The notes beneath the pieces were generated by a model. The model searched no databases. It had not been told where the DNA came from and saw only the letters and a program-made list of their open reading frames with translations. A DNA stretch of 64,000 nt from a bacterium (GTDB taxonomy: Bacteria > SZUA-79 > Acidulodesulfobacterales > Acidulodesulfobacteraceae). Position numbers and translations under genes: made by a program. The stretch is taken from positions 1-64,000 of the forward strand of contig DAHVOJ010000004.1 of assembly GCA_027318865.1 (NCBI GenBank), written 5' to 3'. Position 1 is the stretch's first letter; every line of letters begins with the position of its first letter. Below are positions 1 to 64,000 of this stretch, piece by piece.

Positions 1-25
1 AATCAACGAAATATTCGTTTAGGTC

Positions 26-240
26 TTATGCTTCTTTTAACGGAGTGCGTTTCTTAAAGTGCTCTACGTAGTTCATGAACCAGTCGTTTCTTCCCTTAAT
101 TTTTACAGTTTTCGCAAGGCGTCTTGCGTATTCGTCGGACTGGATAAAGCAATAATATTTTCGTCTAAGCTGAGCTGCGCCAAACAGGTTAACTATATTT
201 ACATTTTTGTCAAATGAAGTGAATTGTTCGGAATTGCTTA
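26..240 (-). pseudogene. remnant of small unknown protein gene (copy A)
   Basis: The minus strand carries an open frame of about 70 codons without a credible start. It contains the segment IQSDEYARRLAKTVK and ends KKRTPLKEA-stop. The same protein segment recurs at 49974-50127 (copy B). In copy A the similarity continues past the TAA stop (DLNEYFVD, compared with DLSEYFVS in copy B), so the stop interrupts the ancestral frame. I do not recognise the family. It lies directly downstream of the initiator tRNA. It is called a remnant because the start is missing and the frame is interrupted. Confidence 0.5.
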
Positions 241-253
241 TTTACTGCGGTTT
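236..253 (-). repeat. tRNA-flanking 18-bp repeat, copy A
   Basis: AAACCGCAGTAAATAAGC, read on the minus strand, begins 4 bases after the CCA end of the initiator tRNA. The identical 18 bases occur 4 bases after the CCA end of tRNA-Val at 49039-49056. The position relative to the tRNA is the same in both places. Confidence 0.75.
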
Positions 254-257
254 TAAT

Positions 258-334
<77 letters not shown>

Positions 335-425
335 ATGATTTTTCGTATAATTTATTTATTATATAATTTAATTAATTTAATTGCAAGTTTATTTCTTGGA
401 ATTAAAGGAATTTCTTAAAATGTCC

Positions 426-454
426 TTGATTTTTTCCGTCCGATTTATCATAAT
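426..454 (+). promoter_or_regulatory. candidate sigma-70 promoter for the gcv operon
   Basis: TTGATT and CATAAT are separated by 17 bases, about 75 nt upstream of gcvT. The remaining leader is short. I see no glycine riboswitch-like pair of aptamers in it. Confidence 0.35.
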
Positions 455-529
455 GATACAATAAGATATTTTTTTTGGGAACTTACTTTAATAATTAAGA
501 ATTTAACGCGGGGTGTAGTAATTATAATT

Positions 530-1720
530 ATGGATACTGCCGAGAGCAAAAAAACTCCATTATACGGCGAACATGCTAAAATGGGGGCAAAAATCGTTTC
601 ATTTGCGGGATTTTATATGCCGCTCTATTATAAAAGCATAATAGAAGAACATCTGAACGTCCGGAACAACTCCGGCATTTTCGATATAAGCCATATGGGC
701 GAAATAACCATAAAAGGCAAAGACGCTTCGGTTTTCGTCGATTATGTTTTTACCGCCGACGTTTCCAAAATAGGTAGCGGAGAGATAATATATTCATTAA
801 TTCTGAATGAAAAAGGAGGAATAATAGACGACGTTACGGTATTTAAGTTTTCGGACGAAGAGTATATGGTTGTCGTGAATGCGGCAAATACGCAGAAAGA
901 TTTTTCGTGGATTCATTATGTGCAGGGCGAGTTTCGGAAAAAAAGGAAAGATGTTTCGGCGGAAAATATCAGCGACGGAATAGGACTGCTTTCGGTGCAG
1001 GGACCCAAATCTAGAGATTTGATATATCCGTTAATAAGCGAAGTCGTCAAAATAGGAAAATGCGGATTATTCGACTTCAATTTTAAACCTAAAAATATTA
1101 AGGATTTAAAGCACTTTGAGTTCGGCTGCGCCGAATTTAAAGGCGTCAATGTAGAAGCGTTAATTTCGAGGAGCGGTTATACCGGGGAGTTCGGGTTCGA
1201 GATATTCGTACCTGCTGAAAAAACCGCTATTTTATGGAACCATCTTCTAAAGAATTCTCACCTTTCCAATCTTCTTCCGGTCGGACTCGGTGCAAGGGAT
1301 ACTTTAAGGTTCGAGGCGGCGCTTCCTTTATATGGACACGAGCTTGACGAAACTATAAATCCTTACGACGCCGGCCTCGAAAAATATCTTTCGGATACTA
1401 AAGATTTTATCGGGAAAGAGGCGTTAAAAAATACTAAAAACAAAGAAAAAAGATTAATATTCTTTAAACTTTCAGGCAAACAAATACCGAGACATTCGCA
1501 AAGGATACTCGACGAAAATCTTAAGCCTATAGGGTGCATAGCAAGCGGCACATACAGTCCTTCCAACAAATTTCCCATAGGCAGCGCATATATATCCGAT
1601 TTGGGAGTCAACCCTTCCTTCTTGAAAAATTTTTTTATAGATATCAGGGGGAATTTTGAAAAGGCGGAAGTGGTTTCGCCCCCATTCCACAGAAACGTTA
1701 AAGCAGGCGGTTCAAAATAA
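530..1720 (+). CDS. gcvT: aminomethyltransferase, glycine cleavage T protein
   Basis: T protein of the glycine cleavage system. It transfers the aminomethyl carbon from lipoyl-H protein to tetrahydrofolate, giving 5,10-methylene-THF and ammonia. At 396 aa it is slightly longer than typical family members (about 360-375). The N-terminal YGEHAKMGAKIVSFAGFYMP and FDISHMGE segments and the GARDTLRFEAALPLYGHE segment near residues 255-275 are diagnostic. It opens a tight gcvT-gcvH-gcvPA-gcvPB operon. The chosen ATG matches the family N terminus, although no strong Shine-Dalgarno is visible. The reaction is reversible, so with folD, metF and the oxidoreductase downstream it could run toward glycine synthesis; that direction is inference. 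Confidence 0.95.
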   Translation: MDTAESKKTPLYGEHAKMGAKIVSFAGFYMPLYYKSIIEEHLNVRNNSGIFDISHMGEITIKGKDASVFVDYVFTADVSKIGSGEIIYSLILNEKGGIIDDVTVFKFSDEEYMVVVNAANTQKDFSWIHYVQGEFRKKRKDVSAENISDGIGLLSVQGPKSRDLIYPLISEVVKIGKCGLFDFNFKPKNIKDLKHFEFGCAEFKGVNVEALISRSGYTGEFGFEIFVPAEKTAILWNHLLKNSHLSNLLPVGLGARDTLRFEAALPLYGHELDETINPYDAGLEKYLSDTKDFIGKEALKNTKNKEKRLIFFKLSGKQIPRHSQRILDENLKPIGCIASGTYSPSNKFPIGSAYISDLGVNPSFLKNFFIDIRGNFEKAEVVSPPFHRNVKAGGSK

Positions 1721-1769
1721 AAACATAAAACAATCAAATAATATAATTAATTAAGCCAAGAGGTAAAAA

Positions 1770-2165
1770 ATGATTAAAGGCGGGTCGTTTTATTTCTCTA
1801 AGTCGCATGAATGGGTAGGCAGGGATTCAAACAATAAATATCATATCGGGATTTCGGATTTTGCGCAGTCGGAACTGGGGGACATCGTTTACGTTTCGCT
1901 TCCGGAAGCGGGAAAAACCTATAAAAAAGACGACAAAATAGGCGAGATAGAATCCGTTAAGTCGGTTTCGGAAATTTACGCTCCCGTCGAACTCAAAGTG
2001 ATTTCGGTAAATTCCAAGCTGAACGATACGCCGGAACTTATAAATCAGGACCCGAAAGAAGCCGGTTTTATCGCCGAAGTGGAAATATCGAATGATTCCG
2101 ATGCAGAAGGATTAATGGACGAAAATGCGTATAAAACTTTTATAGCCGATTCGCGCCATGAATAA
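1770..2165 (+). CDS. gcvH: glycine cleavage system H protein
   Basis: Lipoyl carrier protein that shuttles the aminomethyl group between the P and T proteins. At 131 aa it is normal length. The lipoylation motif GEIESVKSVSEIYAP places the modified lysine at residue 64. The start follows AGAGGT with good spacing. The gene lies 49 bases after gcvT, and its last 8 bases overlap the start of gcvPA, which suggests translational coupling. The lipoate ligase or synthase needed to modify it is not in the window. Confidence 0.96.
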   Translation: MIKGGSFYFSKSHEWVGRDSNNKYHIGISDFAQSELGDIVYVSLPEAGKTYKKDDKIGEIESVKSVSEIYAPVELKVISVNSKLNDTPELINQDPKEAGFIAEVEISNDSDAEGLMDENAYKTFIADSRHE

Positions 2166-3591
2166 TTTTCGCTATTTTCCTAATTCAAAAAAAGATATAG
2201 CAAAATTATACCGCGTTTTAGGCGTCAAAGATAAAAAAGAGCTTTTCGGAAAGATACTGGGCGGCATCCCTTTAATGGATGCCGCTCTTTTAACGACCGT
2301 TCCAAAGGAGTCGGACGAAGAGGCTCTATACCGGTTTTTTTTGAATATCGACTCTAATATTCCGGCAAAAAACAAAACCGCCGTCTTCGCCGGAGGCGGA
2401 ATATACAATCATTTTGTTCCCTCGGCAATCGACAGTTTAATATCGAGGTCCGAATTTTACACTCCTTACACCCCTTATCAGCCCGAAGTGAGCCAGGGAA
2501 CCCTTTTTGCCCTTTTCGAGTTTCAGTCGTTCATTGCCGAAATTCTCGGTATGGACGTAGTAAACGCATCTATGTACGACGGCGCCGAAAGTCTGGCGGA
2601 AGCTGTTTTAATGGCTATGAGGCTCTCGCCTGCAAACCGGGATTTGCCGGTAAGCCGTAAGGATGATATAATAATAATTTCCGAAGGAGTAAATCCAAGC
2701 TATACTTCCGTTATTAAGACGTTTGCCGGCGGCACCGGCGTTAAAATCGGAAAAGTAAAATTAAATACGCAAACCGGACAGACGGATATTATGGATTTAA
2801 AGCAAAAACTTGCAAACGGCGGCGGCAGAGCGCCTGCCGTAGTCGTCCAACAGCCCAACTATTTCGGAATTATAGAAGATTTAGAAGAACTTGAACGGCT
2901 TATACATTCTAATTCTAATTCCGGTTATAACCCAAGTTTTATAGTATCGTCAACCGAACCTTACAGTTTCGGCGTTATTAATCCTCCCGGATTTTACAAT
3001 GCGGATATTTTTGCCGGAGAAGGAAACTCTTTTGGAAATTATATGAATTTCGGCGGACCGCTTTTAGGTCTTTTTGCCGCAAAAAAAGAATACGTCCGGC
3101 AGATGCCCGGAAGAATCGTCGGCAAAACCAAAGACGGCAAAGACAGAGACGCTTACGCTTTTATTCTTTCGACGAGGGAACAGCATATAAGGAGAGGAGC
3201 GGCTACTTCAAATATATGCACCAACAGTTCTTTAAACGCGGTGAGAGCCGCAATATATCTATCTTTATGTTCAAAGAGCGGGTTTAAAGAAATCGCTTCG
3301 CTAAACCTCAAACTTGCCCATATATTAAGAGACAGGTTATTAAGTTCGGGGCTGTTCGAACCGCTTTACGAGGGGGATTTTTTTAACGAATTTTCTCTTA
3401 AACTAAAGATAAACGGAAATAAACATAATAATATGGCCGCCTCGGAATTTATCGAAAAAATGGCGGAAAGAGATATTATAGCGGGCATAGCGGTTTCGGA
3501 AAGCGCCGTCTTAATATCCGCCACCGAAAACAACCGTTTAAGCGATATAGAAAAATATGCAGAAAATGCAAAAGAGGTGTTAAATGCCTAA
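2158..3591 (+). CDS. gcvPA: glycine dehydrogenase (decarboxylating) subunit 1
   Basis: N-terminal half of the P protein in the two-subunit form used by many anaerobes and thermophiles. At 477 aa it is close to the usual 440-450. Family segments include YTPYQPEVSQGTLFALFEFQ near residue 100 and GRIVGKTKDGKDRDAYAFIL near residue 320. The start ATG overlaps gcvH by 8 bases, and the end overlaps gcvPB by 8 bases. It forms the heterotetrameric PLP-dependent decarboxylase with GcvPB, releasing CO2 and loading H protein. Confidence 0.95.
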   Translation: MNNFRYFPNSKKDIAKLYRVLGVKDKKELFGKILGGIPLMDAALLTTVPKESDEEALYRFFLNIDSNIPAKNKTAVFAGGGIYNHFVPSAIDSLISRSEFYTPYTPYQPEVSQGTLFALFEFQSFIAEILGMDVVNASMYDGAESLAEAVLMAMRLSPANRDLPVSRKDDIIIISEGVNPSYTSVIKTFAGGTGVKIGKVKLNTQTGQTDIMDLKQKLANGGGRAPAVVVQQPNYFGIIEDLEELERLIHSNSNSGYNPSFIVSSTEPYSFGVINPPGFYNADIFAGEGNSFGNYMNFGGPLLGLFAAKKEYVRQMPGRIVGKTKDGKDRDAYAFILSTREQHIRRGAATSNICTNSSLNAVRAAIYLSLCSKSGFKEIASLNLKLAHILRDRLLSSGLFEPLYEGDFFNEFSLKLKINGNKHNNMAASEFIEKMAERDIIAGIAVSESAVLISATENNRLSDIEKYAENAKEVLNA

Positions 3592-5158
3592 ATTTCCCGG
3601 AATAAAAGGTATCTTTTTAGACGAAGACCCGTTAATAGAGCAGGGTTCTAAAAGATTAAGAGGCATCGGCATACCGGACTGCGGCTTAAAAAAATCGGAT
3701 TTGAAAAAAGACGAAAGCGCATATATAGACGCAAAATATATAAGAAAGAGTCCTCCCGAACTGCCGGAAGTATCGGAGCCTACCGTAGTGAGGCATTTTA
3801 CAAGGCTTTCAAGCTGGAATATGTGCGTCGATACCGTTTTCTATCCGCTTGGCTCCTGCACGATGAAATATAACCCTAAAATAAACGAAAAAATCGCATC
3901 TCTTGAAAATATAAAAAACCTGCACCCTTTAACTCCGGCGGGGCTAATCCAGCCGGTATTAAAAATCGTTTACGATTTCAATGAAATTTTATGCGGGCTT
4001 ACCGGATTGGCAGAGTTCGGTTTTGCTCCACAGGCGGGAGCGGCGGGCGAGTTTGCGGGACTTAAAATCATTAAAAAATATTTCGATTTAAAAGGCGAAA
4101 ATAGAAAAACGATATTGGTGCCGGACAGCTCGCACGGAACAAATCCAGCAAGTTCCGTTCTTGCCGGATTTACGCCGGTAGAAATTAAAACCGGAAAAGC
4201 GGGGACGCTGGATGCCGAAGAATTGAAAAAGTTTGTTTCAAAAGACGCCGCCGGAATTATGATAACCAATCCGAATACGTTCGGGGTTTTTGAAAAAGAC
4301 ATAAAGAAAATAGCCGAAATTATGCATAATAACGGCTCGTTTGTTTATATGGACGGCGCCAACTTTAACGCTTTTCTTGGAAGCGTAAAGGTTTCCGATA
4401 TGGGAATAGACCTGATACAGCTTAATCTGCATAAGACTTTTTCTACGCCTCACGGGGGAGGCGGACCGGGAAACGGGGCTATAGGCGTCGTCGAATCTTT
4501 GAGGGAATTTCTTCCCGTTCCTTACGTAAAGGTCGGCGGTAAAAGTACAGGCGTAGAAAAAGATTCCGGCGAAAAAGCCGATGGAGGGAACAAATCGAAT
4601 AACCGTAAAGACAATAGCTATAGCCGACAGGTTTATGAATTATCGGAAGACAAAAAAAATTCTATAGGAAGGATGACGCCGTTTTTATGCAACTTTGCGG
4701 TCGTACTCAGGGCATACGCCTATCTTCTCTCGCTGGGCAGGGAAAACATAGGTTCCGTCAGCGAAATCGCCGTGCTGAACGCAAACTACGTCAAGAAGAA
4801 GCTCGGTAAAATATTGTCCGGCTCCGACCCTTTTGAGGAAGGGCTGTGTATGCACGAATGCGTTTTTAGCGATAAAGCCATAGAAGAAAACGGGGTATCG
4901 ACCATCGAGCTGGCAAAACTTTTAATCGATTACGGTTTCCATCCGCCGACGGTTTATTTTCCGAAAAATATACACGGAGCTATTATGATAGAGCCTACCG
5001 AAACCGAATCCGTAAGGACGCTGGATAATTTTATAAAAGCGGTAAAAGAAATAAAGTTTAAAACCAAAAAGTCTAAAGCGGTTAAGTCTCCGCAAAAAAC
5101 AAAGGTCGGAAGGGTCAACGAAGTTCTGGCGAACAAACAGCCGGTATTTAAGTATTAA
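3584..5158 (+). CDS. gcvPB: glycine dehydrogenase (decarboxylating) subunit 2
   Basis: PLP-binding half of the split P protein, 524 aa. The motif NLHKTFSTPHGGGGPG puts the Schiff-base lysine at Lys284, and SSHGTNPASS near residue 182 is also typical. A hydrophilic segment rich in Lys, Gly, Asn and Asp (about residues 318-350) is not expected in the family and probably forms a surface loop. The C terminus carries a Lys-rich tail. It overlaps gcvPA by 8 bases and is the last gene of the gcv operon. Confidence 0.95.
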   Translation: MPKFPGIKGIFLDEDPLIEQGSKRLRGIGIPDCGLKKSDLKKDESAYIDAKYIRKSPPELPEVSEPTVVRHFTRLSSWNMCVDTVFYPLGSCTMKYNPKINEKIASLENIKNLHPLTPAGLIQPVLKIVYDFNEILCGLTGLAEFGFAPQAGAAGEFAGLKIIKKYFDLKGENRKTILVPDSSHGTNPASSVLAGFTPVEIKTGKAGTLDAEELKKFVSKDAAGIMITNPNTFGVFEKDIKKIAEIMHNNGSFVYMDGANFNAFLGSVKVSDMGIDLIQLNLHKTFSTPHGGGGPGNGAIGVVESLREFLPVPYVKVGGKSTGVEKDSGEKADGGNKSNNRKDNSYSRQVYELSEDKKNSIGRMTPFLCNFAVVLRAYAYLLSLGRENIGSVSEIAVLNANYVKKKLGKILSGSDPFEEGLCMHECVFSDKAIEENGVSTIELAKLLIDYGFHPPTVYFPKNIHGAIMIEPTETESVRTLDNFIKAVKEIKFKTKKSKAVKSPQKTKVGRVNEVLANKQPVFKY

Positions 5159-5225
5159 TTTAATTGTGATATAATTTTATATAATATTATAACTTATCCG
5201 GTGATTAAGTTCGAGGTAAAAACAT

Positions 5226-5858
5226 ATGAATATGAATTTTAAAGAGGTCGATTTCAGGTCTGCCGACGGCGGAGTCTTATACGGGTCTTTGTTCGGTTCA
5301 TATCCGGATATAGTTATACTTGCGCACGGAAAAGTTTTTAACAAAGAAAGCTATTACGACCTGTGCGACATTCTGCTGAAAAATAAAATATCTTCGTTGA
5401 CTTTCGATTTCAGGGGATACGGAAATTCGAAACCTGGAAGCGGCGGGTTAAACGCCTATGGAGAGGATATTATAGGAGCGATTAATTTCGCTAAAAGTCT
5501 GGATTTTGTAAAAAGTATCACTCTTTTAGGCTCGAGCATGGGGGGAGGGGCTGTTTTGAACGCGTCAAAACTTTATCGTCCTTCCGAAATAAAATCCGTC
5601 ATAGCTCTTTCTCCGGTTTACGCCGAAGGAGTAGATTTTATAGACGTGCCCATCCATTATCTCGGAACGGAAGGAGAACAGTTTGCCGAAGGCATCAAAA
5701 AAATGCATGCCATGACTAAATCGCCTAAAACGCTTCATCTTTTCAAAGGCTCTGTTCACGCCCAGAACATCTTTGCCACGGAAGCCAAAGACGAGCTTAT
5801 TTCTCTTATAATTTCATATATTAAAGACGAAAATATAAATACGGGCAAAGCGGAATAA
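5226..5858 (+). CDS. small alpha/beta hydrolase
   Basis: A 210-aa serine hydrolase-fold protein, probably cytoplasmic because no signal peptide is seen. The nucleophile elbow GSSMGG places the serine at residue 104. HVHA-type spacing near the end (GSVHAQN) supplies the likely catalytic His178. DFRGYGNS near residue 61 is the typical oxyanion-side loop. The expected acid after strand 7 reads GTEGEQ rather than a clear Asp, so the triad acid is uncertain. It is 67 bases downstream of gcvPB and 11 bases before the MFS gene. The substrate cannot be told from sequence. Confidence 0.75.
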   Translation: MNMNFKEVDFRSADGGVLYGSLFGSYPDIVILAHGKVFNKESYYDLCDILLKNKISSLTFDFRGYGNSKPGSGGLNAYGEDIIGAINFAKSLDFVKSITLLGSSMGGGAVLNASKLYRPSEIKSVIALSPVYAEGVDFIDVPIHYLGTEGEQFAEGIKKMHAMTKSPKTLHLFKGSVHAQNIFATEAKDELISLIISYIKDENINTGKAE

Positions 5859-5869
5859 ACGGATAAATT

Positions 5870-7186
5870 ATGCCCGCTATCATTTTCGTTTTTTTCGTTA
5901 TACTTCTGCAGAGGGCTAATACCAACCTCATACAGTCTATTAACCCGTTATTCGTAAGATACGTTCTCGACAAAAACCTTTTTTACGTCGGAATTACGAC
6001 GGCGGTTTATGCCGTAAGCACTCTTTCCGTGAGGTATCTTATCAGCATACGAATCAAGCCTCAGGCTGTTTCAAAGTTCGTAATAGCAGGACTTTTATTA
6101 TTTTCGGCGGCGATACTGGGATATTTTTTTTCGGCGGATTATGTCGAATTTTTAATATTCGTAGTAATATCGGGTTTTGCGACGGCGATAATAATGCCGT
6201 TTCTTCTGTCGCTGGTTCATTTGGTTTCCGATAAAGCCGCAATCGAAAAAAATCTTACGATATATTCTTTAATGTTAAGCCTTGCGCTTGTTTTCGGACC
6301 GCTTTTAAGTTCCGTCATTCTGACCGTTCTGCCTATACGCTGGATTTATATTATGCTGTGTCTTTTTGGCTTGATTGCGTTTTTCTTTGCGGTGAAAATC
6401 CATATAAAGAGCGAAAGCGCTATTAAGGAAAAATTAGGCGGCGGCACCGGCGGCGGCGGAAAGGCTCTTGCGGAAAACGGCGGGTATACGAACGGCAACG
6501 ATTTAGGAAAGTCCGGTTCCGGTAAAAATTTAGCCGATGAAAATAGCGGGCGCAAAGAAAATATTAGCGGTATTAAGCAGGATAACGGCAGGCTTAAAAG
6601 CGGCGGTCCGGTTTCGTCATTGTTTAAAAACCGCGGGTTTTTAGAAGTGATTTTTTATAATACTACCTTCAGTATTGCCTTTGCTTCCGTCGTAGCTCTC
6701 GGCGGGGTATTTGCAAGGGACAATTTCCATATAAAATATTTTGAAATAACGCTTTTATTTTCCCTTTTTTTTATTTCGTCGCTGCTCACGAGATTAGTTC
6801 TCCTGTACTTTACAAAAAAAGGAAAGATTAAGAATAAAACCAAAATTCTGAATATTTCCATGTTGATATCCGTCCTGTCTTTCGTTTTAATGGTCGTTTC
6901 GAAAAACATCGGTTTTTACGCGTTAAGTTTAATAATATTCGGAATTCCGCACGCCCTTATTTTTCCTATCGGGACCATGAGAATATCCGAAACCGTGGAT
7001 ATGAAGGATATGGTAGCCGCAAATACGATATACCAGTCTAACTTTGATATCGGCGGGATAATAGGACCTTTCTTTCTTTCATATTTAGGCGGCGTTTATT
7101 CCATAAGGTTCGTCTTCGCAATAATCGCCGTTTTCTTGTTTGCGGCGTTTATAGCGGGGAGATATATCAAAAGCAGAAATTACTAA
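5870..7186 (+). CDS. MFS family transporter
   Basis: A 438-aa polytopic membrane protein with about 12 hydrophobic segments in two halves, as in the major facilitator superfamily. A long polar central loop (about residues 185-245) is rich in Gly, Asn, Lys and Ser and separates the halves. It is unusually low in complexity. The substrate is unknown; the overall pattern resembles drug or sugar efflux-type MFS proteins, but nothing decisive is visible. It lies 11 bases after the alpha/beta hydrolase gene. Confidence 0.8.
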   Translation: MPAIIFVFFVILLQRANTNLIQSINPLFVRYVLDKNLFYVGITTAVYAVSTLSVRYLISIRIKPQAVSKFVIAGLLLFSAAILGYFFSADYVEFLIFVVISGFATAIIMPFLLSLVHLVSDKAAIEKNLTIYSLMLSLALVFGPLLSSVILTVLPIRWIYIMLCLFGLIAFFFAVKIHIKSESAIKEKLGGGTGGGGKALAENGGYTNGNDLGKSGSGKNLADENSGRKENISGIKQDNGRLKSGGPVSSLFKNRGFLEVIFYNTTFSIAFASVVALGGVFARDNFHIKYFEITLLFSLFFISSLLTRLVLLYFTKKGKIKNKTKILNISMLISVLSFVLMVVSKNIGFYALSLIIFGIPHALIFPIGTMRISETVDMKDMVAANTIYQSNFDIGGIIGPFFLSYLGGVYSIRFVFAIIAVFLFAAFIAGRYIKSRNY

Positions 7187-7319
7187 AATAAGGGACGAAC
7201 TAAGGGACGAAATAATTAATTTACAAATAACTATGATTTATGATAAATTAGCATAATGTATGCAAATTGTTTTGAAATTTTCAATAAAGCATAGATGCGG
7301 ATATTAATAATAAATAATA

Positions 7320-8399
7320 ATGGAAGAACTTAAAAAACTGAGAAAAGAGATAGATTCCATCGACAGGCGGTTAGTCGAACTTCTTAGCGAAAGGGGAAAA
7401 ATCGCCCTTAGGATCGGGCGCGTTAAGTCGTCAAACAACAACGCGTACTACAATCCGGCGCGGGAGGGCGAGGTTTACAGAAACGTCATAAGCTGTAACG
7501 AAGGTCCTTTAAAAGACGAACATCTTCAGAATATATTCAGGGAGATAATTTCCGCATGTATCAGCGTCGAGTCTGGAATAAGAATAAGCTATTTCGGTCC
7601 TGAGGGGACGTTCACGCATCTTGCGGCCATCAAAAAATTCGGCACATCCAGAATGCTTTTGCCCGTAAAGACTATACCCGAAGTTTTCAGTTCCGTTTCT
7701 AAGGGTCTTTCCGAATACGGAGTGGTTCCCGTCGAAAATACGATAGAAGGTATGGTGAACGCTACGTTCGATATGTTCGTAAATTCGGACGTTACGATAA
7801 TAGGAGAAGAAGTTATTCCTATAAGCCATTTTCTTTTTTCTAAAGAAGACGATATAAAAAAGATTAAAAAAATTTACTCTCATCCTCAGGCGTTCGGTCA
7901 GTGCAGGAATTTTTTGCAGGAAAATTTTAAAGATGCGGAACTTATAGACGCTTTTTCGACCGCCGATGCCTGTATTATGGCATTTAACGAAAAAGGGGCG
8001 GCGGCTATCGCATCCGAGGTTGCGGGCAGGATTTACGGCTTAAATATTTTGCTTCCGCATATAGAAGATTTCAGCAACAATTTTACGAGGTTTTTAATTA
8101 TTTCCAACGGCGAGAAAACCCATAAGACCGGCAAAGACAAGACCTCTATTTTATTTTCCATAAAAAATTCCGTCGGCGCGCTTTTTAAAATATTAAAACC
8201 ATTTTATGAAAACGAAATTAATATTACAAAAATAGAATCGAGACCGTCCAAAAAATTCAACTGGGATTATTTGTTTTTTATCGACGTCGCCTGCCACGAA
8301 TCGGACGAAAAACTGAAAAAAGCGTTAAAGTCGATAGGTAAATATACGATATTCGTCAAGATTCTCGGTTCATACGAATCGGCGGCAAAAAATATATAA
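7320..8399 (+). CDS. pheA: bifunctional chorismate mutase / prephenate dehydratase
   Basis: P-protein of phenylalanine synthesis. It converts chorismate to prephenate and then to phenylpyruvate. At 359 aa it has three parts: an AroQ-type chorismate mutase (about 1-85, LRKEIDSIDRRLVELLSERG), a prephenate dehydratase (about 93-270, FGPEGTFTHLAA and the catalytic NFTRFLI motif), and a C-terminal ACT domain (about 275-355) with the ESRP phenylalanine-binding signature. Feedback inhibition by phenylalanine is expected from the intact ACT domain. The aroF-, tyrA- and aroA-type genes lie about 7 kb downstream in the same direction. Confidence 0.95.
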   Translation: MEELKKLRKEIDSIDRRLVELLSERGKIALRIGRVKSSNNNAYYNPAREGEVYRNVISCNEGPLKDEHLQNIFREIISACISVESGIRISYFGPEGTFTHLAAIKKFGTSRMLLPVKTIPEVFSSVSKGLSEYGVVPVENTIEGMVNATFDMFVNSDVTIIGEEVIPISHFLFSKEDDIKKIKKIYSHPQAFGQCRNFLQENFKDAELIDAFSTADACIMAFNEKGAAAIASEVAGRIYGLNILLPHIEDFSNNFTRFLIISNGEKTHKTGKDKTSILFSIKNSVGALFKILKPFYENEINITKIESRPSKKFNWDYLFFIDVACHESDEKLKKALKSIGKYTIFVKILGSYESAAKNI

Positions 8400-8513
8400 A
8401 TAATTCTGGATTAACGCATCTTTTGCCCGCATCAACGACATACTTTGATAAACGCAGGCAAAAGATATGCGGTAATGACAATGGAGTGCGGTAATGACAG
8501 GGGTAAATATTTC

Positions 8514-9413
8514 ATGACATTAATGAATTCTGAATCAGGTAATCGATTAAAAGAAAGTTTGGAAAATAACGTTTTCGTCTATACGTCCGAGTTGTCTCCC
8601 GAAAGAGGCGCAGACCTCTCGAAGATGAAAGCCATATACGATTTGCTTAAAAATCGCGTTTCGGCATTTAATATTACCGACAATCAGGGCGCGAATATGA
8701 AAATGTCTTCCCTTGCAGGTTCTATTTATATAAAACAGGCGGGAGGGGAACCTATTTTTCAGCAGACCTGCAGGGATAGAAACCGCATGGCTTTAGAATC
8801 CGACCTGCTGGGCGCCGCCGCTTTCGGCGTGAAAAACATTCTGACTCTCACGGGCGACTACATCTCGTTCGGCGACCATAAACACGCAAAAGCCGTTTAC
8901 GATATCGATTCGGTTAATTTAATCGAAATAGTAAAAGGATTAAATGCCGGAGCCGATATGAACGGAAACAGACTGAACGGTCCAACGGATTTTTATATCG
9001 GGGCCGCCGTAAATCCGGAATCCGTTCCGCTGGAGCCTCAGCTCATAAAATTTGAAAAAAAAATTAATGCGGGATGCGATTTTTTTCAAACGCAGGCGGT
9101 CTTCGATACGGCAAAATTTGCCAAATTTCACGATTTTTATAAAAACTTTAAAAATATAAAAATTATTGCGGGAATTTATATATTAAAATCGGCTAAAACC
9201 GCCCGCTTTATGAATAAATCCATCCCCGGAATTTACATTGCCGACCGGATTATAAACGAGCTTGAAAATGCGCCGGACCAGTTAAAAAAAGGAATCGAAA
9301 TTGCCGCAAGAACGGCAAAAGATTTAAAGACTTTAGTTCACGGAATACATATTATGGCTTTCGGCGTAGAAGATAAAATTCCGTTTTTTTTAGACGAATT
9401 CGAAAAAATTTGA
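8514..9413 (+). CDS. metF: methylenetetrahydrofolate reductase (MetF family)
   Basis: Reduces 5,10-methylene-THF to 5-methyl-THF. The TIM-barrel family match is visible in TSELSPERGADLSKM, ITDNQGANMKMS, LTGDYISFGDH and FFQTQAVFD. The ORF track starts at TTG 8445. I prefer ATG 8514 (300 aa), because the family begins shortly before the ELSPERG strand and AGGGG precedes this ATG; ATG 8523 is also possible. The protein is the short type without a C-terminal extension. The metV-like gene that partners such MetF proteins in acetogens lies at 13529, separated by the oxidoreductase and folD. Confidence 0.88.
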   Translation: MTLMNSESGNRLKESLENNVFVYTSELSPERGADLSKMKAIYDLLKNRVSAFNITDNQGANMKMSSLAGSIYIKQAGGEPIFQQTCRDRNRMALESDLLGAAAFGVKNILTLTGDYISFGDHKHAKAVYDIDSVNLIEIVKGLNAGADMNGNRLNGPTDFYIGAAVNPESVPLEPQLIKFEKKINAGCDFFQTQAVFDTAKFAKFHDFYKNFKNIKIIAGIYILKSAKTARFMNKSIPGIYIADRIINELENAPDQLKKGIEIAARTAKDLKTLVHGIHIMAFGVEDKIPFFLDEFEKI

Positions 9414-9455
9414 AAAATAATAATATAAAAAATATAAAATTAATGCGAAAAACTG

Positions 9456-9485
9456 TTGACATTCGGGTATTAAAAAGTGTATAAT
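9456..9485 (+). promoter_or_regulatory. sigma-70 promoter of the oxidoreductase operon
   Basis: A perfect TTGACA and a perfect TATAAT are separated by 18 bases, about 130 nt upstream of the first subunit gene. This is the strongest promoter-like sequence in the first 10 kb. Confidence 0.7.
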
Positions 9486-9613
9486 TTTTAAAACGCCGAT
9501 ATAAAAATCTTTAATTCATTTCTTTATTTATTCATTTCGGATATTTGAATAAACGAGAACATATTAAAAATAAGGACGGATTGAAATCTGTCCCTATAAA
9601 AAAGGAAAATATT

Positions 9614-10183
9614 ATGATGAAAGAAATCAGAATACACGGCAGAGGCGGTCAGGGTTCCGTTACGATGGCATCTATTCTAGCCATCAGTTTTTTCGACGAC
9701 GGGAATTACTGTCAGGCGTTTCCTTCTTTCGGGTCGGAAAGAACGGGCGCGCCTGTTCAGGCTTTTGCGAGATTCTCCGATAAGCCTATAAGAACAAGGC
9801 ATCAAATATACGAACCGGATTACATAATCGTTCAGGATATAACCCTTCTTAAATCAGTTCCCGTTTACAAAGGCATTAAAGGTAACGGCAAAATTTTAAT
9901 TAATTCGGAAGCCTCCGTTAAGGACGCCATAGGCGAACTCGGCGGAATCGAAGAAGAAAACGTTGTAATGTTTCCGGCATTAAAAATAGCATTGAAGATT
10001 TTAAACAAACCTATAGTCAACACTACCTTACTTGGAGCTTTTTCGGCATTAAGCGGAGACGTCACTATAGATTCGGTCAAGAAAGAGATAGAAAACAGGT
10101 TCGGTTCCAAATTAGGCAAACTTAACGCCGAAGCGGCGCAAACAGCTTATAATTATATAAAAGGAGACAGGAGTGGATTTTAA
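9614..10183 (+). CDS. porG: 2-oxoacid:ferredoxin oxidoreductase, gamma subunit
   Basis: Gamma subunit of a four-subunit pyruvate (or related 2-oxoacid):ferredoxin oxidoreductase, which interconverts pyruvate and acetyl-CoA plus CO2 using ferredoxin. The N-terminal IRIHGRGGQGSVTMASILA motif is characteristic. The ORF track starts at TTG 9545. ATG 9614 is preferred because AAAGGAAA lies just upstream and the family starts close to the GRGGQG motif; this gives 189 aa. The gene order gamma-delta-alpha-beta matches archaeal and Thermotoga-type POR operons. It overlaps the delta gene by 11 bases. Confidence 0.9.
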   Translation: MMKEIRIHGRGGQGSVTMASILAISFFDDGNYCQAFPSFGSERTGAPVQAFARFSDKPIRTRHQIYEPDYIIVQDITLLKSVPVYKGIKGNGKILINSEASVKDAIGELGGIEEENVVMFPALKIALKILNKPIVNTTLLGAFSALSGDVTIDSVKKEIENRFGSKLGKLNAEAAQTAYNYIKGDRSGF

Positions 10184-10436
10184 GGTCGGAATAATTGCGA
10201 TGCCGGGCGCGGCGCTTTCCAACAAGACGGGTTCTTTTGCCAACGAAGTTCCGGTATTTATGCATAAAACATGTACGGGATGCAATCTTTGTATCTATTT
10301 TTGTCCGGAAGGCGTAGTGTACGGCGACAAAAAAACTAAAATATACGATTTTGATTCGGATTACTGTAAAGGATGCGGAATATGCGCCGAAGAATGTCCC
10401 GTGGACGATATAAAAATGGTTCTCGTAGAAAAATAA
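10173..10436 (+). CDS. porD: 2-oxoacid:ferredoxin oxidoreductase, delta (ferredoxin) subunit
   Basis: An 87-aa protein with two 4Fe-4S binding motifs, CTGCNLCIYFCP and CKGCGICAEECP. It is the electron-transfer subunit of the oxidoreductase. The start is GTG 10173 behind a strong AGGAGACAGGA, inside the end of the gamma gene. The N-terminal 25 residues before the first cluster motif are typical of PorD. Confidence 0.93.
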   Translation: MDFKVGIIAMPGAALSNKTGSFANEVPVFMHKTCTGCNLCIYFCPEGVVYGDKKTKIYDFDSDYCKGCGICAEECPVDDIKMVLVEK

Positions 10437-10477
10437 CTTTAACTTGCATTTAATTTGCAAAAAAAGGTGGATATAAT

Positions 10478-11650
10478 ATGAAACAGGTTCTTGAAGGCTC
10501 TATGGCTATCGCAGGCGGAGTGAAAATGGCAGAGCCGCATGTTATTTCGGCTTATCCTATAACGCCGCAGACCCATATAGTCGAACATCTTTCCCAGATG
10601 GTAGCGGACGGCGATTTGAAAGCCGAATTTATTATGGTCGAAAGCGAACATTCGGCGGCTTCCGTAGTACTCGGCGCAAGCGCGTGCGGGGTAAGGACAT
10701 ATACGGCAACGGCTGCGCAGGGGTTGTTATATATGGAAGAAGTTGTTTATAATATTGCGGGGATGAGGCTTCCGGTCGTTATAACGATAGCCAACAGGGC
10801 AATTTCCGCTCCGATAAATATCTGGAACGATATGCAGGATGCTATGGCTATAAGGGATACCGGAGCGATTATGCTCGTTGCCGAGAATAATCAGGAAGCC
10901 TACGATATGCATATCCAGGCGTTTAAGATTGCCGAAAATAGGGACGTAATGCTTCCGGTTATCGTGAACGTGGACGGTTTTGTTTTAACCCATACTTTTG
11001 AAGTCGTAGAAACTATAGACAGTATCGAAAAGGTAAGGGAATATCTTCCGCCTCTAAATATGGAATATAAATTAGACGTCGAAAATCCATATTCTTTCGG
11101 TACGATTGCCGAACCCTCGGTTTATACGGAAGCAAGATATAATTTGTATAACGCTATGAATTTTTCTAGAAACGTTATAATAGATGCCGCAAAAGAGTTC
11201 GACGATATGTTCGGCAGGTTTTACGGAGGCTTGACGGACTCTTACAAAATGGACGATGCGCAGACGGTTATCGTGGCAATGGGTTCGGTTCTCGGCACAG
11301 TAAAAGACGTTGTAGATGAGTTAAGAGAAGCCGGTAAAAAAATAGGCGTTTTAAAAGTTCGCTCGTTCAGACCTTTTCCCGAAGAAGAAATCGTTGCCGC
11401 CCTTAAAAACGCCAAAAACGTTATAGTAATAGAAAAAGCCATATGCCCGGGGAAAGGCGGAATTCTTTCCGTGGAAATAAGGGATTCCCTGTTTAAGCAT
11501 AAAATTAACTCCGTCAGCGTCAATGGCTATACGCTTGGACTCGGCGGCAGGGATATCACGCCCGGAAATATTCACGGCCTTGTCGAGAGGGCGGAAAAAG
11601 AAGAAAACGTTGACGGTGAATTTATCGGCCTGTCCCAGCAGTATCTGTAA
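10478..11650 (+). CDS. porA: 2-oxoacid:ferredoxin oxidoreductase, alpha subunit
   Basis: Alpha subunit, 390 aa, carrying the pyrimidine-binding and transketolase C-terminal-like regions. SAYPITPQTHIVEHL near residue 25, ESEHSAASVVLGAS near 57 and TATAAQGLLYM near 77 are typical of PorA. The start ATG follows AAAAAGGTGG. It lies 41 bases downstream of the delta gene. The substrate is most likely pyruvate, judging from the matching beta subunit, but 2-oxoisovalerate or 2-oxoglutarate cannot be excluded by eye. Confidence 0.92.
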   Translation: MKQVLEGSMAIAGGVKMAEPHVISAYPITPQTHIVEHLSQMVADGDLKAEFIMVESEHSAASVVLGASACGVRTYTATAAQGLLYMEEVVYNIAGMRLPVVITIANRAISAPINIWNDMQDAMAIRDTGAIMLVAENNQEAYDMHIQAFKIAENRDVMLPVIVNVDGFVLTHTFEVVETIDSIEKVREYLPPLNMEYKLDVENPYSFGTIAEPSVYTEARYNLYNAMNFSRNVIIDAAKEFDDMFGRFYGGLTDSYKMDDAQTVIVAMGSVLGTVKDVVDELREAGKKIGVLKVRSFRPFPEEEIVAALKNAKNVIVIEKAICPGKGGILSVEIRDSLFKHKINSVSVNGYTLGLGGRDITPGNIHGLVERAEKEENVDGEFIGLSQQYL

Positions 11651-11689
11651 AATTTAATCTATTAATAAAATAAAATAGGAATATAAATT

Positions 11690-12586
11690 ATGCTGACGAA
11701 AGAGGAAACTCATAACGAACTGTTTACTATGGGACATACCGGTTGTTCGGGGTGCGCCCAGTCTATGGCTGTTAAGCTGATAATGGAGATTTTAGGTAAA
11801 AATACTATTGCTACCAGCGCTACCGGATGCCTCGAGGTTTTTTCGACCCGCTGGCCGGAGTCTTCATGGAAAATTCCGTGGATTCATTCTCTTTTTGAAA
11901 ACTCTGCGGCGGTAGCTTCTGGAATAGAGGCGGCTCTTAAAGTTTTAGGGAAAAAGGAAGATATCACTGTTTTGTCGCAGGCTGGCGACGGCGGCACGGC
12001 GGACATCGGACTTCAGTCGCTAAGCGGAATGTTCGAAAGAAACCACGACGTTTTATACGTCTGCTACGACAACGGCGCATATATGAATACGGGGTATCAG
12101 AGAAGCGGCTTAACGCCGCTTGACGCTTTTACCACAACGAGCCCTTCGGGAAAAGTGTCTTTTGGAAATAACAGGCCTAAAAAATATATGCCTGAAATTG
12201 CGATGGCCCACAGGATTCCATACACCGCGGTTGCATCGGCCGGCTATCCTATGGATCTTCAAAAAAAGGTTAAAAAGGCTAAATCTATAAAGGGAGCAAA
12301 ATATCTGCAGGTTGACGTACCGTGCGTTCCCGGATGGAAATACGAGCCGAAATATTCCGTAAAACTTGCTCAGCTTGCGGTTCAGACGGGTCTTTATCCG
12401 TTATTCGATGCCGAATACGAAAAAATAATTTCGGTCAAAAAGATAAGCAAAAAGGTTCCGGTAGAGGAATATCTAAAACTGCAGGGAAGATTTAAACATC
12501 TGTTCAAAGACGATGCCGGAAGAGCGGAAATAGAAAAGATTCAAAAAATTGCCGACGAAAATATAGAGCGTTTCGGTTTAATTTGA
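11690..12586 (+). CDS. porB: 2-oxoacid:ferredoxin oxidoreductase, beta (TPP) subunit
   Basis: Thiamin diphosphate-binding subunit, 298 aa. The TPP motif begins QAGDGGTADIGLQSL near residue 97 and is followed by YDNGAYMNTGYQRSG. TGCSGCAQS near residue 17 carries cysteines for a 4Fe-4S cluster. The NTGYQRSGLTP segment resembles pyruvate-type beta subunits. With the gamma, delta and alpha genes it completes the complex, which can work in either direction depending on ferredoxin redox state. It ends one base into the folD start codon. Confidence 0.93.
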   Translation: MLTKEETHNELFTMGHTGCSGCAQSMAVKLIMEILGKNTIATSATGCLEVFSTRWPESSWKIPWIHSLFENSAAVASGIEAALKVLGKKEDITVLSQAGDGGTADIGLQSLSGMFERNHDVLYVCYDNGAYMNTGYQRSGLTPLDAFTTTSPSGKVSFGNNRPKKYMPEIAMAHRIPYTAVASAGYPMDLQKKVKKAKSIKGAKYLQVDVPCVPGWKYEPKYSVKLAQLAVQTGLYPLFDAEYEKIISVKKISKKVPVEEYLKLQGRFKHLFKDDAGRAEIEKIQKIADENIERFGLI

Positions 12587-13458
12587 TGGATGGTAATAAT
12601 TCCGATGTTCAAAAAAAGTTAATAGACGGGAGGCTGATTGCCTCGGAAATAGAACTGTCTATATCCGAAAAAATAATCAAACTAAAAAGCAAAGGAATAG
12701 TTGCATCTATTGCCGTTATCCTGGTTGGAGAAAATCCTGCTTCGGTAATTTACGTTCGGAATAAAGAGCGCGCCGCACAGAGATGCGGAATATTATCCAG
12801 AAAAGATATTTACCCCGAATCTTTAAGCGAAAAAGAGCTTTTAAATAAAATAGAAGAATTAAATAACGACCCGTTAATTCACGGTATTCTTGTTCAACTG
12901 CCGCTTCCTCCCCATATAGACGAGAAAAAAATAACTGAATCGATAAGTCCCGCCAAAGACGTGGACGGATTTCATCCTTTAAACGTCGGCAAGATTTTTA
13001 CCGAAAATGCTTCTTTTTATCCCTGCACTCCTTACGGCATATTAAAAATACTGGATTATTACGATATTTCCGCCAAAGGTAAAAACTGTGTTATAATAGG
13101 GCAGAGCAACATTGTCGGGAAGCCCCTTGCTATTATGCTTATGAACAGGTTAGCAACAGTTTCGTCTTTAAATATTTTTACCAAGGACGTGAAAGCTATA
13201 GCCGCAGGTGCGGACATTTTAATATCGGCGACGGGAAAGGCGCATCTAATAGATGAAAGTTACGTTAAAGACGGAGCCGTAGTAATAGACGTCGGTATTT
13301 CCAATATAGGCGGAAAGCTCTGCGGAGACGTAAATTTTGAAAGAGTTATAGACAAAGTTTCAAAAATAACGCCGGTCCCGGGAGGCGTCGGCCCTATTAC
13401 CGTAGCGGTGTTAATGGAAAATACGGTCGAAGCGGCTTTAATGAAATCGGGAATTTAA
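12586..13458 (+). CDS. folD: methylene-THF dehydrogenase / methenyl-THF cyclohydrolase
   Basis: Bifunctional enzyme interconverting 5,10-methylene-THF, methenyl-THF and 10-formyl-THF. Landmarks include YVRNKERAAQRCGI (catalytic Lys region, about residue 55), HGILVQLPLP near residue 100, KDVDGFHPLNVGK and the nucleotide-binding IIGQSNIVGKPLA. ATG 12586 is used instead of the track's TTG 12583, because the ATG shares one base with the porB stop and is the normal arrangement. The gene follows porB directly, so C1 oxidation-reduction and acetyl-CoA chemistry are probably co-transcribed. Confidence 0.95.
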   Translation: MDGNNSDVQKKLIDGRLIASEIELSISEKIIKLKSKGIVASIAVILVGENPASVIYVRNKERAAQRCGILSRKDIYPESLSEKELLNKIEELNNDPLIHGILVQLPLPPHIDEKKITESISPAKDVDGFHPLNVGKIFTENASFYPCTPYGILKILDYYDISAKGKNCVIIGQSNIVGKPLAIMLMNRLATVSSLNIFTKDVKAIAAGADILISATGKAHLIDESYVKDGAVVIDVGISNIGGKLCGDVNFERVIDKVSKITPVPGGVGPITVAVLMENTVEAALMKSGI

Positions 13459-13528
13459 AATAAGATTTAAATATATTCCTATTCATTAAAAAAGTAGGAA
13501 TCGGGTAAATAAAATATAAAAATAGATT

Positions 13529-14185
13529 ATGATAGTATCCAAACAAAAAGATTTAGACGATATATTAAAAAAAATCAGAGGCTCCGTTTTTATATTCGGC
13601 TGCGGCATCTGCTCCGATACTTCCAGAACGGGCGGTCTGAAAGAAGTGGAAGCGATGAAGCGGATTTTAGCCGACGAAAATATCGCCGTCGAAGGGACAT
13701 ACGTAATAGACGCTATGTGCCATCTTCAGAAAGTCAGGAAAGCGGCAAGAGATAACAAAGAGAGTTTGTCGAAGTCGCAGACCGTTTTAGTTTTATCATG
13801 CGGCAGCGGAGTTCAGTCGGCCGTTATGGCTCTTCCTGCTCATATAAAAGTGGTTTCCGGCGTGGATACCATGTTTCTGGGCAATATCGAAAACCTGTCG
13901 TCTCTTAAAGAGATGTGTTCTTTATGCGGAAACTGCGTTTTAAACGAAACCGGCGGAATCTGTCCCGTGACGCTTTGCCCTAAAGGGTTATTGAACGGTC
14001 CGTGCGGAGGCATGAAAAATTATAAATGCGAAATCGACGAAAATATGGACTGCGCGTGGGTTAAAATCTATGAAAGGTCGGTAGTCCAGAATACGCTGGA
14101 AGATATTAAAAAAACGGCTAAACCTAAAGACTATTCGGTTAAGAAACCTGCCGCAACGCTTAAATTTACCGGTTCGCACAAATAA
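13529..14185 (+). CDS. MetV-like zinc protein (MTHFR C-terminal domain family)
   Basis: A 218-aa cysteine-rich protein of the methylenetetrahydrofolate reductase C-terminal family (MTHFR_C, PF12225, by recollection), called MetV in acetogens where it partners MetF. Seen in sequence: FGCGICSDTSRTGG at the N terminus and a C-terminal cluster CSLCGNC..CPVTLCPKGLLNGPCGG. These cysteines could hold zinc or an iron-sulfur cluster. It lies 70 bases after folD. The presence of both MetF and a MetV-like partner suggests an acetogen-type, ferredoxin- or NADH-linked reductase; that is inference. Confidence 0.8.
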   Translation: MIVSKQKDLDDILKKIRGSVFIFGCGICSDTSRTGGLKEVEAMKRILADENIAVEGTYVIDAMCHLQKVRKAARDNKESLSKSQTVLVLSCGSGVQSAVMALPAHIKVVSGVDTMFLGNIENLSSLKEMCSLCGNCVLNETGGICPVTLCPKGLLNGPCGGMKNYKCEIDENMDCAWVKIYERSVVQNTLEDIKKTAKPKDYSVKKPAATLKFTGSHK

Positions 14186-14224
14186 ATAGAATGACATAAT
14201 AAATAGAATAGGACGGAACTATTT

Positions 14225-15358
14225 ATGAAATCTTTTAACGTAAAAGCGCCGGATTATATTTATAAAATAAATCCGTATATTCCGGGCAAACCCATAGAAG
14301 AAGTAGAAAGGGAAAAGGGGATTAAGAATATCGTTAAACTGGCGTCGAACGAAAATCCTCTCGGTCCTTCGCCGTTAGCCCTAAAAGCGATTAGGACCTG
14401 CCTTAAAAATCTAAACAGATATCCCGACGGTTCCGGTTTTTATTTAAAGCAGGAATTAGTTAATTTTTTTGGCGGAAGCCGCGGACGGAAAAAATCCGAA
14501 CTGCAGGGGCTAACGCCCGACAATTTTATCCTCGGAAACGGCTCCAACGAATTAATAGATATAGCCGCAAGGACTTTTTGCGAAAGGGACGAAAACATCG
14601 TGTCCCCGTTCCCTTCTTTCGTGGCGTATGAGCTTGCGGGAGAACAGCTCGGTTTAATGTTAAAAATAAGCAGGCTAAAAAATTATGCTCTCGATTTAGA
14701 CGATATGTATAAATTAATAGACGGCAAAACCAAAGTAATTTTTATATCCAACCCTAACAATCCGACCGGCACGTTTTTCACTAACGATAAAATTATAAAT
14801 TTTATTAATAAAGTAAAAGACAACATTTTAATCATAATCGACGAAGCTTATATCGAATATATAGGCAGATCCTTAGTTGAAGACATAGATATAACCGATT
14901 TTCCAAATATCCTTGTTTTACGGACTTTTTCTAAAGTTTACGGGCTCGCGGGACTCAGGGTCGGTTACGGTATAGGACATAAAGATTTAATTTCCTTAAT
15001 GGACAGGGTACGCGAACCGTTTAACGTCAATTCGCTTTCTTTAGTTGCGGCGGCTGCGGCATTAAACGATAAAGAGTATCTTGAAAAAGTTATATCGACA
15101 AACGAAACCGAGAAAAATTACCTTTACGGTAAATTTAAAAAAATAGGCTTAGAATTTGTAGAAACGGGAGCAAATTTTATACTCGTGAAATTGAAAGGGC
15201 AAAAAGCCGCCGGAATATCGGAAAAACTTCTGAATGCCGGCGTTATCGTAAGGCCTATGGACAGGTTCGGTTACGGCGATATGGTAAGAATTACCGTAGG
15301 CGCCCATAAAGAGAACGTTAAGTTGATAAGGTCATTAAGAGCATTAAGGGAAATATAG
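14225..15358 (+). CDS. hisC: histidinol-phosphate / aromatic aminotransferase
   Basis: Class I/II PLP aminotransferase, 377 aa. VKLASNENPLGPSP at residues 38-51, ISNPNNPTGTFF near residue 175 and RTFSKVYGLAGLRVGYG (Schiff-base Lys) near residue 237 are typical of HisC. No other his genes are in the window, while pheA, DAHP synthase, tyrA and aroA surround it. It may therefore serve phenylalanine and tyrosine transamination instead of, or as well as, histidine synthesis. It lies 39 bases after the metV-like gene. Confidence 0.87.
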   Translation: MKSFNVKAPDYIYKINPYIPGKPIEEVEREKGIKNIVKLASNENPLGPSPLALKAIRTCLKNLNRYPDGSGFYLKQELVNFFGGSRGRKKSELQGLTPDNFILGNGSNELIDIAARTFCERDENIVSPFPSFVAYELAGEQLGLMLKISRLKNYALDLDDMYKLIDGKTKVIFISNPNNPTGTFFTNDKIINFINKVKDNILIIIDEAYIEYIGRSLVEDIDITDFPNILVLRTFSKVYGLAGLRVGYGIGHKDLISLMDRVREPFNVNSLSLVAAAAALNDKEYLEKVISTNETEKNYLYGKFKKIGLEFVETGANFILVKLKGQKAAGISEKLLNAGVIVRPMDRFGYGDMVRITVGAHKENVKLIRSLRALREI

Positions 15359-15367
15359 AAAATCAAT

Positions 15368-15396
15368 TTTACAATTATTTTAGGATAAGATAAAAT
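15368..15396 (+). promoter_or_regulatory. sigma-70 promoter of the hicBA module
   Basis: TTTACA and TAAAAT are separated by exactly 17 bases, 24 nt before the hicB start codon. The short leader fits a small autonomously transcribed toxin-antitoxin module. Confidence 0.45.
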
Positions 15397-15419
15397 ATAT
15401 GCTATCGGAGGTTATTGAG

Positions 15420-15611
15420 ATGGATAAAGTAAAATTTGTCTATCGGCAGGATGAAAATTTTTGGCTCGGTTATCTATGTGAATATCCGGATTATATTACG
15501 CAAGGGGAATCATTTGACGAGTTAAAGGAAAATCTTAAAGATATTTATAACGATATAATATCGAATGCCGTTCCTAATGTTAGAAAAGTTGCGGAATTGG
15601 AAGTTGCATGA
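15420..15611 (+). CDS. hicB: HicB-type antitoxin
   Basis: Antitoxin of a HicAB module. The N-terminal half has the HicB partial RNase H fold (KFVYRQDENFWLGYLCEYPDY..GESFDELKENLKDI). The track ORF starts at 15399. ATG 15420 is chosen because CGGAGGT precedes it by 7 bases and the family begins at the first strand; this gives 63 aa. It lacks a clear C-terminal DNA-binding domain, as in the short HicB subgroup. Its stop codon overlaps the hicA start as ATGA. The toxin gene is frameshifted, so the antitoxin may now be functionally orphaned. Confidence 0.8.
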   Translation: MDKVKFVYRQDENFWLGYLCEYPDYITQGESFDELKENLKDIYNDIISNAVPNVRKVAELEVA

Positions 15612-15786
15612 AAAGAAAAGAGCTTATAAAAAGGCTTGAAAATGCAGAGTGTATTTTAATCAGGCATGCGGTAAACATGATTGGTTCCAAAATGTAAATA
15701 CAAAAATTGTTCAACCGGTGCCAAGACATAATGAAATAAAAGAGAGTTTGGCGAAACATATTTTAAAATTAATGACCGACAAATAA
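15608..15786 (+). pseudogene. hicA: frameshifted HicA-type toxin
   Basis: Not in the ORF track. Frame 1 reads MKRKELIKRLENAECILIRHA from ATG 15608 (overlapping the hicB stop). After about position 15669 the HicA sequence continues in another frame as GKHDWFQNVNTKIVQPVPRH and onward to TAA 15784-15786. The HicA active-site segment (G-x-H-D-W) is in the second frame. One missing base near 15667-15670 explains the break. In frame 1 translation stops after about 29 codons, so no full toxin would be made unless the ribosome shifts. Confidence 0.8.
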
Positions 15787-15813
15787 TAAAATTTGGTTTA
15801 AGGAGGGAAATAG

Positions 15814-16833
15814 ATGATTTTAGTATTAAAAAAAAGCGTTACTAAGGAAGAGATAAATTATATCATTAGCAAAATAGAACAGGCTGGTCTAAAGCCGCAC
15901 ATTTCGGAGGGAGCCGATGTTACTATTATCGGCTGTATTGGGCATGAAGACGCGGTTAAGGCTTTTTTCGGCGAGGCGGAAGCGCTTGCGGGAGTGGACA
16001 AAGCCATTAGAATATCCAAGCCGTACAAACTGGCTTCAAAAGAGCTCGGAAAGGAAAGGAGCATCTTTAAAATCGGAGACATAGAAATAGGCGGGGACGA
16101 TATAGCCGTTATTGCAGGACCCTGCGCCGTAGAAAACCTTGAAAATCTTACCGAAATTGCCGAAAACATCAAAAAATCCGGCGCTAAAGTATTAAGGGGC
16201 GGCGCATTCAAGCCGAGAACCAGCCCCTATACGTTTCAGGGGCTTGGCGAAGAAGGACTTAAATACTTAAGCGAGGCAAGAAAAAAAACCGGACTTTTGG
16301 TCGCAACCGAAGTAATGGATCCCAGGGATTTGGACCTTGTCTGTTCTTATGCGGATATTATACAGGTAGGCGCAAGAAATATGCAGAATTTCAGACTGCT
16401 TCAGGACGTCGGAAAAGTAAATAAGCCCGTAATACTTAAAAGGGGCTTGTGTTCGACTATACAGGAATTTTTGATGTCCGCCGAATATATTATGTCAAAC
16501 GGCAACGAACAGGTAATATTATGCGAAAGGGGAATCAGGACATACGAAACCTCTACCAGAAACACGCTCGATTTAAGCGCCGTTCCGGTCTTAAAGAGGC
16601 TTTCGCATCTTCCCGTCATCGTCGATCCTTCTCATGCGGCGGGCGTATGGTATTACGTAGAACCGCTTTCCCTTGCCGCCGTTGCGGTGGGAGCCGACGG
16701 TCTTATGATAGAAGTTCATCCTGTGCCGGAAAAAGCGTTCTCGGACGGAGCGCAGTCTTTGAAATACGGCACTTTTGACGACTTAATCAATAAAGCAAAG
16801 GCGGTCGCAAAGGCGGTCGGTAGAAATATATAA
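15814..16833 (+). CDS. aroF: 3-deoxy-7-phosphoheptulonate (DAHP) synthase, type I-beta
   Basis: First enzyme of the shikimate pathway, condensing PEP and erythrose 4-phosphate. At 339 aa it has an N-terminal ferredoxin-like regulatory domain (about 1-65) followed by the KDO8P-synthase-like barrel: [10 protein letters not shown] near residue 98, [16 protein letters not shown] near 129 and the [13 protein letters not shown] metal-binding segment near 265. The start follows AAGGAGGGAAATAG. The ferredoxin-like domain suggests allosteric control by tyrosine or phenylalanine. It starts the aroF-tyrA-aroA run. Confidence 0.94.
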
Positions 16834-16844
16834 CCTTAATAATC

Positions 16845-17759
16845 ATGTTTAAAGATATTACAATAATTGGGCTCGGTTTTATGGGGGCGTCTATTGCAGG
16901 AGCCGTTAGAAAAAAATTTCCCGAAACGAATATCAAGGGATACGACGCCGTTAAAAAAAATATCGATTACTGCCTTTCTAAAGATATAATAGACGGTGCC
17001 GCAAATATCGAAAAAGCCGGATGCGGAGGCGGGGATTGTTTGATAATAATGTGTATTCCTCCCGCGGCTATAGTTTCTTTTTTTGAAAAACATCCGGCTT
17101 TTTTTATTAACGCAACTTTAGTAACGGATATCGGAAGCGTTAAAAACGGCATTACTTATAATGCCGAAGCAAATAATATAAGCAATTTCGTCGGCTCGCA
17201 TCCAATGTGCGGCTCCGATAAAACCGGGCCGGAAAATGCGGATTTTTCTCTTTTCGATGGCAAGAAATGCATCGTTATCAGAGAAAACGCCGATTTAACG
17301 GATAAACGGAGAACGGCAAAAATAGAACAAACCGCGGGATTCTGGGAATCGTTAAATATGAACGTTATTTTTTCTACCGCCGAAATACACGACGATATAA
17401 CCGCATATACCAGCCATCTTCCCCATCTTATCGCTTTTTTGCTGTCCGACGCGACGCTTTCTCATATTTTTAATAAAAATAAAGATAACAATAAATATAA
17501 ATATAGAGACGAAAGAGAATTTGCGCTGCTTACCGGTTTTATAGGGAGCGGCTTTAAAGATTCGACAAGAATAGCTTCTTCTTCTCCGGATTTATGGACG
17601 GACATATTTCTTATGAACGATGAAAATATTATTTCTTCCTTGGATAACTTTATAACCTCGGCTAATTCTATTAAAGGATTGATAGAAACCGGAGACAGAG
17701 AAGGTTTAAACTCGTATCTGAAGAAAATTTGCGGAGAGCGGAAAGAGGCGGGGATTTGA
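16845..17759 (+). CDS. tyrA: prephenate / arogenate dehydrogenase
   Basis: Oxidative decarboxylation of prephenate (or arogenate) for tyrosine. At 304 aa it starts with the Rossmann motif IIGLGFMGASIAGAV. VTDIGSVK near residue 99, SHPMCGSDKTGPENAD near 123 and the LPHLIAF helix near 197 mark the family. A polar stretch rich in Asn, Lys and Asp (about residues 209-224) is inserted in the helical domain. The stop TGA overlaps the TTG start of aroA, so translational coupling is likely. Confidence 0.92.
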   Translation: MFKDITIIGLGFMGASIAGAVRKKFPETNIKGYDAVKKNIDYCLSKDIIDGAANIEKAGCGGGDCLIIMCIPPAAIVSFFEKHPAFFINATLVTDIGSVKNGITYNAEANNISNFVGSHPMCGSDKTGPENADFSLFDGKKCIVIRENADLTDKRRTAKIEQTAGFWESLNMNVIFSTAEIHDDITAYTSHLPHLIAFLLSDATLSHIFNKNKDNNKYKYRDEREFALLTGFIGSGFKDSTRIASSSPDLWTDIFLMNDENIISSLDNFITSANSIKGLIETGDREGLNSYLKKICGERKEAGI

Positions 17760-19123
17760 CGAAAGATCTATTGGAATTTAAACGGGATAAAGTTTTAGTC
17801 GAAGGACTCTTAAAAGAGTTTAATGCGGTAATAGAAGTTCCGGGCGATAAATCTATATCGCACAGGGCGGTTATGCTTGGAAGTCTGGCAGACGGAAAAT
17901 CTTACGTTTCTAATTTATCTTTATCGAGAGACAACCTTGCGACCGTCGCGGCATTCAGAAAACTCGGCGTCGATATTAAAAAACAAAATTTAAACGGCTC
18001 GCCGAAAGATTTCTTAATCGAAGGCGCCGGTCTTTACGGTTTAAAAGAGCCTGAATCGATTATTAATACGGCTAATTCAGGCACCCTCACGAGGCTCCTT
18101 GCAGGAATACTTGCCGGAAACGATTTTTTCTCCGTCATATCGGGAGATAAATACCTTAATTTTCGCCCCATGCGCCGCATAATCGAGCCTTTGGGTCTTA
18201 TGGGAGCAAAAATCGCAGGGCGCGATAAAAATACTTATCCGCCGCTCGCGATTTTCGGCGGAGGTTTGAAATCCATCTTTTACGAAGTTCCGGTTCCGAG
18301 CGCGCAAGTTAAATCATGTATTATGCTTGCCGCTCTTTTTGCCGAAGGCGGCACCGTTATATACGAAAAAAAAGCCACCAGGGACCATACCGAAAACTTG
18401 CTTAAACTTCAGGGGTATCCCGTAAGAGTAGAGATTCCTTCCGCGGGCGGCAGTCTAATTACCGTTAAAGGCAGAGATGCCGGAGGTTTGAATCCTTTTA
18501 ATATTAAAATACCCGGGGATTTCAGCAGCGCCGCTTTTTTTATAGCCTTCGGCATTTTAAACAAAGGTTCTGAAATTACGATTAAAAACATTTTAGTCAA
18601 CGAAAAAAGGATTGGACTGCTTAAAGTGTTGGAGATGATGGGCGCAGACCTTAATCTGACTATTACGGACACGGTTCCCGAAACGGTCGGAGATATAAAA
18701 GCAAAATATTCCGCTCTTAAAGGAATAACGGTTCCTCCGGAAGCGGTTCCGGATATGATAGACGAATTTCCTATTCTTTCCGTAGTCGCTTCTTTTGCGG
18801 ATGGTAAAACAACAGTTACGGGGGCAAAGGAATTAAGAGTTAAGGAAAGCGACAGAATTAAGGCTATAGTTTATAATCTAAAGGCGATAGGGGTCGATAT
18901 AAAGGAACTGGAAGACGGATTTGAGATAAACGGCGACCCCGATTTAAAAAACGTGGGAAATTTAACGGTTTTAAATTCTTTCGGCGACCACAGGATAGCT
19001 ATGTCTATGATAATCGCGGGCCTTATCCTTAAAAACGCAAAAATAGAAATACGCGGCATAAGATGCATAAATACTTCTTTCCCCGAATTTTTCGATACCG
19101 TTTCCGGATTAATAAACCGATAA
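17756..19123 (+). CDS. aroA: EPSP synthase (3-phosphoshikimate 1-carboxyvinyltransferase)
   Basis: Sixth step of the shikimate pathway. The PGDKSISHRAVMLGSLADG motif near residue 30, NSGTLTRLLAG, and the C-terminal VKESDRIKA and GDHRIAMS motifs are all present. The track starts at TTG 17729. TTG 17756 is preferred because AGAGGCGGGG lies just upstream and the start overlaps the tyrA stop; this gives 455 aa. The residue after the PGDKS strand and the NSGTxxR segment look like the bacterial class II type, but the class cannot be fixed by eye. Confidence 0.95.
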   Translation: MTKDLLEFKRDKVLVEGLLKEFNAVIEVPGDKSISHRAVMLGSLADGKSYVSNLSLSRDNLATVAAFRKLGVDIKKQNLNGSPKDFLIEGAGLYGLKEPESIINTANSGTLTRLLAGILAGNDFFSVISGDKYLNFRPMRRIIEPLGLMGAKIAGRDKNTYPPLAIFGGGLKSIFYEVPVPSAQVKSCIMLAALFAEGGTVIYEKKATRDHTENLLKLQGYPVRVEIPSAGGSLITVKGRDAGGLNPFNIKIPGDFSSAAFFIAFGILNKGSEITIKNILVNEKRIGLLKVLEMMGADLNLTITDTVPETVGDIKAKYSALKGITVPPEAVPDMIDEFPILSVVASFADGKTTVTGAKELRVKESDRIKAIVYNLKAIGVDIKELEDGFEINGDPDLKNVGNLTVLNSFGDHRIAMSMIIAGLILKNAKIEIRGIRCINTSFPEFFDTVSGLINR

Positions 19124-19153
19124 GAATACTTTAATTATAAAAGGAATTTCTAA

Positions 19154-20026
19154 ATGAAAATAATAGTGGCGCCTTCCGCCGGATTTTGTTTCGGCGTTAA
19201 AAGGGCGGTCAATATGGCGTTAGATGCGGCTGAGCAATGCAAGCCGCCGGAAAAATTAAATACGCTCGGTCCTATTATACATAATCCGCAGGTTGTTAAA
19301 TCTTTAGAGGAAAAGGGCGTATTTTCGATAAACGACGTCGATTGCGGCTGTTTCGATACCATTCTAATCCGTTCGCACGGCGTTAAAGCGGAATTAATGG
19401 AAACGCTGAAATCCAAAGGCGTAAAAATAATAGACGCTACCTGCCCGTTTGTCAAAAAAGCCCAGGATTACATAAACTCGGCAGCTTTAAAAGGCTATTT
19501 TATAATAATGGTCGGAGATAAAAATCATCCAGAAGTTCAGAGCGTTATAAGCTTTGCGGGTAAAGACAGGTTTTTGGTTATTAATAACATAGAGGATTTA
19601 AAAAATGTTCCGGCATCGGAAAAACTGGCGATAATTTCGCAGACCACGCAGGACGTAAATTTTTATAAAAGCGTAATAGACGAGGTTAATAAAATAGCAA
19701 AAGAAGAGGTCGTCGTTTTCGAAACTATTTGCGATGCCACTATGGTAAAGCAGGAAGAGTCTAAAATTATAGCTTCGAACGTCGACGTCATGATAGTCGT
19801 AGGAGGCTACAACAGCGCAAATACCAATAAACTGCAGAATATATGCAAAGAAATTCAACCCAATACTTATCATATAGAAACCGAAAACGAAGTTAATCCG
19901 AAGTGGTTTGTAAATGTAAAAAGCGTCGGCATAACGGCGGGGGCATCCACTCCGGACTGGATAATAGAGCGGGTTTTAAAAAAACTCCGCGATATCGACA
20001 AAGCCGGATTAAAAAGATTTGCTTAA
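19154..20026 (+). CDS. ispH: 4-hydroxy-3-methylbut-2-enyl diphosphate reductase
   Basis: Last step of the MEP isoprenoid pathway. An iron-sulfur enzyme of 290 aa with the three cluster cysteines at Cys12 (AGFCFGVKRA), Cys97 (DATCPFVKKA) and Cys193 (ETICDATMVKQ). IRSHGVKAE and the TAGASTPDWIIERV C-terminal motif are also present. It is followed after 56 bases by rpsA, a neighbourhood common in several bacterial phyla, where the two are sometimes even fused. ispD and ispF at 46-47 kb serve the same pathway. Confidence 0.96.
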   Translation: MKIIVAPSAGFCFGVKRAVNMALDAAEQCKPPEKLNTLGPIIHNPQVVKSLEEKGVFSINDVDCGCFDTILIRSHGVKAELMETLKSKGVKIIDATCPFVKKAQDYINSAALKGYFIIMVGDKNHPEVQSVISFAGKDRFLVINNIEDLKNVPASEKLAIISQTTQDVNFYKSVIDEVNKIAKEEVVVFETICDATMVKQEESKIIASNVDVMIVVGGYNSANTNKLQNICKEIQPNTYHIETENEVNPKWFVNVKSVGITAGASTPDWIIERVLKKLRDIDKAGLKRFA

Positions 20027-20082
20027 TTTGTTTAAATGTGTTAGATTAGTTTTTATAAAATTTAGGAGGTAGTAATCAATTT

Positions 20083-21696
20083 ATGGCAAAAAAAAGTTTT
20101 AATCAATTCGAAAGCGGGGAAAATCCTACGGAGTTCGAGATACTGCTCGGGTCTTACGAAAATATGAACAGCAGAGGGCTTATCAGACAGGGCAAAATTT
20201 TAAATATCGACGAAAGCTATGTTTATGTCGATGTCGGAGATAAATCAGACGGTATAATTACCATCGAGGAAATCTCGTCCGGCGGAAATATCGATATTAC
20301 GAGTATTACCATCGGAGATTCGATAGAAGTTTTTGTAGGAAGCTATGACGACAAACTCGGATATTTAATATGTTCCAGAGAAAAAGCAAAAAACGTTTAT
20401 GCGCTTGACGATATAGAAAAAGTTTGCAGCGACAACGAAACAATAAAAGGCGTTGTAGCCGCAAAGACCAAAGGCGGACTTATAATAGATTTGAACGGAG
20501 TAACGGCATTTCTCCCCGGTTCCCAGATTGACGTTAAGCTTACCCGGGATTTCGATGCTTTCTTAGGGAAGACTTTAGATTTGAAAGTTATCAGCGTAGA
20601 TAAGAAAAATTGCAACGTTATAGTATCCAGAAGAAAAGTTATAGAGGATGAAATAAAGAAATTAAAAGAAAACGTTTTAACGGATATAAAAGAAGGCGAC
20701 GTGCTCGAAGGCATAGTAAAAAATATTACCGATTACGGCGTTTTTGTAGATCTCGGCGGTATGGACGGTCTTATTTATATTACGGATATATCATGGAAAA
20801 GAATATCTCATCCGTCGGGAATTTTAAATCTCGGACAAAAAATTAACGTAAAGGTAATTAAATACGATGAGGAAAAACACAGGGTTTCGCTCGGATATAA
20901 ACAACTTTTCGACGATCCGTGGCAGAATATAGCGGATAGGCATAAGACGGGCGATATTATCGAAGGCGTCATTATAAATATTACCGATTACGGCGCATTC
21001 GTCGAATTGGACGACGACGTAGAAGGGCTTATACATTTATCCGAAATGAGCTGGGAAAAAAAGCAGATCGACCCTAAAACGTTTTTAACCAAGGGGCAGA
21101 GAGTAAAGGCATCTATATTAAGCATAGAGCCGGAGACAAGAAAATTATCCCTCAGCTTAAAAAGGCTTACCGAAAGCCCGTGGAATTTATTGAAAGAAAA
21201 ATATCCGGTAGGCACCGAGACCTACGGTGTAGTTAAAAATATTTATGAATTTGGAGTTTCCGTGGAAATAGAGGAAAATCTCGAGGGTTATATCAAACAG
21301 AACGATTTTTCATGGACAAAAAGAACGAAACACCCAAATGAATTGTTTAAACAGGGAGAAAGGATAAAAGCGGTAGTTTTAAGCATTGACGAAGATAAGC
21401 AGAGGATTTATCTTGGAATAAAACAGCTTACCGAAAGTCCATGGTCGCACATTAAAGAAAAATATTCTACGGGGTCTGTCATAACGGGAACCGTTTCAAA
21501 TATTACGGAGTTTGGAATATTCGTTAAGCTCGAAGAAGGCGTAGAGGGGCTTATCCATAATTCAAAGATTCCGGAAAATTTCATCAAAGCAAATAATATA
21601 TCGGCAGGTTCTAAAATTAATGCAGAGATAATTATGCTGGATGTAAACGAACAAAAAATCGGGTTGTCCCTTATTAACGTCGAACAGGATAAATAA
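20083..21696 (+). CDS. rpsA: 30S ribosomal protein S1
   Basis: A 537-aa protein made of six S1 RNA-binding repeats at roughly residues 32-103, 118-188, 204-274, 289-359, 375-445 and 462-532. The central repeats have the typical G-x-V-x-N-I-T-D-Y-G-x-F-V pattern. It is slightly shorter than the roughly 557-aa S1 of enterobacteria but has the same repeat number. The start codon follows TTTAGGAGG at a somewhat long spacing. It binds mRNA leaders at the ribosome. The sppA gene starts 2 bases after its stop. Confidence 0.95.
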   Translation: MAKKSFNQFESGENPTEFEILLGSYENMNSRGLIRQGKILNIDESYVYVDVGDKSDGIITIEEISSGGNIDITSITIGDSIEVFVGSYDDKLGYLICSREKAKNVYALDDIEKVCSDNETIKGVVAAKTKGGLIIDLNGVTAFLPGSQIDVKLTRDFDAFLGKTLDLKVISVDKKNCNVIVSRRKVIEDEIKKLKENVLTDIKEGDVLEGIVKNITDYGVFVDLGGMDGLIYITDISWKRISHPSGILNLGQKINVKVIKYDEEKHRVSLGYKQLFDDPWQNIADRHKTGDIIEGVIINITDYGAFVELDDDVEGLIHLSEMSWEKKQIDPKTFLTKGQRVKASILSIEPETRKLSLSLKRLTESPWNLLKEKYPVGTETYGVVKNIYEFGVSVEIEENLEGYIKQNDFSWTKRTKHPNELFKQGERIKAVVLSIDEDKQRIYLGIKQLTESPWSHIKEKYSTGSVITGTVSNITEFGIFVKLEEGVEGLIHNSKIPENFIKANNISAGSKINAEIIMLDVNEQKIGLSLINVEQDK

Positions 21697-21698
21697 TT

Positions 21699-22625
21699 AT
21701 GAGTATAAATAAACATCCCTTTCTAAGCGGATTGATCTTTTTAACGGTATTTATCGGGATATTCGCTATTTTTATTTATCTGATACTTTTTAAATTTCAG
21801 GTAAAATCAAATTATAACGTAGTAAGAGGTTCATCCCCTTATGCGGTAGGCGTAATTAATTTAACGGGCGCTATTACAAGTTCATCCGGTTTTATTAGAT
21901 TATTAGACCATTATAAGCGGGATTCAGATGTTAAAGCCGTTATAATCAGGGTAAATTCCCCGGGCGGGGAAGTTGCTCCTTCTCAGGCTATTTATGAACA
22001 GCTTATGAAATTCAGAAAGCGTAAAAAGATAATAGTATCTATGAGTTCGGTAGCCGCATCCGGCGCTTATTACATTTCTTCCGCGGCAGACGAAATAATT
22101 GCGGAACCGGGAACACTCACGGGTTCTATAGGGGTTATAATGGAAATGCCCAATTTTTATAAACTTATGAAAAAGGTGGGAGTTTCGTATAATTATATAG
22201 TCAGCGGACCTTATAAAGATATCGGTACTCCCTTTAAAGCAATGACCCCTATGCAGAGGAAAAAATTGCAGGGCGTAGTAATGAACGTTTACGGACAATT
22301 TGTGTCTGCCGTAGCAAAAGGCAGGAATCTTAAGGTTTCTTATGTAAAGAAATTGGCAAACGGTATGGTTTATTCCGGACAGCAGGCTCTTAAATATCAT
22401 CTTGTCGATAAACTCGGAGATTTTCAGGATGCCGTGAAAGCCGCCGAAAAATTAACGGGAATAAAAGGTAAAGCTACTTTGATATATCCGGTTAAGAAAC
22501 ATTCTAATTTATTTCAGTCTTTTATAAAAAGAGCGGTTAAATCCTTTATCGCTCATATCGGAGGCTCTACTTTTTTTAAAAATCCGGCATTTGTTTCATA
22601 TAACGATATGAAACTGGATTTTTAA
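21699..22625 (+). CDS. sppA: signal peptide peptidase SppA (S49)
   Basis: Membrane-bound serine protease that degrades cleaved signal peptides, 308 aa. A single N-terminal transmembrane helix spans about residues 10-31. The catalytic dyad is visible as Ser121 (SVAASGAYYISSAADE) and Lys173 (SGPYKDIGTPF). VNSPGGEVAPSQ near residue 86 and GTLTGSIGVI near 138 are further family segments. It is the short, single-domain form common outside enterobacteria. It is probably co-transcribed with rpsA. Confidence 0.93.
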   Translation: MSINKHPFLSGLIFLTVFIGIFAIFIYLILFKFQVKSNYNVVRGSSPYAVGVINLTGAITSSSGFIRLLDHYKRDSDVKAVIIRVNSPGGEVAPSQAIYEQLMKFRKRKKIIVSMSSVAASGAYYISSAADEIIAEPGTLTGSIGVIMEMPNFYKLMKKVGVSYNYIVSGPYKDIGTPFKAMTPMQRKKLQGVVMNVYGQFVSAVAKGRNLKVSYVKKLANGMVYSGQQALKYHLVDKLGDFQDAVKAAEKLTGIKGKATLIYPVKKHSNLFQSFIKRAVKSFIAHIGGSTFFKNPAFVSYNDMKLDF

Positions 22626-22651
22626 TAGCTATATATTTATGGAAAGCTTTT

Positions 22652-23137
22652 ATGGAAATTATTTATGCTCCGTGGCGCATGGACTATTTAGTCAAAGATA
22701 AATCGAAAGACGAGTGCGTTTTTTGCGCCGATAATAAGTGTTACGAAGACAAATACGTTCTGTTTAAGGGTCTGTATTCTTATGTAAAGCTAAACACCTT
22801 CCCTTATAATTGCGGACATCTGCTGGTTATTCCTTTTGTTCATACAAAAGAGCTTAACGGGCTTTCTTTTGAAGCCGGAGCGGAAATAATGAAGCTTCTG
22901 TCTTTAAGCTGCGATATACTGAAGAAAGTTTACAGATGCGATGCTATAAACGTAGGGTTGAATATAGGAAAAGCTGCGGGGGCGGGTATAGAGCGGCATT
23001 TACATTTTCATATAATACCGAGGTGGGAAGGCGACGTCAGCTTTTATACTGTTTGTTCCGAGCTAAGGGTAGTTTCGGAAATACTCGACGATACCTATAA
23101 TAAGCTTATCGGCGATTTCAAGAGTTTAAAACTCTAA
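22652..23137 (+). CDS. HIT-family nucleotide hydrolase / phosphorylase
   Basis: A 161-aa histidine-triad protein. The triad is His116, His118 and His120 in RHLHFHIIPRW. The N terminus IYAPWRMDYL and CVFC resemble the AP-4-A phosphorylase or FHIT-like branch, acting on diadenosine polyphosphates or nucleoside monophosphate conjugates. The exact substrate is unknown. It starts 27 bases after sppA. Confidence 0.88.
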   Translation: MEIIYAPWRMDYLVKDKSKDECVFCADNKCYEDKYVLFKGLYSYVKLNTFPYNCGHLLVIPFVHTKELNGLSFEAGAEIMKLLSLSCDILKKVYRCDAINVGLNIGKAAGAGIERHLHFHIIPRWEGDVSFYTVCSELRVVSEILDDTYNKLIGDFKSLKL

Positions 23138-23152
23138 CGGAGGTATTTTTAA

Positions 23153-23413
23153 ATGGTTAAAATTATAAATATCTTTCTTTTGGTAGTCTTTGTAGCCGCA
23201 GTTCTTGATTTTACCATACAAAATCATGTGCGGATAAGCATAAAGTTTTTAGAATTTCAATCAATTAAACTCCCTATATCGGTGATAGTTTTCGTTTCCG
23301 TAATAGTAGGCATTCTAATAGGGCTGATATATCATTTTTATTCTGTCTATAGAATAAAAAAAGATTTAAAAACACAGAATGAAAAAATGCGGAACGAAAA
23401 TGAAAAGTTATGA
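23153..23413 (+). CDS. lapA: LapA-domain (DUF1049) inner-membrane protein
   Basis: An 86-aa protein with two hydrophobic helices (about 3-22 and 40-63) and a charged C-terminal coiled tail. The pattern IQNHVRISIKFLEFQSIKLPIS between the helices is typical of the lipopolysaccharide assembly protein A domain. In enterobacteria LapA works with LapB to control LpxC turnover. No lapB is adjacent here, so the role is inferred from family only. The start follows CGGAGG, and the end overlaps the next gene by 4 bases. Confidence 0.78.
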   Translation: MVKIINIFLLVVFVAAVLDFTIQNHVRISIKFLEFQSIKLPISVIVFVSVIVGILIGLIYHFYSVYRIKKDLKTQNEKMRNENEKL

Positions 23414-24825
23414 CCGCCCCGGATTATTTTGGAAAAGATTCGCTCGAACATGCCGTCCGTAAAATTTTTAACTATTACGGATACGGCGTTTCGGCGCTAA
23501 ATTTAATTAAAAATATCGGAATCGTTTCCGAAAAGTCTGGTTTGAAATTATTTCTTATAGGCGGTTTTCCAAGAGACGTCATAATATATATATTGAAGTT
23601 AAAAGCAGAAACTGCCGCAAATTATAAATTTTCCGAGATTTTTAAAAATAACCACGGATTGCTTGATTTAGACATTGCCGTTGAGGGTAACGCGGAAAAA
23701 CTTGCCTGTTTGATTAAAGAGGATAAAAATTTAAAATCCACCCTGAATTCTTTAAAGATACATAAACGCTTCGGAACCGCACTGACTGAATTTTCTGTAA
23801 ACGACAAACCGTTAAAAATAGACTTCGCATCCTTCAGGACGGAGATTTATGCAAAATCGGGAATGCTTCCCGAAGTCGATATGTCCGCGGCAACTCTAAA
23901 AAGCGATATTTTCAGGAGAGATTTCACGATCAATACTCTTGCTTTTTCGATAAATAGCGCTAATTTTTTTGAAATAAAAAATTATTCGTCCGGGATATCC
24001 GATATTTTAAACAAGAAAATAAAAGTCCTTCATAATTTAAGTTTTATAGACGATCCTACCAGAATTTTCAGAGCCGTAAGATTCGAAAAACGGTTGACTT
24101 TCCATATGGACCGCAAGACGTTAAAACTGATAAAAACGGCTATAGAAAAAAAAGTTATGGATAACGTATCCGGTAAAAGGATAACCGCCGAATTATATCT
24201 TCTATTTAAGGAAAACAGCCCCGAGATATATTTTGAAAGACTCGAAAAGCTGAATATTTTAAGTTCTATTTACATAAAATTAAAATTTTTAAAGAAAAAT
24301 AAAATCATATTTAAAAGGATCAGGCGATATTTCAATAACGAAATATGCAAAGATATAGATGTTAAAATATTTTATATTGCCGGGTTTTTTTACGGTTTAA
24401 GCGAATATGAGTTAAGAGAAGCGGCAGAAAGATTAAATTTAGGAAACAAAATCGAAGAAGATATAAAAAAATTTTTTTCGGATATAAATAAAATAAATAG
24501 TTTAAAAATAAATAATACCGGAATATACGATAAACTTAATAAAATAAACTATAAAAGTATTTTATTTTATTTATTCGAAGACGAGGGAAAAGAAAAAGCC
24601 GATTTGAATTTCAGAAAAATTATAGTAAGATATTTAGAAAAAACGGTATCCGCAAAACCATTTTTAAACGGGAACGATATCAAATCTTTAGGCGTTTGCG
24701 AAGGTCCGCTTTGCGGAAAAATATTAAATGAAGTAAAATTATTAAAAATTGCCGGAAAACTTAAATATAAAGAAGATGAGATAGAATACGTCAAGTCGAA
24801 ATATTTAGAATATTTGAAAAAATAA
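23410..24825 (+). CDS. CCA-adding / poly(A) polymerase-family nucleotidyltransferase
   Basis: Class II nucleotidyltransferase, 471 aa. The head domain has LIGGFPRDVI near residue 50 and the metal-binding LDLDIAVEGNAEK near residue 78. RRDFTINTLAFSI and the DDPTRIFRAVRFEKRL motif complete the core, and the C-terminal half is helical and Lys-rich. It should add or repair the CCA end of tRNAs. The tRNAs in this window encode CCA, so a repair role or a specialised A-adding role is plausible. It overlaps lapA by 4 bases (ATGA). Confidence 0.88.
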   Translation: MTAPDYFGKDSLEHAVRKIFNYYGYGVSALNLIKNIGIVSEKSGLKLFLIGGFPRDVIIYILKLKAETAANYKFSEIFKNNHGLLDLDIAVEGNAEKLACLIKEDKNLKSTLNSLKIHKRFGTALTEFSVNDKPLKIDFASFRTEIYAKSGMLPEVDMSAATLKSDIFRRDFTINTLAFSINSANFFEIKNYSSGISDILNKKIKVLHNLSFIDDPTRIFRAVRFEKRLTFHMDRKTLKLIKTAIEKKVMDNVSGKRITAELYLLFKENSPEIYFERLEKLNILSSIYIKLKFLKKNKIIFKRIRRYFNNEICKDIDVKIFYIAGFFYGLSEYELREAAERLNLGNKIEEDIKKFFSDINKINSLKINNTGIYDKLNKINYKSILFYLFEDEGKEKADLNFRKIIVRYLEKTVSAKPFLNGNDIKSLGVCEGPLCGKILNEVKLLKIAGKLKYKEDEIEYVKSKYLEYLKK

Positions 24826-24845
24826 AAATAAAACGGAGGCGCAAA

Positions 24846-26201
24846 ATGCTGGAATTTAACTTTAAAAATATTTTAAGTTCCGTAATAGAAGAAAACGGAC
24901 TGGAAGAATCGGAGATAAAGTCCCTTGAGAGCGAACTTGTTGCCGCTAGAAGAAAACTTAACGAACTGAGGCGCAGCGGAGAGGTCGGATTTTACAATGA
25001 AATATCTAATATCGCAATGGTTGACGAAGTAAAGATTGCCGCCGAAAGATTATTTGCAAAAAATTTCGAAACCTTATACGTATTCGGTATGGGCGGTTCT
25101 TCGCTGGGGGCGATTTTTTTAAAAGAAGCAATGTGCGGCATGGCTGACCATAATAAAAGAAGCAGGGTAAACGTTATTTTTTCGGAAAATATAGATCCTG
25201 TTTATTTAAAAAATAATATAGATTCTATCGATTTTAAAAAGACCTCATTCTGTTTCGTGTCGAAATCGGCAGATACGATAGAGATAGTTTCCCAATTTTT
25301 TATCGTAAAAGAAATTTTAGAAAAAACGGTCGAAAATTATAAAGACAATTTAATTTTTATTACCGATAAAAAAAGCGGTTTTTTAAGGCAGTACGCCGAC
25401 GAAAACGGAATAGCCGTTTTAGACATCGCTAAAAACGTGGGCGGAAGATATTCTATTACGACGGCAGGCACTCTTTTTCCGGCGTATGCAATGGGGCTCG
25501 ACATAGAAAAATTTCTGCGCGGTTCTTTGGCATACAGGGATAATATTCTCAACAAGGGGGTTTTTGAAAACAATCCGGTTTATACCATGGCCGCGGTTAT
25601 ATATCTTTTTTATACGAAAAAAAACCGCAATATATTCGTTCCTTTTGTTTACGGCGATTATCTGAGGGAATTTTCGAGGTGGTTCAGGCAGCTTTTTGCA
25701 GAAAGTCTAGGAAAAGATTTGATTTCGCCGACTCCGGTTCCAGCTGTCGGAGCTACGGACCAGCATTCGCAGCTTCAACTTTATATGCAGGGTCCGCAGG
25801 ATAAATTAATCGGGTTTTTATGCCTGAAAGATTTTGGCTGGGATTTTACCGTCAATTCGACGGGATTTAATGAATTCTATTACCTGAACGGCAAGAAACT
25901 TTCCGATGTTCTAATGAACGAGTTAAAAGGCGTGGAGCTGGCGCTTGCAATAAATAAAAGACCTTCTTTCAGAATTACTTTAGATAAAATAGACGAATTC
26001 AGCATGGGCGAACTTTCTTTTATGTGTATGGAGGCTGTAGCCGTTATAGGAATGTTATTAAAAATTAATCCTTTTGATCAGCCCGGCGTCGAGAAGGGAA
26101 AGAAATTTGCCTACCTGCTTATGGGGAGAAAAGACGATTCGCTTTCTAAGGAGTCGGAAGAATTAAAAAGATTTAATGCGATACCTGATATGCCTTATTA
26201 A
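24846..26201 (+). CDS. pgi: glucose-6-phosphate isomerase
   Basis: Interconverts glucose 6-phosphate and fructose 6-phosphate. At 451 aa it is the short bacterial type. GMGGSSLGAIFLKE near residue 80, the SIS-type phosphate-binding loops and GATDQHSQLQLYMQGP near residue 303 are family signatures. The start follows AACGGAGG. The gene ends immediately before a cluster of GC-rich repeats. Confidence 0.94.
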   Translation: MLEFNFKNILSSVIEENGLEESEIKSLESELVAARRKLNELRRSGEVGFYNEISNIAMVDEVKIAAERLFAKNFETLYVFGMGGSSLGAIFLKEAMCGMADHNKRSRVNVIFSENIDPVYLKNNIDSIDFKKTSFCFVSKSADTIEIVSQFFIVKEILEKTVENYKDNLIFITDKKSGFLRQYADENGIAVLDIAKNVGGRYSITTAGTLFPAYAMGLDIEKFLRGSLAYRDNILNKGVFENNPVYTMAAVIYLFYTKKNRNIFVPFVYGDYLREFSRWFRQLFAESLGKDLISPTPVPAVGATDQHSQLQLYMQGPQDKLIGFLCLKDFGWDFTVNSTGFNEFYYLNGKKLSDVLMNELKGVELALAINKRPSFRITLDKIDEFSMGELSFMCMEAVAVIGMLLKINPFDQPGVEKGKKFAYLLMGRKDDSLSKESEELKRFNAIPDMPY

Positions 26202-26566
26202 TAACCACCCCGTCGGCCTTTGGCCGCCACCCCTCCTCAAAAGGAGGGGAGTTAATGACGGAATAATGGCATAAAAGTTAATAATAGAATAGCACTATAA
26301 AAAGCTCCCCTCCTTTTAAGGAGGGGTGTCAGGCGGAAGGCGTAGCAGGAATTCTGAATAATTATAAAAAGCTCCCCTCCTTTTAAGGAGGGGTGTCAGG
26401 CGGAAGGCGTAGCAGGAGTTCTGAATAATTATAAAAAGCTCCCCTCCTTTTAAGGAGGGGTGTCAGGCGGAGTCAGGCGGAAGGCGTAGCAGGAGTTCTG
26501 AATAATTATAAAAAGCTCCCCTCCTTTTAAGGAGGGGTGTCAGGCGGAGCCTGACGGGGTGGTTAT
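26201..26566 (+). repeat. repeat cluster: inverted ends around a 67-bp tandem array
   Basis: This gap between pgi and miaA has no gene. It is bounded by inverted 14-bp ends (ATAACCACCCCGTC on the left and GACGGGGTGGTTAT on the right). Inside, a unit holding the palindrome CCCCTCCTTTTAAGGAGGGG recurs four times, starting at 26296, 26363, 26430 and 26507. The first three periods are 67, 67 and 77 bases, the last longer by a 10-base internal duplication of GTCAGGCGGA. A fifth, shorter hairpin (CCCCTCCTCAAAAGGAGGGG) lies at about 26230. Related elements occur at 51929 and 60862. Each hairpin could stall or end transcription. Confidence 0.88.
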
Positions 26567-26589
26567 TATTAAGGGCGCTTGGTTAATTT

Positions 26590-27522
26590 ATGCTGAAAAA
26601 AATCATAGTTATAGGCGGCGCTACATGTTCGGGAAAAACGGAATTTTCTATTAAACTGTCCAAACTTTTTCCGGCGGAGATAATAAATTTCGATTCGATG
26701 TGTTTTTACAGATATTTCGACACAGGAACGGCTAAACCGGACGTTCGGGCAAGGAGCGAAGTCAGGCATCACCTTATAGACATAAAAAATCCGGACGAAG
26801 AATATAATGCGGAAATGTTTTCCGAAGATGCCGCAAAATTGATAGACGATATGGTTTCACGCAAAAAGATTCCTCTTTTTACGGGCGGGACTGGACTATA
26901 TATTAAAGCCTTAATTTACGGGCTTTCTCCTATTCCGGAAATAGATAAATCGGTTTACAGGGAACAAGCGATAAGGTTAATAAAGGAAAAAGGGCCGTAT
27001 GTTTTATATGAAAAGATTAAACAAATAGATCCGGAATATGCGGCAAAAATATCAAGTTCCGATACCCAGAGAATCGCGAGGGCTTATGAGGTGTATTGCG
27101 CTACGGGCAATCCCCTGTCTTATTATCTCGACAAAAATCCTTTCGGCAACCCCCTGTATAATTATTTATATTTTAACTTAAATCCTTCAAAAGATTATCT
27201 GAAATCGTGTATAATAGAAAGAACGCGGATAATTATCGAAAAAGGTCTGGTCGATGAAACGAAAAGGGTTCTGGATATGGGATATAAAGCGGATTTGAAA
27301 CCTTTTAAGAGCATAGGCTACAGGGAATCTTTAATGTATTTAAACGGCGAAATAGTTACGAAAAACGATTTGCATGCTAAAATTGTTTCTTCTACGTTGA
27401 AATATGCGAAAAGGCAGGCTACTTTTTTTAAAAAGACGGAAAATATCATACCGGTTGATTTAACGGATTTAGACAAAAAGATTGAGTTTGCATCAAAATA
27501 TATAGAAAGGTTTTTAGAATGA
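26590..27522 (+). CDS. miaA: tRNA dimethylallyltransferase
   Basis: Adds the dimethylallyl group to A37 of tRNAs reading UNN codons. At 310 aa it is normal length. The P-loop GGATCSGKTEFS at residues 8-19, FDSMCFYRYFDTGTAKP near 36 and FTGGTGLYIKAL near 97 define the family. The usual Gln in the DSMQ-type motif is replaced by Cys here. The gene ends 4 bases into hflX (ATGA overlap); miaA-hflX adjacency is widespread, with hfq often between them but absent here. Confidence 0.94.
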   Translation: MLKKIIVIGGATCSGKTEFSIKLSKLFPAEIINFDSMCFYRYFDTGTAKPDVRARSEVRHHLIDIKNPDEEYNAEMFSEDAAKLIDDMVSRKKIPLFTGGTGLYIKALIYGLSPIPEIDKSVYREQAIRLIKEKGPYVLYEKIKQIDPEYAAKISSSDTQRIARAYEVYCATGNPLSYYLDKNPFGNPLYNYLYFNLNPSKDYLKSCIIERTRIIIEKGLVDETKRVLDMGYKADLKPFKSIGYRESLMYLNGEIVTKNDLHAKIVSSTLKYAKRQATFFKKTENIIPVDLTDLDKKIEFASKYIERFLE

Positions 27523-28634
27523 CTCAGAGGGCATTTCTTGTAGGCATAAATACCGCCGGCGCGGATATAGAAAAAAGCGAGGATTCGCTCGAAGAGCTTG
27601 AAATGCTTTCTAAAACTGCCGGAGCGGAAAACGTTTTTAAAGCCTTAAAAAATATAAAAAAAATAGATCCGGCATACTATCTTTCTAAGGGCATGCTTGA
27701 AGAGATAAAGGAGAAAGCGTCTTCGGAAAATGCAGATATAGTTATAATAGATGCCTCTTTAAGTCCGGCGCAGGAGCGCAATCTTTCCGAATATTTCGAT
27801 TTAAACGTAATAGACAGAACAAGACTCATACTTGATATATTTGCCGTTCATGCAAGAACGGCGGAAAGCAGGTATCAGGTCGAGCTTGCCATGATGAATT
27901 ATATGCTTCCAAGACTTAAAGGCGCAGGCATAATGCTTTCCGGAACGGGAGCGGGTATAGGAACAAGGGGCCCGGGCGAGACGAAATTAGAAACCGACAG
28001 AAGAAAAATAAGGCATAAAATTACCCATATAAAAGAAAGGCTTAAACTTTCGGAAAAAACAAGGATGCTTCACAGGTCTAAAAGAAACAGGCAGGGATTA
28101 TCGACGGCGGCTATCGTTGGATATACCAATTCAGGTAAAACCACCCTTATGAAAAGCTTGACGGGTAAAGGAGAAAACGGCGAAGATAGGCTTTTTGCAA
28201 CCTTAGGAACCAAAATGGCTTCTATTTACGATGCTGTAAGAAAAAAGAAAGTTTTAATATCGGATACGGTAGGTTTTATCCAGAACCTGCCGCTTTTCCT
28301 GATAGATTCGTTTAAAGCTACATTAGAGGAAACGGTTCAAGCGGACTTATTAATACATGTAATAGATCCAATACAGAATTCTTCGGTTGATAAAGCCGGT
28401 AACGTTATAAAAATATTGGACGAGATAGGAGTCAAAGACAAAATTATAATGACCGTTATAAACAAAATCGATCTTCTTCCGAAAGAACAGGTCGATTTTT
28501 TGAAAGAAAAATTCGAGATTATTACCGGGAATCCGGTTATTGCGGTGTCCGCAAGGACAGGGGAAAATATAAATTTATTAAAAGAAAAAATATTCGAATC
28601 GATAATCCACAAAAAGATAAGTTTTCGGCATTAA
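27519..28634 (+). CDS. hflX: HflX ribosome-associated GTPase
   Basis: GTPase that splits or rescues stalled ribosomes, 371 aa. The N-terminal HflX domain is followed by the Gly-rich linker GTGAGIGTRGPGETKLETDRR (shortened here), a coiled helix, and the G domain: G1 GYTNSGKTTL near residue 202, G3 DTVGFI near 250 and G4 NKID near 315. It starts inside the miaA stop codon. Confidence 0.94.
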   Translation: MTQRAFLVGINTAGADIEKSEDSLEELEMLSKTAGAENVFKALKNIKKIDPAYYLSKGMLEEIKEKASSENADIVIIDASLSPAQERNLSEYFDLNVIDRTRLILDIFAVHARTAESRYQVELAMMNYMLPRLKGAGIMLSGTGAGIGTRGPGETKLETDRRKIRHKITHIKERLKLSEKTRMLHRSKRNRQGLSTAAIVGYTNSGKTTLMKSLTGKGENGEDRLFATLGTKMASIYDAVRKKKVLISDTVGFIQNLPLFLIDSFKATLEETVQADLLIHVIDPIQNSSVDKAGNVIKILDEIGVKDKIIMTVINKIDLLPKEQVDFLKEKFEIITGNPVIAVSARTGENINLLKEKIFESIIHKKISFRH

Positions 28635-28655
28635 AAAAAATCGGGAGCAAATAAA

Positions 28656-29420
28656 ATGATGCATTTGAAATCAAACAAGTTAATTTTGATTATAACTCTT
28701 TTGTTTTTTTTATGCCTGCCGTTTATCTGTTTAACGTCTAATGCGTTCGGTATGAACGTTAAAACCGAAACATACGTAGTTATTCATAGAGACAAAGCCG
28801 GCTCAGGATTACAGCCTGCCGCAATAAAACGGGCGATAAAGCTTTCTTTAAAAAAAGCGGTAAAAAAACTTATCGGCAATAAAAAATTTTCAAATAAACA
28901 AAATAATCATATCCTCGAAAGTAAAATTTATTCCGAAGGGTTAAAATATATATATTCTTTTAAGATTTTAAAAGCGGGAGAGTATCTTAATCTTTACTAT
29001 ATAAACATAAAGACGCATATTAGAAGCAGTGTTTTAATAAGCGAGCTAAAAACGTTGGGATTTCATATAGTAAAGCAGGCGTCGGAGGAGAAGAAAGTCG
29101 ATTACGGCGTTTATTTCATAAAATTTGTAGGAGATTTTAATAATCACGATTCCACGGTATTCCAGAATCTTATGATTAAATATTCGCATCATCTTAAGAA
29201 TCTTTATATATCCTCTTTTTCGGAAAATTTCGACGAAATAAAAGTTCTTTATTACGGAAACATCATCAGATTATTGAAAAGAGTGAGGCCGGTTATAAAA
29301 TCGTATCTAAATGCAAAAATATATCCGGTAAAAAATAATACGATAATAATTAAAGTGATTAGAAATAAACAAAATAAACAAAAATCGACGAAACAAAATC
29401 GACGGAATCAAAAGAAATGA
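28656..29420 (+). CDS. secreted protein of unknown function
   Basis: I do not recognise this 254-aa protein. It begins with a strong signal sequence or membrane anchor (hydrophobic about residues 9-27, ending LTSNAFG), followed by a basic soluble region. The middle (about 50-150) alternates Lys-rich helices and hydrophobic strands. The C terminus is a Lys/Asn/Gln-rich tail. Start ATG 28656 follows CGGGAGC. It is 22 bases after hflX and its 3' end overlaps the convergent membrane-protein gene by 13 bases. Confidence 0.6.
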   Translation: MMHLKSNKLILIITLLFFLCLPFICLTSNAFGMNVKTETYVVIHRDKAGSGLQPAAIKRAIKLSLKKAVKKLIGNKKFSNKQNNHILESKIYSEGLKYIYSFKILKAGEYLNLYYINIKTHIRSSVLISELKTLGFHIVKQASEEKKVDYGVYFIKFVGDFNNHDSTVFQNLMIKYSHHLKNLYISSFSENFDEIKVLYYGNIIRLLKRVRPVIKSYLNAKIYPVKNNTIIIKVIRNKQNKQKSTKQNRRNQKK

Positions 29421-29893
29421 AACATATTTTTTAGCGATGTGACGGCTACGGTATTAAGATAAAAATTCAAAATAGAATAAAAAAAAATGCTTATGAACAT
29501 GGGTATAAAAAAATATAAGTAAATATTTTTATTTTTCTCGTATAAGATGCCCAACGCAAGAGATATCGGGGGGGCGCCGATAAACATCTGTCCGACGAAA
29601 AGCCCTATTATCGGACCATATTTTTCGACGTAATTATGCGCTTTTCTTCCTTTTTTCGACGAAATCATCCGGTCTATCCACTTTATAGATTTGAGTTTCA
29701 ACCCGGCATAAAACAGGATAGAGCACAAAACGGCTTCGGAAAGCGTGATTAAAATGATACTTGCGTAAGGGTTTAATTTATAATAAACGGCGTATGCCGT
29801 GGATACGTATTTTCCGCCTATTAAGGGAGTCATATTAATAGCTATCATTATAAAATATTTTAAATATAAAGGTTTTATGAAGGGTTTAAACAT
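29408..29893 (-). CDS. polytopic membrane protein, possibly small exporter family
   Basis: A 161-aa protein with about four or five hydrophobic segments, transcribed against its neighbours. The segment FVGQMFIGAPPISLALGILY near residue 110 has the Gly/Pro-rich look of the small multidrug-export (COG2426-like) or DedA-like families, but the match is weak and from memory. Its 5' end faces the hsp20 promoter and its 3' end overlaps the 28656 gene by 13 bases. No function is assigned. Confidence 0.55.
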   Translation of the reverse strand: MFKPFIKPLYLKYFIMIAINMTPLIGGKYVSTAYAVYYKLNPYASIILITLSEAVLCSILFYAGLKLKSIKWIDRMISSKKGRKAHNYVEKYGPIIGLFVGQMFIGAPPISLALGILYEKNKNIYLYFFIPMFISIFFYSILNFYLNTVAVTSLKNMFHFF

Positions 29894-29901
29894 ATTGTAT
29901 T

Positions 29902-29930
29902 TTGTTTTTTATAGATTAATCTGGTATAAT
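29902..29930 (+). promoter_or_regulatory. sigma-70 promoter of the hsp20-clp operon
   Basis: TTGTTT and a perfect TATAAT are separated by 17 bases, 55 nt before the hsp20 start. No CIRCE-type inverted repeat (TTAGCACTC-N9-GAGTGCTAA) is seen, and no clear sigma-32-type CCCCAT box. Confidence 0.6.
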
Positions 29931-29984
29931 TATAACTGTAAATAATATAATTATAAAGCATAAAATATATCGGAACAAAAAACA

Positions 29985-30338
29985 ATGTACTATTTTACAC
30001 CTGCATCGGATATGTTTGAAACGGCAGATTCTATAGTTATATATATCGAACTTGCCGGAGTAAAAAAAGAAGATATCAATATCGAAATAGGCGGCGGTAT
30101 CATAGAAATAGGCGGGATAAAACGTTGCGCGGTAATAAATGAAGAATATAATTTTCAAAGGATGGAAAGACCTTTCGGTTTATTTAAAAGGAGATTTAAT
30201 TTGCCTTCTTCGGCAGACTGGAATACGGCGAGAGCTTCTTTCGAAGGCGGACTGCTGGAAATAATTATGCCGAAAAGAACAGGCAATAAAGGATTTAGAA
30301 TTTCTTGCATCGAAATCGATGACCAAGATAAGGGTTAA
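29985..30338 (+). CDS. small heat-shock protein (Hsp20 / alpha-crystallin)
   Basis: ATP-independent holdase, 117 aa, essentially just the alpha-crystallin domain. ADSIVIYIELAGVKKEDINI at residues 12-31 and FKRRFNLPSSADW..ARASFEGGLLEIIMPK near residues 67-100 are typical. The N-terminal and C-terminal extensions are very short, so large oligomers may not form in the usual way. It opens a stress cluster with two Clp ATPases; Hsp20 proteins hand aggregates to ClpB-type disaggregases. Confidence 0.9.
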   Translation: MYYFTPASDMFETADSIVIYIELAGVKKEDINIEIGGGIIEIGGIKRCAVINEEYNFQRMERPFGLFKRRFNLPSSADWNTARASFEGGLLEIIMPKRTGNKGFRISCIEIDDQDKG

Positions 30339-30368
30339 ATAAATAATATAAGGACGGTAAAAACAATT

Positions 30369-32699
30369 ATGTTTAATTTGGACTATTACGAAGATAAACT
30401 ATCGGAAAGCGGATATAGGGTTTTAACGATTTCTATCGAAGAATCTAAACGTAGAAAACATTTTTATTTGGGTCTCGAGCATATATTCTATGCCTTGACT
30501 TTAGTGGACGAAGACCTTTTAAACGAGATATTTTTAGAATTAAGAATAGATAAAAGAAAGATTGTGAAACTTTTGAACGATTTCATGATGTCGTCCGATC
30601 AATATATAGGCGAAGGAATGAAAATCCCGCTTCAAACCAGAAATCTTTTTAAGAGTGCTTACGATTATGCGCAAAGTTCCGGTAGAAATCTTATAGAATC
30701 AACCGATTTTTTAATGGTGATGTTTCAGGAGCCAAATTCCGCGCCCAACAGAGTTTTTAAGTCGCTTGGAGTGGATTCGGTCGTGATCGCCGATAAAATT
30801 TTTCAAAAAATGAGGGAAAGAAGAAGCAGGAGCGATGAAAACAGAAGAAAATACGATTTACCTTACACGCTTAGACAGCACGCCATTAATTTAAGCAAAC
30901 TTGCAATTATGGACAAGCTGCCTTTAGTATTCGGAAGAGAAGAAGAAATTACCAGACTAATGGAAATACTGTGTCATATAGACAGGCCTAATTCCGCAAT
31001 AATAGTCGGGGAACCCGGTGTGGGAAAGACTGCCGTCGTGGAAGGTCTTGCAAGAAAAATAGAACTCGAACCTTACAGCGTTCCGGCAAGGCTTAGAAAT
31101 AAAATTATAGTAAACCTGCAGATGAACTCATTAGTTGCGGGAACAGTTTTCAGGGGCATGTTCGAAGACAGGATGGAAAAGATAATAAACGAACTGAAAT
31201 CCAGAAAGAATATAATATTATTCGTCGACGAGGTACATACTATTATTGGCGCCGGCTCGGCAATCGCCGTCCCAAGCGATGCGGCTAATATATTAAAATC
31301 TTCTCTTGCAAGGGGCGAAGTACAGATTATAGGCGCAACCACTCTTTCGGAGTATAAAGAATTTATTGCGGAAGACGAGGCTCTTGCCCGCAGATTCAGG
31401 CTCGTCAATATTAATGAACCGAGTACGGAAGATACAAAAAGAATACTTTACGGACTTAAAAGAAGATTTGAAGATACTTACGGCGTGGAGATCGAAGACT
31501 CCGCTCTCGACGAGTCGCTTAAATTGTCGTACCGTTATTCAAAATCTTTGAGACTCCCCGATAAAGCTATAGGATGGGTCGATTCAAGCTGTGTAAAAGC
31601 GGAAATATACAACGAGGATAAGGTGGTAAAAAAGGAAAATATTTATCAGGTTATTTCACAGGAAACCGGCATGCCTATAGATTTGATAAAAAGAGACGTT
31701 CTTGAAAGATTTCAGGATATGGAAGACTTTTTTTCTAAAAGAATAGTCGGACAGAAAGATGCCGTTAATTCGCTTGCCAAACATTTAAGGCTTAATAAAG
31801 GACCATTAAAAGAAAACTTTAACAGACCCGACGCCGTTCTGCTTTTTCTGGGTCCGACCGGCGTAGGCAAGACCGAGACGGCAAAGGCTATGGCGGAGTA
31901 TCTGTTTGGTTCCGGCAGAAATATTATCAGAATAGATATGTCCGAGTATAAAGACGGTTCGATAGCCGTAGATAAATTAATCGGCATGCCGAGGGGCATA
32001 GTCGGTTCTTCGAGGGGCGGTATCTTGACTAACCAGGTAAAAGATAATCCGTATTCGGTCATTCTTTTAGACGAAATAGAAAAGGCGAGCGAACTTGTAT
32101 TCAATCTATTTCTTCAGGTTTTCGACGAAGGCTTTTTAACCGACGGAAGAGGCAAGAGAGTCTATTTTTCGGATTCCGTTATTATTATGACTTCCAATCT
32201 CGGTTCCCATGAATTTTCAAGGTTTACCAAGCCTCTCGGTTTTATAGAATCTAACGACATAGTTAAATCTCTTAAGGGAACGATAAATAAAGAAATAGAA
32301 AACTTCTTTTCTCCTGAATTTATAAACAGGATAGACGATGTAGTGATTTTTTCGCCGCTTACCAAAAAAGAAGTTAAACAAATTGCGTTGATGCATATAG
32401 AAACCATAAATAAAACTATGTCGGAACACGGAAAAGAAATTACCGTAACGGACGACGCTTTAGATAAACTTGTCGAAACCGGTTACAGCGCAAAGTTCGG
32501 CGCAAGATTTTTAAAGCGTACCATCGACGACCTTATTAAAGTTCCGTTAACGTTGAAATGGAAAGAGGGCGATATATTTACGGCGGAAGTAAAAGAGGGC
32601 GAAGTAATAGTGGCTGCAGATAAAAGCCGTGAAGACGAAGTATCGAAAAAGGTTAAAAACGGTAAGGAAAAATATAAGGAGGAACCGGATTATGTCTGA
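30369..32699 (+). CDS. divergent ClpA/ClpC-like AAA+ unfoldase
   Basis: A 776-aa Hsp100 protein with an N domain (about 1-140), D1 AAA (Walker A GEPGVGKTAVVEG; Walker B LFVDEVHTIIGAG; pore loop AGTVFRGMFEDR) and D2 AAA (Walker [11 protein letters not shown]; Walker B ILLDEIEKA). There is no ClpB M-domain between them, and the length matches ClpA. After the D2 core, KPLGFIES sits where ClpC and ClpA carry the V/I-G-F/L loop that docks ClpP. The D2 pore loop reads GIVG instead of the nearly invariant GYVG. It is 30 bases after hsp20 and overlaps the DUF1844 gene. Confidence 0.88.
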   Translation: MFNLDYYEDKLSESGYRVLTISIEESKRRKHFYLGLEHIFYALTLVDEDLLNEIFLELRIDKRKIVKLLNDFMMSSDQYIGEGMKIPLQTRNLFKSAYDYAQSSGRNLIESTDFLMVMFQEPNSAPNRVFKSLGVDSVVIADKIFQKMRERRSRSDENRRKYDLPYTLRQHAINLSKLAIMDKLPLVFGREEEITRLMEILCHIDRPNSAIIVGEPGVGKTAVVEGLARKIELEPYSVPARLRNKIIVNLQMNSLVAGTVFRGMFEDRMEKIINELKSRKNIILFVDEVHTIIGAGSAIAVPSDAANILKSSLARGEVQIIGATTLSEYKEFIAEDEALARRFRLVNINEPSTEDTKRILYGLKRRFEDTYGVEIEDSALDESLKLSYRYSKSLRLPDKAIGWVDSSCVKAEIYNEDKVVKKENIYQVISQETGMPIDLIKRDVLERFQDMEDFFSKRIVGQKDAVNSLAKHLRLNKGPLKENFNRPDAVLLFLGPTGVGKTETAKAMAEYLFGSGRNIIRIDMSEYKDGSIAVDKLIGMPRGIVGSSRGGILTNQVKDNPYSVILLDEIEKASELVFNLFLQVFDEGFLTDGRGKRVYFSDSVIIMTSNLGSHEFSRFTKPLGFIESNDIVKSLKGTINKEIENFFSPEFINRIDDVVIFSPLTKKEVKQIALMHIETINKTMSEHGKEITVTDDALDKLVETGYSAKFGARFLKRTIDDLIKVPLTLKWKEGDIFTAEVKEGEVIVAADKSREDEVSKKVKNGKEKYKEEPDYV

Positions 32700-33150
32700 G
32701 AAAGAGCCGGAAAAATCTTTCAGGGTGGTAGATAAAAGAAAAGTTTCGGAAACAGAAGGAGAGGAAAGAGAAAACTGGAACGTCGGCGGAAGCGAAAAAG
32801 CAAACGTAAACTCCGCAGATGAAGCAAGCATGGAAAATGAGTCGAAACAGCCCGAAACCGTTTCCGAAAAAAAAGCGGCGGATGAGGCTGGGGCGGAAGC
32901 GCTTAATTTTGAAGCCGATTTTGCGACGTTTATCTATTCGTTGAATACTCAGGCGCTTCTTTTTATGGGGAAAATACCTAATCCTATATCTAAAAAATAT
33001 GAAAAAGACTTAGGAACGGCTAAATATCTTATAGACACTATAGACATGCTTTCCAAGAAAACCAAAGGAAATCTTGACGAAAACGAAGCCAAACTTATAG
33101 AAAACATTTTATATGACCTTAGAATGGCTTATATTTCCGAGAAAAAGTAA
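32692..33150 (+). CDS. DUF1844 protein
   Basis: A 152-aa protein with a charged, probably disordered N-terminal half (about 1-75, Glu/Lys/Ser-rich) and a C-terminal DUF1844 domain (FATFIYSLNTQALLFMGKIP and LIENILYDLRMAYI). The track starts at 32629. ATG 32692 is chosen because AAGGAGG lies 9 bases upstream. This start is within the last codons of the Clp gene. The domain has no known function; here it is linked to chaperone genes. Confidence 0.83.
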   Translation: MSEKEPEKSFRVVDKRKVSETEGEERENWNVGGSEKANVNSADEASMENESKQPETVSEKKAADEAGAEALNFEADFATFIYSLNTQALLFMGKIPNPISKKYEKDLGTAKYLIDTIDMLSKKTKGNLDENEAKLIENILYDLRMAYISEKK

Positions 33151-33237
33151 ATACGATAAAACTATAAATTCATATAGGTATATATCAAAAAGGTATGGCT
33201 AAAGATCGGAATATAAATAAAAAGGCGGTGTATTTTT

Positions 33238-35850
33238 ATGAATTTAAATAATTTTACTATAAAATCCCAGGAATTGATAGAACTTACGGTTAATACCGCT
33301 AAAGATGCCAAAAATCCGGAAATATCCGATTTACATTTATTATATGCCTTGCTGAATTACGACGAGAGCAGTATAGCCGTTTCTATTTTTAAAAAAATAG
33401 GAATAGATTTAAAGGCGTTTTCTAACGATACGGAAAATGGCCTGTCAAAACTTGCCGTAGTAGAGGGCGGCATGGAGCCCGGGTTTTCTTCCTCCATGAA
33501 GCGCATATTAGATGCCGCCGAAAAGAATAAAAATTTTATGAAGGATGATTTCGTATCGGTAGAGCATTTCGTTCTTGCGATGTTCGACGTAAAAGACACT
33601 AAATCTTACGAAATTTTAAAAAAATACGGCTTAAACAAGGATGCCGTTTTAAAATCTTTGACGGATATCAGAGGAAACACGAAAGTGACCGACCAGAACC
33701 CTGAGGATAAATATCAGGCTTTAGAAAAATATACGGTTAATTTAACGCAGCTTGCAAAGTCGGGGAAAATAGATCCCGTTATAGGAAGGGACGGCGAGAT
33801 AAGAAGGCTTATGGAAGTTTTATCGAGACGGACGAAAAACAATCCCGTTTTAATAGGCGACCCGGGCGTAGGCAAAACCGCTATAGTAGAAGGACTTGCA
33901 AAAAGAATTGCCGACGGAGACGTTCCCGAGATTTTAAAAGAAAAAATCGTTCTTTCGCTCGACTTAGGTTCCCTTATTGCCGGAGCAAAATATAGAGGGG
34001 AGTTCGAGGACAGGCTTAAAGCCGTGGTAAAGGAAATAAAATCGTCCGAAGGAAAAATAATAATATTTATCGACGAACTTCATAATCTTGTCGGCGCCGG
34101 AAAATCGGAAGGAGCTATGGATGCCTCGAATCTTTTGAAACCGGCGCTTGCAAGAGGGGAATTAAGAGCTATAGGCGCAACTACTCTTGACGAATACAGA
34201 AAATATATCGAAAAAGACGCGGCGTTAGAAAGAAGATTTCAGCCCGTGTTCGTGGACGAACCTTCCGTAGAAGATACTATTTCTATACTTAGGGGGCTAA
34301 AGGAAAGATATGAAGCATATCATGGAATAAGAATAAAGGATTCGGCATTAATTGCGGCGGCTATGCTCTCCCATAGGTATATTTCCGATAGATTTTTACC
34401 GGATAAGGCTATAGACCTGGTTGACGAGGCTTCCGCAAAGTTAAGAATAGAAATAGGCTCTCTTCCTACCGTTCTTGACGAAGTTCAGAGGAATATAATA
34501 AAAATTAAGATAGAGCAGGAGGCGCTAAAAAAAGAAAAGGATGCCGAATCTAAAAAGAGGTTGAAAGAACTTGACGAAGAACTGGCAAATTTAGAAGAAG
34601 ATTTTAATCAAAAAAAAGCTAAGTGGCATAACGAGAAAGAACATATACAAAAAATCGGCGAAATAAAAAAAGAAATAGATGCCCTCAGATTTGAAGAGCA
34701 GAGATACGAAAGGGAAGGAAAATACGATAAAGTAGCGGAAATCAGATACGGCAAATTAAACGAACTGGAAAAAAAGCTGGAAGATTTAAATAAATCCCTT
34801 ATTGCAATGCAGGAAAAGGGAAGTTTTCTGAAAGAAGAAGTAGATGCGGACGATATTGCAAAGGTGGTGGCAAAATGGACCGGAATACCGGTTTCAAAAC
34901 TTATGGAAGGGGAAAAAGAAAAACTTCTGCAAATAGAAGAACATTTACACAACCGCGTTATAGCTCAGGACGAGGCGATAAACAGCGTAGCCAATACCAT
35001 CAGACGTTCGAGGGCAGGTTTATCCGATATTAATAAACCTATCGGCTCTTTTATATTTCTAGGGCCGACCGGCGTAGGAAAAACTGAGCTTGCAAAAGCC
35101 CTTGCCGAATTTTTATTCGACGACGAAAACAGTATAGTAAGAATAGATATGTCGGAATATATGGAAAAACACGCCGTTTCGAGGCTTATCGGCGCTCCTC
35201 CCGGATATGTGGGTTACGAAGAAGGAGGGCAGCTTACGGAAGCGGTCAGAAGACGTCCTTACAGCGTGGTATTATTCGATGAAGTAGAAAAAGCCCATCA
35301 GGACGTGTTTAACGTTTTGCTTCAGCTTTTGGACGACGGAAGATTGACCGACGGACAAGGCAGGACGGTGGACTTTAAAAATACTATTGTCATTATGACA
35401 TCGAATATAGGTTCCGATATTATCCAGAGTTACAGCGGCAAACAGTACGAAGAAATGAAAAACAATATTACCGCTATTTTAAAAAATTATTTCAGGCCGG
35501 AGTTTTTAAACAGACTCGACGATATTATAATATTTCATGCCCTTAACGAAAGCGATATAATAAAAATTGTCGGAATACAGCTCGGCAAACTTAAGAGCAT
35601 ACTTAAAGAAAAGGGTATAGATGCCGATTATACGGATTCGCTGATAAAATTCGTCGCAATGGAAGGTTATGACCCGATTTACGGAGCGAGACCGTTAAAA
35701 AGAGCCATAAAATCTTTTATACAGGATAGAATAGCAGTGGATTTACTTTCCGGAAGGCTGATTTCAGGCGACTCTATAATTATAGATTATAAGGACGAAA
35801 CCGGAATCGTTATTGAAAAAATTACGGTAGCCGAAGCTCAACCTGTTTGA
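33238..35850 (+). CDS. clpB: ClpB disaggregase
   Basis: An 870-aa Hsp104/ClpB protein that solubilises aggregates with DnaK. N domain about 1-150, D1 (Walker [14 protein letters not shown] near residue 205), coiled-coil M-domain about 410-530 (Lys/Glu-rich), D2 (Walker [14 protein letters not shown] near residue 608). Both pore loops are canonical: [12 protein letters not shown] and [13 protein letters not shown]. No ClpP-docking loop follows the D2 core, as expected for ClpB. The start follows AAGGCGG. It lies 87 bases after DUF1844 and is probably in the same stress cluster. Confidence 0.96.
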
Positions 35851-35996
35851 TAGAATAGTCATTATGACAAATATTAATTTATCAAAATGACAAAATTTAA
35901 ATAATAAATATCCGATAAACAATAAATTAAAAAAATAATATTACTAAGTATTTGTAATATATAGTGTTTTAAAAAAATATATAAATTTTTGTGAAA

Positions 35997-36012
35997 TGGC
36001 ATAGTTTTTGCA
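35997..36012 (+). promoter_or_regulatory. sigma-54-type (-24/-12) promoter of htrA
   Basis: TGGCATAGTTTTTGCA has GG and GC exactly 10 bases apart, with flanking bases matching the TGGCAY-N5-TTGCA consensus. A transcript would start near 36022, about 30 nt before the htrA start codon. The surrounding 180-bp intergenic region is otherwise AT-rich. No enhancer-binding-protein gene is next to it. Confidence 0.5.
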
Positions 36013-36051
36013 TTTATAAAAATAAAAAATAAAATGAGGAGTTTTAAGATT

Positions 36052-37539
36052 ATGAGTTTAAAGTCCGATTCAAAAATTATAGGCGCGGGAGTTGCGGTAC
36101 TGATAGGCATAATAGCGGGAGTTATAATTACCGCTAATCTGCATTTATTTAAAAAATCTATGGCGGAAGAAAACGCTCCGGTAATCTATACTACTAAAAA
36201 TTCGGAAATGCAGGCTCAAAACGGACCGAGTAATTTTATCGCATTGATAAAAAAGGATAAGCCTTTTGTGGTTAATATCAGGACTACCCAAAAAGTTAAG
36301 AGCGGACCGTTTCAGATGTACGAAAGCCCTTTCGGCAATCAACCCAATCCGTTCGGAAATTTTTTTAAGAATTTCTTTAATAATACGCCTCAGGCGACAT
36401 ATACCGAAGAAAGTTTAGGTTCGGGAGTAATTATAAGTAAAAACGGATATATAATAACTAATAACCACGTGATAAAAGGAGCAACAAAAATATACGTAAA
36501 ACTTTCTACAGGTAAAACTTTTAAGGCGACTGTTGTGGGAAAAGATCCACAGGTGGATCTCGCTCTGCTTAAGATAAACGACGGAAATAATCTTCCGGCC
36601 GCAACACTTGGAGATTCCGCAAAATCGCAGATAGGCGAATGGGTTCTTGCTATAGGCAACCCTTTCGGTCTCGGCTGGACGGTGACCAATGGAATAATAA
36701 GCGCTAAGGGTAGAGCTATCGGAGGACCGTATGAGGATTTTATTCAGACTAATGCCGCCATTAATCCAGGAAACAGCGGCGGTCCGCTGATAAATATGAA
36801 GGGGCAGGTGATAGGCATAAATACGGCAATTATAAAGGGAGCGCAGGGAATTGGATTCTCTATACCGATAAACGTGGTAAAAGAAGTTCTTCCCGAACTC
36901 GAAACCGGCAAAATAACAAGAGGCTGGCTTGGAATAGAAATCCAAAAAATATCGCCCGCTCTTAAAAAGGCATTTAATTTGGAAACTTCACGCGGAGCGC
37001 TCGTTTCCTCTGTAGTTCCCGGAGGACCGGCAGCAAAAGCAGGCTTAAGAAGCGGAGACGTCATAATAAAATACAACGGTATAAAAGTAAAAGAAATGTC
37101 TCAACTTCCGTGGTTAGTCGGCAATACTAAACCGGGAGCAACAGTTCCGATAGAAGTAATAAGGAACGGGAAAAAGATAGCTTTATCTATAACGGTCGGC
37201 AACTGGAACAGCAAAAGCAATGTTTTTAACAAAAAAGCACAGAAAATTTCGGCAAAAAAATTAGGAATAACGGTTATTCCCCTTACTCCTCAAAATATGC
37301 AGAGTTACGGGATACAAAACGTCCATCACGGAGTTATAGTTTCAAAAGTTATACCCGGCGGCGCAGGCCAAAGAATGGGTATAATGCCCGGGGACGTTAT
37401 CGAGTCGATTAACCATCATATCGTCAATAATATTTCTGAGTATGTCAGCGATATAAACAGGGCGGAAAAATCAAAACAGTTCCTGTTTTATATAAGACGC
37501 GGCAATATGAAACTTTATCTTGCATATTCGATAAAATAA
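36052..37539 (+). CDS. degP: periplasmic serine protease HtrA/DegP (Do family)
   Basis: Envelope quality-control protease. The track starts at 36034. ATG 36052 is preferred because GAGGAG overlaps the first ATG and sits about 11 bases upstream; this gives 495 aa. An uncleaved-looking transmembrane helix spans about residues 9-28. Catalytic triad segments are TNNHVIKGA (His), DPQVDLALLKI (Asp) and GNSGGPL (Ser). Two PDZ domains follow (about 290-385 and 395-490). A sigma-54-like promoter precedes it and an intrinsic terminator follows. The gene stands alone. Confidence 0.94.
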   Translation: MSLKSDSKIIGAGVAVLIGIIAGVIITANLHLFKKSMAEENAPVIYTTKNSEMQAQNGPSNFIALIKKDKPFVVNIRTTQKVKSGPFQMYESPFGNQPNPFGNFFKNFFNNTPQATYTEESLGSGVIISKNGYIITNNHVIKGATKIYVKLSTGKTFKATVVGKDPQVDLALLKINDGNNLPAATLGDSAKSQIGEWVLAIGNPFGLGWTVTNGIISAKGRAIGGPYEDFIQTNAAINPGNSGGPLINMKGQVIGINTAIIKGAQGIGFSIPINVVKEVLPELETGKITRGWLGIEIQKISPALKKAFNLETSRGALVSSVVPGGPAAKAGLRSGDVIIKYNGIKVKEMSQLPWLVGNTKPGATVPIEVIRNGKKIALSITVGNWNSKSNVFNKKAQKISAKKLGITVIPLTPQNMQSYGIQNVHHGVIVSKVIPGGAGQRMGIMPGDVIESINHHIVNNISEYVSDINRAEKSKQFLFYIRRGNMKLYLAYSIK

Positions 37540-37618
37540 ATTCATATACGCAATATAATAAAAAGTTTTCTCAAAACCAAGACAAACTGTAAGCTTTCCA
37601 TCACTCCTCCTAAAGGTG

Positions 37619-37657
37619 GCCCGGCTCCTTAAAAAGAGCCGGGCTATTTATTTTTTG
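37619..37657 (+). terminator. intrinsic terminator after htrA
   Basis: GCCCGGCTC and GAGCCGGGC form a perfect 9-bp GC-rich stem around an 8-base loop, followed by a T-rich run (TATTTATTTTTT). It lies about 80 nt after the htrA stop. Confidence 0.85.
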
Positions 37658-37753
37658 GCTGAATGTATGGTAAAATTAATTATAATAAATATAGGCGTTT
37701 TAATAAAAATACTGCATTAAACTTTAACCGCTTTGTTTTTCCATATAATACCA

Positions 37754-39697
37754 ATGGATAATTTTATACTTGGAACTGCCGGTCATATAGACCATGGTAA
37801 ATCCTCGCTTATTAAAGCCTTAACGGGTACGGAAACCGACAGGCTCAAAGAAGAAAAAAAGCGCGGCATCAGCATCGTTCTGGGCTATGCCAATATGGTT
37901 TTCCCTTCCGGTATTTCCGTAGGAATCGTCGATGTCCCCGGACACGTAAAATTTATAAAAACTATGGTTTCCGGTTCTACCGGAATGGACGGCGTTTTGC
38001 TGGCGGTTGCGGCGGACGACGGAATAATGGCGCAAACAAAGGAACATCTGCTTATTTTAAAACTACTGGGTATCAAGCTGATAGTGCCGGTAATTACAAA
38101 AATAGATATCGTTCCGGACGAAATCGTTATAAAAAGAGAAACGGAAATAAAGCAATTTTTAAAAATATACGGCTACGATAAATTTGCGGGAAATATCTTA
38201 AAAGTTTCGGCTAAATCCGGAAACGGGATAGACGAGTTAAAAAGAGAAATAGAAAAAGTTCTAAAAGAATACAATTTATCGCGGCTTTCGACAAAATCGG
38301 TTCCTACGAAAATTTTTTTGCCCCTCGACAGAATTATTTCTTCTAAGGGTTTTGGGACTATTTTAGCCGGAACATTAAAATACGGCGCTTTTGCCTCCGG
38401 CAGTGAAATTCAGCTCATGCCCTCAGGTTTGACGGCAAAAATAAAAAGCATAGAATCGCACAATAAACCGGTAGAAGTTGCCGGCAAATCTATGAGAATA
38501 TCTATAAATGTTCCTTCGGTAAGAAAAGAAAGCGTAAAATTCGGCGAAGTTATTTCCGCGAAAGACGCTCTTACCGCATCTGATACCGTCTTTGCAAATG
38601 TTTTTTACGACTTCGAGAATAAAAAAGATCTTAAAAGCCACGTTATACTGATGTTTATGACCGGGGCGGCATCCGCCTCCGCTAAAATAATAGTTTTTAA
38701 TTCAGATAAAAAAATCAAAGCAGGAGAATATTCGTATGCCTTGTTTAAATTAAACGGTAAAATATCCTCCATGACCGGCGAAAAATTTATTTTAAGGGAT
38801 ATAGGCGCCGGCAAAACCATAGGCGGCGGTACTATAATAGATCCGGCGATGGATTACGCATACGAAGAAACGTTTAAACCTTTTTATGAAAAGATAATTT
38901 CGGATAACATAGACGAAGCGGTTCACGGTTTTATAGAAGTTTTTAAAACCGGAAATATAGAAAACATTTATAAAAGATTTAATCTAAACCTGCCGGATTT
39001 TATGAACGTAATAGAAAAATTAAAGAAAAGCGGGCGGATAATAACCGGCAATAAAAACAGATATGCGTTTACGGCAAATTATTATAACGACGGGAAAAAT
39101 TTATTGGCCGGTATAATAAATAAAAATCAAAAAATTTATGGAAAGCAGGAACTTTTTAATATTTTTGCAGAAAGTTTCGATAAAAACACAGGTTCTAAAT
39201 CTTCGGGTATTTTTTTCGACGTTTTGATAGACGGTTTATTAAACGAAAAAGAAATATCATACGATGCCGGGAACATAATTCCTAAAGGACTTAATGCCGA
39301 TAATAGTTCTTTAATAGATATTCCCGAAGAATATGCCTATATAGCAAAAAAAATAGAAAATTTATTAAAATCAAACGGCAACAGCGTTCCGGATTACGGC
39401 GGGATAGAAAGAAAAATCGCCGCTCCTAAAAAAATTTTAAATTATGTATTGAGTTTAATGCTTAAGCAGTCGAAAATTTTTAAAATTAAACAGGATATTT
39501 ATTATTTAAAAGAACAGATAGACGATATTAAATCGAAATTAGACGTTTTTTTTAAAAAAGAAGAAAAACTCGAACCTAAAGACATGAAAGAAATTGCCGG
39601 AGTGTCCAGAAAATATGCAATTCCACTGCTCGAATATTTCGACAACGTCGGATATACCGTAAAAAAAGGCGATTGCAGGTTTAAAAAGGAAAAATAA
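37754..39697 (+). CDS. selB: selenocysteine-specific elongation factor SelB
   Basis: GTP-binding factor that brings Sec-tRNA to UGA codons marked by a SECIS hairpin. The G domain starts GTAGHIDHGKSSLIKALTG, then RGISIVLGYA (switch I region) and DVPGHVKFI. EF-Tu-like domains 2 and 3 follow to about residue 340, and four winged-helix-like segments make up the rest. ATG 37754 (647 aa) is preferred over the track's TTG 37733, because family members begin a few residues before GTAGHIDHGK. No selA, selD or tRNA-Sec gene is in the window. Confidence 0.92.
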   Translation: MDNFILGTAGHIDHGKSSLIKALTGTETDRLKEEKKRGISIVLGYANMVFPSGISVGIVDVPGHVKFIKTMVSGSTGMDGVLLAVAADDGIMAQTKEHLLILKLLGIKLIVPVITKIDIVPDEIVIKRETEIKQFLKIYGYDKFAGNILKVSAKSGNGIDELKREIEKVLKEYNLSRLSTKSVPTKIFLPLDRIISSKGFGTILAGTLKYGAFASGSEIQLMPSGLTAKIKSIESHNKPVEVAGKSMRISINVPSVRKESVKFGEVISAKDALTASDTVFANVFYDFENKKDLKSHVILMFMTGAASASAKIIVFNSDKKIKAGEYSYALFKLNGKISSMTGEKFILRDIGAGKTIGGGTIIDPAMDYAYEETFKPFYEKIISDNIDEAVHGFIEVFKTGNIENIYKRFNLNLPDFMNVIEKLKKSGRIITGNKNRYAFTANYYNDGKNLLAGIINKNQKIYGKQELFNIFAESFDKNTGSKSSGIFFDVLIDGLLNEKEISYDAGNIIPKGLNADNSSLIDIPEEYAYIAKKIENLLKSNGNSVPDYGGIERKIAAPKKILNYVLSLMLKQSKIFKIKQDIYYLKEQIDDIKSKLDVFFKKEEKLEPKDMKEIAGVSRKYAIPLLEYFDNVGYTVKKGDCRFKKEK

Positions 39698-39728
39698 ATC
39701 TGCGCCTTCCAAGTTTTATTTTTTATAA

Positions 39729-39794
39729 TTTTTTGGTATAATAATTAAAATGCAGTTAATAATTTATAACCCGCAATATAATTATACCAAAAAA
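39729..39794. promoter_or_regulatory. inverted repeat upstream of the menaquinone block
   Basis: TTTTTTGGTATAAT (39729-39742) and its perfect inverse ATTATACCAAAAAA (39781-39794) are separated by 38 bases. The right arm abuts the start codon of the UbiD-like gene. The left arm contains a TATAAT that could be the -10 box. The symmetry suggests a DNA-binding operator, though chance in AT-rich DNA is possible. Confidence 0.35.
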
Positions 39795-39795
39795 T

Positions 39796-41247
39796 ATGCC
39801 ATATAAAGACTTGCACGAATTTATCCGGATACTGGAAAAAAATAACGATTTGCGCAGAATATCCGTTCCCGTCGATAGAATTTTAGAAATTGCCGAAATT
39901 GCCGACAGAACCGTTAAGAAAGAGGGTCCGGCTCTTTTATTCGAGAATGTTAAAGGCTATAAGTTTCCGGTTTTAATAAATATGTTCGGTTCGAATAGGC
40001 GGATATTGCAGGCTTTTGAAGTAGAAAATCTTAACGACGTCGCAAAAAGAATCGAAGAAATAATGGACCCGGAAATTCCCACGAATTTCTTCGAAAAAAT
40101 AAAATCTCTTTCAAAACTTAAAAAACTTGCCGATTATATGCCTAAAGTCGTCAAAAACGCCAAATGCAAAGAGGTTATTATAGATAATCCGCCCCTGTTA
40201 GATATTTTACCTGTTTTAAAGACATGGCCGGAAGACGGCGGACCGTTTATAACGCTTCCGCTTGTTTTTACGAAAGACCCCGAAAAAGGTTCTACCAATG
40301 TAGGTATGTATAGAATGCAGGTGTATGACGATACTTCGTGCGGTATGCACTGGCATATCCATAAGGACGGAGCAAGGCATTTCAGGAAATACAAGGAATT
40401 GGGAAAAAAAATACCGGTTTCCGTTGTTATAGGTTCGGATCCCGCGGTGATTTACTCGGCTACCGCTCCGCTGCCTCCGGATATAGAAGAAATGATGTTT
40501 GCAGGCTTTTTAAGAGGCGAAGCCGTAGAGTTGGTAAAATGTGAAACAAACAATATATATGTTCCGGCAAATGCCGAATTCGTTATAGAAGGGTATATAG
40601 ACCCTGCCGAAGATTTCAGGACGGAAGGTCCTTTCGGCGACCATACGGGATATTATTCTCTCGAAGATTTTTATCCGGTATTTCACGCAACTCTTATAAC
40701 TCACAGAAAAGATGCGGTATATCCCGCTACTATAGTCGGAAAGCCTCCCATGGAAGACTGCTATATAGGAAAAGCGACCGAAAGGTTTTTTCTGCCCGCA
40801 ATAAAAAAGATTTTTCCGGAAATTGTCGATATGAATCTTCCGTTCGAGGGGATATTCCACGACCTTGCTTTTATAAGCATTAAAAAAAGCTATCCCGGTC
40901 ATGCAAAAAAAATTATGCACGGTATCTGGGGTTTAGGTTTAATGATGTTTACCAAAATTATAGTTATATTAGACGAAGACGTAAACGTTCAGGACAGAAG
41001 CGAAGTTATCTGGAGAATTTGTAATAATATCGATCCTAAAAGGGATATAACGTTCGTAGAAGGACCGATAGACGTTTTAGAACATGCATCCGATATTCCC
41101 GACTACGGTTCAAAAATGGGCATAGATGCTACAAAAAAATGGACTTCCGAAGGTTATAAAAGAAAATGGCCGAATGATATAATTATGTCCGACGAAATAA
41201 AAAAATTAGTCGATGCAAGGTGGGAAGAGTACGGTCTCGATGCTTAA
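39796..41247 (+). CDS. UbiD-family decarboxylase (menaquinone, MqnL-like)
   Basis: Prenylated-FMN-dependent decarboxylase, 483 aa. Family segments include TAPLPPDIEEMMFAGFLRGE near residue 220, EGPFGDHTGYY near 277 and the E-x-P-x-E-D-C pattern in PPMEDCYIG. It is followed by UbiA-, UbiX- and MqnE-like genes. This matches the futalosine menaquinone pathway, in which a UbiD-like protein decarboxylates the dihydroxy-naphthoate precursor. The role is assigned from context. No Shine-Dalgarno is visible before the ATG. Confidence 0.87.
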   Translation: MPYKDLHEFIRILEKNNDLRRISVPVDRILEIAEIADRTVKKEGPALLFENVKGYKFPVLINMFGSNRRILQAFEVENLNDVAKRIEEIMDPEIPTNFFEKIKSLSKLKKLADYMPKVVKNAKCKEVIIDNPPLLDILPVLKTWPEDGGPFITLPLVFTKDPEKGSTNVGMYRMQVYDDTSCGMHWHIHKDGARHFRKYKELGKKIPVSVVIGSDPAVIYSATAPLPPDIEEMMFAGFLRGEAVELVKCETNNIYVPANAEFVIEGYIDPAEDFRTEGPFGDHTGYYSLEDFYPVFHATLITHRKDAVYPATIVGKPPMEDCYIGKATERFFLPAIKKIFPEIVDMNLPFEGIFHDLAFISIKKSYPGHAKKIMHGIWGLGLMMFTKIIVILDEDVNVQDRSEVIWRICNNIDPKRDITFVEGPIDVLEHASDIPDYGSKMGIDATKKWTSEGYKRKWPNDIIMSDEIKKLVDARWEEYGLDA

Positions 41248-42133
41248 AAAAATAAAAAACACGTTAGAATTAGTCAAATTTTCCCATACGATATTCGTTC
41301 TGCCTTTTGCTCTTAGCGCTTTTTTTCTTGCTTTTTACGATAAATATCCCGATTCTTTCGGCACGCCGTTTTTTTACTTTAAAATAATATGGATTATCGC
41401 GGCAATGGCTTCGGGAAGAAGCGGGGCTATGGCGTTTAACAGGATTATAGACAGAAAAATAGACGCAAAAAATAAAAGGACGATGGGAAGGACGCTGCCT
41501 AAAGGTGAATTGTCGGTCTTATACGGCATTATTTTTGGGACATTGTCTTACGCCGTTCTTATAATTGCGGCATATGAGCTTAATTTTACGTGTTTCGTTC
41601 TGTCTCCTTTCGTAATAATCTTTGTAACTTTTTATTCGTTTACAAAAAGGTTTACTTTTTTCTCGCATCTGGCGCTTGGAATAAGCATGGCTTTAGGACC
41701 TTTAGGAACATGGCTTGCCGTAACCGGCAGTTTAGATTATAAGATTTTGATTCTGGGTCTTGCGGTAGTTTTTTGGGGCGCCGGGTTCGATATTCTTTAT
41801 GCCGTAATGGATTACGATTTCGATATAGCAAACGGACTTTTTTCGGTTCCGGCAAAATTCGGGATTAAAAACGCGGTCGTGATTGCAAGAATATTGCATT
41901 TATTTGCGCTATTATGCCTTATTTATCTATATTTTATATTTAATCTAAATTTTTTATATATTATCGGAATAATTCTCGTGGCGGGATTTTTTGCCTATGA
42001 ACATTTTCTCGTATATAAAAGTTTAAATAATATAAACATGGCATTTTTTACGATGAACGGTTATATATCTATAACTTTTTTTATTTTTATATCGGCAAGT
42101 ATCGCATATGCTAAATTTTTTATAAAAGTTTAA
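41240..42133 (+). CDS. UbiA-family prenyltransferase (menaquinone, MqnP-like)
   Basis: Integral membrane prenyltransferase with about eight or nine helices, 297 aa from ATG 41240. That start is chosen over the track's 41213 because the family begins at KKIKNTLELVKFSHTIF and the ATG overlaps the UbiD stop. The two Asp-rich motifs are NRIIDRKIDAKNKRT near residue 68 and DYDFDIANGLFS near 195. It attaches the polyprenyl chain to the naphthoate ring. The context points to menaquinone rather than ubiquinone. Confidence 0.88.
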   Translation: MLKKIKNTLELVKFSHTIFVLPFALSAFFLAFYDKYPDSFGTPFFYFKIIWIIAAMASGRSGAMAFNRIIDRKIDAKNKRTMGRTLPKGELSVLYGIIFGTLSYAVLIIAAYELNFTCFVLSPFVIIFVTFYSFTKRFTFFSHLALGISMALGPLGTWLAVTGSLDYKILILGLAVVFWGAGFDILYAVMDYDFDIANGLFSVPAKFGIKNAVVIARILHLFALLCLIYLYFIFNLNFLYIIGIILVAGFFAYEHFLVYKSLNNINMAFFTMNGYISITFFIFISASIAYAKFFIKV

Positions 42134-42152
42134 AAGTTTAAAAGTTTAAAAG
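42123..42152 (+). repeat. 8-bp tandem repeat
   Basis: AAAAGTTT is repeated three and a half times across the end of the UbiA-like gene and the gap before the UbiX-like gene. The last codons of the prenyltransferase lie inside it, so copy-number change would alter its C terminus and the spacing to the next gene. Confidence 0.8.
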
Positions 42153-42162
42153 AAAAATATAT

Positions 42163-42834
42163 ATGGAAAAAACTTATTCATACATTCTTGCGTTAACCGG
42201 AGCATCCGGCGCTATATACGGATTAAGTCTCCTTAGAGCCTTAATAGAACATTCTTTTTTTGTTCATCTTATAATTTCTAAACCCGGTTTTACGGTAATG
42301 AAAGACGAACTCGACATGTTTGCGGACGCTAATGCGGAGGGGGCAAAGGCAGACTCCGCAGTAAAGGAAGAAATAATAAATAAGATAAAACTGCATTTTA
42401 GCGCGGATCGCGATTTTAGTTATTATGCCGGAATGTTCGAACTTTTAGACGAAAATTTTTTGGAATCGCGGATTGCCAGCGGTTCCGCTAAAGATATTAA
42501 AGGAATGGCGGTAGTTCCGTGTTCGATGGGTTCGCTTTCGAGAATAGCCTGCGGAATTTCCGGAAATTTAATCGAAAGGGCGGCGGACGTTGTTTTAAAA
42601 GAAAGAAAAAAACTTATAATCTGCCCGAGAGAAACCCCCCTCAACGATATACACCTTAAAAATATGCTGTCGCTTTATTCGTCGGGCGCCGTAATCCTTC
42701 CGCTTATTCCGGCTTTTTATAATAAGCCCCGGACGGTGGCCGACATCGTAAATTTTATGACAGGGAGAATATTGGACAGTTTCGGCGTCGATAACGATAT
42801 ATATGCAAGATGGGGAGCTTATGGCGCAAAATAA
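42163..42834 (+). CDS. ubiX: UbiX-like flavin prenyltransferase
   Basis: Makes prenylated FMN, the cofactor of UbiD-type decarboxylases, 223 aa. LALTGASGAIYGLSLL at the N terminus is the FMN-binding start, and VPCSMGSLSRIACGISGNLIERAADV near residue 115 and RETPLNDIHLKNM near 155 are diagnostic. A charged insert (about residues 45-90) makes it slightly longer than the usual 190-210. It lies between UbiA- and MqnE-like genes and serves the UbiD-like protein two genes upstream. Confidence 0.92.
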   Translation: MEKTYSYILALTGASGAIYGLSLLRALIEHSFFVHLIISKPGFTVMKDELDMFADANAEGAKADSAVKEEIINKIKLHFSADRDFSYYAGMFELLDENFLESRIASGSAKDIKGMAVVPCSMGSLSRIACGISGNLIERAADVVLKERKKLIICPRETPLNDIHLKNMLSLYSSGAVILPLIPAFYNKPRTVADIVNFMTGRILDSFGVDNDIYARWGAYGAK

Positions 42835-43918
42835 AAACACGCATAAAAATTTTGATTTAATTAGAGAAAAAGTTTATAATAATATAAGACTTTCTGCCGA
42901 AGACGCTCTGTTTTTGTTTAAATCAAAAGATTTGCTTTCGATAGGAGAGCTTGCAAATTTTAAAAACATTAAAATCAACGGAAATAAAGTCTATTATATC
43001 GTCAATATCCATATAAATTATACCAACATATGCGTAAACAGGTGCGCGTTTTGCGCCTTTTACAGAAGCGGAAAAGAACCGGATGCTTATTTTATGAATA
43101 TCGAAGAGATAATAGAATATATAAAAAAACATTATAAAGTAAATAACTTTAAAGAAGTTCACATAGTCGGAGGTCTTCATCCGTCTTTGCCTTACGGATT
43201 CTATTTAAATATGATTCGCAGAATAAAAAATGAATTCCCGTCTCTTATGATTCAAGCGTTTACGGCTGTAGAAATAGATTATTTATCTAGAATTTCCGGA
43301 TTACCGACAGAAACAGTGTTATCCGATTTAAAAGAAAACGGCTTAGACAGTATTCCCGGCGGGGGAGCCGAGATTTTCAATCCTTACGTTAGAAAAAAGC
43401 TGTGTCCGCAGAAAATAAGCGGGGAAAGATGGATTTCAATACATAAAACGGCGCATAAAATAGGAATTTATTCCAATGCTTCCATGCTTTACGGAGTTAA
43501 AGAAACTTATGAAGACAGAGTAAGCCATTTAAACGAAATAAGGATTGCGCAAGACGAATCCGGCGGCTTTAAATCTTTTATACCTTTTGCATTCCAGCCT
43601 AAAAACACTGCAGTGAAGAATTCGGCGCTTACTTCGGGATACGACGATATTAAAGTTATAGCGGTCGCCCGCCTTTTTTTGGATAATTTCAAGCATATAA
43701 AAACATTTTTCGTAAACCTCGGCATTAATCTCGCTCAGGTGTCCCTTTCTTTTGGCGCAGACGATTTCGACGGCACTCTTACCGAGGAAAAAATATCCCA
43801 TAACGCCGGTTCTGTTAATCCTGCCGGACTCAGCGTTAAAAACTTAAAAAAGATAATAACGGAAACCGGCAAAATACCTGTGGAAAGAGATACGGTTTAT
43901 AATGTCGTAACTAATTAA
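42824..43918 (+). CDS. mqnE: aminofutalosine synthase
   Basis: Radical SAM enzyme of the futalosine menaquinone pathway, 364 aa. The cluster motif is NICVNRCAFCAFY near residues 61-73. GGGAEIFNPYVRKKLCP and SNASMLYGVKETYEDRVSHL look like MqnE rather than MqnC. The start at 42824 follows GGGGAG closely and overlaps the UbiX stop by 11 bases; 42803 is the alternative. MqnA, MqnB, MqnC and MqnD are not in the window. Confidence 0.87.
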   Translation, partial: AQNKNTHKNFDLIREKVYNNIRLSAEDALFLFKSKDLLSIGELANFKNIKINGNKVYYIVNIHINYTNICVNRCAFCAFYRSGKEPDAYFMNIEEIIEYIKKHYKVNNFKEVHIVGGLHPSLPYGFYLNMIRRIKNEFPSLMIQAFTAVEIDYLSRISGLPTETVLSDLKENGLDSIPGGGAEIFNPYVRKKLCPQKISGERWISIHKTAHKIGIYSNASMLYGVKETYEDRVSHLNEIRIAQDESGGFKSFIPFAFQPKNTAVKNSALTSGYDDIKVIAVARLFLDNFKHIKTFFVNLGINLAQVSLSFGADDFDGTLTEEKISHNAGSVNPAGLSVKNLKKIITETGKIPVERDTVYNVVTN

Positions 43919-44000
43919 ATTAAAATTAAATATTTTAAATTAAAATTAAATATTTTAAATTAAAATTAAATATTTTAAATTAAAATTAAATATTTTAAAT
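43916..44000 (+). repeat. 20-bp AT-rich tandem repeat
   Basis: TAAAATTAAATATTTTAAAT is repeated exactly four times (43921-44000), with a partial unit before it overlapping the mqnE stop. It contains only A and T. It fills most of the gap between mqnE and the carD-type gene. Confidence 0.93.
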
Positions 44001-44067
44001 ATTCCGATTGAAGATTGATTAATAATAGTTTAAATTAACGATTCAAAAAGTTTAAGGAGGCTAAAAA

Positions 44068-44595
44068 ATGTTTAACTTAAACGAATTTGTATTTTATCCG
44101 GGTTACGGCGTTTGCATCGTGGAATCTATCGCTAAGCAAAAAATAGGTTCTACGGAATTATCTTTTTACAATATCAGAGTTTTAGAAAACAATGCAAAAA
44201 TTATGGTTCCGGTAAAGAATGAGGCTGAAGCGGGATTCCGTCTTTTAATCAAAGAGAACGAGATACAGAAGGTTTTTGACGTGCTTGAGGAAAAATGCGT
44301 AAAAAAGCCTTTTGCAAAAAAAGAATCATGGAATAAAAGATTTAACGGATACAATATAAAATTATGCTCCTCGTGTCTTTTTGAAGTAGCCGAAGTTTTA
44401 AGGGATCTTTATATTTTAAAATGCGAGAAAGAACTGTCTTTTGCCGAAAAGAAGATGTTTGAAAAAGCGAAACATCTTATAATCAAAGAAATTTCCACGG
44501 TAATGAACAGACCGGAAACTTTCGTGGAGGAAAGAATAAAAAAAATATTTATCAAAAAACCGGAGTCTTCGCCTAATTTAAATTTAAATGCATGA
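44068..44595 (+). CDS. carD: CarD/CdnL-family transcription regulator
   Basis: A 175-aa protein with the CarD/TRCF RNA-polymerase-interaction domain at the N terminus (NEFVFYPGYGVCIVESIAKQ, then FYNIRVLENNAKIMVPV) and a helical C-terminal DNA-binding part (about 75-160). It binds RNA polymerase beta and stabilises open complexes at ribosomal and other promoters. The start follows TAAGGAGG. It lies 25 bases before the PIN-TRAM gene, and the carD, PIN-TRAM, ispD, ispF neighbourhood is common. Confidence 0.93.
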   Translation: MFNLNEFVFYPGYGVCIVESIAKQKIGSTELSFYNIRVLENNAKIMVPVKNEAEAGFRLLIKENEIQKVFDVLEEKCVKKPFAKKESWNKRFNGYNIKLCSSCLFEVAEVLRDLYILKCEKELSFAEKKMFEKAKHLIIKEISTVMNRPETFVEERIKKIFIKKPESSPNLNLNA

Positions 44596-44620
44596 CTTAT
44601 TAATATAACGATAACGATAA

Positions 44621-45700
44621 ATGAAAATTTTAAATAAAAAACCAATCCTTTTTGTGAGGATATTGCTGGTTCTTATTTCCGCCGTCCTGGGTTTTTTAAT
44701 AGGCAAAGAATACTGGCATAACGATTTTTTGTCTTATGTAGGGTTACTGTTCGGTTTTACCATAGGTTTTATCGTTATATCGGTCGAAAAAAGTATGGAA
44801 TCTATTTCTACCAAAAAAATATTGACGGGAGGAATAGGGCTTTTTATAGGGCTTTTTATAATTAATTATATTACCTATCAGCTTTTTAAATCTTTTTTTA
44901 CCGGTTCCGACCTGGGCTATATTACATATGCTTTTGTTAATTTTATCGCCGGTTATCTCGGTTTGATTATAGGTTTGCGGGTAAGCGACGATTTTGCCGT
45001 AGGCATAAGACCGCAGGGAACGATGCAGACCCGGTCGTCCGATCAAAGAGACGCCGGCATAAAAACGGCGGATTTAGAACAGCGCCTAAATTATAAAGTT
45101 ATAGATACCAGTTCTTTAATCGACGGAAGAATACTCGACGTATCCAAAACCGGCTTTATCGACGGAACTTTTGTTATACCGACTTTTGTTTTACACGAAC
45201 TTCAACATATAGCCGATTCTCAGGACCCGCTCAAAAGAGTCAAGGGCAGAAGAGGATTAGATATACTTAAGGAACTTAGGGAAGATAAAAATATAAATAT
45301 AAATTTTACGGACGTAGATTACCCGAATATAAAAGAAGTTGACGCAAAATTAATTGCCTTCGCCAAAGAAAATAACGGCAAGATTATTACCACCGATTTT
45401 AATCTTAATAAAGTTGCGCAGGTTAGAAATATAAAAGTTTTAAATATAAACGATCTGGTAAAGGCGCTGAGACCTATTCTGCTTCCGGGCGAAACTATAA
45501 CTGTTTTAATTACGAAAGAGGGTAGAGAGAAAAACCAGGGCATTGCATATATGGACGACGGTACTATGGTAGTCGTGGAAGACGCCATAAAATTAGTGGG
45601 TTCGGAACTCGATGTTATCGTAACGAGCGTTTTGCAGACTTCGAGCGGCAGAATGATATTCGCAAGAATAAATTACGATAAAGAGCAGGCGTTAAGTTAA
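44621..45700 (+). CDS. membrane-anchored PIN-TRAM protein (YacL-like)
   Basis: A 359-aa protein with four or so N-terminal transmembrane helices (about 8-135), a PIN nuclease domain (about 160-290) and a C-terminal TRAM RNA-binding domain (about 295-355). The PIN domain shows the acidic residues DTSSLIDGRI, the conserved VLHELQHIADS and ITTDFNLNKVA. It is predicted to cleave RNA at the membrane, but no substrate is known. It sits between carD and the convergent ispD. Confidence 0.88.
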   Translation: MKILNKKPILFVRILLVLISAVLGFLIGKEYWHNDFLSYVGLLFGFTIGFIVISVEKSMESISTKKILTGGIGLFIGLFIINYITYQLFKSFFTGSDLGYITYAFVNFIAGYLGLIIGLRVSDDFAVGIRPQGTMQTRSSDQRDAGIKTADLEQRLNYKVIDTSSLIDGRILDVSKTGFIDGTFVIPTFVLHELQHIADSQDPLKRVKGRRGLDILKELREDKNININFTDVDYPNIKEVDAKLIAFAKENNGKIITTDFNLNKVAQVRNIKVLNINDLVKALRPILLPGETITVLITKEGREKNQGIAYMDDGTMVVVEDAIKLVGSELDVIVTSVLQTSSGRMIFARINYDKEQALS

Positions 45701-45733
45701 TTTTCTTATATAACTATAGCATAATCCGATGAT

Positions 45734-46552
45734 TCACCGTATTTCCTTAAATTTTTCCAGAAACAATTCGGCTATTTCGATATCCAATGCCGAAGTTATT
45801 TTGACGTTTAAATCGGTAGATTTGACAGCCGCCGCCGTCAAACCTAAATTTTCGACGAGAGAAACGTCGTCGGTAGATATAAAATTTTCTTCGGCGGCTT
45901 TATAGAGAGCTCTTTTTATAATTTCGAATTTGAAAGTTTGGGGAGTTTTGGCGGATATTAAGTTCTTTCTTCGAAGAGTTTTAAATTTTGCGGGATTTGC
46001 GGTTTCCATCCCGCTTTTGGCTATACCGCCCGCGTCTGCTATGCCCATACGGTCTATACCGTCGGTAATTATGCCTTTATCGCAAATTTCTTTTACGGTT
46101 TCCGTAACGCCGGAGCAGAGGAAAGCCGCGCCGTGTTCCGCCGTTTTATCGAGTAATAAACTTAATTCTTTATCCGTCACGAAAGGTCTTGCGGAATCGT
46201 GAATGAATACGACGGCGTTTTCGGCTTCTTCTTTAGATATATATATATTTTCTAAGTATTTTACGGCATTATATACCGATTGCTGTCTCGATTCGCCGCC
46301 CGTTGTTACTTTGAGTTTTTTGTTTTTTTCGCCGGAAAGGTTTTCTTTAAAAAAAGCGCCCCAGTTAAAATCGAAAACAGAAGCAGGGGGAACGGTTATT
46401 ATAACCGCATCGAAATTAATTTTAGAATTTAAAAAAATATCGAGGCTGTGCAGAATAATTTCTTTATTTTTTATTTTTACGAGTTGTTTGGGAATAGAAA
46501 AACCGGTACGTGAACCGATGCCCGCGGCAAGCAATACGGCATATATTTTCAT
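45734..46552 (-). CDS. ispD: 2-C-methyl-D-erythritol 4-phosphate cytidylyltransferase
   Basis: Third step of the MEP pathway, 272 aa. The N-terminal nucleotide-binding motif LLAAGIGSRTGFSIPKQLV and HDSARPFVTDKELS near residue 118 define the family. An extra polar segment near residues 160-185 makes it longer than the usual 230. It starts 4 bases after the ispF stop on the minus strand, so ispF-ispD form an operon. Confidence 0.93.
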   Translation of the reverse strand: MKIYAVLLAAGIGSRTGFSIPKQLVKIKNKEIILHSLDIFLNSKINFDAVIITVPPASVFDFNWGAFFKENLSGEKNKKLKVTTGGESRQQSVYNAVKYLENIYISKEEAENAVVFIHDSARPFVTDKELSLLLDKTAEHGAAFLCSGVTETVKEICDKGIITDGIDRMGIADAGGIAKSGMETANPAKFKTLRRKNLISAKTPQTFKFEIIKRALYKAAEENFISTDDVSLVENLGLTAAAVKSTDLNVKITSALDIEIAELFLEKFKEIR

Positions 46553-46556
46553 TTTT

Positions 46557-47060
46557 TTACTCCGACGAAATAAGGCAGACGCTAAAAGCTTCTATTGCTT
46601 TCTGTTTGCCGACGGAATCGAGTCCTTCTTTCGTTTTTCCTTTAATGTTTATGCGTGACATATCCACGTTTAAGACCGAAGATACGGAGTTTATCATTTG
46701 TTCTTTATAAGCCGAAATTTTAGGGGTCTGGGTTATAATCGTAATATCGGCGTTAACTAATCGATAGCCTTTTTCTTTTACTAATCCATATGCATATTTT
46801 ATTATTTCTATACTGCTTATTTCCTTCGTCGATTTAAGATTATCGGGATAAAGAACGCCGATATCCGGAAGCGACAAGGCTCCAAGGAGGGCATCGGTAA
46901 GCGAGTGAAGCACGACGTCGCCGTCGGAATGAGCGGCAACCCCGATATGTCCTTCTATCAATACTCCGCCGAGGTATAATTTTTTTGCGGTATTTTCAAA
47001 AAGCATAATTTCTAAAAACTTGTGTATATCATAACCGCTTCCTATTCTTAAGCTATCCAT
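46557..47060 (-). CDS. ispF: 2-C-methyl-D-erythritol 2,4-cyclodiphosphate synthase
   Basis: Fifth step of the MEP pathway. RIGSGYDIHKF carries the zinc-binding DIH. HSDGDVVLHSLTDALLGALSLPDIG gives the third zinc ligand and the product-binding segment. The start is set at 47060 (167 aa), because the family begins one or two residues before RIG; the track ORF adds five residues. It is the upstream gene of ispF-ispD. Confidence 0.94.
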   Translation of the reverse strand: MDSLRIGSGYDIHKFLEIMLFENTAKKLYLGGVLIEGHIGVAAHSDGDVVLHSLTDALLGALSLPDIGVLYPDNLKSTKEISSIEIIKYAYGLVKEKGYRLVNADITIITQTPKISAYKEQMINSVSSVLNVDMSRINIKGKTKEGLDSVGKQKAIEAFSVCLISSE

Positions 47061-47138
47061 CGCCATAAAAATCATTATATCACGAAAAGGCCTTTTACGG
47101 TAAATTTTTACGGTAAAAATATGATATAATATAATAAG

Positions 47139-47305
47139 ACCTTAACTCACCGTTAGAGATTTTTTATCTGGATTCCCGCCTACGCGGGAATGACTATGCG
47201 GGGATTGAGGTTTTAACCCAAAAGGTGTCATTCCTGCGAAAGCAGGAATCCAGTATTTATAACTTGTTAAATCAATTTTTATAGTCTCTAACGGTGAGTT
47301 AAGGT
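47139..47305. mobile_element. MITE-like element with perfect 20-bp terminal inverted repeats
   Basis: CCTTAACTCACCGTTAGAGA at 47140-47159 is matched by its exact inverse at 47285-47304, and one further base pairs outside each end. The 167-bp interior has no gene. It holds two nested palindromes facing each other, TTCCCGCCTACGCGGGAA near 47172 and ATTCCTGCGAAAGCAGGAAT near 47230, each extended by CTGGA/GAC arms. No clear target-site duplication is visible. The whole unit could fold into one long hairpin. The minus-strand ORF at 47142 is a by-product. Confidence 0.8.
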
Positions 47306-47352
47306 AATAATAAAATAAATGCGGGACGGTCGAAAGACGGGCAGTCAAACAT

Positions 47353-47577
47353 ATGAATTACGATTACGAACTCGATACCTTCGGGTTATCGTGTCCTATG
47401 CCCATAATGGAAGTTGCGGGAGAATTTAAAAAAATTCCGGACGGCTCGGTATTAAAAGTAACGGCATCGGACGAAGGCATCATAGAAGATTTAAAAAGCT
47501 ACTGCAAAAAAACAGGACATGAATTTCTGTCTTATGAAATAAATCTGCCCGAATATATAGTTTACGTGAAAAAGTAG
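47353..47577 (+). CDS. TusA-family sulfur-carrier protein
   Basis: A 74-aa TusA/SirA-fold protein with the signature GLSCPMPIM, placing the persulfide-carrying cysteine at Cys14. Proteins of this family relay sulfur (or selenium) from a cysteine desulfurase to tRNA thiolation, molybdenum-cofactor or dissimilatory sulfur routes. It lies 49 bases before a NifS-like gene, so the two probably act together. The partner lacks the usual PLP lysine (see that entry), which leaves the source of sulfur open. Confidence 0.88.
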   Translation: MNYDYELDTFGLSCPMPIMEVAGEFKKIPDGSVLKVTASDEGIIEDLKSYCKKTGHEFLSYEINLPEYIVYVKK

Positions 47578-47626
47578 AGCTTATGTTTCGTTTAAAATAT
47601 TATATCGATATATCTGGAGGCAAAAA

Positions 47627-48811
47627 TTGAAGATAATTAATTTCGACCATTTTGCGGCATCTAAGATGAGGCGGGAAGTAAAAGACGCTATGGAGCCTTA
47701 TTTTATCGCTGAATACGGCAATCCTCAAAGTATTCATACGCTCGGCGACGAACCGAGGGAAGCCTTGGATAAAGCCAGACTTCGGGCGGCGGAGCTTTTA
47801 AATGCGGCAGGCACGGAAGTTATATTTACGGGAAGCGGTTCGGAATCTAATAATCTTGCCATTAAAGGAACGGCTTTCGCGAGAATAGACAAAGGCAAAC
47901 ATATAATCGTTTCTAAAATTGAACATTTCAGCGTTTTAAATTCGGTTAAATCTCTGTCGAAACTCGGTTTCGAAATTACGGAAATTCCCGTCGATAAATA
48001 CGGTTCGGTTGACCCGCAGGACGTTAAAAACGCTTTAAGAAAAGATACGATACTCGTCAGCGTTACTCAGGCGTCAAATGAAATAGGCACTATTCAGGAT
48101 ATTAAAGAAATTTCAAAAATCGTCCATGAAAACTCGGCGGCTTATATGCATACGGATGCAAACACGTCCTGCGGTTTCATAGACGCGGACGTCAAAGAAC
48201 TCGGGGTCGATATGCTTTCCGCCGCACCTCACAGGTTTTACGGCCCAAAGGGCGTAGGGCTTTTTTACCTTAAAAAAGGGATACGCATAATGCCCCTTAT
48301 CGACGGCGGTATTCAGGAATTCGGAAGAAGGGCGGGGACGGAAAACGTTCCGGCGATAGCCGGAGCGGGAGTCGCCTGCGAACTCGCCAAGAAAGAGTTA
48401 AAAGAAAGGACCGCGCATCTTCTGCCGATTCAAAGAGCTATTATGGACGGAGTGCTCGGCAGTCTGGACGAGGTTTATTTAAACGGGCATCCGGAAAAAA
48501 GACTGCCCAATAATCTTAACTTTGTCGTGAAATATATAGAGGGAGAGTCTATGCTTATGTGGCTCAATAACAACGGAATTATGGTCGCAAGCGGCTCCGC
48601 CTGCACGTCAAAAATATTAAAGTCGTCGCACGTATTAAACGCTATAGGGATTGACCCCGCGCTTGCGCAGGGTTCGCTGCTGATATCGCTCGGAGAGGAC
48701 AACACGCTTGAAGATGCGGAATATTTCGTTAAAGAACTTCCGGCTGTAGTCAAAAAACTGAGGGAAATGTCCCCTCTTTACGAAGAAGTTATGAAAAGAA
48801 ATAAAGAATAA
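47627..48811 (+). CDS. NifS-like class V protein lacking the PLP lysine
   Basis: A 394-aa protein aligned by eye to NifS/IscS cysteine desulfurases. Retained features are YGNPQSIH, GSGSESNNLAIKG, the PLP-stacking His100 (KIEHFSV), Asp177 (HTDAN), and the mobile-loop cysteine at Cys326 (SGSACTS). The Schiff-base lysine of the family motif S-x-H-K-x-x-G-P-K-G is replaced: the sequence reads APHRFYGPKGVG, so Arg203 stands in that place (codon AGG). The PLP-contacting Gln after Asp177 is Thr180, and the N-terminal D-x-A-A-T is DHFAAS. The TTG start follows CTGGAGG. Ordinary desulfurase chemistry seems unlikely. Confidence 0.82.
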   Translation: MKIINFDHFAASKMRREVKDAMEPYFIAEYGNPQSIHTLGDEPREALDKARLRAAELLNAAGTEVIFTGSGSESNNLAIKGTAFARIDKGKHIIVSKIEHFSVLNSVKSLSKLGFEITEIPVDKYGSVDPQDVKNALRKDTILVSVTQASNEIGTIQDIKEISKIVHENSAAYMHTDANTSCGFIDADVKELGVDMLSAAPHRFYGPKGVGLFYLKKGIRIMPLIDGGIQEFGRRAGTENVPAIAGAGVACELAKKELKERTAHLLPIQRAIMDGVLGSLDEVYLNGHPEKRLPNNLNFVVKYIEGESMLMWLNNNGIMVASGSACTSKILKSSHVLNAIGIDPALAQGSLLISLGEDNTLEDAEYFVKELPAVVKKLREMSPLYEEVMKRNKE

Positions 48812-48959
48812 AAATAATAAAGAGGCTGATTAAAATGGCTGAAACTACGGCATAAAAAATATTGCCGCGGCATCCGGTTTCAGGTATAAAGATGGAAAAA
48901 TACGACGTTATGTTATTTATGAAATTATATAATATATTCTAATCTAATATAACTATAAC

Positions 48960-49034
48960 GGGCGCGTAACTCAGGGGTAGAGTGCCACCTTCACACGGTG
49001 GAAGCCGCAGGTTCGAGACCTGCCGCGCCCACCA
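48960..49034 (+). tRNA. tRNA-Val (CAC)
   Basis: A 75-nt cloverleaf with encoded CCA. The acceptor stem GGGCGCG/CGCGCCC is perfect. The anticodon stem CCACC/GGTGG encloses TTCACAC, giving anticodon CAC for GTG codons. The T arm GCAGGTTCGAGACCTGC is canonical. The 148 bases between the NifS-like gene and this tRNA hold no intact gene, only short interrupted frames. Confidence 0.95.
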
Positions 49035-49038
49035 TTAT

Positions 49039-49056
49039 AAACCGCAGTAAATAAGC
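49039..49056 (+). repeat. tRNA-flanking 18-bp repeat, copy B
   Basis: AAACCGCAGTAAATAAGC begins 4 bases after the CCA end of tRNA-Val, identical to copy A at 236-253 downstream of the initiator tRNA. It could be a shared attachment-type sequence, or the trace of a duplicated tRNA downstream region. Confidence 0.75.
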
Positions 49057-49077
49057 CTTTAAAGGCAATATCTCGCC

Positions 49078-49106
49078 TTGACATATTATCCGAATTTTAC
49101 TAAAAT
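49078..49106 (+). promoter_or_regulatory. sigma-70 promoter of the MNT-HEPN pair
   Basis: A perfect TTGACA and TAAAAT are separated by 17 bases, about 100 nt before the MNT start. The leader has AT-rich repeats (AATATATTAAAATATATTAA). Confidence 0.55.
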
Positions 49107-49207
49107 TGAAGAAGATTATATTTAGAGGCTATTTTATTTTTTATGTTATAATAACAATACAATATATTAAAATATATTAATAGCCACAGTGATTAGAAGA
49201 AATTATT

Positions 49208-49579
49208 ATGTCCAAGAAAGAACAGGTATCCTTAAAAGGTCTATCAAGAAATAGGCTTAATAGTCTTTTGTCTGAGCTTAAGCGGATTATTGCCAGTATT
49301 TACGGGGAATCTCTAAAAGGCATAATCCTTTACGGCTCGTATTCGAGGCTTGATTTCAACCCTGAATCGGATGTCGATGTTATGATTCTTGCTTCAGGCA
49401 GTAAATCCGAACTTAAAAACCTGTTTAAAAAAGCGGTTTCGGCAACAAACGACCTTGATATAAAATACGGGGTTTTTGTTTCTATTATCGATTCCAATAT
49501 AAAAGATTTTAACAAGTATATCAATTACGTGCCTTTTTACGAGAACGTGCATAAAGAGGGTAAAAGAATTTATGGATAA
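49208..49579 (+). CDS. MNT-domain nucleotidyltransferase (antitoxin of an HEPN-MNT pair)
   Basis: A 123-aa minimal nucleotidyltransferase. The catalytic signature GS-x10-D-x-D is exact: GSYSRLDFNPESDVDVMI near residues 44-61. Proteins of this kind adenylylate and neutralise HEPN toxins. It overlaps the HEPN gene by 8 bases, the usual arrangement of such modules. It lies 170 bases after tRNA-Val in an accessory segment. Confidence 0.85.
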   Translation: MSKKEQVSLKGLSRNRLNSLLSELKRIIASIYGESLKGIILYGSYSRLDFNPESDVDVMILASGSKSELKNLFKKAVSATNDLDIKYGVFVSIIDSNIKDFNKYINYVPFYENVHKEGKRIYG

Positions 49580-49973
49580 GGCAATTTTTGACCTTTCCAT
49601 ATATCGATACAAAAAGGCCGAAGAAGAACTCGCCGCCGCTTCTATGCTGCTTAACGATAAACTTTATTCATCTTCTTTAAACCGTTCTTATTATGCAATG
49701 TTTCATGCCGTCAGAAGCCTTTTTGCTTTCCAGAAGATTGACTCAAAAACCCATAACGGCGTTAAATTACTTTTTGACCGGAATTATATAAAAACCGGAA
49801 AAATAGAAAATAAATATTCCGGGATTTTAAGAAATGCTTTTATAATAAGGCAGAAAAGCGATTATAACGATTTTTATATAGCTTCAAAGACCGAAGCTGA
49901 AAAGCAATTGAAAAATGCAGAGCTGTTTCTTGAGCGAATCAAGAAATATATTGATGAAAATTATCATGTCTAA
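49572..49973 (+). CDS. HEPN-domain protein (toxin partner)
   Basis: A 133-aa all-helical HEPN protein of the COG1895-like kind. SSLNRSYYAMFHAVRSLFAF near residue 36 is the family signature. IIRQKSDYND near residue 91 is where HEPN nucleases carry their R-x4-6-H motif, but no histidine is seen, so catalytic activity is uncertain. The start overlaps the upstream MNT gene. Related pairs act as toxin-antitoxin systems. Confidence 0.82.
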   Translation: MDKAIFDLSIYRYKKAEEELAAASMLLNDKLYSSSLNRSYYAMFHAVRSLFAFQKIDSKTHNGVKLLFDRNYIKTGKIENKYSGILRNAFIIRQKSDYNDFYIASKTEAEKQLKNAELFLERIKKYIDENYHV

Positions 49974-50127
49974 TCCATTATCCAGTCCGACGAATATGCG
50001 AGAAGGCTTGCGAAAGCGGTAAAACATAAGAGGCGGGAAAGACTGGTTTATAGATTATGCGGAGCATTTTAAGAAAAGAACGCCTTTAAAAGAAATAGAA
50101 GACTTAAGCGAATATTTCGTAAGTTAA
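49974..50127 (+). pseudogene. remnant of small unknown protein gene (copy B)
   Basis: Directly after the HEPN stop, frame 1 reads IIQSDEYARRLAKAVK. After a one-base shift near 50030-50040 it continues GKDWFIDYAEHFKKRTPLKEIEDLSEYFVS-stop. It matches copy A at 26-240, in which the middle frame is intact. No start codon is visible. The original protein probably had more N-terminal sequence. Confidence 0.55.
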
Positions 50128-50147
50128 AAATATGCTATAATAGATTT

Positions 50148-50420
50148 ATGAAAATAGTCGGAAAAAGAATTGTGGAAAAAGAGATTTCTTTTGAACCCAG
50201 AGGGGATTATCTAAAAGAAATTGCGACGTGGAACGATACAATAAAAGAAATAAGATTTTTCCCAAAAGGCATTTACCGCTATAAGACACATGAAGAAGCA
50301 GACGAACATTATTTAAATTGCCTTGCAAATAAAATTGCTAAAAATGAGTTAAAAAATTGTGGAAGAAGCGAGAAAGGCGACGATAGACGATTTAAAAACA
50401 GTCATCAAAGCTCTAAATGA
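50148..50420 (+). CDS. small protein paired with a nucleotidyltransferase
   Basis: A 90-aa protein I do not recognise. The core KEIRFFPKGIYRYKTHEEADEHYLNCLANKIAK (shortened) looks like the small partner that often precedes AbiEii-like or MNT-like nucleotidyltransferases; that comparison is from memory. The last 20 codons overlap the next gene in another frame by 62 bases. A TATAAT at about 50135 lies just upstream. It may be an antitoxin-type or targeting subunit. Confidence 0.6.
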   Translation: MKIVGKRIVEKEISFEPRGDYLKEIATWNDTIKEIRFFPKGIYRYKTHEEADEHYLNCLANKIAKNELKNCGRSEKGDDRRFKNSHQSSK

Positions 50421-50916
50421 AGCCGACGCCGAATATTTGTTAATCGGGGGATACGCTCTGCATATGCACGGCATAGCAAGAACAACTTCGGATATAGATA
50501 TCGTCGTTCCGGCAACCGAAGAATCTGGAGAGCGAGTCAGGCGGGCGCTTATGGTTTTACCTGATAAATCGGCAAAAGATATTCCCGTAGAGTGGTTTAA
50601 AGACGGAGAAACAATTAGACTAGCCGATGAAATAGTAGTGGATATTATGTTCACGGCTTGCGCAGAAACTTACGAGAGCCTATCTAAATATGCGGTAAAA
50701 GCGGATTTAGACGGAATAGCCGTTAATACGGTAAATTTAGAAGGACTTTTGCTTACTAAAAGGTCGCCGAGAGGTAAGGATATAACTGACCGGCAAATTT
50801 TAGAAACCGCTCTTAAAATACTGCGTGAACAAAACCTATCCAATGACCAAAAGCCAGATGCCTTTACCCGGAGCCTGCAAAATAAGCCTGACCATAAAAT
50901 TAAATTCAGAAGGTAA
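50359..50916 (+). CDS. nucleotidyltransferase (AbiEii-like fold)
   Basis: A 185-aa nucleotidyltransferase. LLIGGYALHMHGIARTTSDIDIVVPA near residue 27 carries the GG and D-x-D signatures. An in-frame stop lies two codons before GTG 50359, so GTG is the likely start, without a clear Shine-Dalgarno. It overlaps the preceding small gene by 62 bases. Such genes are usually toxin-antitoxin or phage-defence components, but a target is not evident. Confidence 0.75.
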   Translation: MEEARKATIDDLKTVIKALNEADAEYLLIGGYALHMHGIARTTSDIDIVVPATEESGERVRRALMVLPDKSAKDIPVEWFKDGETIRLADEIVVDIMFTACAETYESLSKYAVKADLDGIAVNTVNLEGLLLTKRSPRGKDITDRQILETALKILREQNLSNDQKPDAFTRSLQNKPDHKIKFRR

Positions 50917-50952
50917 TCAAAAACCCCTACATAAAAAATATAATATAGAAGG

Positions 50953-51264
50953 ATGAATAAATTAAATATAGATAACGATATAATAATAACTTCCTCAAGC
51001 GAACTTAAAAAAAATAATAATGTCGGAAATATCACTTGCTATGCTCTTAAATATGGAGAGGCCGTATGAACGAGGAAACCGTTAATGAGCGGATTAAATA
51101 TGCGGAAGGTCTAAGTATAAAAAGCAGTAGAAACGGACGAACAGTCGAAATTGTTAAAAGGGTTCGGATGCGGTTATATTAAGATTTCTGTTTTCGAAGC
51201 CTTTAGAAATAGAAAAATTCGAAAAGCTTTTAGTTTAAAAAAGAGAAGAAAAGAGTTAAAATAA
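50953..51264 (+). pseudogene. interrupted small ORFs, probable gene remnants
   Basis: This fills the 351-base gap before cobU. ATG 50953 opens a 38-codon frame (MNKLNIDNDI..) ending at TGA 51069. ATG 51066 overlaps it by 4 bases and follows GGAGAGG, giving 38 codons (MNEETVNERIKYAEGL..) to TAA 51182. A third frame without a start (KLLKGFGCGYIKISVFEAF..) runs to TAA 51264. They look like one small gene broken by frameshifts, but I do not recognise it. Confidence 0.35.
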
Positions 51265-51267
51265 AAA

Positions 51268-51915
51268 ATGGCAAAAATTTTTGTAACCGGCGGAATTTCT
51301 TCGGGGAAATCGAACTTTGCGGAAGAAACTGCGCTTTCATTATATAAATCGTATATTACTGCCGGCGGAGGTAAGTGTTGCGGTTTACTTCATTTTATTG
51401 CGACCGCAAAAACAGGAATAAACGAAAAATATAAAAAAAACGGAATAGTTGAAATAGAATACGAAAAGAGAGACGAAAACGAATATGAAGACGAAGAGAT
51501 GGCTTTAAAAATAAAAAAACATAAAGAAAGGCGGAATAAAGTTTTTATCGTACACGAAAATTTCGACGATTTGAAAGTGGAAATTGACGGCATATGCAAA
51601 TTTTTATCTTCCGAACCAGATTTGGGATGCGGCATAATCCTTATAGATTCTATGACATTATGGCTTTCGTCTATTTTTAAAGATATATCCTATTACGATT
51701 CCGCCCTTGAATCCGTTATAAAATTTTCCGAATATCTTTCAAAAATCGAATGTTCGGTTGTTGCCGTCGCGGATTCGCTCGGTTTCAATACGGTGCCGGT
51801 CGATGCGTACGTCAGGAAATTTATCGAATTAAACGGCTTGATGGAGCAGGAGCTTTCCGCCCTTTCCGATAAGGCTTACTGCGTTATCGCCGGAAATCCC
51901 GTACCGTTAAAATAA
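51268..51915 (+). CDS. cobU: adenosylcobinamide kinase / guanylyltransferase
   Basis: Activates adenosylcobinamide to its GDP form for nucleotide-loop assembly, 215 aa. The P-loop is FVTGGISSGKSNFAE at residues 4-18. LIDSMTLWLSSIF near residue 128 is the CobU guanylyl segment. A charged insert (about residues 55-85, Lys/Glu-rich) lengthens it over the usual 180. It starts the run cobU-cobT-cobS-cbiA. Confidence 0.9.
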   Translation: MAKIFVTGGISSGKSNFAEETALSLYKSYITAGGGKCCGLLHFIATAKTGINEKYKKNGIVEIEYEKRDENEYEDEEMALKIKKHKERRNKVFIVHENFDDLKVEIDGICKFLSSEPDLGCGIILIDSMTLWLSSIFKDISYYDSALESVIKFSEYLSKIECSVVAVADSLGFNTVPVDAYVRKFIELNGLMEQELSALSDKAYCVIAGNPVPLK

Positions 51916-51928
51916 AAATTTAGAAAAT

Positions 51929-51953
51929 AACCGCCCCGTAGGGCGGGGTGGTT
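51929..51953. repeat. short palindrome of the GC-rich repeat family
   Basis: AACCGCCCCG and CGGGGTGGTT flank a short loop (TAGGG), so one end of the element seen at 26201 and 60862 is joined directly to the other. It sits 13 bases after the cobU stop and might act as a weak terminator or mRNA stabiliser. No T run follows. The rest of the gap to cobT (about 145 bases) shows nothing I can name. Confidence 0.7.
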
Positions 51954-52097
51954 TGCTGCCGGGAGTTATAAATATACTCGATGAGTATTGTAATATCCGG
52001 CCTTTATTTTTATCCAAATCTAATTTATAATTAAACCTTAATAGTAATAAATAAAAATTTACGATATTAACTCTTTTAGAATAAAATTGGCGCCGAC

Positions 52098-53207
52098 ATG
52101 AACGACAGGGACTATCTTTTTTCCGTCGCAGGCAAAATAAAGCCGGTCGATAAAAAAAAGTTTTATAAAATTGCGGAAAACAGGCTTAACAGGCTGATAA
52201 AGCCCAAAGGGAGCTTGGGAAGATTGGAAGAATTTGCAAAAGACGTCGTCGCTATTACGGAAAAAGAAAGACCCCTGTCAAATAACGGGTTAAACAATAA
52301 ATTCGTGTGTGTTTTTGCCGGAGACCACGGCGTAGTCGAAGAAGGCGTCAGCCTGTTTAAACAGGATGTTACCGCTCAGATGGTAAAGAATTTTTTGAGC
52401 GGAGGAGCGGCCATCAATACCATAGCGGACTCGGCAGGCGCAAACGTCATTGTAGTGGATGTCGGGATAAATGCCGATATGGGCGGCATTGGAGCGACGC
52501 CGTCTTCAAGTTTTATAAACGGCAAAGTCAGAAAGGGGACGTTTAATATTTACAAAGGTCCTGCTATGACTGCCGGAGAAGCAGTCGAATCAATCCTTAA
52601 AGGCATAGAAATAGCAGGCATGATAAAGGAAAAAGGCGCGGAAATCTGCGCCACCGGAGATATGGGAATAGGCAATACGACCCCCGCATCCGCAATTACC
52701 TGCTTTTATTCAAAAAAAGCGCCGGAACTCGTCTGCGGCAGAGGGACGGGAGTTAATGCGGACGTAATCAAAAAAAAAGCGGAAATTATAGAAAAGGCGA
52801 TTAAATCTAATATAAGGAACGGCGGAAACGGCGACGCCATAGATGTCCTTGCCGGGGTCGGCGGCTTGGAGATAGGCGCGATAGCGGGATTTATACTGGG
52901 ATGCGCTATCAACAGAATTCCCGTAGTCGTGGACGGCTTTATTTCTACCGCAGGCTCTTTAGTAGCCTTAAACATTAATCCCTGTGTTTCCGATTATATG
53001 TTTCTAGGGCATCTTTCCAAAGAAAAGGGTCATAAAGCCGCCGTCAAACTTATCGGCAAAACTCCCGTACTGGATTTGTCGATGAGGCTCGGCGAAGGGA
53101 CCGGTGCGGTTATTGCAATGAAGATAATAGAAACGGCGCTTAATATGTATAACAATATGCTGACGTTTGACGAAGCCGGAGTTATCGCTTCAAAACTTAA
53201 TAAATAA
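52098..53207 (+). CDS. cobT: nicotinate-nucleotide:benzimidazole phosphoribosyltransferase
   Basis: Activates the cobalamin lower-ligand base as its alpha-ribotide, 369 aa. KPKGSLGRLEEFAKDVV near residues 35-51, VFAGDHGVVEEGVSLFKQDVT near 75, GDMGIGNTTPASAI near 194 and the C-terminal LGEGTGAV motif with catalytic Glu near 338 are all present. CobT specificity helps decide which base is used, relevant to the ThiC-family gene downstream. Confidence 0.95.
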   Translation: MNDRDYLFSVAGKIKPVDKKKFYKIAENRLNRLIKPKGSLGRLEEFAKDVVAITEKERPLSNNGLNNKFVCVFAGDHGVVEEGVSLFKQDVTAQMVKNFLSGGAAINTIADSAGANVIVVDVGINADMGGIGATPSSSFINGKVRKGTFNIYKGPAMTAGEAVESILKGIEIAGMIKEKGAEICATGDMGIGNTTPASAITCFYSKKAPELVCGRGTGVNADVIKKKAEIIEKAIKSNIRNGGNGDAIDVLAGVGGLEIGAIAGFILGCAINRIPVVVDGFISTAGSLVALNINPCVSDYMFLGHLSKEKGHKAAVKLIGKTPVLDLSMRLGEGTGAVIAMKIIETALNMYNNMLTFDEAGVIASKLNK

Positions 53208-53236
53208 AATAATTTAGTAATAAAATAATTTCGAAT

Positions 53237-54112
53237 ATGTTTATATTGAGCGGATTATCCGAAGCCGTAAATTTTTTAACCGTATTTAAATTTAAAAGAA
53301 AAAGCGGGAAGTCCGGCGGCGAAGACGGCAAAGAAACGGTTCTTCTCAAAAAATCTATTAAATATTTTCCTGTTGCAGGTTTTTTTATAGGAATAATATT
53401 GGCTGTGATTTTTTATGTTTTTAAAGAATTTTTGCCTGTTCGGTCCGCAATTTTAATTTCTATTTTTTTTCTTTATATTATTACGGGAGGGCTTCATTTT
53501 GACGGTCTTTCGGATACTTCGGACGGTTTTTTCGCCTATCTGAAAAGCGGAGATAAAAATAAATTTTATAAAGCCATGAAAGACGTCAATACGGGAACGG
53601 CCGGAAATATTGCGATAATTTTTTACGTTTTAATAATGTGGTCGCTAATAATATCGGCTGAACCGGCTCAAAGTTTTCATTTGTCAAACGCCGGCGCCCC
53701 AGTCCTCAACGGCAATCTTTTTAATGTTAATGCCGGTTTTAGTATTAATCTTAATTTTATATATCTTATTCTGCTTGTTTTTCCCGCCGCAGGGAGATAT
53801 TCTATAGTCGTTATGTCGTATTTTTCGGATACGCCCGAAAATTTTAAAGGAATAGGAACCGTTTTTACGGAAGGAACGGATATGCGGTCGTTTGTTATCG
53901 CCTCGCTTTTTACTGTTATAATTATATATTTTCTTTTAAATCTCGCGGGTATTTTTTCTCTTTTGACGGCGATTTTTGCCGTTCTTTTATCGGCGTTTTA
54001 TTTCAGGAAAAGATTCGGCGGAGTAAACGGGGATATGCTCGGATTTACCGTAAAACTGTCGGAAGTCGTTTTTACGGCGGCTTTGCTCGGATTTCACAAA
54101 ATTCTTTATTAA
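53237..54112 (+). CDS. cobS: adenosylcobinamide-GDP ribazoletransferase (cobalamin synthase)
   Basis: Integral membrane enzyme joining adenosylcobinamide-GDP and the alpha-ribazole, 291 aa with about six helices. GGLHFDGLSDTSDGFFAY near residue 88 is the diagnostic Asp-rich motif, and RYSIVVMSYFS near residue 187 is also conserved. Short polar inserts occur near residues 18-35 (Lys/Gly/Glu-rich). It starts 29 bases after cobT. Confidence 0.93.
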   Translation: MFILSGLSEAVNFLTVFKFKRKSGKSGGEDGKETVLLKKSIKYFPVAGFFIGIILAVIFYVFKEFLPVRSAILISIFFLYIITGGLHFDGLSDTSDGFFAYLKSGDKNKFYKAMKDVNTGTAGNIAIIFYVLIMWSLIISAEPAQSFHLSNAGAPVLNGNLFNVNAGFSINLNFIYLILLVFPAAGRYSIVVMSYFSDTPENFKGIGTVFTEGTDMRSFVIASLFTVIIIYFLLNLAGIFSLLTAIFAVLLSAFYFRKRFGGVNGDMLGFTVKLSEVVFTAALLGFHKILY

Positions 54113-54142
54113 ATTTAATTATTAATTAATCGGCGATTTTTT

Positions 54143-55663
54143 ATGCTTGCTGTTTATTTTGCGTCAGACAGGTCTTCTTCCGGAAAATCTACCGTGACGC
54201 TTGCTTTTTCTATGGCGCTTAAGGATAGCGGATATTCGTTAAGCCTTTATAAAACCGGACCTGATTTTATAGACCCCGCAATACTATCCATGGCTTTAAA
54301 TCCGGAAGCCGGCGTTAAAAATTTGGATCCTTTTTTAATACCGGATAGATATTTAACGGAGTGGCTCTTTAAAGGAAGCGTCGGCGAAACGGATGCCGCG
54401 GATGAAGGGGAAACGTTTAGAATAGCTAAAAACGAGGACTTGAATATTATTAATAAAGATAAAAAAGCATTTGTCGCGGAAAGCGCTATGGGGCTTTACG
54501 ACGGAAATTCATTTGCGATAGCAAAAAAATTTAAATTTCCGGTAGTTTTAGTTATGGACTGCAAAAGAATCTCGTCAACCATGGCTTCATTGGTTTACGG
54601 ACTTAAAAATTATAAAAAAGGAGTCAACGTTTGCGGCGTAATCCTGAACAATATTTCTTCCGTAAGGCATTACGAAATAATTTCAAAAGAAATTAAGGAA
54701 AACATATCCGGCATAGAAGTTTTCGGCTATGTTTTAAACAACGAAAAAGTTTTTTCCATAAAAGAAAGACATCTTGGATTGACGACTCCAAATAACGAAA
54801 GCGAAAACGACGGAAAGGAGTTCGAGAGAACCGTTTTAAACATAAAAGATGCCGTATTTAAGAATGTAGATTTTAATGTTATGGTAAATGTTTTGGAAGA
54901 AAATTCAGAAAGTTTCTATGAATTATTTAATAAACAGGCAGAAACCATAAAAAATGCAAAGCCCGATAAATCTAATAAATCTAATAATGCCGGGTCGGTC
55001 AGAATTGCCGTCGCTTTAGATAAAGCCTTCTTTTTTTATTATAATTTTAATTTTGAAATTTTAAAAAGTTTCGGAGCGGAAATAGTTTTCTTTAGCCCTT
55101 TAAGAGATAAAACTTTGCCTAAAGGAACCCGGGCAGTTTATATCGGCGGCGGTTATCCCGAAATTTATGCCGCCGCTCTTGCAGGGAATACGCCTATAAG
55201 AAAAGAAATTTACGAATTCTTTAAAAATAATGGTATAATATATGCCGAATGCGGCGGACTGATGTATCTGTGCGAAAAAATTAATTATGAGCGGCAAAGT
55301 TTTGCCGCCGCAGGGATTTTTCCTTTTTACGCGGATATGGATAAAGGCGGGTTATCGCTGGGCTATAGAACCGTGAGGCTTAAAGAGAAGACTTTTCTCG
55401 GCGAAGCCGGTTTGACCGTCCACGGTCACGAGTTCCATTATTCTAAGATTATAAAAGACGGCGCCGCCGGCAGTAAAAATAATAACGATAAAACCGGCAA
55501 AGACTTAAAAAATATACTCGAATATGAAAGCCTTAGCGCTCCCGGCGTATTTAAGCCGGAGGGGTATAATATCTTGAATGCGGTGGGCAGTTATATACAC
55601 TTATCGTTTTATTCCAATAAATTAATAGCTAAAAATATCGTAGAAAGCGCAAAGAATTTTTGA
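54143..55663 (+). CDS. cbiA: cobyrinate a,c-diamide synthase
   Basis: Glutamine-dependent amidation of cobyrinate (CbiA/CobB), 506 aa. The ATP-binding loop is ASDRSSSGKSTVTLAFS near residue 7. The C-terminal class I glutaminase has YIGGGYPEIYA near residue 335 and the catalytic Cys in YAECGGLMYL near residue 372. Low-complexity Asn/Lys/Ser inserts occur near residues 274-284 and 440-455. It follows cobS by 30 bases. It acts in corrin-ring synthesis, so the organism may make B12 de novo; the other ring genes are not in the window. Confidence 0.92.
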   Translation: MLAVYFASDRSSSGKSTVTLAFSMALKDSGYSLSLYKTGPDFIDPAILSMALNPEAGVKNLDPFLIPDRYLTEWLFKGSVGETDAADEGETFRIAKNEDLNIINKDKKAFVAESAMGLYDGNSFAIAKKFKFPVVLVMDCKRISSTMASLVYGLKNYKKGVNVCGVILNNISSVRHYEIISKEIKENISGIEVFGYVLNNEKVFSIKERHLGLTTPNNESENDGKEFERTVLNIKDAVFKNVDFNVMVNVLEENSESFYELFNKQAETIKNAKPDKSNKSNNAGSVRIAVALDKAFFFYYNFNFEILKSFGAEIVFFSPLRDKTLPKGTRAVYIGGGYPEIYAAALAGNTPIRKEIYEFFKNNGIIYAECGGLMYLCEKINYERQSFAAAGIFPFYADMDKGGLSLGYRTVRLKEKTFLGEAGLTVHGHEFHYSKIIKDGAAGSKNNNDKTGKDLKNILEYESLSAPGVFKPEGYNILNAVGSYIHLSFYSNKLIAKNIVESAKNF

Positions 55664-55736
55664 AATTAAAGCGGCTCGCTCCGCCGGAGATTGCTTCGCT
55701 CCGGAGTCCGGCGCAGCTGACCGAGCCGCTTTAATT
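55664..55736. terminator. long hairpin after cbiA, possible terminator
   Basis: AATTAAAGCGGCTCG begins right after the cbiA stop and is the exact inverse of CGAGCCGCTTTAATT at 55722-55736. The 43-base interior contains a second hairpin (CCGGAG..CTCCGG). The stem ends in A/T pairs and continues TTAATTAAAATAA, so it may end transcription in either direction. It separates the cob genes from the ThiC-family gene. Confidence 0.6.
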
Positions 55737-55802
55737 AAAATAATAAATTTAAAATTAATTTAAAGCTAAAAAATAGATATAGCCGCAAGGAGAAATAAAT
55801 AT

Positions 55803-57101
55803 ATGACGGAAAAAGAAAATGCGCTTAAGAATATATATACGGCAGGAATAAAATATGTTTCCGATAAGGAAAATATCGAAGCGGAAAAATTCATGGAAAA
55901 CATAGTAAACGGCAAAACCGTTATCTTACACAATAAAAACAGGGATAAATTTGTCGGCATAGGAAAAGATTTGACCACGAAAATAAACGCAAGCATAGGA
56001 ACTTCCACAAACCATATCAATCTTGGCGAAGAAATCAGAAAAGCGGTCATTGCCGAAAAATCCGGAGCCGATACCTTGATGGAACTTAGCGTCGGGGGAG
56101 ATTTAGACCTTATAAGGAGGGAAGTTATAGGCAATACATCGCTTCCGGTAGGAACCGTTCCGCTTTATCAGGCGTTCAGGGAAGCGATAGATACGTATAA
56201 AAATCCGGTTAAAATGCCCGAAGAACTGGTATTAGAAGTTATCGAAAAACAGTGCGCCGACGGGGTTTCTTTTATGGCGATTCACTCCGGTTTAAATATG
56301 ATGTCTTTAGAAAGGCTGAAAAAGCAGTCTTACAGATATGCGGGGCTTGTTTCCAAGGGCGGAGCGTATATGATTGCATGGATGCTCGAAAATAACAAAG
56401 AAAATCCATTATACGAAAGATTTGAAGACGTGCTTAAAATTTTAAAAAAATACGATACGGTGCTCAGTCTTGGAAACGGTTTGAGAGCCGGAGCTACGGC
56501 AGATTCTTTCGACAGGGCTTATATGCAGGAACTTCTTATAAACTGCGAGCTTTGCGATATTGCGAGAGATTACGGGGTTCAGGTTATCGTCGAAGGCCCG
56601 GGGCATATTCCCATAGACGAAATAGAAGCTAACGTTAAAATTCAGAAGAAAATGTCCGGAGACGCTCCGTTTTATGTCTTAGGCCCCTTAGTGACGGACG
56701 TTGCCGCAGGTTATGACCATATATCGTCTGCAATAGGAGGCGCTCTGTCGTCTTCTTTCGGCGCCGATTTTCTGTGTTACGTTACTCCGGCGGAACATCT
56801 CGGTCTGCCGTCCGAAGAGGATGTGGCGATAGGCGTTAAGTCGGCAAAGATTGCGGCCCATATAGGAGATATGATAAAATTAAAAAAAACCGGCGACGAT
56901 TTAAATATATCTAAGGCGAGAAGGAATATAGACTGGGAAAGCCAGTTTAAATATTCCATAGATCCGGAATATTCGAAGTCGATTTTTAAATCCAAAAATA
57001 GCGACGAGACCGCCGGGTGCAGTATGTGCGGCGAGTTCTGCGCCCCGTTGAGGGTTAAAAAATATTTTAAATATGAAATCAAATATGGAAAAAAAGCTTA
57101 G
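55803..57101 (+). CDS. ThiC-family radical SAM enzyme, possible 5-hydroxybenzimidazole synthase
   Basis: A 432-aa ThiC-like protein. The cluster motif CSMCGEFC lies near the C terminus. VEGPGHIPIDEIEANVK and YVLGPLVTDVAAGYDH are family core segments. Where ThiC consensus reads SLGDGLRPG, this protein has SLGNGLRAG, and MDLSTGGD is MELSVGGD. It follows cobU, cobT, cobS and cbiA, and no TPP riboswitch is visible upstream. ThiC paralogues called BzaF make 5-hydroxybenzimidazole for cobamides from the same substrate (aminoimidazole ribotide), and in Geobacter-type genomes lie by cob genes. Thiamin ThiC is the alternative. Confidence 0.72.
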   Translation: MTEKENALKNIYTAGIKYVSDKENIEAEKFMENIVNGKTVILHNKNRDKFVGIGKDLTTKINASIGTSTNHINLGEEIRKAVIAEKSGADTLMELSVGGDLDLIRREVIGNTSLPVGTVPLYQAFREAIDTYKNPVKMPEELVLEVIEKQCADGVSFMAIHSGLNMMSLERLKKQSYRYAGLVSKGGAYMIAWMLENNKENPLYERFEDVLKILKKYDTVLSLGNGLRAGATADSFDRAYMQELLINCELCDIARDYGVQVIVEGPGHIPIDEIEANVKIQKKMSGDAPFYVLGPLVTDVAAGYDHISSAIGGALSSSFGADFLCYVTPAEHLGLPSEEDVAIGVKSAKIAAHIGDMIKLKKTGDDLNISKARRNIDWESQFKYSIDPEYSKSIFKSKNSDETAGCSMCGEFCAPLRVKKYFKYEIKYGKKA

Positions 57102-57408
57102 TATTAAGCATATTGGATTTATCGTTTTTATTTTCTTGTTTGCTTTGATGTTGATATTCAGCATTAAAGGCGTGTTTAAGGTTTACAGGCTGAGAGCCGA
57201 ACAGCTTGCCGCTAAAAGAAACATAGCCGAAGTTAAAAAAAGCAATAAAAAAATAGAAAACCAAATTCACGAATTGACTTATAACAAGCAGTATATCGCT
57301 AATATTGCAAGAGAAAAACTTAATATGATAAAGCCCGGAGAGATAGTTTTTAAATTTTTGGGTAAAAGCAAAAAAGACAAAAATACAAATAAGACGGACA
57401 AGAAATGA
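57073..57408 (+). CDS. FtsB/DivIC-like septum protein
   Basis: A 111-aa bitopic protein with a short cytoplasmic N terminus, one transmembrane helix (about 13-34) and a coiled coil (about 36-75). The pattern NKQYIANIAREKLNMIKPGEIVF is typical of the septum-formation-initiator family that bridges FtsL and FtsQ in cell division. The start lies within the ThiC-family gene; ATG 57085 is an alternative. The C terminus is a Lys/Asn-rich tail. It converges with the RNase gene 24 bases away. Confidence 0.8.
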   Translation: MKSNMEKKLSIKHIGFIVFIFLFALMLIFSIKGVFKVYRLRAEQLAAKRNIAEVKKSNKKIENQIHELTYNKQYIANIAREKLNMIKPGEIVFKFLGKSKKDKNTNKTDKK

Positions 57409-57432
57409 TAAATTTATTTAAATCTGGTGGTA

Positions 57433-58986
57433 TCAGGATATTTCAAAGTATTCCGGATAGAAACCGTCCTGCATTTTAATGCTTATCGTTTTATTTATTT
57501 TATTTTCAAGAGCCTTAAGCGTTTTTTCGTTTTCATATAATTTATTCATAACATTGGGATGAACCGTAACAGTTATTTTTTTTGCCCTTGTTTTTTTCGC
57601 AAATGCCGAAACGGCTCTTAATATTTCAAAGCAAACAGTTTGGGTCGATTTAATCATGCCGGAGCCTTCGCACATAGGGCACTGTTCTAAAAAAGTAGAT
57701 ACAATGCCGTTGCCCGTTCTTTTTCTGGTCATTTCTACAATACCGAGTTCGGTTATCTTGTTGATAGCGGTTTTTGTTCTGTCTCTTTTAAGAGATTCTT
57801 CGAGCATTCTGTAAACTTTGTCTTTGTCTTCTTCCTTATTCATGTCGATAAAATCGATTACTATAATCCCGCCTATATTTCTTAACCTCAGCTGAAACGC
57901 GATTTCCTTTGCGGCTTCCAGATTTGTTTTAAGTATAGTATCGTCAAAATTTCTTTTTCCTACAAACTTTCCGGTGTTTACGTCGATAGCGGTAAGAGCT
58001 TCGGCATGGTCTATTATTATATAGCCCCCGGATTTCAGCCATACTTTTTTGTTCAGGGACTTGGATATTTCTTTTTCTATATTATAACGGTCGAACAGCG
58101 AAACGCCGTTTTTATTTTTGTAAAGTTCTACTATATCGATATATTCCGGCGATTGAATAGAAAGAAAATCAATAATCTTTTTATATTCGTCTTTATCGTC
58201 TATAATAATTTTATCGAATTTTTTATTAAGGAAATCCCTTAATACCCTCAAGGAAAGTCCGATGTCTTTAAATATAAGTTTTGGAGCTTTTGCGGAAAGT
58301 TGTTCTTTGTATATATCGTTCCACAGGTTCGTAAGAAATTTAATATCTCTTTCTATATCTATTTCGGAAGCATTTTCTGCGGCGGTTCTGATAATGAAAC
58401 CGGTGCCTTCTTTCCTGTATCTCATTACTATATTCTTAAGCCTTTTTTTCTCGTCGTCGCTTTTAATTTTTCTAGAAATTCCTATCGACGAAGACGTCGG
58501 CATATATACGAGGAATCTTCCGGGAAGCGAAATACGGCTGGTTACTCTGGCGCCTTTGGTTTTTACCGGTTCTTTAGCAATTTGAACGAGTATTTCCTGA
58601 TTTTTTTTAATTAAAAGGTCTATATTTTGTAGGTTTTTCCTATTTTTTTTAATTTTATCAGGTTTTTTTTTTAATTTTATGTTTCGAGCATTTTCTTCTT
58701 TTTCTTTTTCTCCATTATCGGATTCAAAGAAATCGTAATCCGAGCCTTCTATTTCGTAAAAATCTCCGGCATATAGAAACGCAGATTTTTCCCATCCTAT
58801 ATCTATAAAAGATGCTTGAATTCCCGGCAGTACCTGCATTACTTTTCCTTTATAAATATTTCCGTGCTTTGGGGAAATTTCATCCCGTTCTATGAATATT
58901 TCCGTAAGTTTTCCATCCTCCATTAACGCTATTCTAGTTTCAAAATCGTCTTTATTTACGACAAGTTCGGTAGTCAAATTTATCAC
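57433..58986 (-). CDS. rng: ribonuclease G/E family
   Basis: Endoribonuclease of RNA processing and decay, 517 aa, short G-type without a long scaffold tail. The N terminus NLTTELVVNKDDFETRIAL leads into an S1 domain (GNIYKGKVMQVLPGIQASFIDIG). ALTAIDVNTGKFVG near residue 335 and IDFIDM near 376 hold the catalytic acids. CPMCEGSGMI near residue 427 is the zinc-link cysteine pair. A Lys-rich insert (about residues 84-117) interrupts the S1 domain. The gene faces ftsB. Confidence 0.93.
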   Translation of the reverse strand: MINLTTELVVNKDDFETRIALMEDGKLTEIFIERDEISPKHGNIYKGKVMQVLPGIQASFIDIGWEKSAFLYAGDFYEIEGSDYDFFESDNGEKEKEENARNIKLKKKPDKIKKNRKNLQNIDLLIKKNQEILVQIAKEPVKTKGARVTSRISLPGRFLVYMPTSSSIGISRKIKSDDEKKRLKNIVMRYRKEGTGFIIRTAAENASEIDIERDIKFLTNLWNDIYKEQLSAKAPKLIFKDIGLSLRVLRDFLNKKFDKIIIDDKDEYKKIIDFLSIQSPEYIDIVELYKNKNGVSLFDRYNIEKEISKSLNKKVWLKSGGYIIIDHAEALTAIDVNTGKFVGKRNFDDTILKTNLEAAKEIAFQLRLRNIGGIIVIDFIDMNKEEDKDKVYRMLEESLKRDRTKTAINKITELGIVEMTRKRTGNGIVSTFLEQCPMCEGSGMIKSTQTVCFEILRAVSAFAKKTRAKKITVTVHPNVMNKLYENEKTLKALENKINKTISIKMQDGFYPEYFEIS

Positions 58987-59181
58987 CGTTAGTTTTTTAT
59001 TTATATTTTGTATCGTTATTTTTTAATGCATATCATTTTATCATATTTTATAATTAAATTTTTATTTTTTATTTTTTATTTATTTATTTGGATTTTTTTT
59101 TAATATATATGGTATGATATTATATAAAGTTAAAAAATTGAGCGATAAATAAAGACTAAAAAATAAAAGAGGATATATAAT

Positions 59182-59367
59182 ATGGACGAGAATGTAATAC
59201 TGTGTGCAGTCTGTAGCTGGAGAGGCGTCTGTAAAAAAAAGTACAGCGTTTCGGGAATAGAAATTTTTAACTGCCCGGATTTTTCGAGGGATGTTTCTAT
59301 CACTATTTCCGGTATCGAAGAACTGATGCATTTTATAAATAATTTTACAAGCGACAGGGTAAATTAG
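59182..59367 (+). CDS. small cysteine-rich protein, function unknown
   Basis: A 61-aa protein with CAVCSWRGVCKKKYSVSG and NCPDFSRDVS. The CxxC-x5-C spacing plus one later Cys could bind zinc or a cluster. Start ATG follows AAGAGGATAT. Its coding direction fits the SPOR gene that begins 2 bases after its stop, and both are probably one transcript. I recall similar short proteins in deltaproteobacterial genomes but cannot name the family. Confidence 0.65.
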   Translation: MDENVILCAVCSWRGVCKKKYSVSGIEIFNCPDFSRDVSITISGIEELMHFINNFTSDRVN

Positions 59368-59368
59368 T

Positions 59369-60049
59369 TTGAAAAAAGATAAAATTACCGCAGTTATTGT
59401 TTTTTTAACGGTTATATTTATTGTTTTTGTTTTCGGACTTTTCATAGGAAAAAAATTATCTCCCGAAAGTTCGAAGGAAGGAACTATTAATAAACCTGTC
59501 ATAAAAAATAATAATAACATTAGGACCAAGGCGCCGCGCAGGTTGGGGCATCGACTTCCAAGCGCCGGAAGTAACATAAAATTCGCGCCTATTTCTAGAT
59601 TAGCCGCTTTGAAAAAAGGTGAAGTTTTAAAAAAAAGAAAAACGGGTGAAAAAGGACAGAAAGTTAAGCATTCAGGTCATCCGGTTAAACAGAAGGAAAA
59701 AACTAAAATAATTTACGTGAAAAAGCCCGTATATGTGTATAGATATATAATCAAAAAAGTTCATCCTGCCTCATCGAGTAAGGCAAACCTACTTAACTTT
59801 AAGGTTTATTACACCATACAGGTTGCGGCTCTTTCAAATTACGCTCAGGCTAAAGCTATAGCGGATAAATTAAATTCAATGGGTTTTTTTGCATATATAA
59901 TTCCTATTACAGTTTCCGGAAAATCCGGCAAAGCGGTTTATCAGCAGGTCAGGGTCGGAAAGTTTTCTACCGAAAAAGGCGCAAAATCATTAGAGAATGT
60001 CATAGCAAAAAAGTTTAAAGTAAAACCTTACATCATAAAGGTGGACTAA
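59369..60049 (+). CDS. SPOR-domain membrane protein
   Basis: A 226-aa protein with an N-terminal signal-anchor helix (about 6-27), a basic Pro/Lys-rich linker (about 30-140) and a C-terminal SPOR domain (about 147-224: YYTIQVAALSNYAQAKAIADKL, then VRVGKFSTEKGAKSL). SPOR domains bind denuded peptidoglycan at septa. TTG 59369 is the start, directly after the previous stop, with only a weak Shine-Dalgarno. Confidence 0.85.
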   Translation: MKKDKITAVIVFLTVIFIVFVFGLFIGKKLSPESSKEGTINKPVIKNNNNIRTKAPRRLGHRLPSAGSNIKFAPISRLAALKKGEVLKKRKTGEKGQKVKHSGHPVKQKEKTKIIYVKKPVYVYRYIIKKVHPASSSKANLLNFKVYYTIQVAALSNYAQAKAIADKLNSMGFFAYIIPITVSGKSGKAVYQQVRVGKFSTEKGAKSLENVIAKKFKVKPYIIKVD

Positions 60050-60144
60050 AGAGGAATAGATTTATTTTATTTCTTACCTAAGGCCGCGTTTCAACCGTTA
60101 TTAAGCATCCAATTATTTTTTTTAACTAACATTGCCGGAAAGTC

Positions 60145-60173
60145 TTGACTCTTTTTTAAAAATAATATATATT
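60145..60173 (+). promoter_or_regulatory. sigma-70 promoter of the peroxiredoxin gene
   Basis: TTGACT and TATATT are separated by 17 bases, about 60 nt before the start codon. No obvious PerR or OxyR palindrome is seen. Confidence 0.5.
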
Positions 60174-60232
60174 AAATACTAATTAATAATCATTACTAAA
60201 ATCAATCAATAATTTTAAAAGGAGGTATTTTT

Positions 60233-60853
60233 ATGTGTGAAAATTACGAAGAGTTTGAAATTGCCGTTCTCGGCAAACCGGTTCCGTCATTCGGAGAAAT
60301 CAATACTTACGACCCAAAAACAGGAGGGTTTGGAAAATTTAGCTTAGAAGAAGCCAAGAAAAATAAGAAATGGACTATTCTGGTATTTTATCCTGCAGAC
60401 TATACCTTTGTTTGCCCGACCGAACTTGCGGATTATGCAGAAAAACAGGAAGAGCTTGAAAAAATAGGAGCGCAGATAGTTTCTGTAAGCACCGATACCC
60501 ATTTCGTTCATATGGCATGGCAGAGAGACGAGAAACTTTTAGAAAAAGTAAAATTTATTATGGGCGCAGACCCGACAGGAAAGGTTTCGAGGCTGTTCGA
60601 CGTTTACGACGAAGCAACCGGACTTGCATTAAGAGGTACGTTTATTATCAATCCGGAAGGGGTTCTCGTCGCATCCGAAGTTAATTTTTATAATGTAGGA
60701 AGAAATGCCGACGAACTCGTTAGAAAAGTGGAAGCCAATATATATGTATCTGCCCATCCCGACGAAGTATGTCCGGCAAAGTGGCATAAAGGCGGAAAAA
60801 CTATTAAACCTGGACCTGATGCCGTAGGCAAGGTTTACGAAGCGTTAAAATAA
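60233..60853 (+). CDS. 2-Cys peroxiredoxin (AhpC/Prx1 type)
   Basis: Thiol peroxidase reducing hydrogen and organic peroxides, 206 aa. The peroxidatic Cys61 is in FYPADYTFVCPTEL and the resolving Cys180 in DEVCPAKW. The family Thr and Arg (PTEL, GLALRGTFII) are intact. ATG follows a strong AAAGGAGGT. The peroxidase partner reductase is not adjacent. It is a stand-alone gene between its own promoter and a hairpin-rich repeat. Confidence 0.95.
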   Translation: MCENYEEFEIAVLGKPVPSFGEINTYDPKTGGFGKFSLEEAKKNKKWTILVFYPADYTFVCPTELADYAEKQEELEKIGAQIVSVSTDTHFVHMAWQRDEKLLEKVKFIMGADPTGKVSRLFDVYDEATGLALRGTFIINPEGVLVASEVNFYNVGRNADELVRKVEANIYVSAHPDEVCPAKWHKGGKTIKPGPDAVGKVYEALK

Positions 60854-60861
60854 AAATATTT

Positions 60862-61044
60862 AACCGCCCCGCCCTGCGGGCTTCCCCTCCTTAAAAAGGA
60901 GGGGAGTTTTTATTACGTTTCCTGCATAGCTGGCGGACTTCCAACCCCCCTCCTTTTTAAGATATATTTTTCTGCGTGTTTAGTAAAAGCACGTCTTTTG
61001 CTGCAGAAAAATATGGTGGCAGGCGTCAGCCTGACGGGGTGGTT
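60862..61044. repeat. GC-rich repeat element, with terminator-like hairpin
   Basis: Bounded by AACCGCCCCGCC and GACGGGGTGGTT, the same inverted ends as the pgi-miaA cluster. It contains one intact hairpin and scattered remnants of a second. It fills the convergent gap between the peroxiredoxin and purC. Related copies: 26201 and 51929. Confidence 0.82.
60884..60911 (+). terminator. intrinsic terminator inside the repeat element
   Basis: CCCCTCCTT and AAGGAGGGG form a 9-bp stem around AAA, followed by AGTTTTT. It is correctly placed to end the peroxiredoxin transcript. Confidence 0.65.
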
Positions 61045-61051
61045 TATTTTG

Positions 61052-61786
61052 TTATATATTAGACGTAATGTCGTAAACCCGCTTATAGGCTTCCTCCACG
61101 CCTCCGAGGTCGCGTCTGAACCTGTCCTTATCGACTTTTTCAAGGGTTATCTTATCCCACAATCTCATGGTATCAGGTGTTATTTCATCCGCCAGCAAAA
61201 CTTTTCCGTCTAGCGTACCGAATTCAAGTTTGTAATCCACAAGCAGCAGCCCGTTTTTATCGAAAAAATCCCTTAGAATTTCGTTAATATCTAAGGCAAG
61301 TTTTTTAGCCTCTTCCACATCTTTTGTTTCTCCGAGGTCGAATGCTTTTACATAGGTTTCATTGATCATAGGGTCGCCCAGCTCATCGCTTTTGAAGCAT
61401 AGTTCTACCACCGGCGCAAGCAGTTTAACGCCTTCTTCTACCCCCATTTTTTTTGCAAGACTTCCCGCCGTATAGTTTCTTACCACAAACTCTATGGGGA
61501 GCATTTTTAAATGATGAACCAGCATTTCCCTCTCAGATAATTTTTCGATAAAATGGCTTTCAATTCCTTTGCTTTTTAGCAATTTAAACAAAGAAGAGGA
61601 TATGGCGTTGTTAAATTCCCCCTTTTTCATAATAGTTCCTTTTTTCTGCCCGTTGAAAGCGGTGGCGTCATCTTTAAAATACGTTACCAGCTTGCTTTCG
61701 TCGCTTCCGTCCAGATAAAGAATTTTAGCCTTGCCTTCATAAACTTTTTTAAAACCTTTTTCTTCCGAAACATTCGAAACTTTCAT
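61052..61786 (-). CDS. purC: SAICAR synthetase
   Basis: Purine biosynthesis step converting CAIR and aspartate to SAICAR, 244 aa. KKVYEGKAKILYLDGSD at the N terminus and FVVRNYTAGSLAKKMG near residue 96 are diagnostic, and the C-terminal DEITPDTMRLWDK motif is present. The track starts at GTG 61792. ATG 61786 is preferred because AGGAGGTG lies 5 bases upstream. No other pur gene is nearby. Confidence 0.95.
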   Translation of the reverse strand: MKVSNVSEEKGFKKVYEGKAKILYLDGSDESKLVTYFKDDATAFNGQKKGTIMKKGEFNNAISSSLFKLLKSKGIESHFIEKLSEREMLVHHLKMLPIEFVVRNYTAGSLAKKMGVEEGVKLLAPVVELCFKSDELGDPMINETYVKAFDLGETKDVEEAKKLALDINEILRDFFDKNGLLLVDYKLEFGTLDGKVLLADEITPDTMRLWDKITLEKVDKDRFRRDLGGVEEAYKRVYDITSNI

Positions 61787-61908
61787 AAACACCTCCTATG
61801 TTTATAAAAATTAGGTTAATTTGCTGCATATATTTTAAAACAAAAGCGATTTAAAATCAATTTAAATACAATTTAAATAATCAAGAAATAGTGTTAAAAT
61901 AATATAAT

Positions 61909-62766
61909 ATGAAAAATAACAACAAAGCACTTGTATATGCGCTTATAGTTTCCGTCGTAATTCATTCGGCGCTGATTTTATTTTTGCTTGAATACGGCAG
62001 CCGGCACGAAAAACACAAAAAAGTCCATAAATATACTAAGCCGATTCTCGTAGAGCCATATAAATTTATTAAAAATCTTAAAAAATTTAAAATAAAAAAT
62101 CCAGAGTATGCAAGTATTAAGCCCCACTATGCTAAAAAGAGCACAAGACTGAACGCTCCGCCTTCTTTCAACAACCCTTCGTCCGCCCCTGTCCCTTATA
62201 CTCCGCCGGCGACTTTACGGAGGAGCTTTGCAAACAATTATAGACGAAGGATGCCTGCTTCGAGATACCGCAGGACCATAAGCAATTCCCATATAGTATC
62301 TGATAACACGTCTTCGCGTCCGAGACGCAGGCGAAGATTGAGCAATCTTTTTCCTATGGGTAAATTTTTCAACCAAACTGTGCCAAATACTGCCGGAACA
62401 GGAATAAGAAATCCATCCTACGGGATAAAATCCGCTACGGTAAATCTTAATACGACAACTATAAAATATGCGTCGTATTTACTGCATGTTAAAAACAAAA
62501 TAGAAAACGTATGGGAATATCCTTATAAAGCGAGGAGAGAAGATTTGGCGGGACTGCTTGTCATAGAATTTTCCATAAACAGAAACGGTTCTATACACAG
62601 CGTAGCCGTTCTAAAGTCCTCGGGGAAGAAAATATTAGATAAGGCGGCGGTTCAGGCAATATATAATGCGGCGAGATATAATCCTTTTCCGCATTACTGG
62701 ACGATAAACAGGCTCAATATCGTCGGTACTTTTATATACAGGCTTTCCGGTTTTTACGTTTATTAG
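61909..62766 (+). CDS. TonB-like energy transducer
   Basis: A 285-aa protein with an N-terminal membrane anchor (about residues 8-25), a proline- and arginine-rich periplasmic linker (about 60-150) and a C-terminal TonB-type domain (LLVIEFSINRNGSIHSVAVLKSSG and AVQAIYNAARYNPFP). Proteins of this type carry energy from ExbBD to outer-membrane receptors. No exbB or exbD is adjacent. The linker is more basic than classic TonB (Pro-Glu, Pro-Lys), so this is a family call only. Confidence 0.8.
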   Translation: MKNNNKALVYALIVSVVIHSALILFLLEYGSRHEKHKKVHKYTKPILVEPYKFIKNLKKFKIKNPEYASIKPHYAKKSTRLNAPPSFNNPSSAPVPYTPPATLRRSFANNYRRRMPASRYRRTISNSHIVSDNTSSRPRRRRRLSNLFPMGKFFNQTVPNTAGTGIRNPSYGIKSATVNLNTTTIKYASYLLHVKNKIENVWEYPYKARREDLAGLLVIEFSINRNGSIHSVAVLKSSGKKILDKAAVQAIYNAARYNPFPHYWTINRLNIVGTFIYRLSGFYVY

Positions 62767-62853
62767 GAAAAACGTTTTTAATTTAATTTATATTTATGTT
62801 AATATATCAGTAAACAAAAAAAATAAAATATATTTTTACAGGAGACTTTCCTT

Positions 62854-64000
62854 ATGAAAATATCCATAGTAGGCGCCGGTTACGTCGGTCTCGTTACCGG
62901 CGTCTGCCTTGCGGATTCGGGCAATACCGTTTACTGCATAGATAACGACGAAAATAAGATTAAATCTTTAAAAGCAGGCGTTATACCTATATACGAACCC
63001 GGACTTAAAGAGCTTACCGACAAAAACGTAAAATTAAACAGGCTGTATTTTACGAAAGATCTGCGCGAAGCCGTCGTTAAAACCGACGTAGTATTTATAG
63101 CGGTAGGCACCCCTCCTCAGGATAACGGAGAAGCCGATTTGTCCAACGTGTTTAAAGTGGCGGAAAGCATTGCCGATGCCATAGACTGTTTTAAAGTCGT
63201 AGTAGTCAAAAGCACCGTTCCGGTAGGGGCATGCAGGAAGGTCGAAAACATAATAGCCAAAAAAACCAAAAACTTCTGCATAGTATCAAATCCCGAATTT
63301 TTAAAAGAAGGCGCCGCCATAGAAGATTTCCAAAGACCGGACAGAATAGTAATAGGCATTAATTCTAAAAAGGACAACAAGAAAGAAGCGCAGGCGGCAA
63401 AAGAGCTTATAGACGAAATTTACGAACCCTTCGTAAGAACCGGAGCGCCCATTTATTTTATGGATACCGATTCGTCCGAACTTACCAAATATGCGGCAAA
63501 CGCCATGCTAGCGGTCAGAATAACTTTTATGAACGAAATAGCAAACTTATGCGAACGCACGGGAGCAAACGTGGACAGCGTAAGAATCGGCATAGGTTCG
63601 GATAAAAGAATAGGCAAATCTTTTTTATTTCCCGGAATAGGCTACGGCGGAAGCTGTTTCCCTAAAGACGTAAAAGCTTTATATCAAACGGCGAAACACC
63701 ATAACTACGAGTTTAAACTCCTAAAAGCAACCGATGAAGTGAACACCGGACAGAAAGAACTCATAGTAGATTTTATATTAAAACATTTTAAAGGAGATAT
63801 CGCGGGCAAAACTTTTGCTCTCTGGGGTTTATCGTTTAAACCAAAAACCGACGACATAAGGGAAGCCCCGTCGTTAGTTATAATATCTAAACTTCTTTCA
63901 TACGGGGCTAAAATTAAAGCTTACGACCCTATAGCCATGGATAATACCAGAAAGGTCTTCTCCGAAATAGAGTATGCGGAAGATATGTACGGCGCGCTCA
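62854..64000 (+). CDS. ugd: UDP-glucose 6-dehydrogenase, 3' end cut by window
   Basis: Not in the ORF track because it runs past 64000. Reading from ATG 62854 (after CAGGAGACT), 382 codons are visible without a stop. It converts UDP-glucose to UDP-glucuronate for capsule, lipopolysaccharide or glycan synthesis. ISIVGAGYVGLVTGVCLADSG at the N terminus is the NAD-binding motif. VSNPEFLKEGAA and the catalytic cysteine in GYGGSCFPKDVKAL near residue 270 are present. Only about 60 residues of the usual 440 should be missing. Confidence 0.93.
   Translation, partial: MKISIVGAGYVGLVTGVCLADSGNTVYCIDNDENKIKSLKAGVIPIYEPGLKELTDKNVKLNRLYFTKDLREAVVKTDVVFIAVGTPPQDNGEADLSNVFKVAESIADAIDCFKVVVVKSTVPVGACRKVENIIAKKTKNFCIVSNPEFLKEGAAIEDFQRPDRIVIGINSKKDNKKEAQAAKELIDEIYEPFVRTGAPIYFMDTDSSELTKYAANAMLAVRITFMNEIANLCERTGANVDSVRIGIGSDKRIGKSFLFPGIGYGGSCFPKDVKALYQTAKHHNYEFKLLKATDEVNTGQKELIVDFILKHFKGDIAGKTFALWGLSFKPKTDDIREAPSLVIISKLLSYGAKIKAYDPIAMDNTRKVFSEIEYAEDMYGAL

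Follow-up and report, generated by a model that had tools for sequence, protein, structure and literature searches.

A lysine-less IscS homologue encoded with TusA and, in sister genomes, IscU, a predicted non-desulfurase partner in Fe-S cluster assembly

The window, i.e. the whole stretch of 64,000 nucleotides analysed here, carries a gene for an IscS/NifS-like protein with arginine in place of the Schiff-base lysine, preceded by a gene for a TusA-family sulfur carrier (Table 1). The best explanation, to which we assign a probability of about 0.6, is that the lysine-less IscS is not a desulfurase but an IscU-docking partner in Fe-S assembly, to which TusA, often together with DsrE, brings the sulfur. 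As part of this explanation, the protein is predicted to be an IscS homologue without cysteine desulfurase chemistry, and the corresponding activity is expected to be absent.

By fold and sequence the protein belongs to the class V cysteine desulfurase (IscS/NifS) group. The NCBIfam equivalog cut-offs are missed, with 443 versus 531 bits for NifS and 357 versus 643 bits for IscS, and the TusA-like protein likewise stays below the cut-off of the E. coli-type TusA equivalog (47.8 versus 78 bits). Re-reading of the coordinates agreed with the initial annotation, which had described a TusA with an intact Cys14 located 49 nt upstream of the NifS-like gene. Orthologues of this TusA are adjacent to the IscS-like gene in the same genus and located downstream in other genera of the family. 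Shortly 3' of the IscS-like gene, a tRNA-Val (CAC) gene is found at 48960-49034, which is conserved in sister genomes. It is followed at 49208-49973 by an NTP_transf_2 nucleotidyltransferase gene with a HEPN gene directly behind it, a combination reminiscent of MNT-HEPN toxin-antitoxin modules (Pfam), and at 50359-50916 by an AbiEii-like nucleotidyltransferase gene.

Table 1. Features of the tusA-iscS-like locus in the window
Feature	Position	Strand	Details and basis
Dispersed repeat and end of synteny with sister genomes	47173..47340	.	Repeat at 47173-47253 (ATTCCTGCGAAAGCAGGAATCCAG core), copies on many contigs
TusA-family sulfur carrier	47353..47577	+	74 aa; ORF; Pfam TusA (PF01206) 70.9 bits, cut-off 28.6
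TusA Cys14	47392-47394	+	TGT; cysteine of the CPxP type in an intact CPMP motif
Ribosome-binding-like site	47616..47620	+	GGAGG, 6 nt ahead of the TTG start; sequence
Lysine-less IscS/NifS-like protein	47627..48811	+	394 aa, TTG start; Aminotran_5 230 bits (Pfam)
Thr180	48164..48166	+	Replaces Gln183 (E. coli IscS numbering); sequence, residue survey
Arg203, at the Schiff-base lysine position	48233..48235	+	AGG; preceded by CAC (His202, 48230-48232); motif APHRFYGPKG
Cys326, persulfide-loop cysteine	48602..48604	+	TGC, retained; residue survey
Leu352	48680..48682	+	Replaces Arg354 (E. coli IscS numbering); residue survey

In alignments with solved desulfurases, Arg203 stands opposite the catalytic lysine. 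The replacement reported in the initial annotation was thereby confirmed, as it was by the codons CAC AGG, and the true PLP position holds no lysine; His100, Asp177, Thr180 and Cys326 were also found as claimed. All 27 full-length homologues in the family of the window's organism have arginine at this position, encoded by AGG or AGA, and dN/dS values to sister genomes are 0.04-0.06. Because of these observations Arg203 is considered real and not due to chance or error, and a relic or a sequencing error was ruled out as its source. Judged by the substitution ratios, the gene is under purifying selection and maintained, not decaying.

A scan of named genomes, which yielded 80 loci, was combined with one covering a methanogen's phylum, which added archaeal forms. 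After removal of duplicates, 179 IscS-like loci were available, 109 lysine-less and 70 with the lysine (Lys-type). At the lysine position, Gln, Arg, Glu, Leu, Asn and other residues occur in the named-genome scan, and Asp, Thr or Gln in the archaeal forms. Among the hosts are Dehalococcoidia, Nitrospirae, Planctomycetes including anammox genera, Verrucomicrobia, Desulfobacterales, Aquifex and more. The equivalent of Gln183, the PLP O3' partner in E. coli IscS, is present in 70 of 70 Lys-type proteins versus three of 109 lysine-less ones. For Arg354, the arginine contacting the substrate carboxylate, the numbers are 69/70 and 15/109, and for Asn155 (E. coli numbering) 69/70 and 38/109. His100 and Asp177 are mostly kept among the lysine-less relatives (95 and 106 of 109, respectively), and the mobile-loop cysteine is present in all 109. 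Judged by this residue pattern, the catalytic site is dismantled beyond the lysine, with the loop cysteine being spared. The initial annotation was right about the lysine and glutamine changes but had overlooked further losses, such as that of the Arg354 equivalent, as well as the partner IscU described below. For many genes, an annotation as 'cysteine desulfurase' is probably mistaken.

The neighbourhoods of the two classes differ markedly. TusA is encoded within 1.5 kb on the same strand by 85 of 109 lysine-less but only one of 70 Lys-type loci, numbers that are indicative and no census, since the scan patterns were derived from lysine-less proteins and the Lys-type set is a by-product. IscU within 2 kb was detected for 98/109 versus 37/70 genes, and DsrE within 2 kb for 31/109 versus 0/70. 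Several gene orders were observed (T, TusA; s, lysine-less IscS; U, IscU; E, DsrE), namely TsU, sUT, TEsU, sUET and UTs, and the TusA linkage spans many bacterial phyla as well as Halobacteriota archaea. It is much stronger and wider than the initial annotation could have foreseen when suggesting a search for TusA next to such variants in other genomes. The 24 lysine-less genes without a nearby TusA are mostly of the Verrucomicrobia type or from Aquifex and some anammox bacteria. Fisher p-values for the associations ignore kinship among the loci and were not corrected for it, because the two to three lysine changes are too few for significance in an independent-pairs test of the TusA association. 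The sole Lys-type gene with TusA nearby, L145 (6001-7143), has lost the Arg354 equivalent and shows an altered loop (SPGSTCTF); it is possibly an intermediate or a reversal. The residues of E. coli IscS docking TusA, W45, E49 and D52, were tried as a class marker and rejected, as they did not separate lysine-less from Lys-type proteins.

Some loci deserve separate mention. In the Verrucomicrobia-type lysine-less group (L139, L141, L143, L148, L149, L151, L159, L160), the lysine is replaced by Arg or His, IscU is located upstream, and TusA is lacking. At L135 (2893-3342) of the Desulfobacterales, an ORF with the appearance of an Rrf2-type regulator lies between lysine-less IscS and IscU. The IscU of L221 has an additional FeS_assembly_P domain.

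A homologue search in 61 genomes detected close relatives throughout the family, with 79-94% identity, and a relative of 53% identity in another family with Thr at the lysine position. The gene order is IscU, TusA, IscS-like in most members of the window's genus, IscS-like, IscU, TusA in other genera of the family, and IscS-like, IscU, DsrE, TusA in the 53% relative. Thus, sister genomes encode IscU, TusA and lysine-less IscS together. In the window's own assembly, which is 87% complete, IscU was not found. Synteny with the sister genomes ends at about 47340, beside the dispersed repeat; the sisters carry IscU to the left of that point, and past IscU only short repeats are shared between their sequence and the window's genome. 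IscU is taken to be absent owing to a gap or a misjoin, or else because the region was rearranged at the repeat. Every genome of the family with IscU has exactly one, situated at the lysine-less IscS locus, with the exception of G001, where IscU lies at a contig end, consistent with that locus. SufB/D were detected in none of 18 family genomes, several of them 95-100% complete, and the same search was positive in 14 of 14 control genomes.

The initial annotation had proposed a two-gene sulfur relay or scaffold consisting of TusA and the NifS-like protein. Its core, a TusA-linked non-desulfurase with a loop cysteine, is retained, but the two-protein relay was dropped because IscU turned up in sister genomes and completes the unit. 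We infer that the functional unit comprises IscU, TusA and lysine-less IscS, often with DsrE, and its predicted function is Fe-S cluster assembly.

The window's genome possesses a second IscS-like gene, L002, with a normal lysine (FSGHKFYALKG). Its neighbours, identified by sequence appearance, are an Rrf2-like regulator, a CysE-like gene and an MnmA-like gene, and since the latter and the other genes adjoin, a role of this Lys-type IscS in tRNA thiolation is suggested. Eight TusA-like genes are present in the genome, along with weak DsrE_2 matches; seven of the TusA-like matches lie outside the window (contigs C33, C121, C48, C47, C51, C44 and C22 of G000), with one scoring less than the curated threshold. 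Relatives of the organism carry dsrA and are therefore probably sulfidogenic.

The first phylogenetic tree, calculated before archaeal sequences were added, indicated a single origin of the lysine loss. Trees including archaea favoured at least two losses, one in a bacterial group containing the window's protein and one in a Halobacteriota group containing A. fulgidus IscS. A one-origin topology was found in none of 200 bootstrap trees, and the AU test leaves a single origin unrejected (p 0.139). From these trees the loss probably arose repeatedly, and both groups show TusA linkage.

The predicted fold of the IscS-like protein has a mean pLDDT of 90.8, the Cys loop (residues 325-331) being the low-confidence segment, and TM-scores to IscS/NFS1 structures are about 0.9. 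The top solved matches are structures of A. fulgidus IscS (4hvk, 4eb5, and the D199K mutant 4r5f), alone and in complex with IscU. This protein lacks desulfurase activity because Asp replaces the lysine, and one of its cysteines ligates the cluster held by IscU (PMC7585200). The likeness to A. fulgidus IscS as a non-desulfurase, raised in the initial annotation, is supported by the missing Schiff-base lysine, the conserved loop cysteine and its position as the nearest solved structure. At the corresponding locus, L250, whose product is 99.7% identical to the solved protein, IscU is next door and DsrE adjacent. The differences are Asp instead of Arg, an identity of 45-48% in structural alignments, placement in the separate archaeal lysine-less group on the trees, and no TusA detected within 1.5 kb. 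IscS1-IscU1 of Methanosarcina acetivorans also combines an IscS missing the catalytic lysine with IscU, and the neighbouring genes have been described as of unknown function (PMC7585200). Archaeal loci of this type, with an STGSACFS loop, carry TusA and DsrE; unlike the window's protein, IscS1 has kept Arg354 and lost His104 (Asp). The retained Arg354 and the change of the PLP-stacking His to Asp were seen in the Methanosarcina IscS1-type loci L220-L229 and similar archaeal loci.

Within the bacterial clade, the Aquifex-type protein of PDB entry 9wfy and related entries is lysine-less (Leu) with pocket residues replaced at the same places, but neither TusA nor IscU was found beside the Aquifex genes. 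The 9wfy chain and six near-identical ones differ at just such pocket positions; read as sequences, they appear to be stepwise revertants and suggest that rebuilding the site needed several pocket changes; a publication describing them was not found. A two-component IscS-IscU layout is also known from the minimal Fe-S system MIS. E. coli IscS has the same fold and the same three partners (IscS, TusA, IscU) interact; TusA and IscU bind to it at distinct sites, yet in competition (PMC2854127, PMC11302665). Unlike the window's protein, it is active as a desulfurase and passes sulfur on to TusA. For the lysine-less protein such a donation is implausible, and the flow of sulfur would therefore be reversed, with TusA as the likelier donor and IscU as the recipient.

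In the proposed mechanism, sulfane sulfur would be held as a persulfide on Cys14 of TusA, which would be charged from inorganic sulfur by DsrE- or rhodanese-type proteins, or by the other, Lys-type IscS of the cell. Delivery would take place on the IscS platform, either via a persulfide on Cys326 or with Cys326 coordinating the cluster, the arrangement known from A. fulgidus IscS-IscU, and IscU would build clusters without cysteine cleavage by the lysine-less IscS. The genome also encodes a Lys-type IscS, so the sulfur might in the end still derive from cysteine. The single IscU of the family at the lysine-less locus and the lack of detectable SufB/D speak for this explanation; the IscU missing from the window's assembly, the lysine-less genes without nearby TusA, the failure of the TusA-docking residues to separate the classes and the unrejected single origin speak against it. 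A broader proposal, for which we would claim slightly less than even odds, is a widespread module with IscS as non-catalytic hub and TusA, often with DsrE, as the sulfur input replacing desulfurase chemistry, a module that may have been reached at least twice, in bacteria and in Halobacteriota, and may, throughout a family of bacteria that bear dsrA and are probably sulfidogenic, be the sole scaffold system for Fe-S clusters.

Among the alternatives, a protein that merely holds IscU and contributes Cys326 as a cluster ligand, with free sulfide as the sulfur source and TusA serving a neighbouring thiolation pathway, is the most serious, albeit unlikely. The A. fulgidus IscS-IscU complex is a precedent (PMC7585200), other minimal Fe-S systems, SMS among them, draw on sulfide (PMC12192291), the dsrA-bearing relatives are probably sulfidogenic, and some lysine-less genes have no TusA. 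However, a TusA linkage of such strength, in several gene orders and in two groups, would be hard to explain if TusA were unrelated. Retention of an altered PLP chemistry, with PLP bound non-covalently or by another lysine, e.g. Lys208 of GPKG, would fit the mostly kept His100 and Asp177, both PLP contacts in IscS. It is rated as very improbable: the substrate Arg, Gln183, Asn155 and the Thr-Thr contacts are gone in most members, Lys208 is common to ordinary IscS and replaced in several lysine-less proteins, and the apparent revertants around 9wfy point to the need for several pocket changes.

Many pseudoenzymes act by sequestering or restraining partners, and with a Lys-type IscS coexisting in the genome, the protein could in principle sequester IscU or TusA to restrain that enzyme. 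There is similarly little to recommend this reading, as the family's sole IscU gene accompanies that of the lysine-less protein, the search for SUF was negative, and MnmA, not IscU, adjoins the Lys-type IscS. In other settings, TusA and DsrE are found among the proteins of sulfur oxidation, a fact that together with dsrA in the relatives might indicate a relay into the Dsr pathway, separate from Fe-S assembly. A dissimilatory role had been considered in the initial annotation for the case of a sulfur-metabolising lineage; the lineage does bear dsrA, but a link between the locus and dissimilatory sulfur enzymes was not seen. The flanks read contained no recognisable dsr, hdr or sox genes, and the constant partner, in methanogens too, is IscU, leaving this relay the least probable explanation.

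Lysine-less IscS itself is already known. In the literature searched, mostly without subscription papers, no description was found of its coupling to TusA/DsrE, its breadth or its probable repeated origin. For anaerobes in sulfide, the question arises how sulfur gets into Fe-S clusters; the known ISC, NIF and SUF systems begin with cysteine. A recurring, non-cleaving IscS tied to IscU and a sulfur carrier would give a supply of sulfur independent of cysteine a concrete route that can be tested, and in which the textbook direction from IscS to TusA would be reversed. With the TusA/DsrE linkage, the so far isolated finding on A. fulgidus IscS would acquire a partner, and some genes flanking Methanosarcina iscSU1 that had gone unnamed gain a likely identity.
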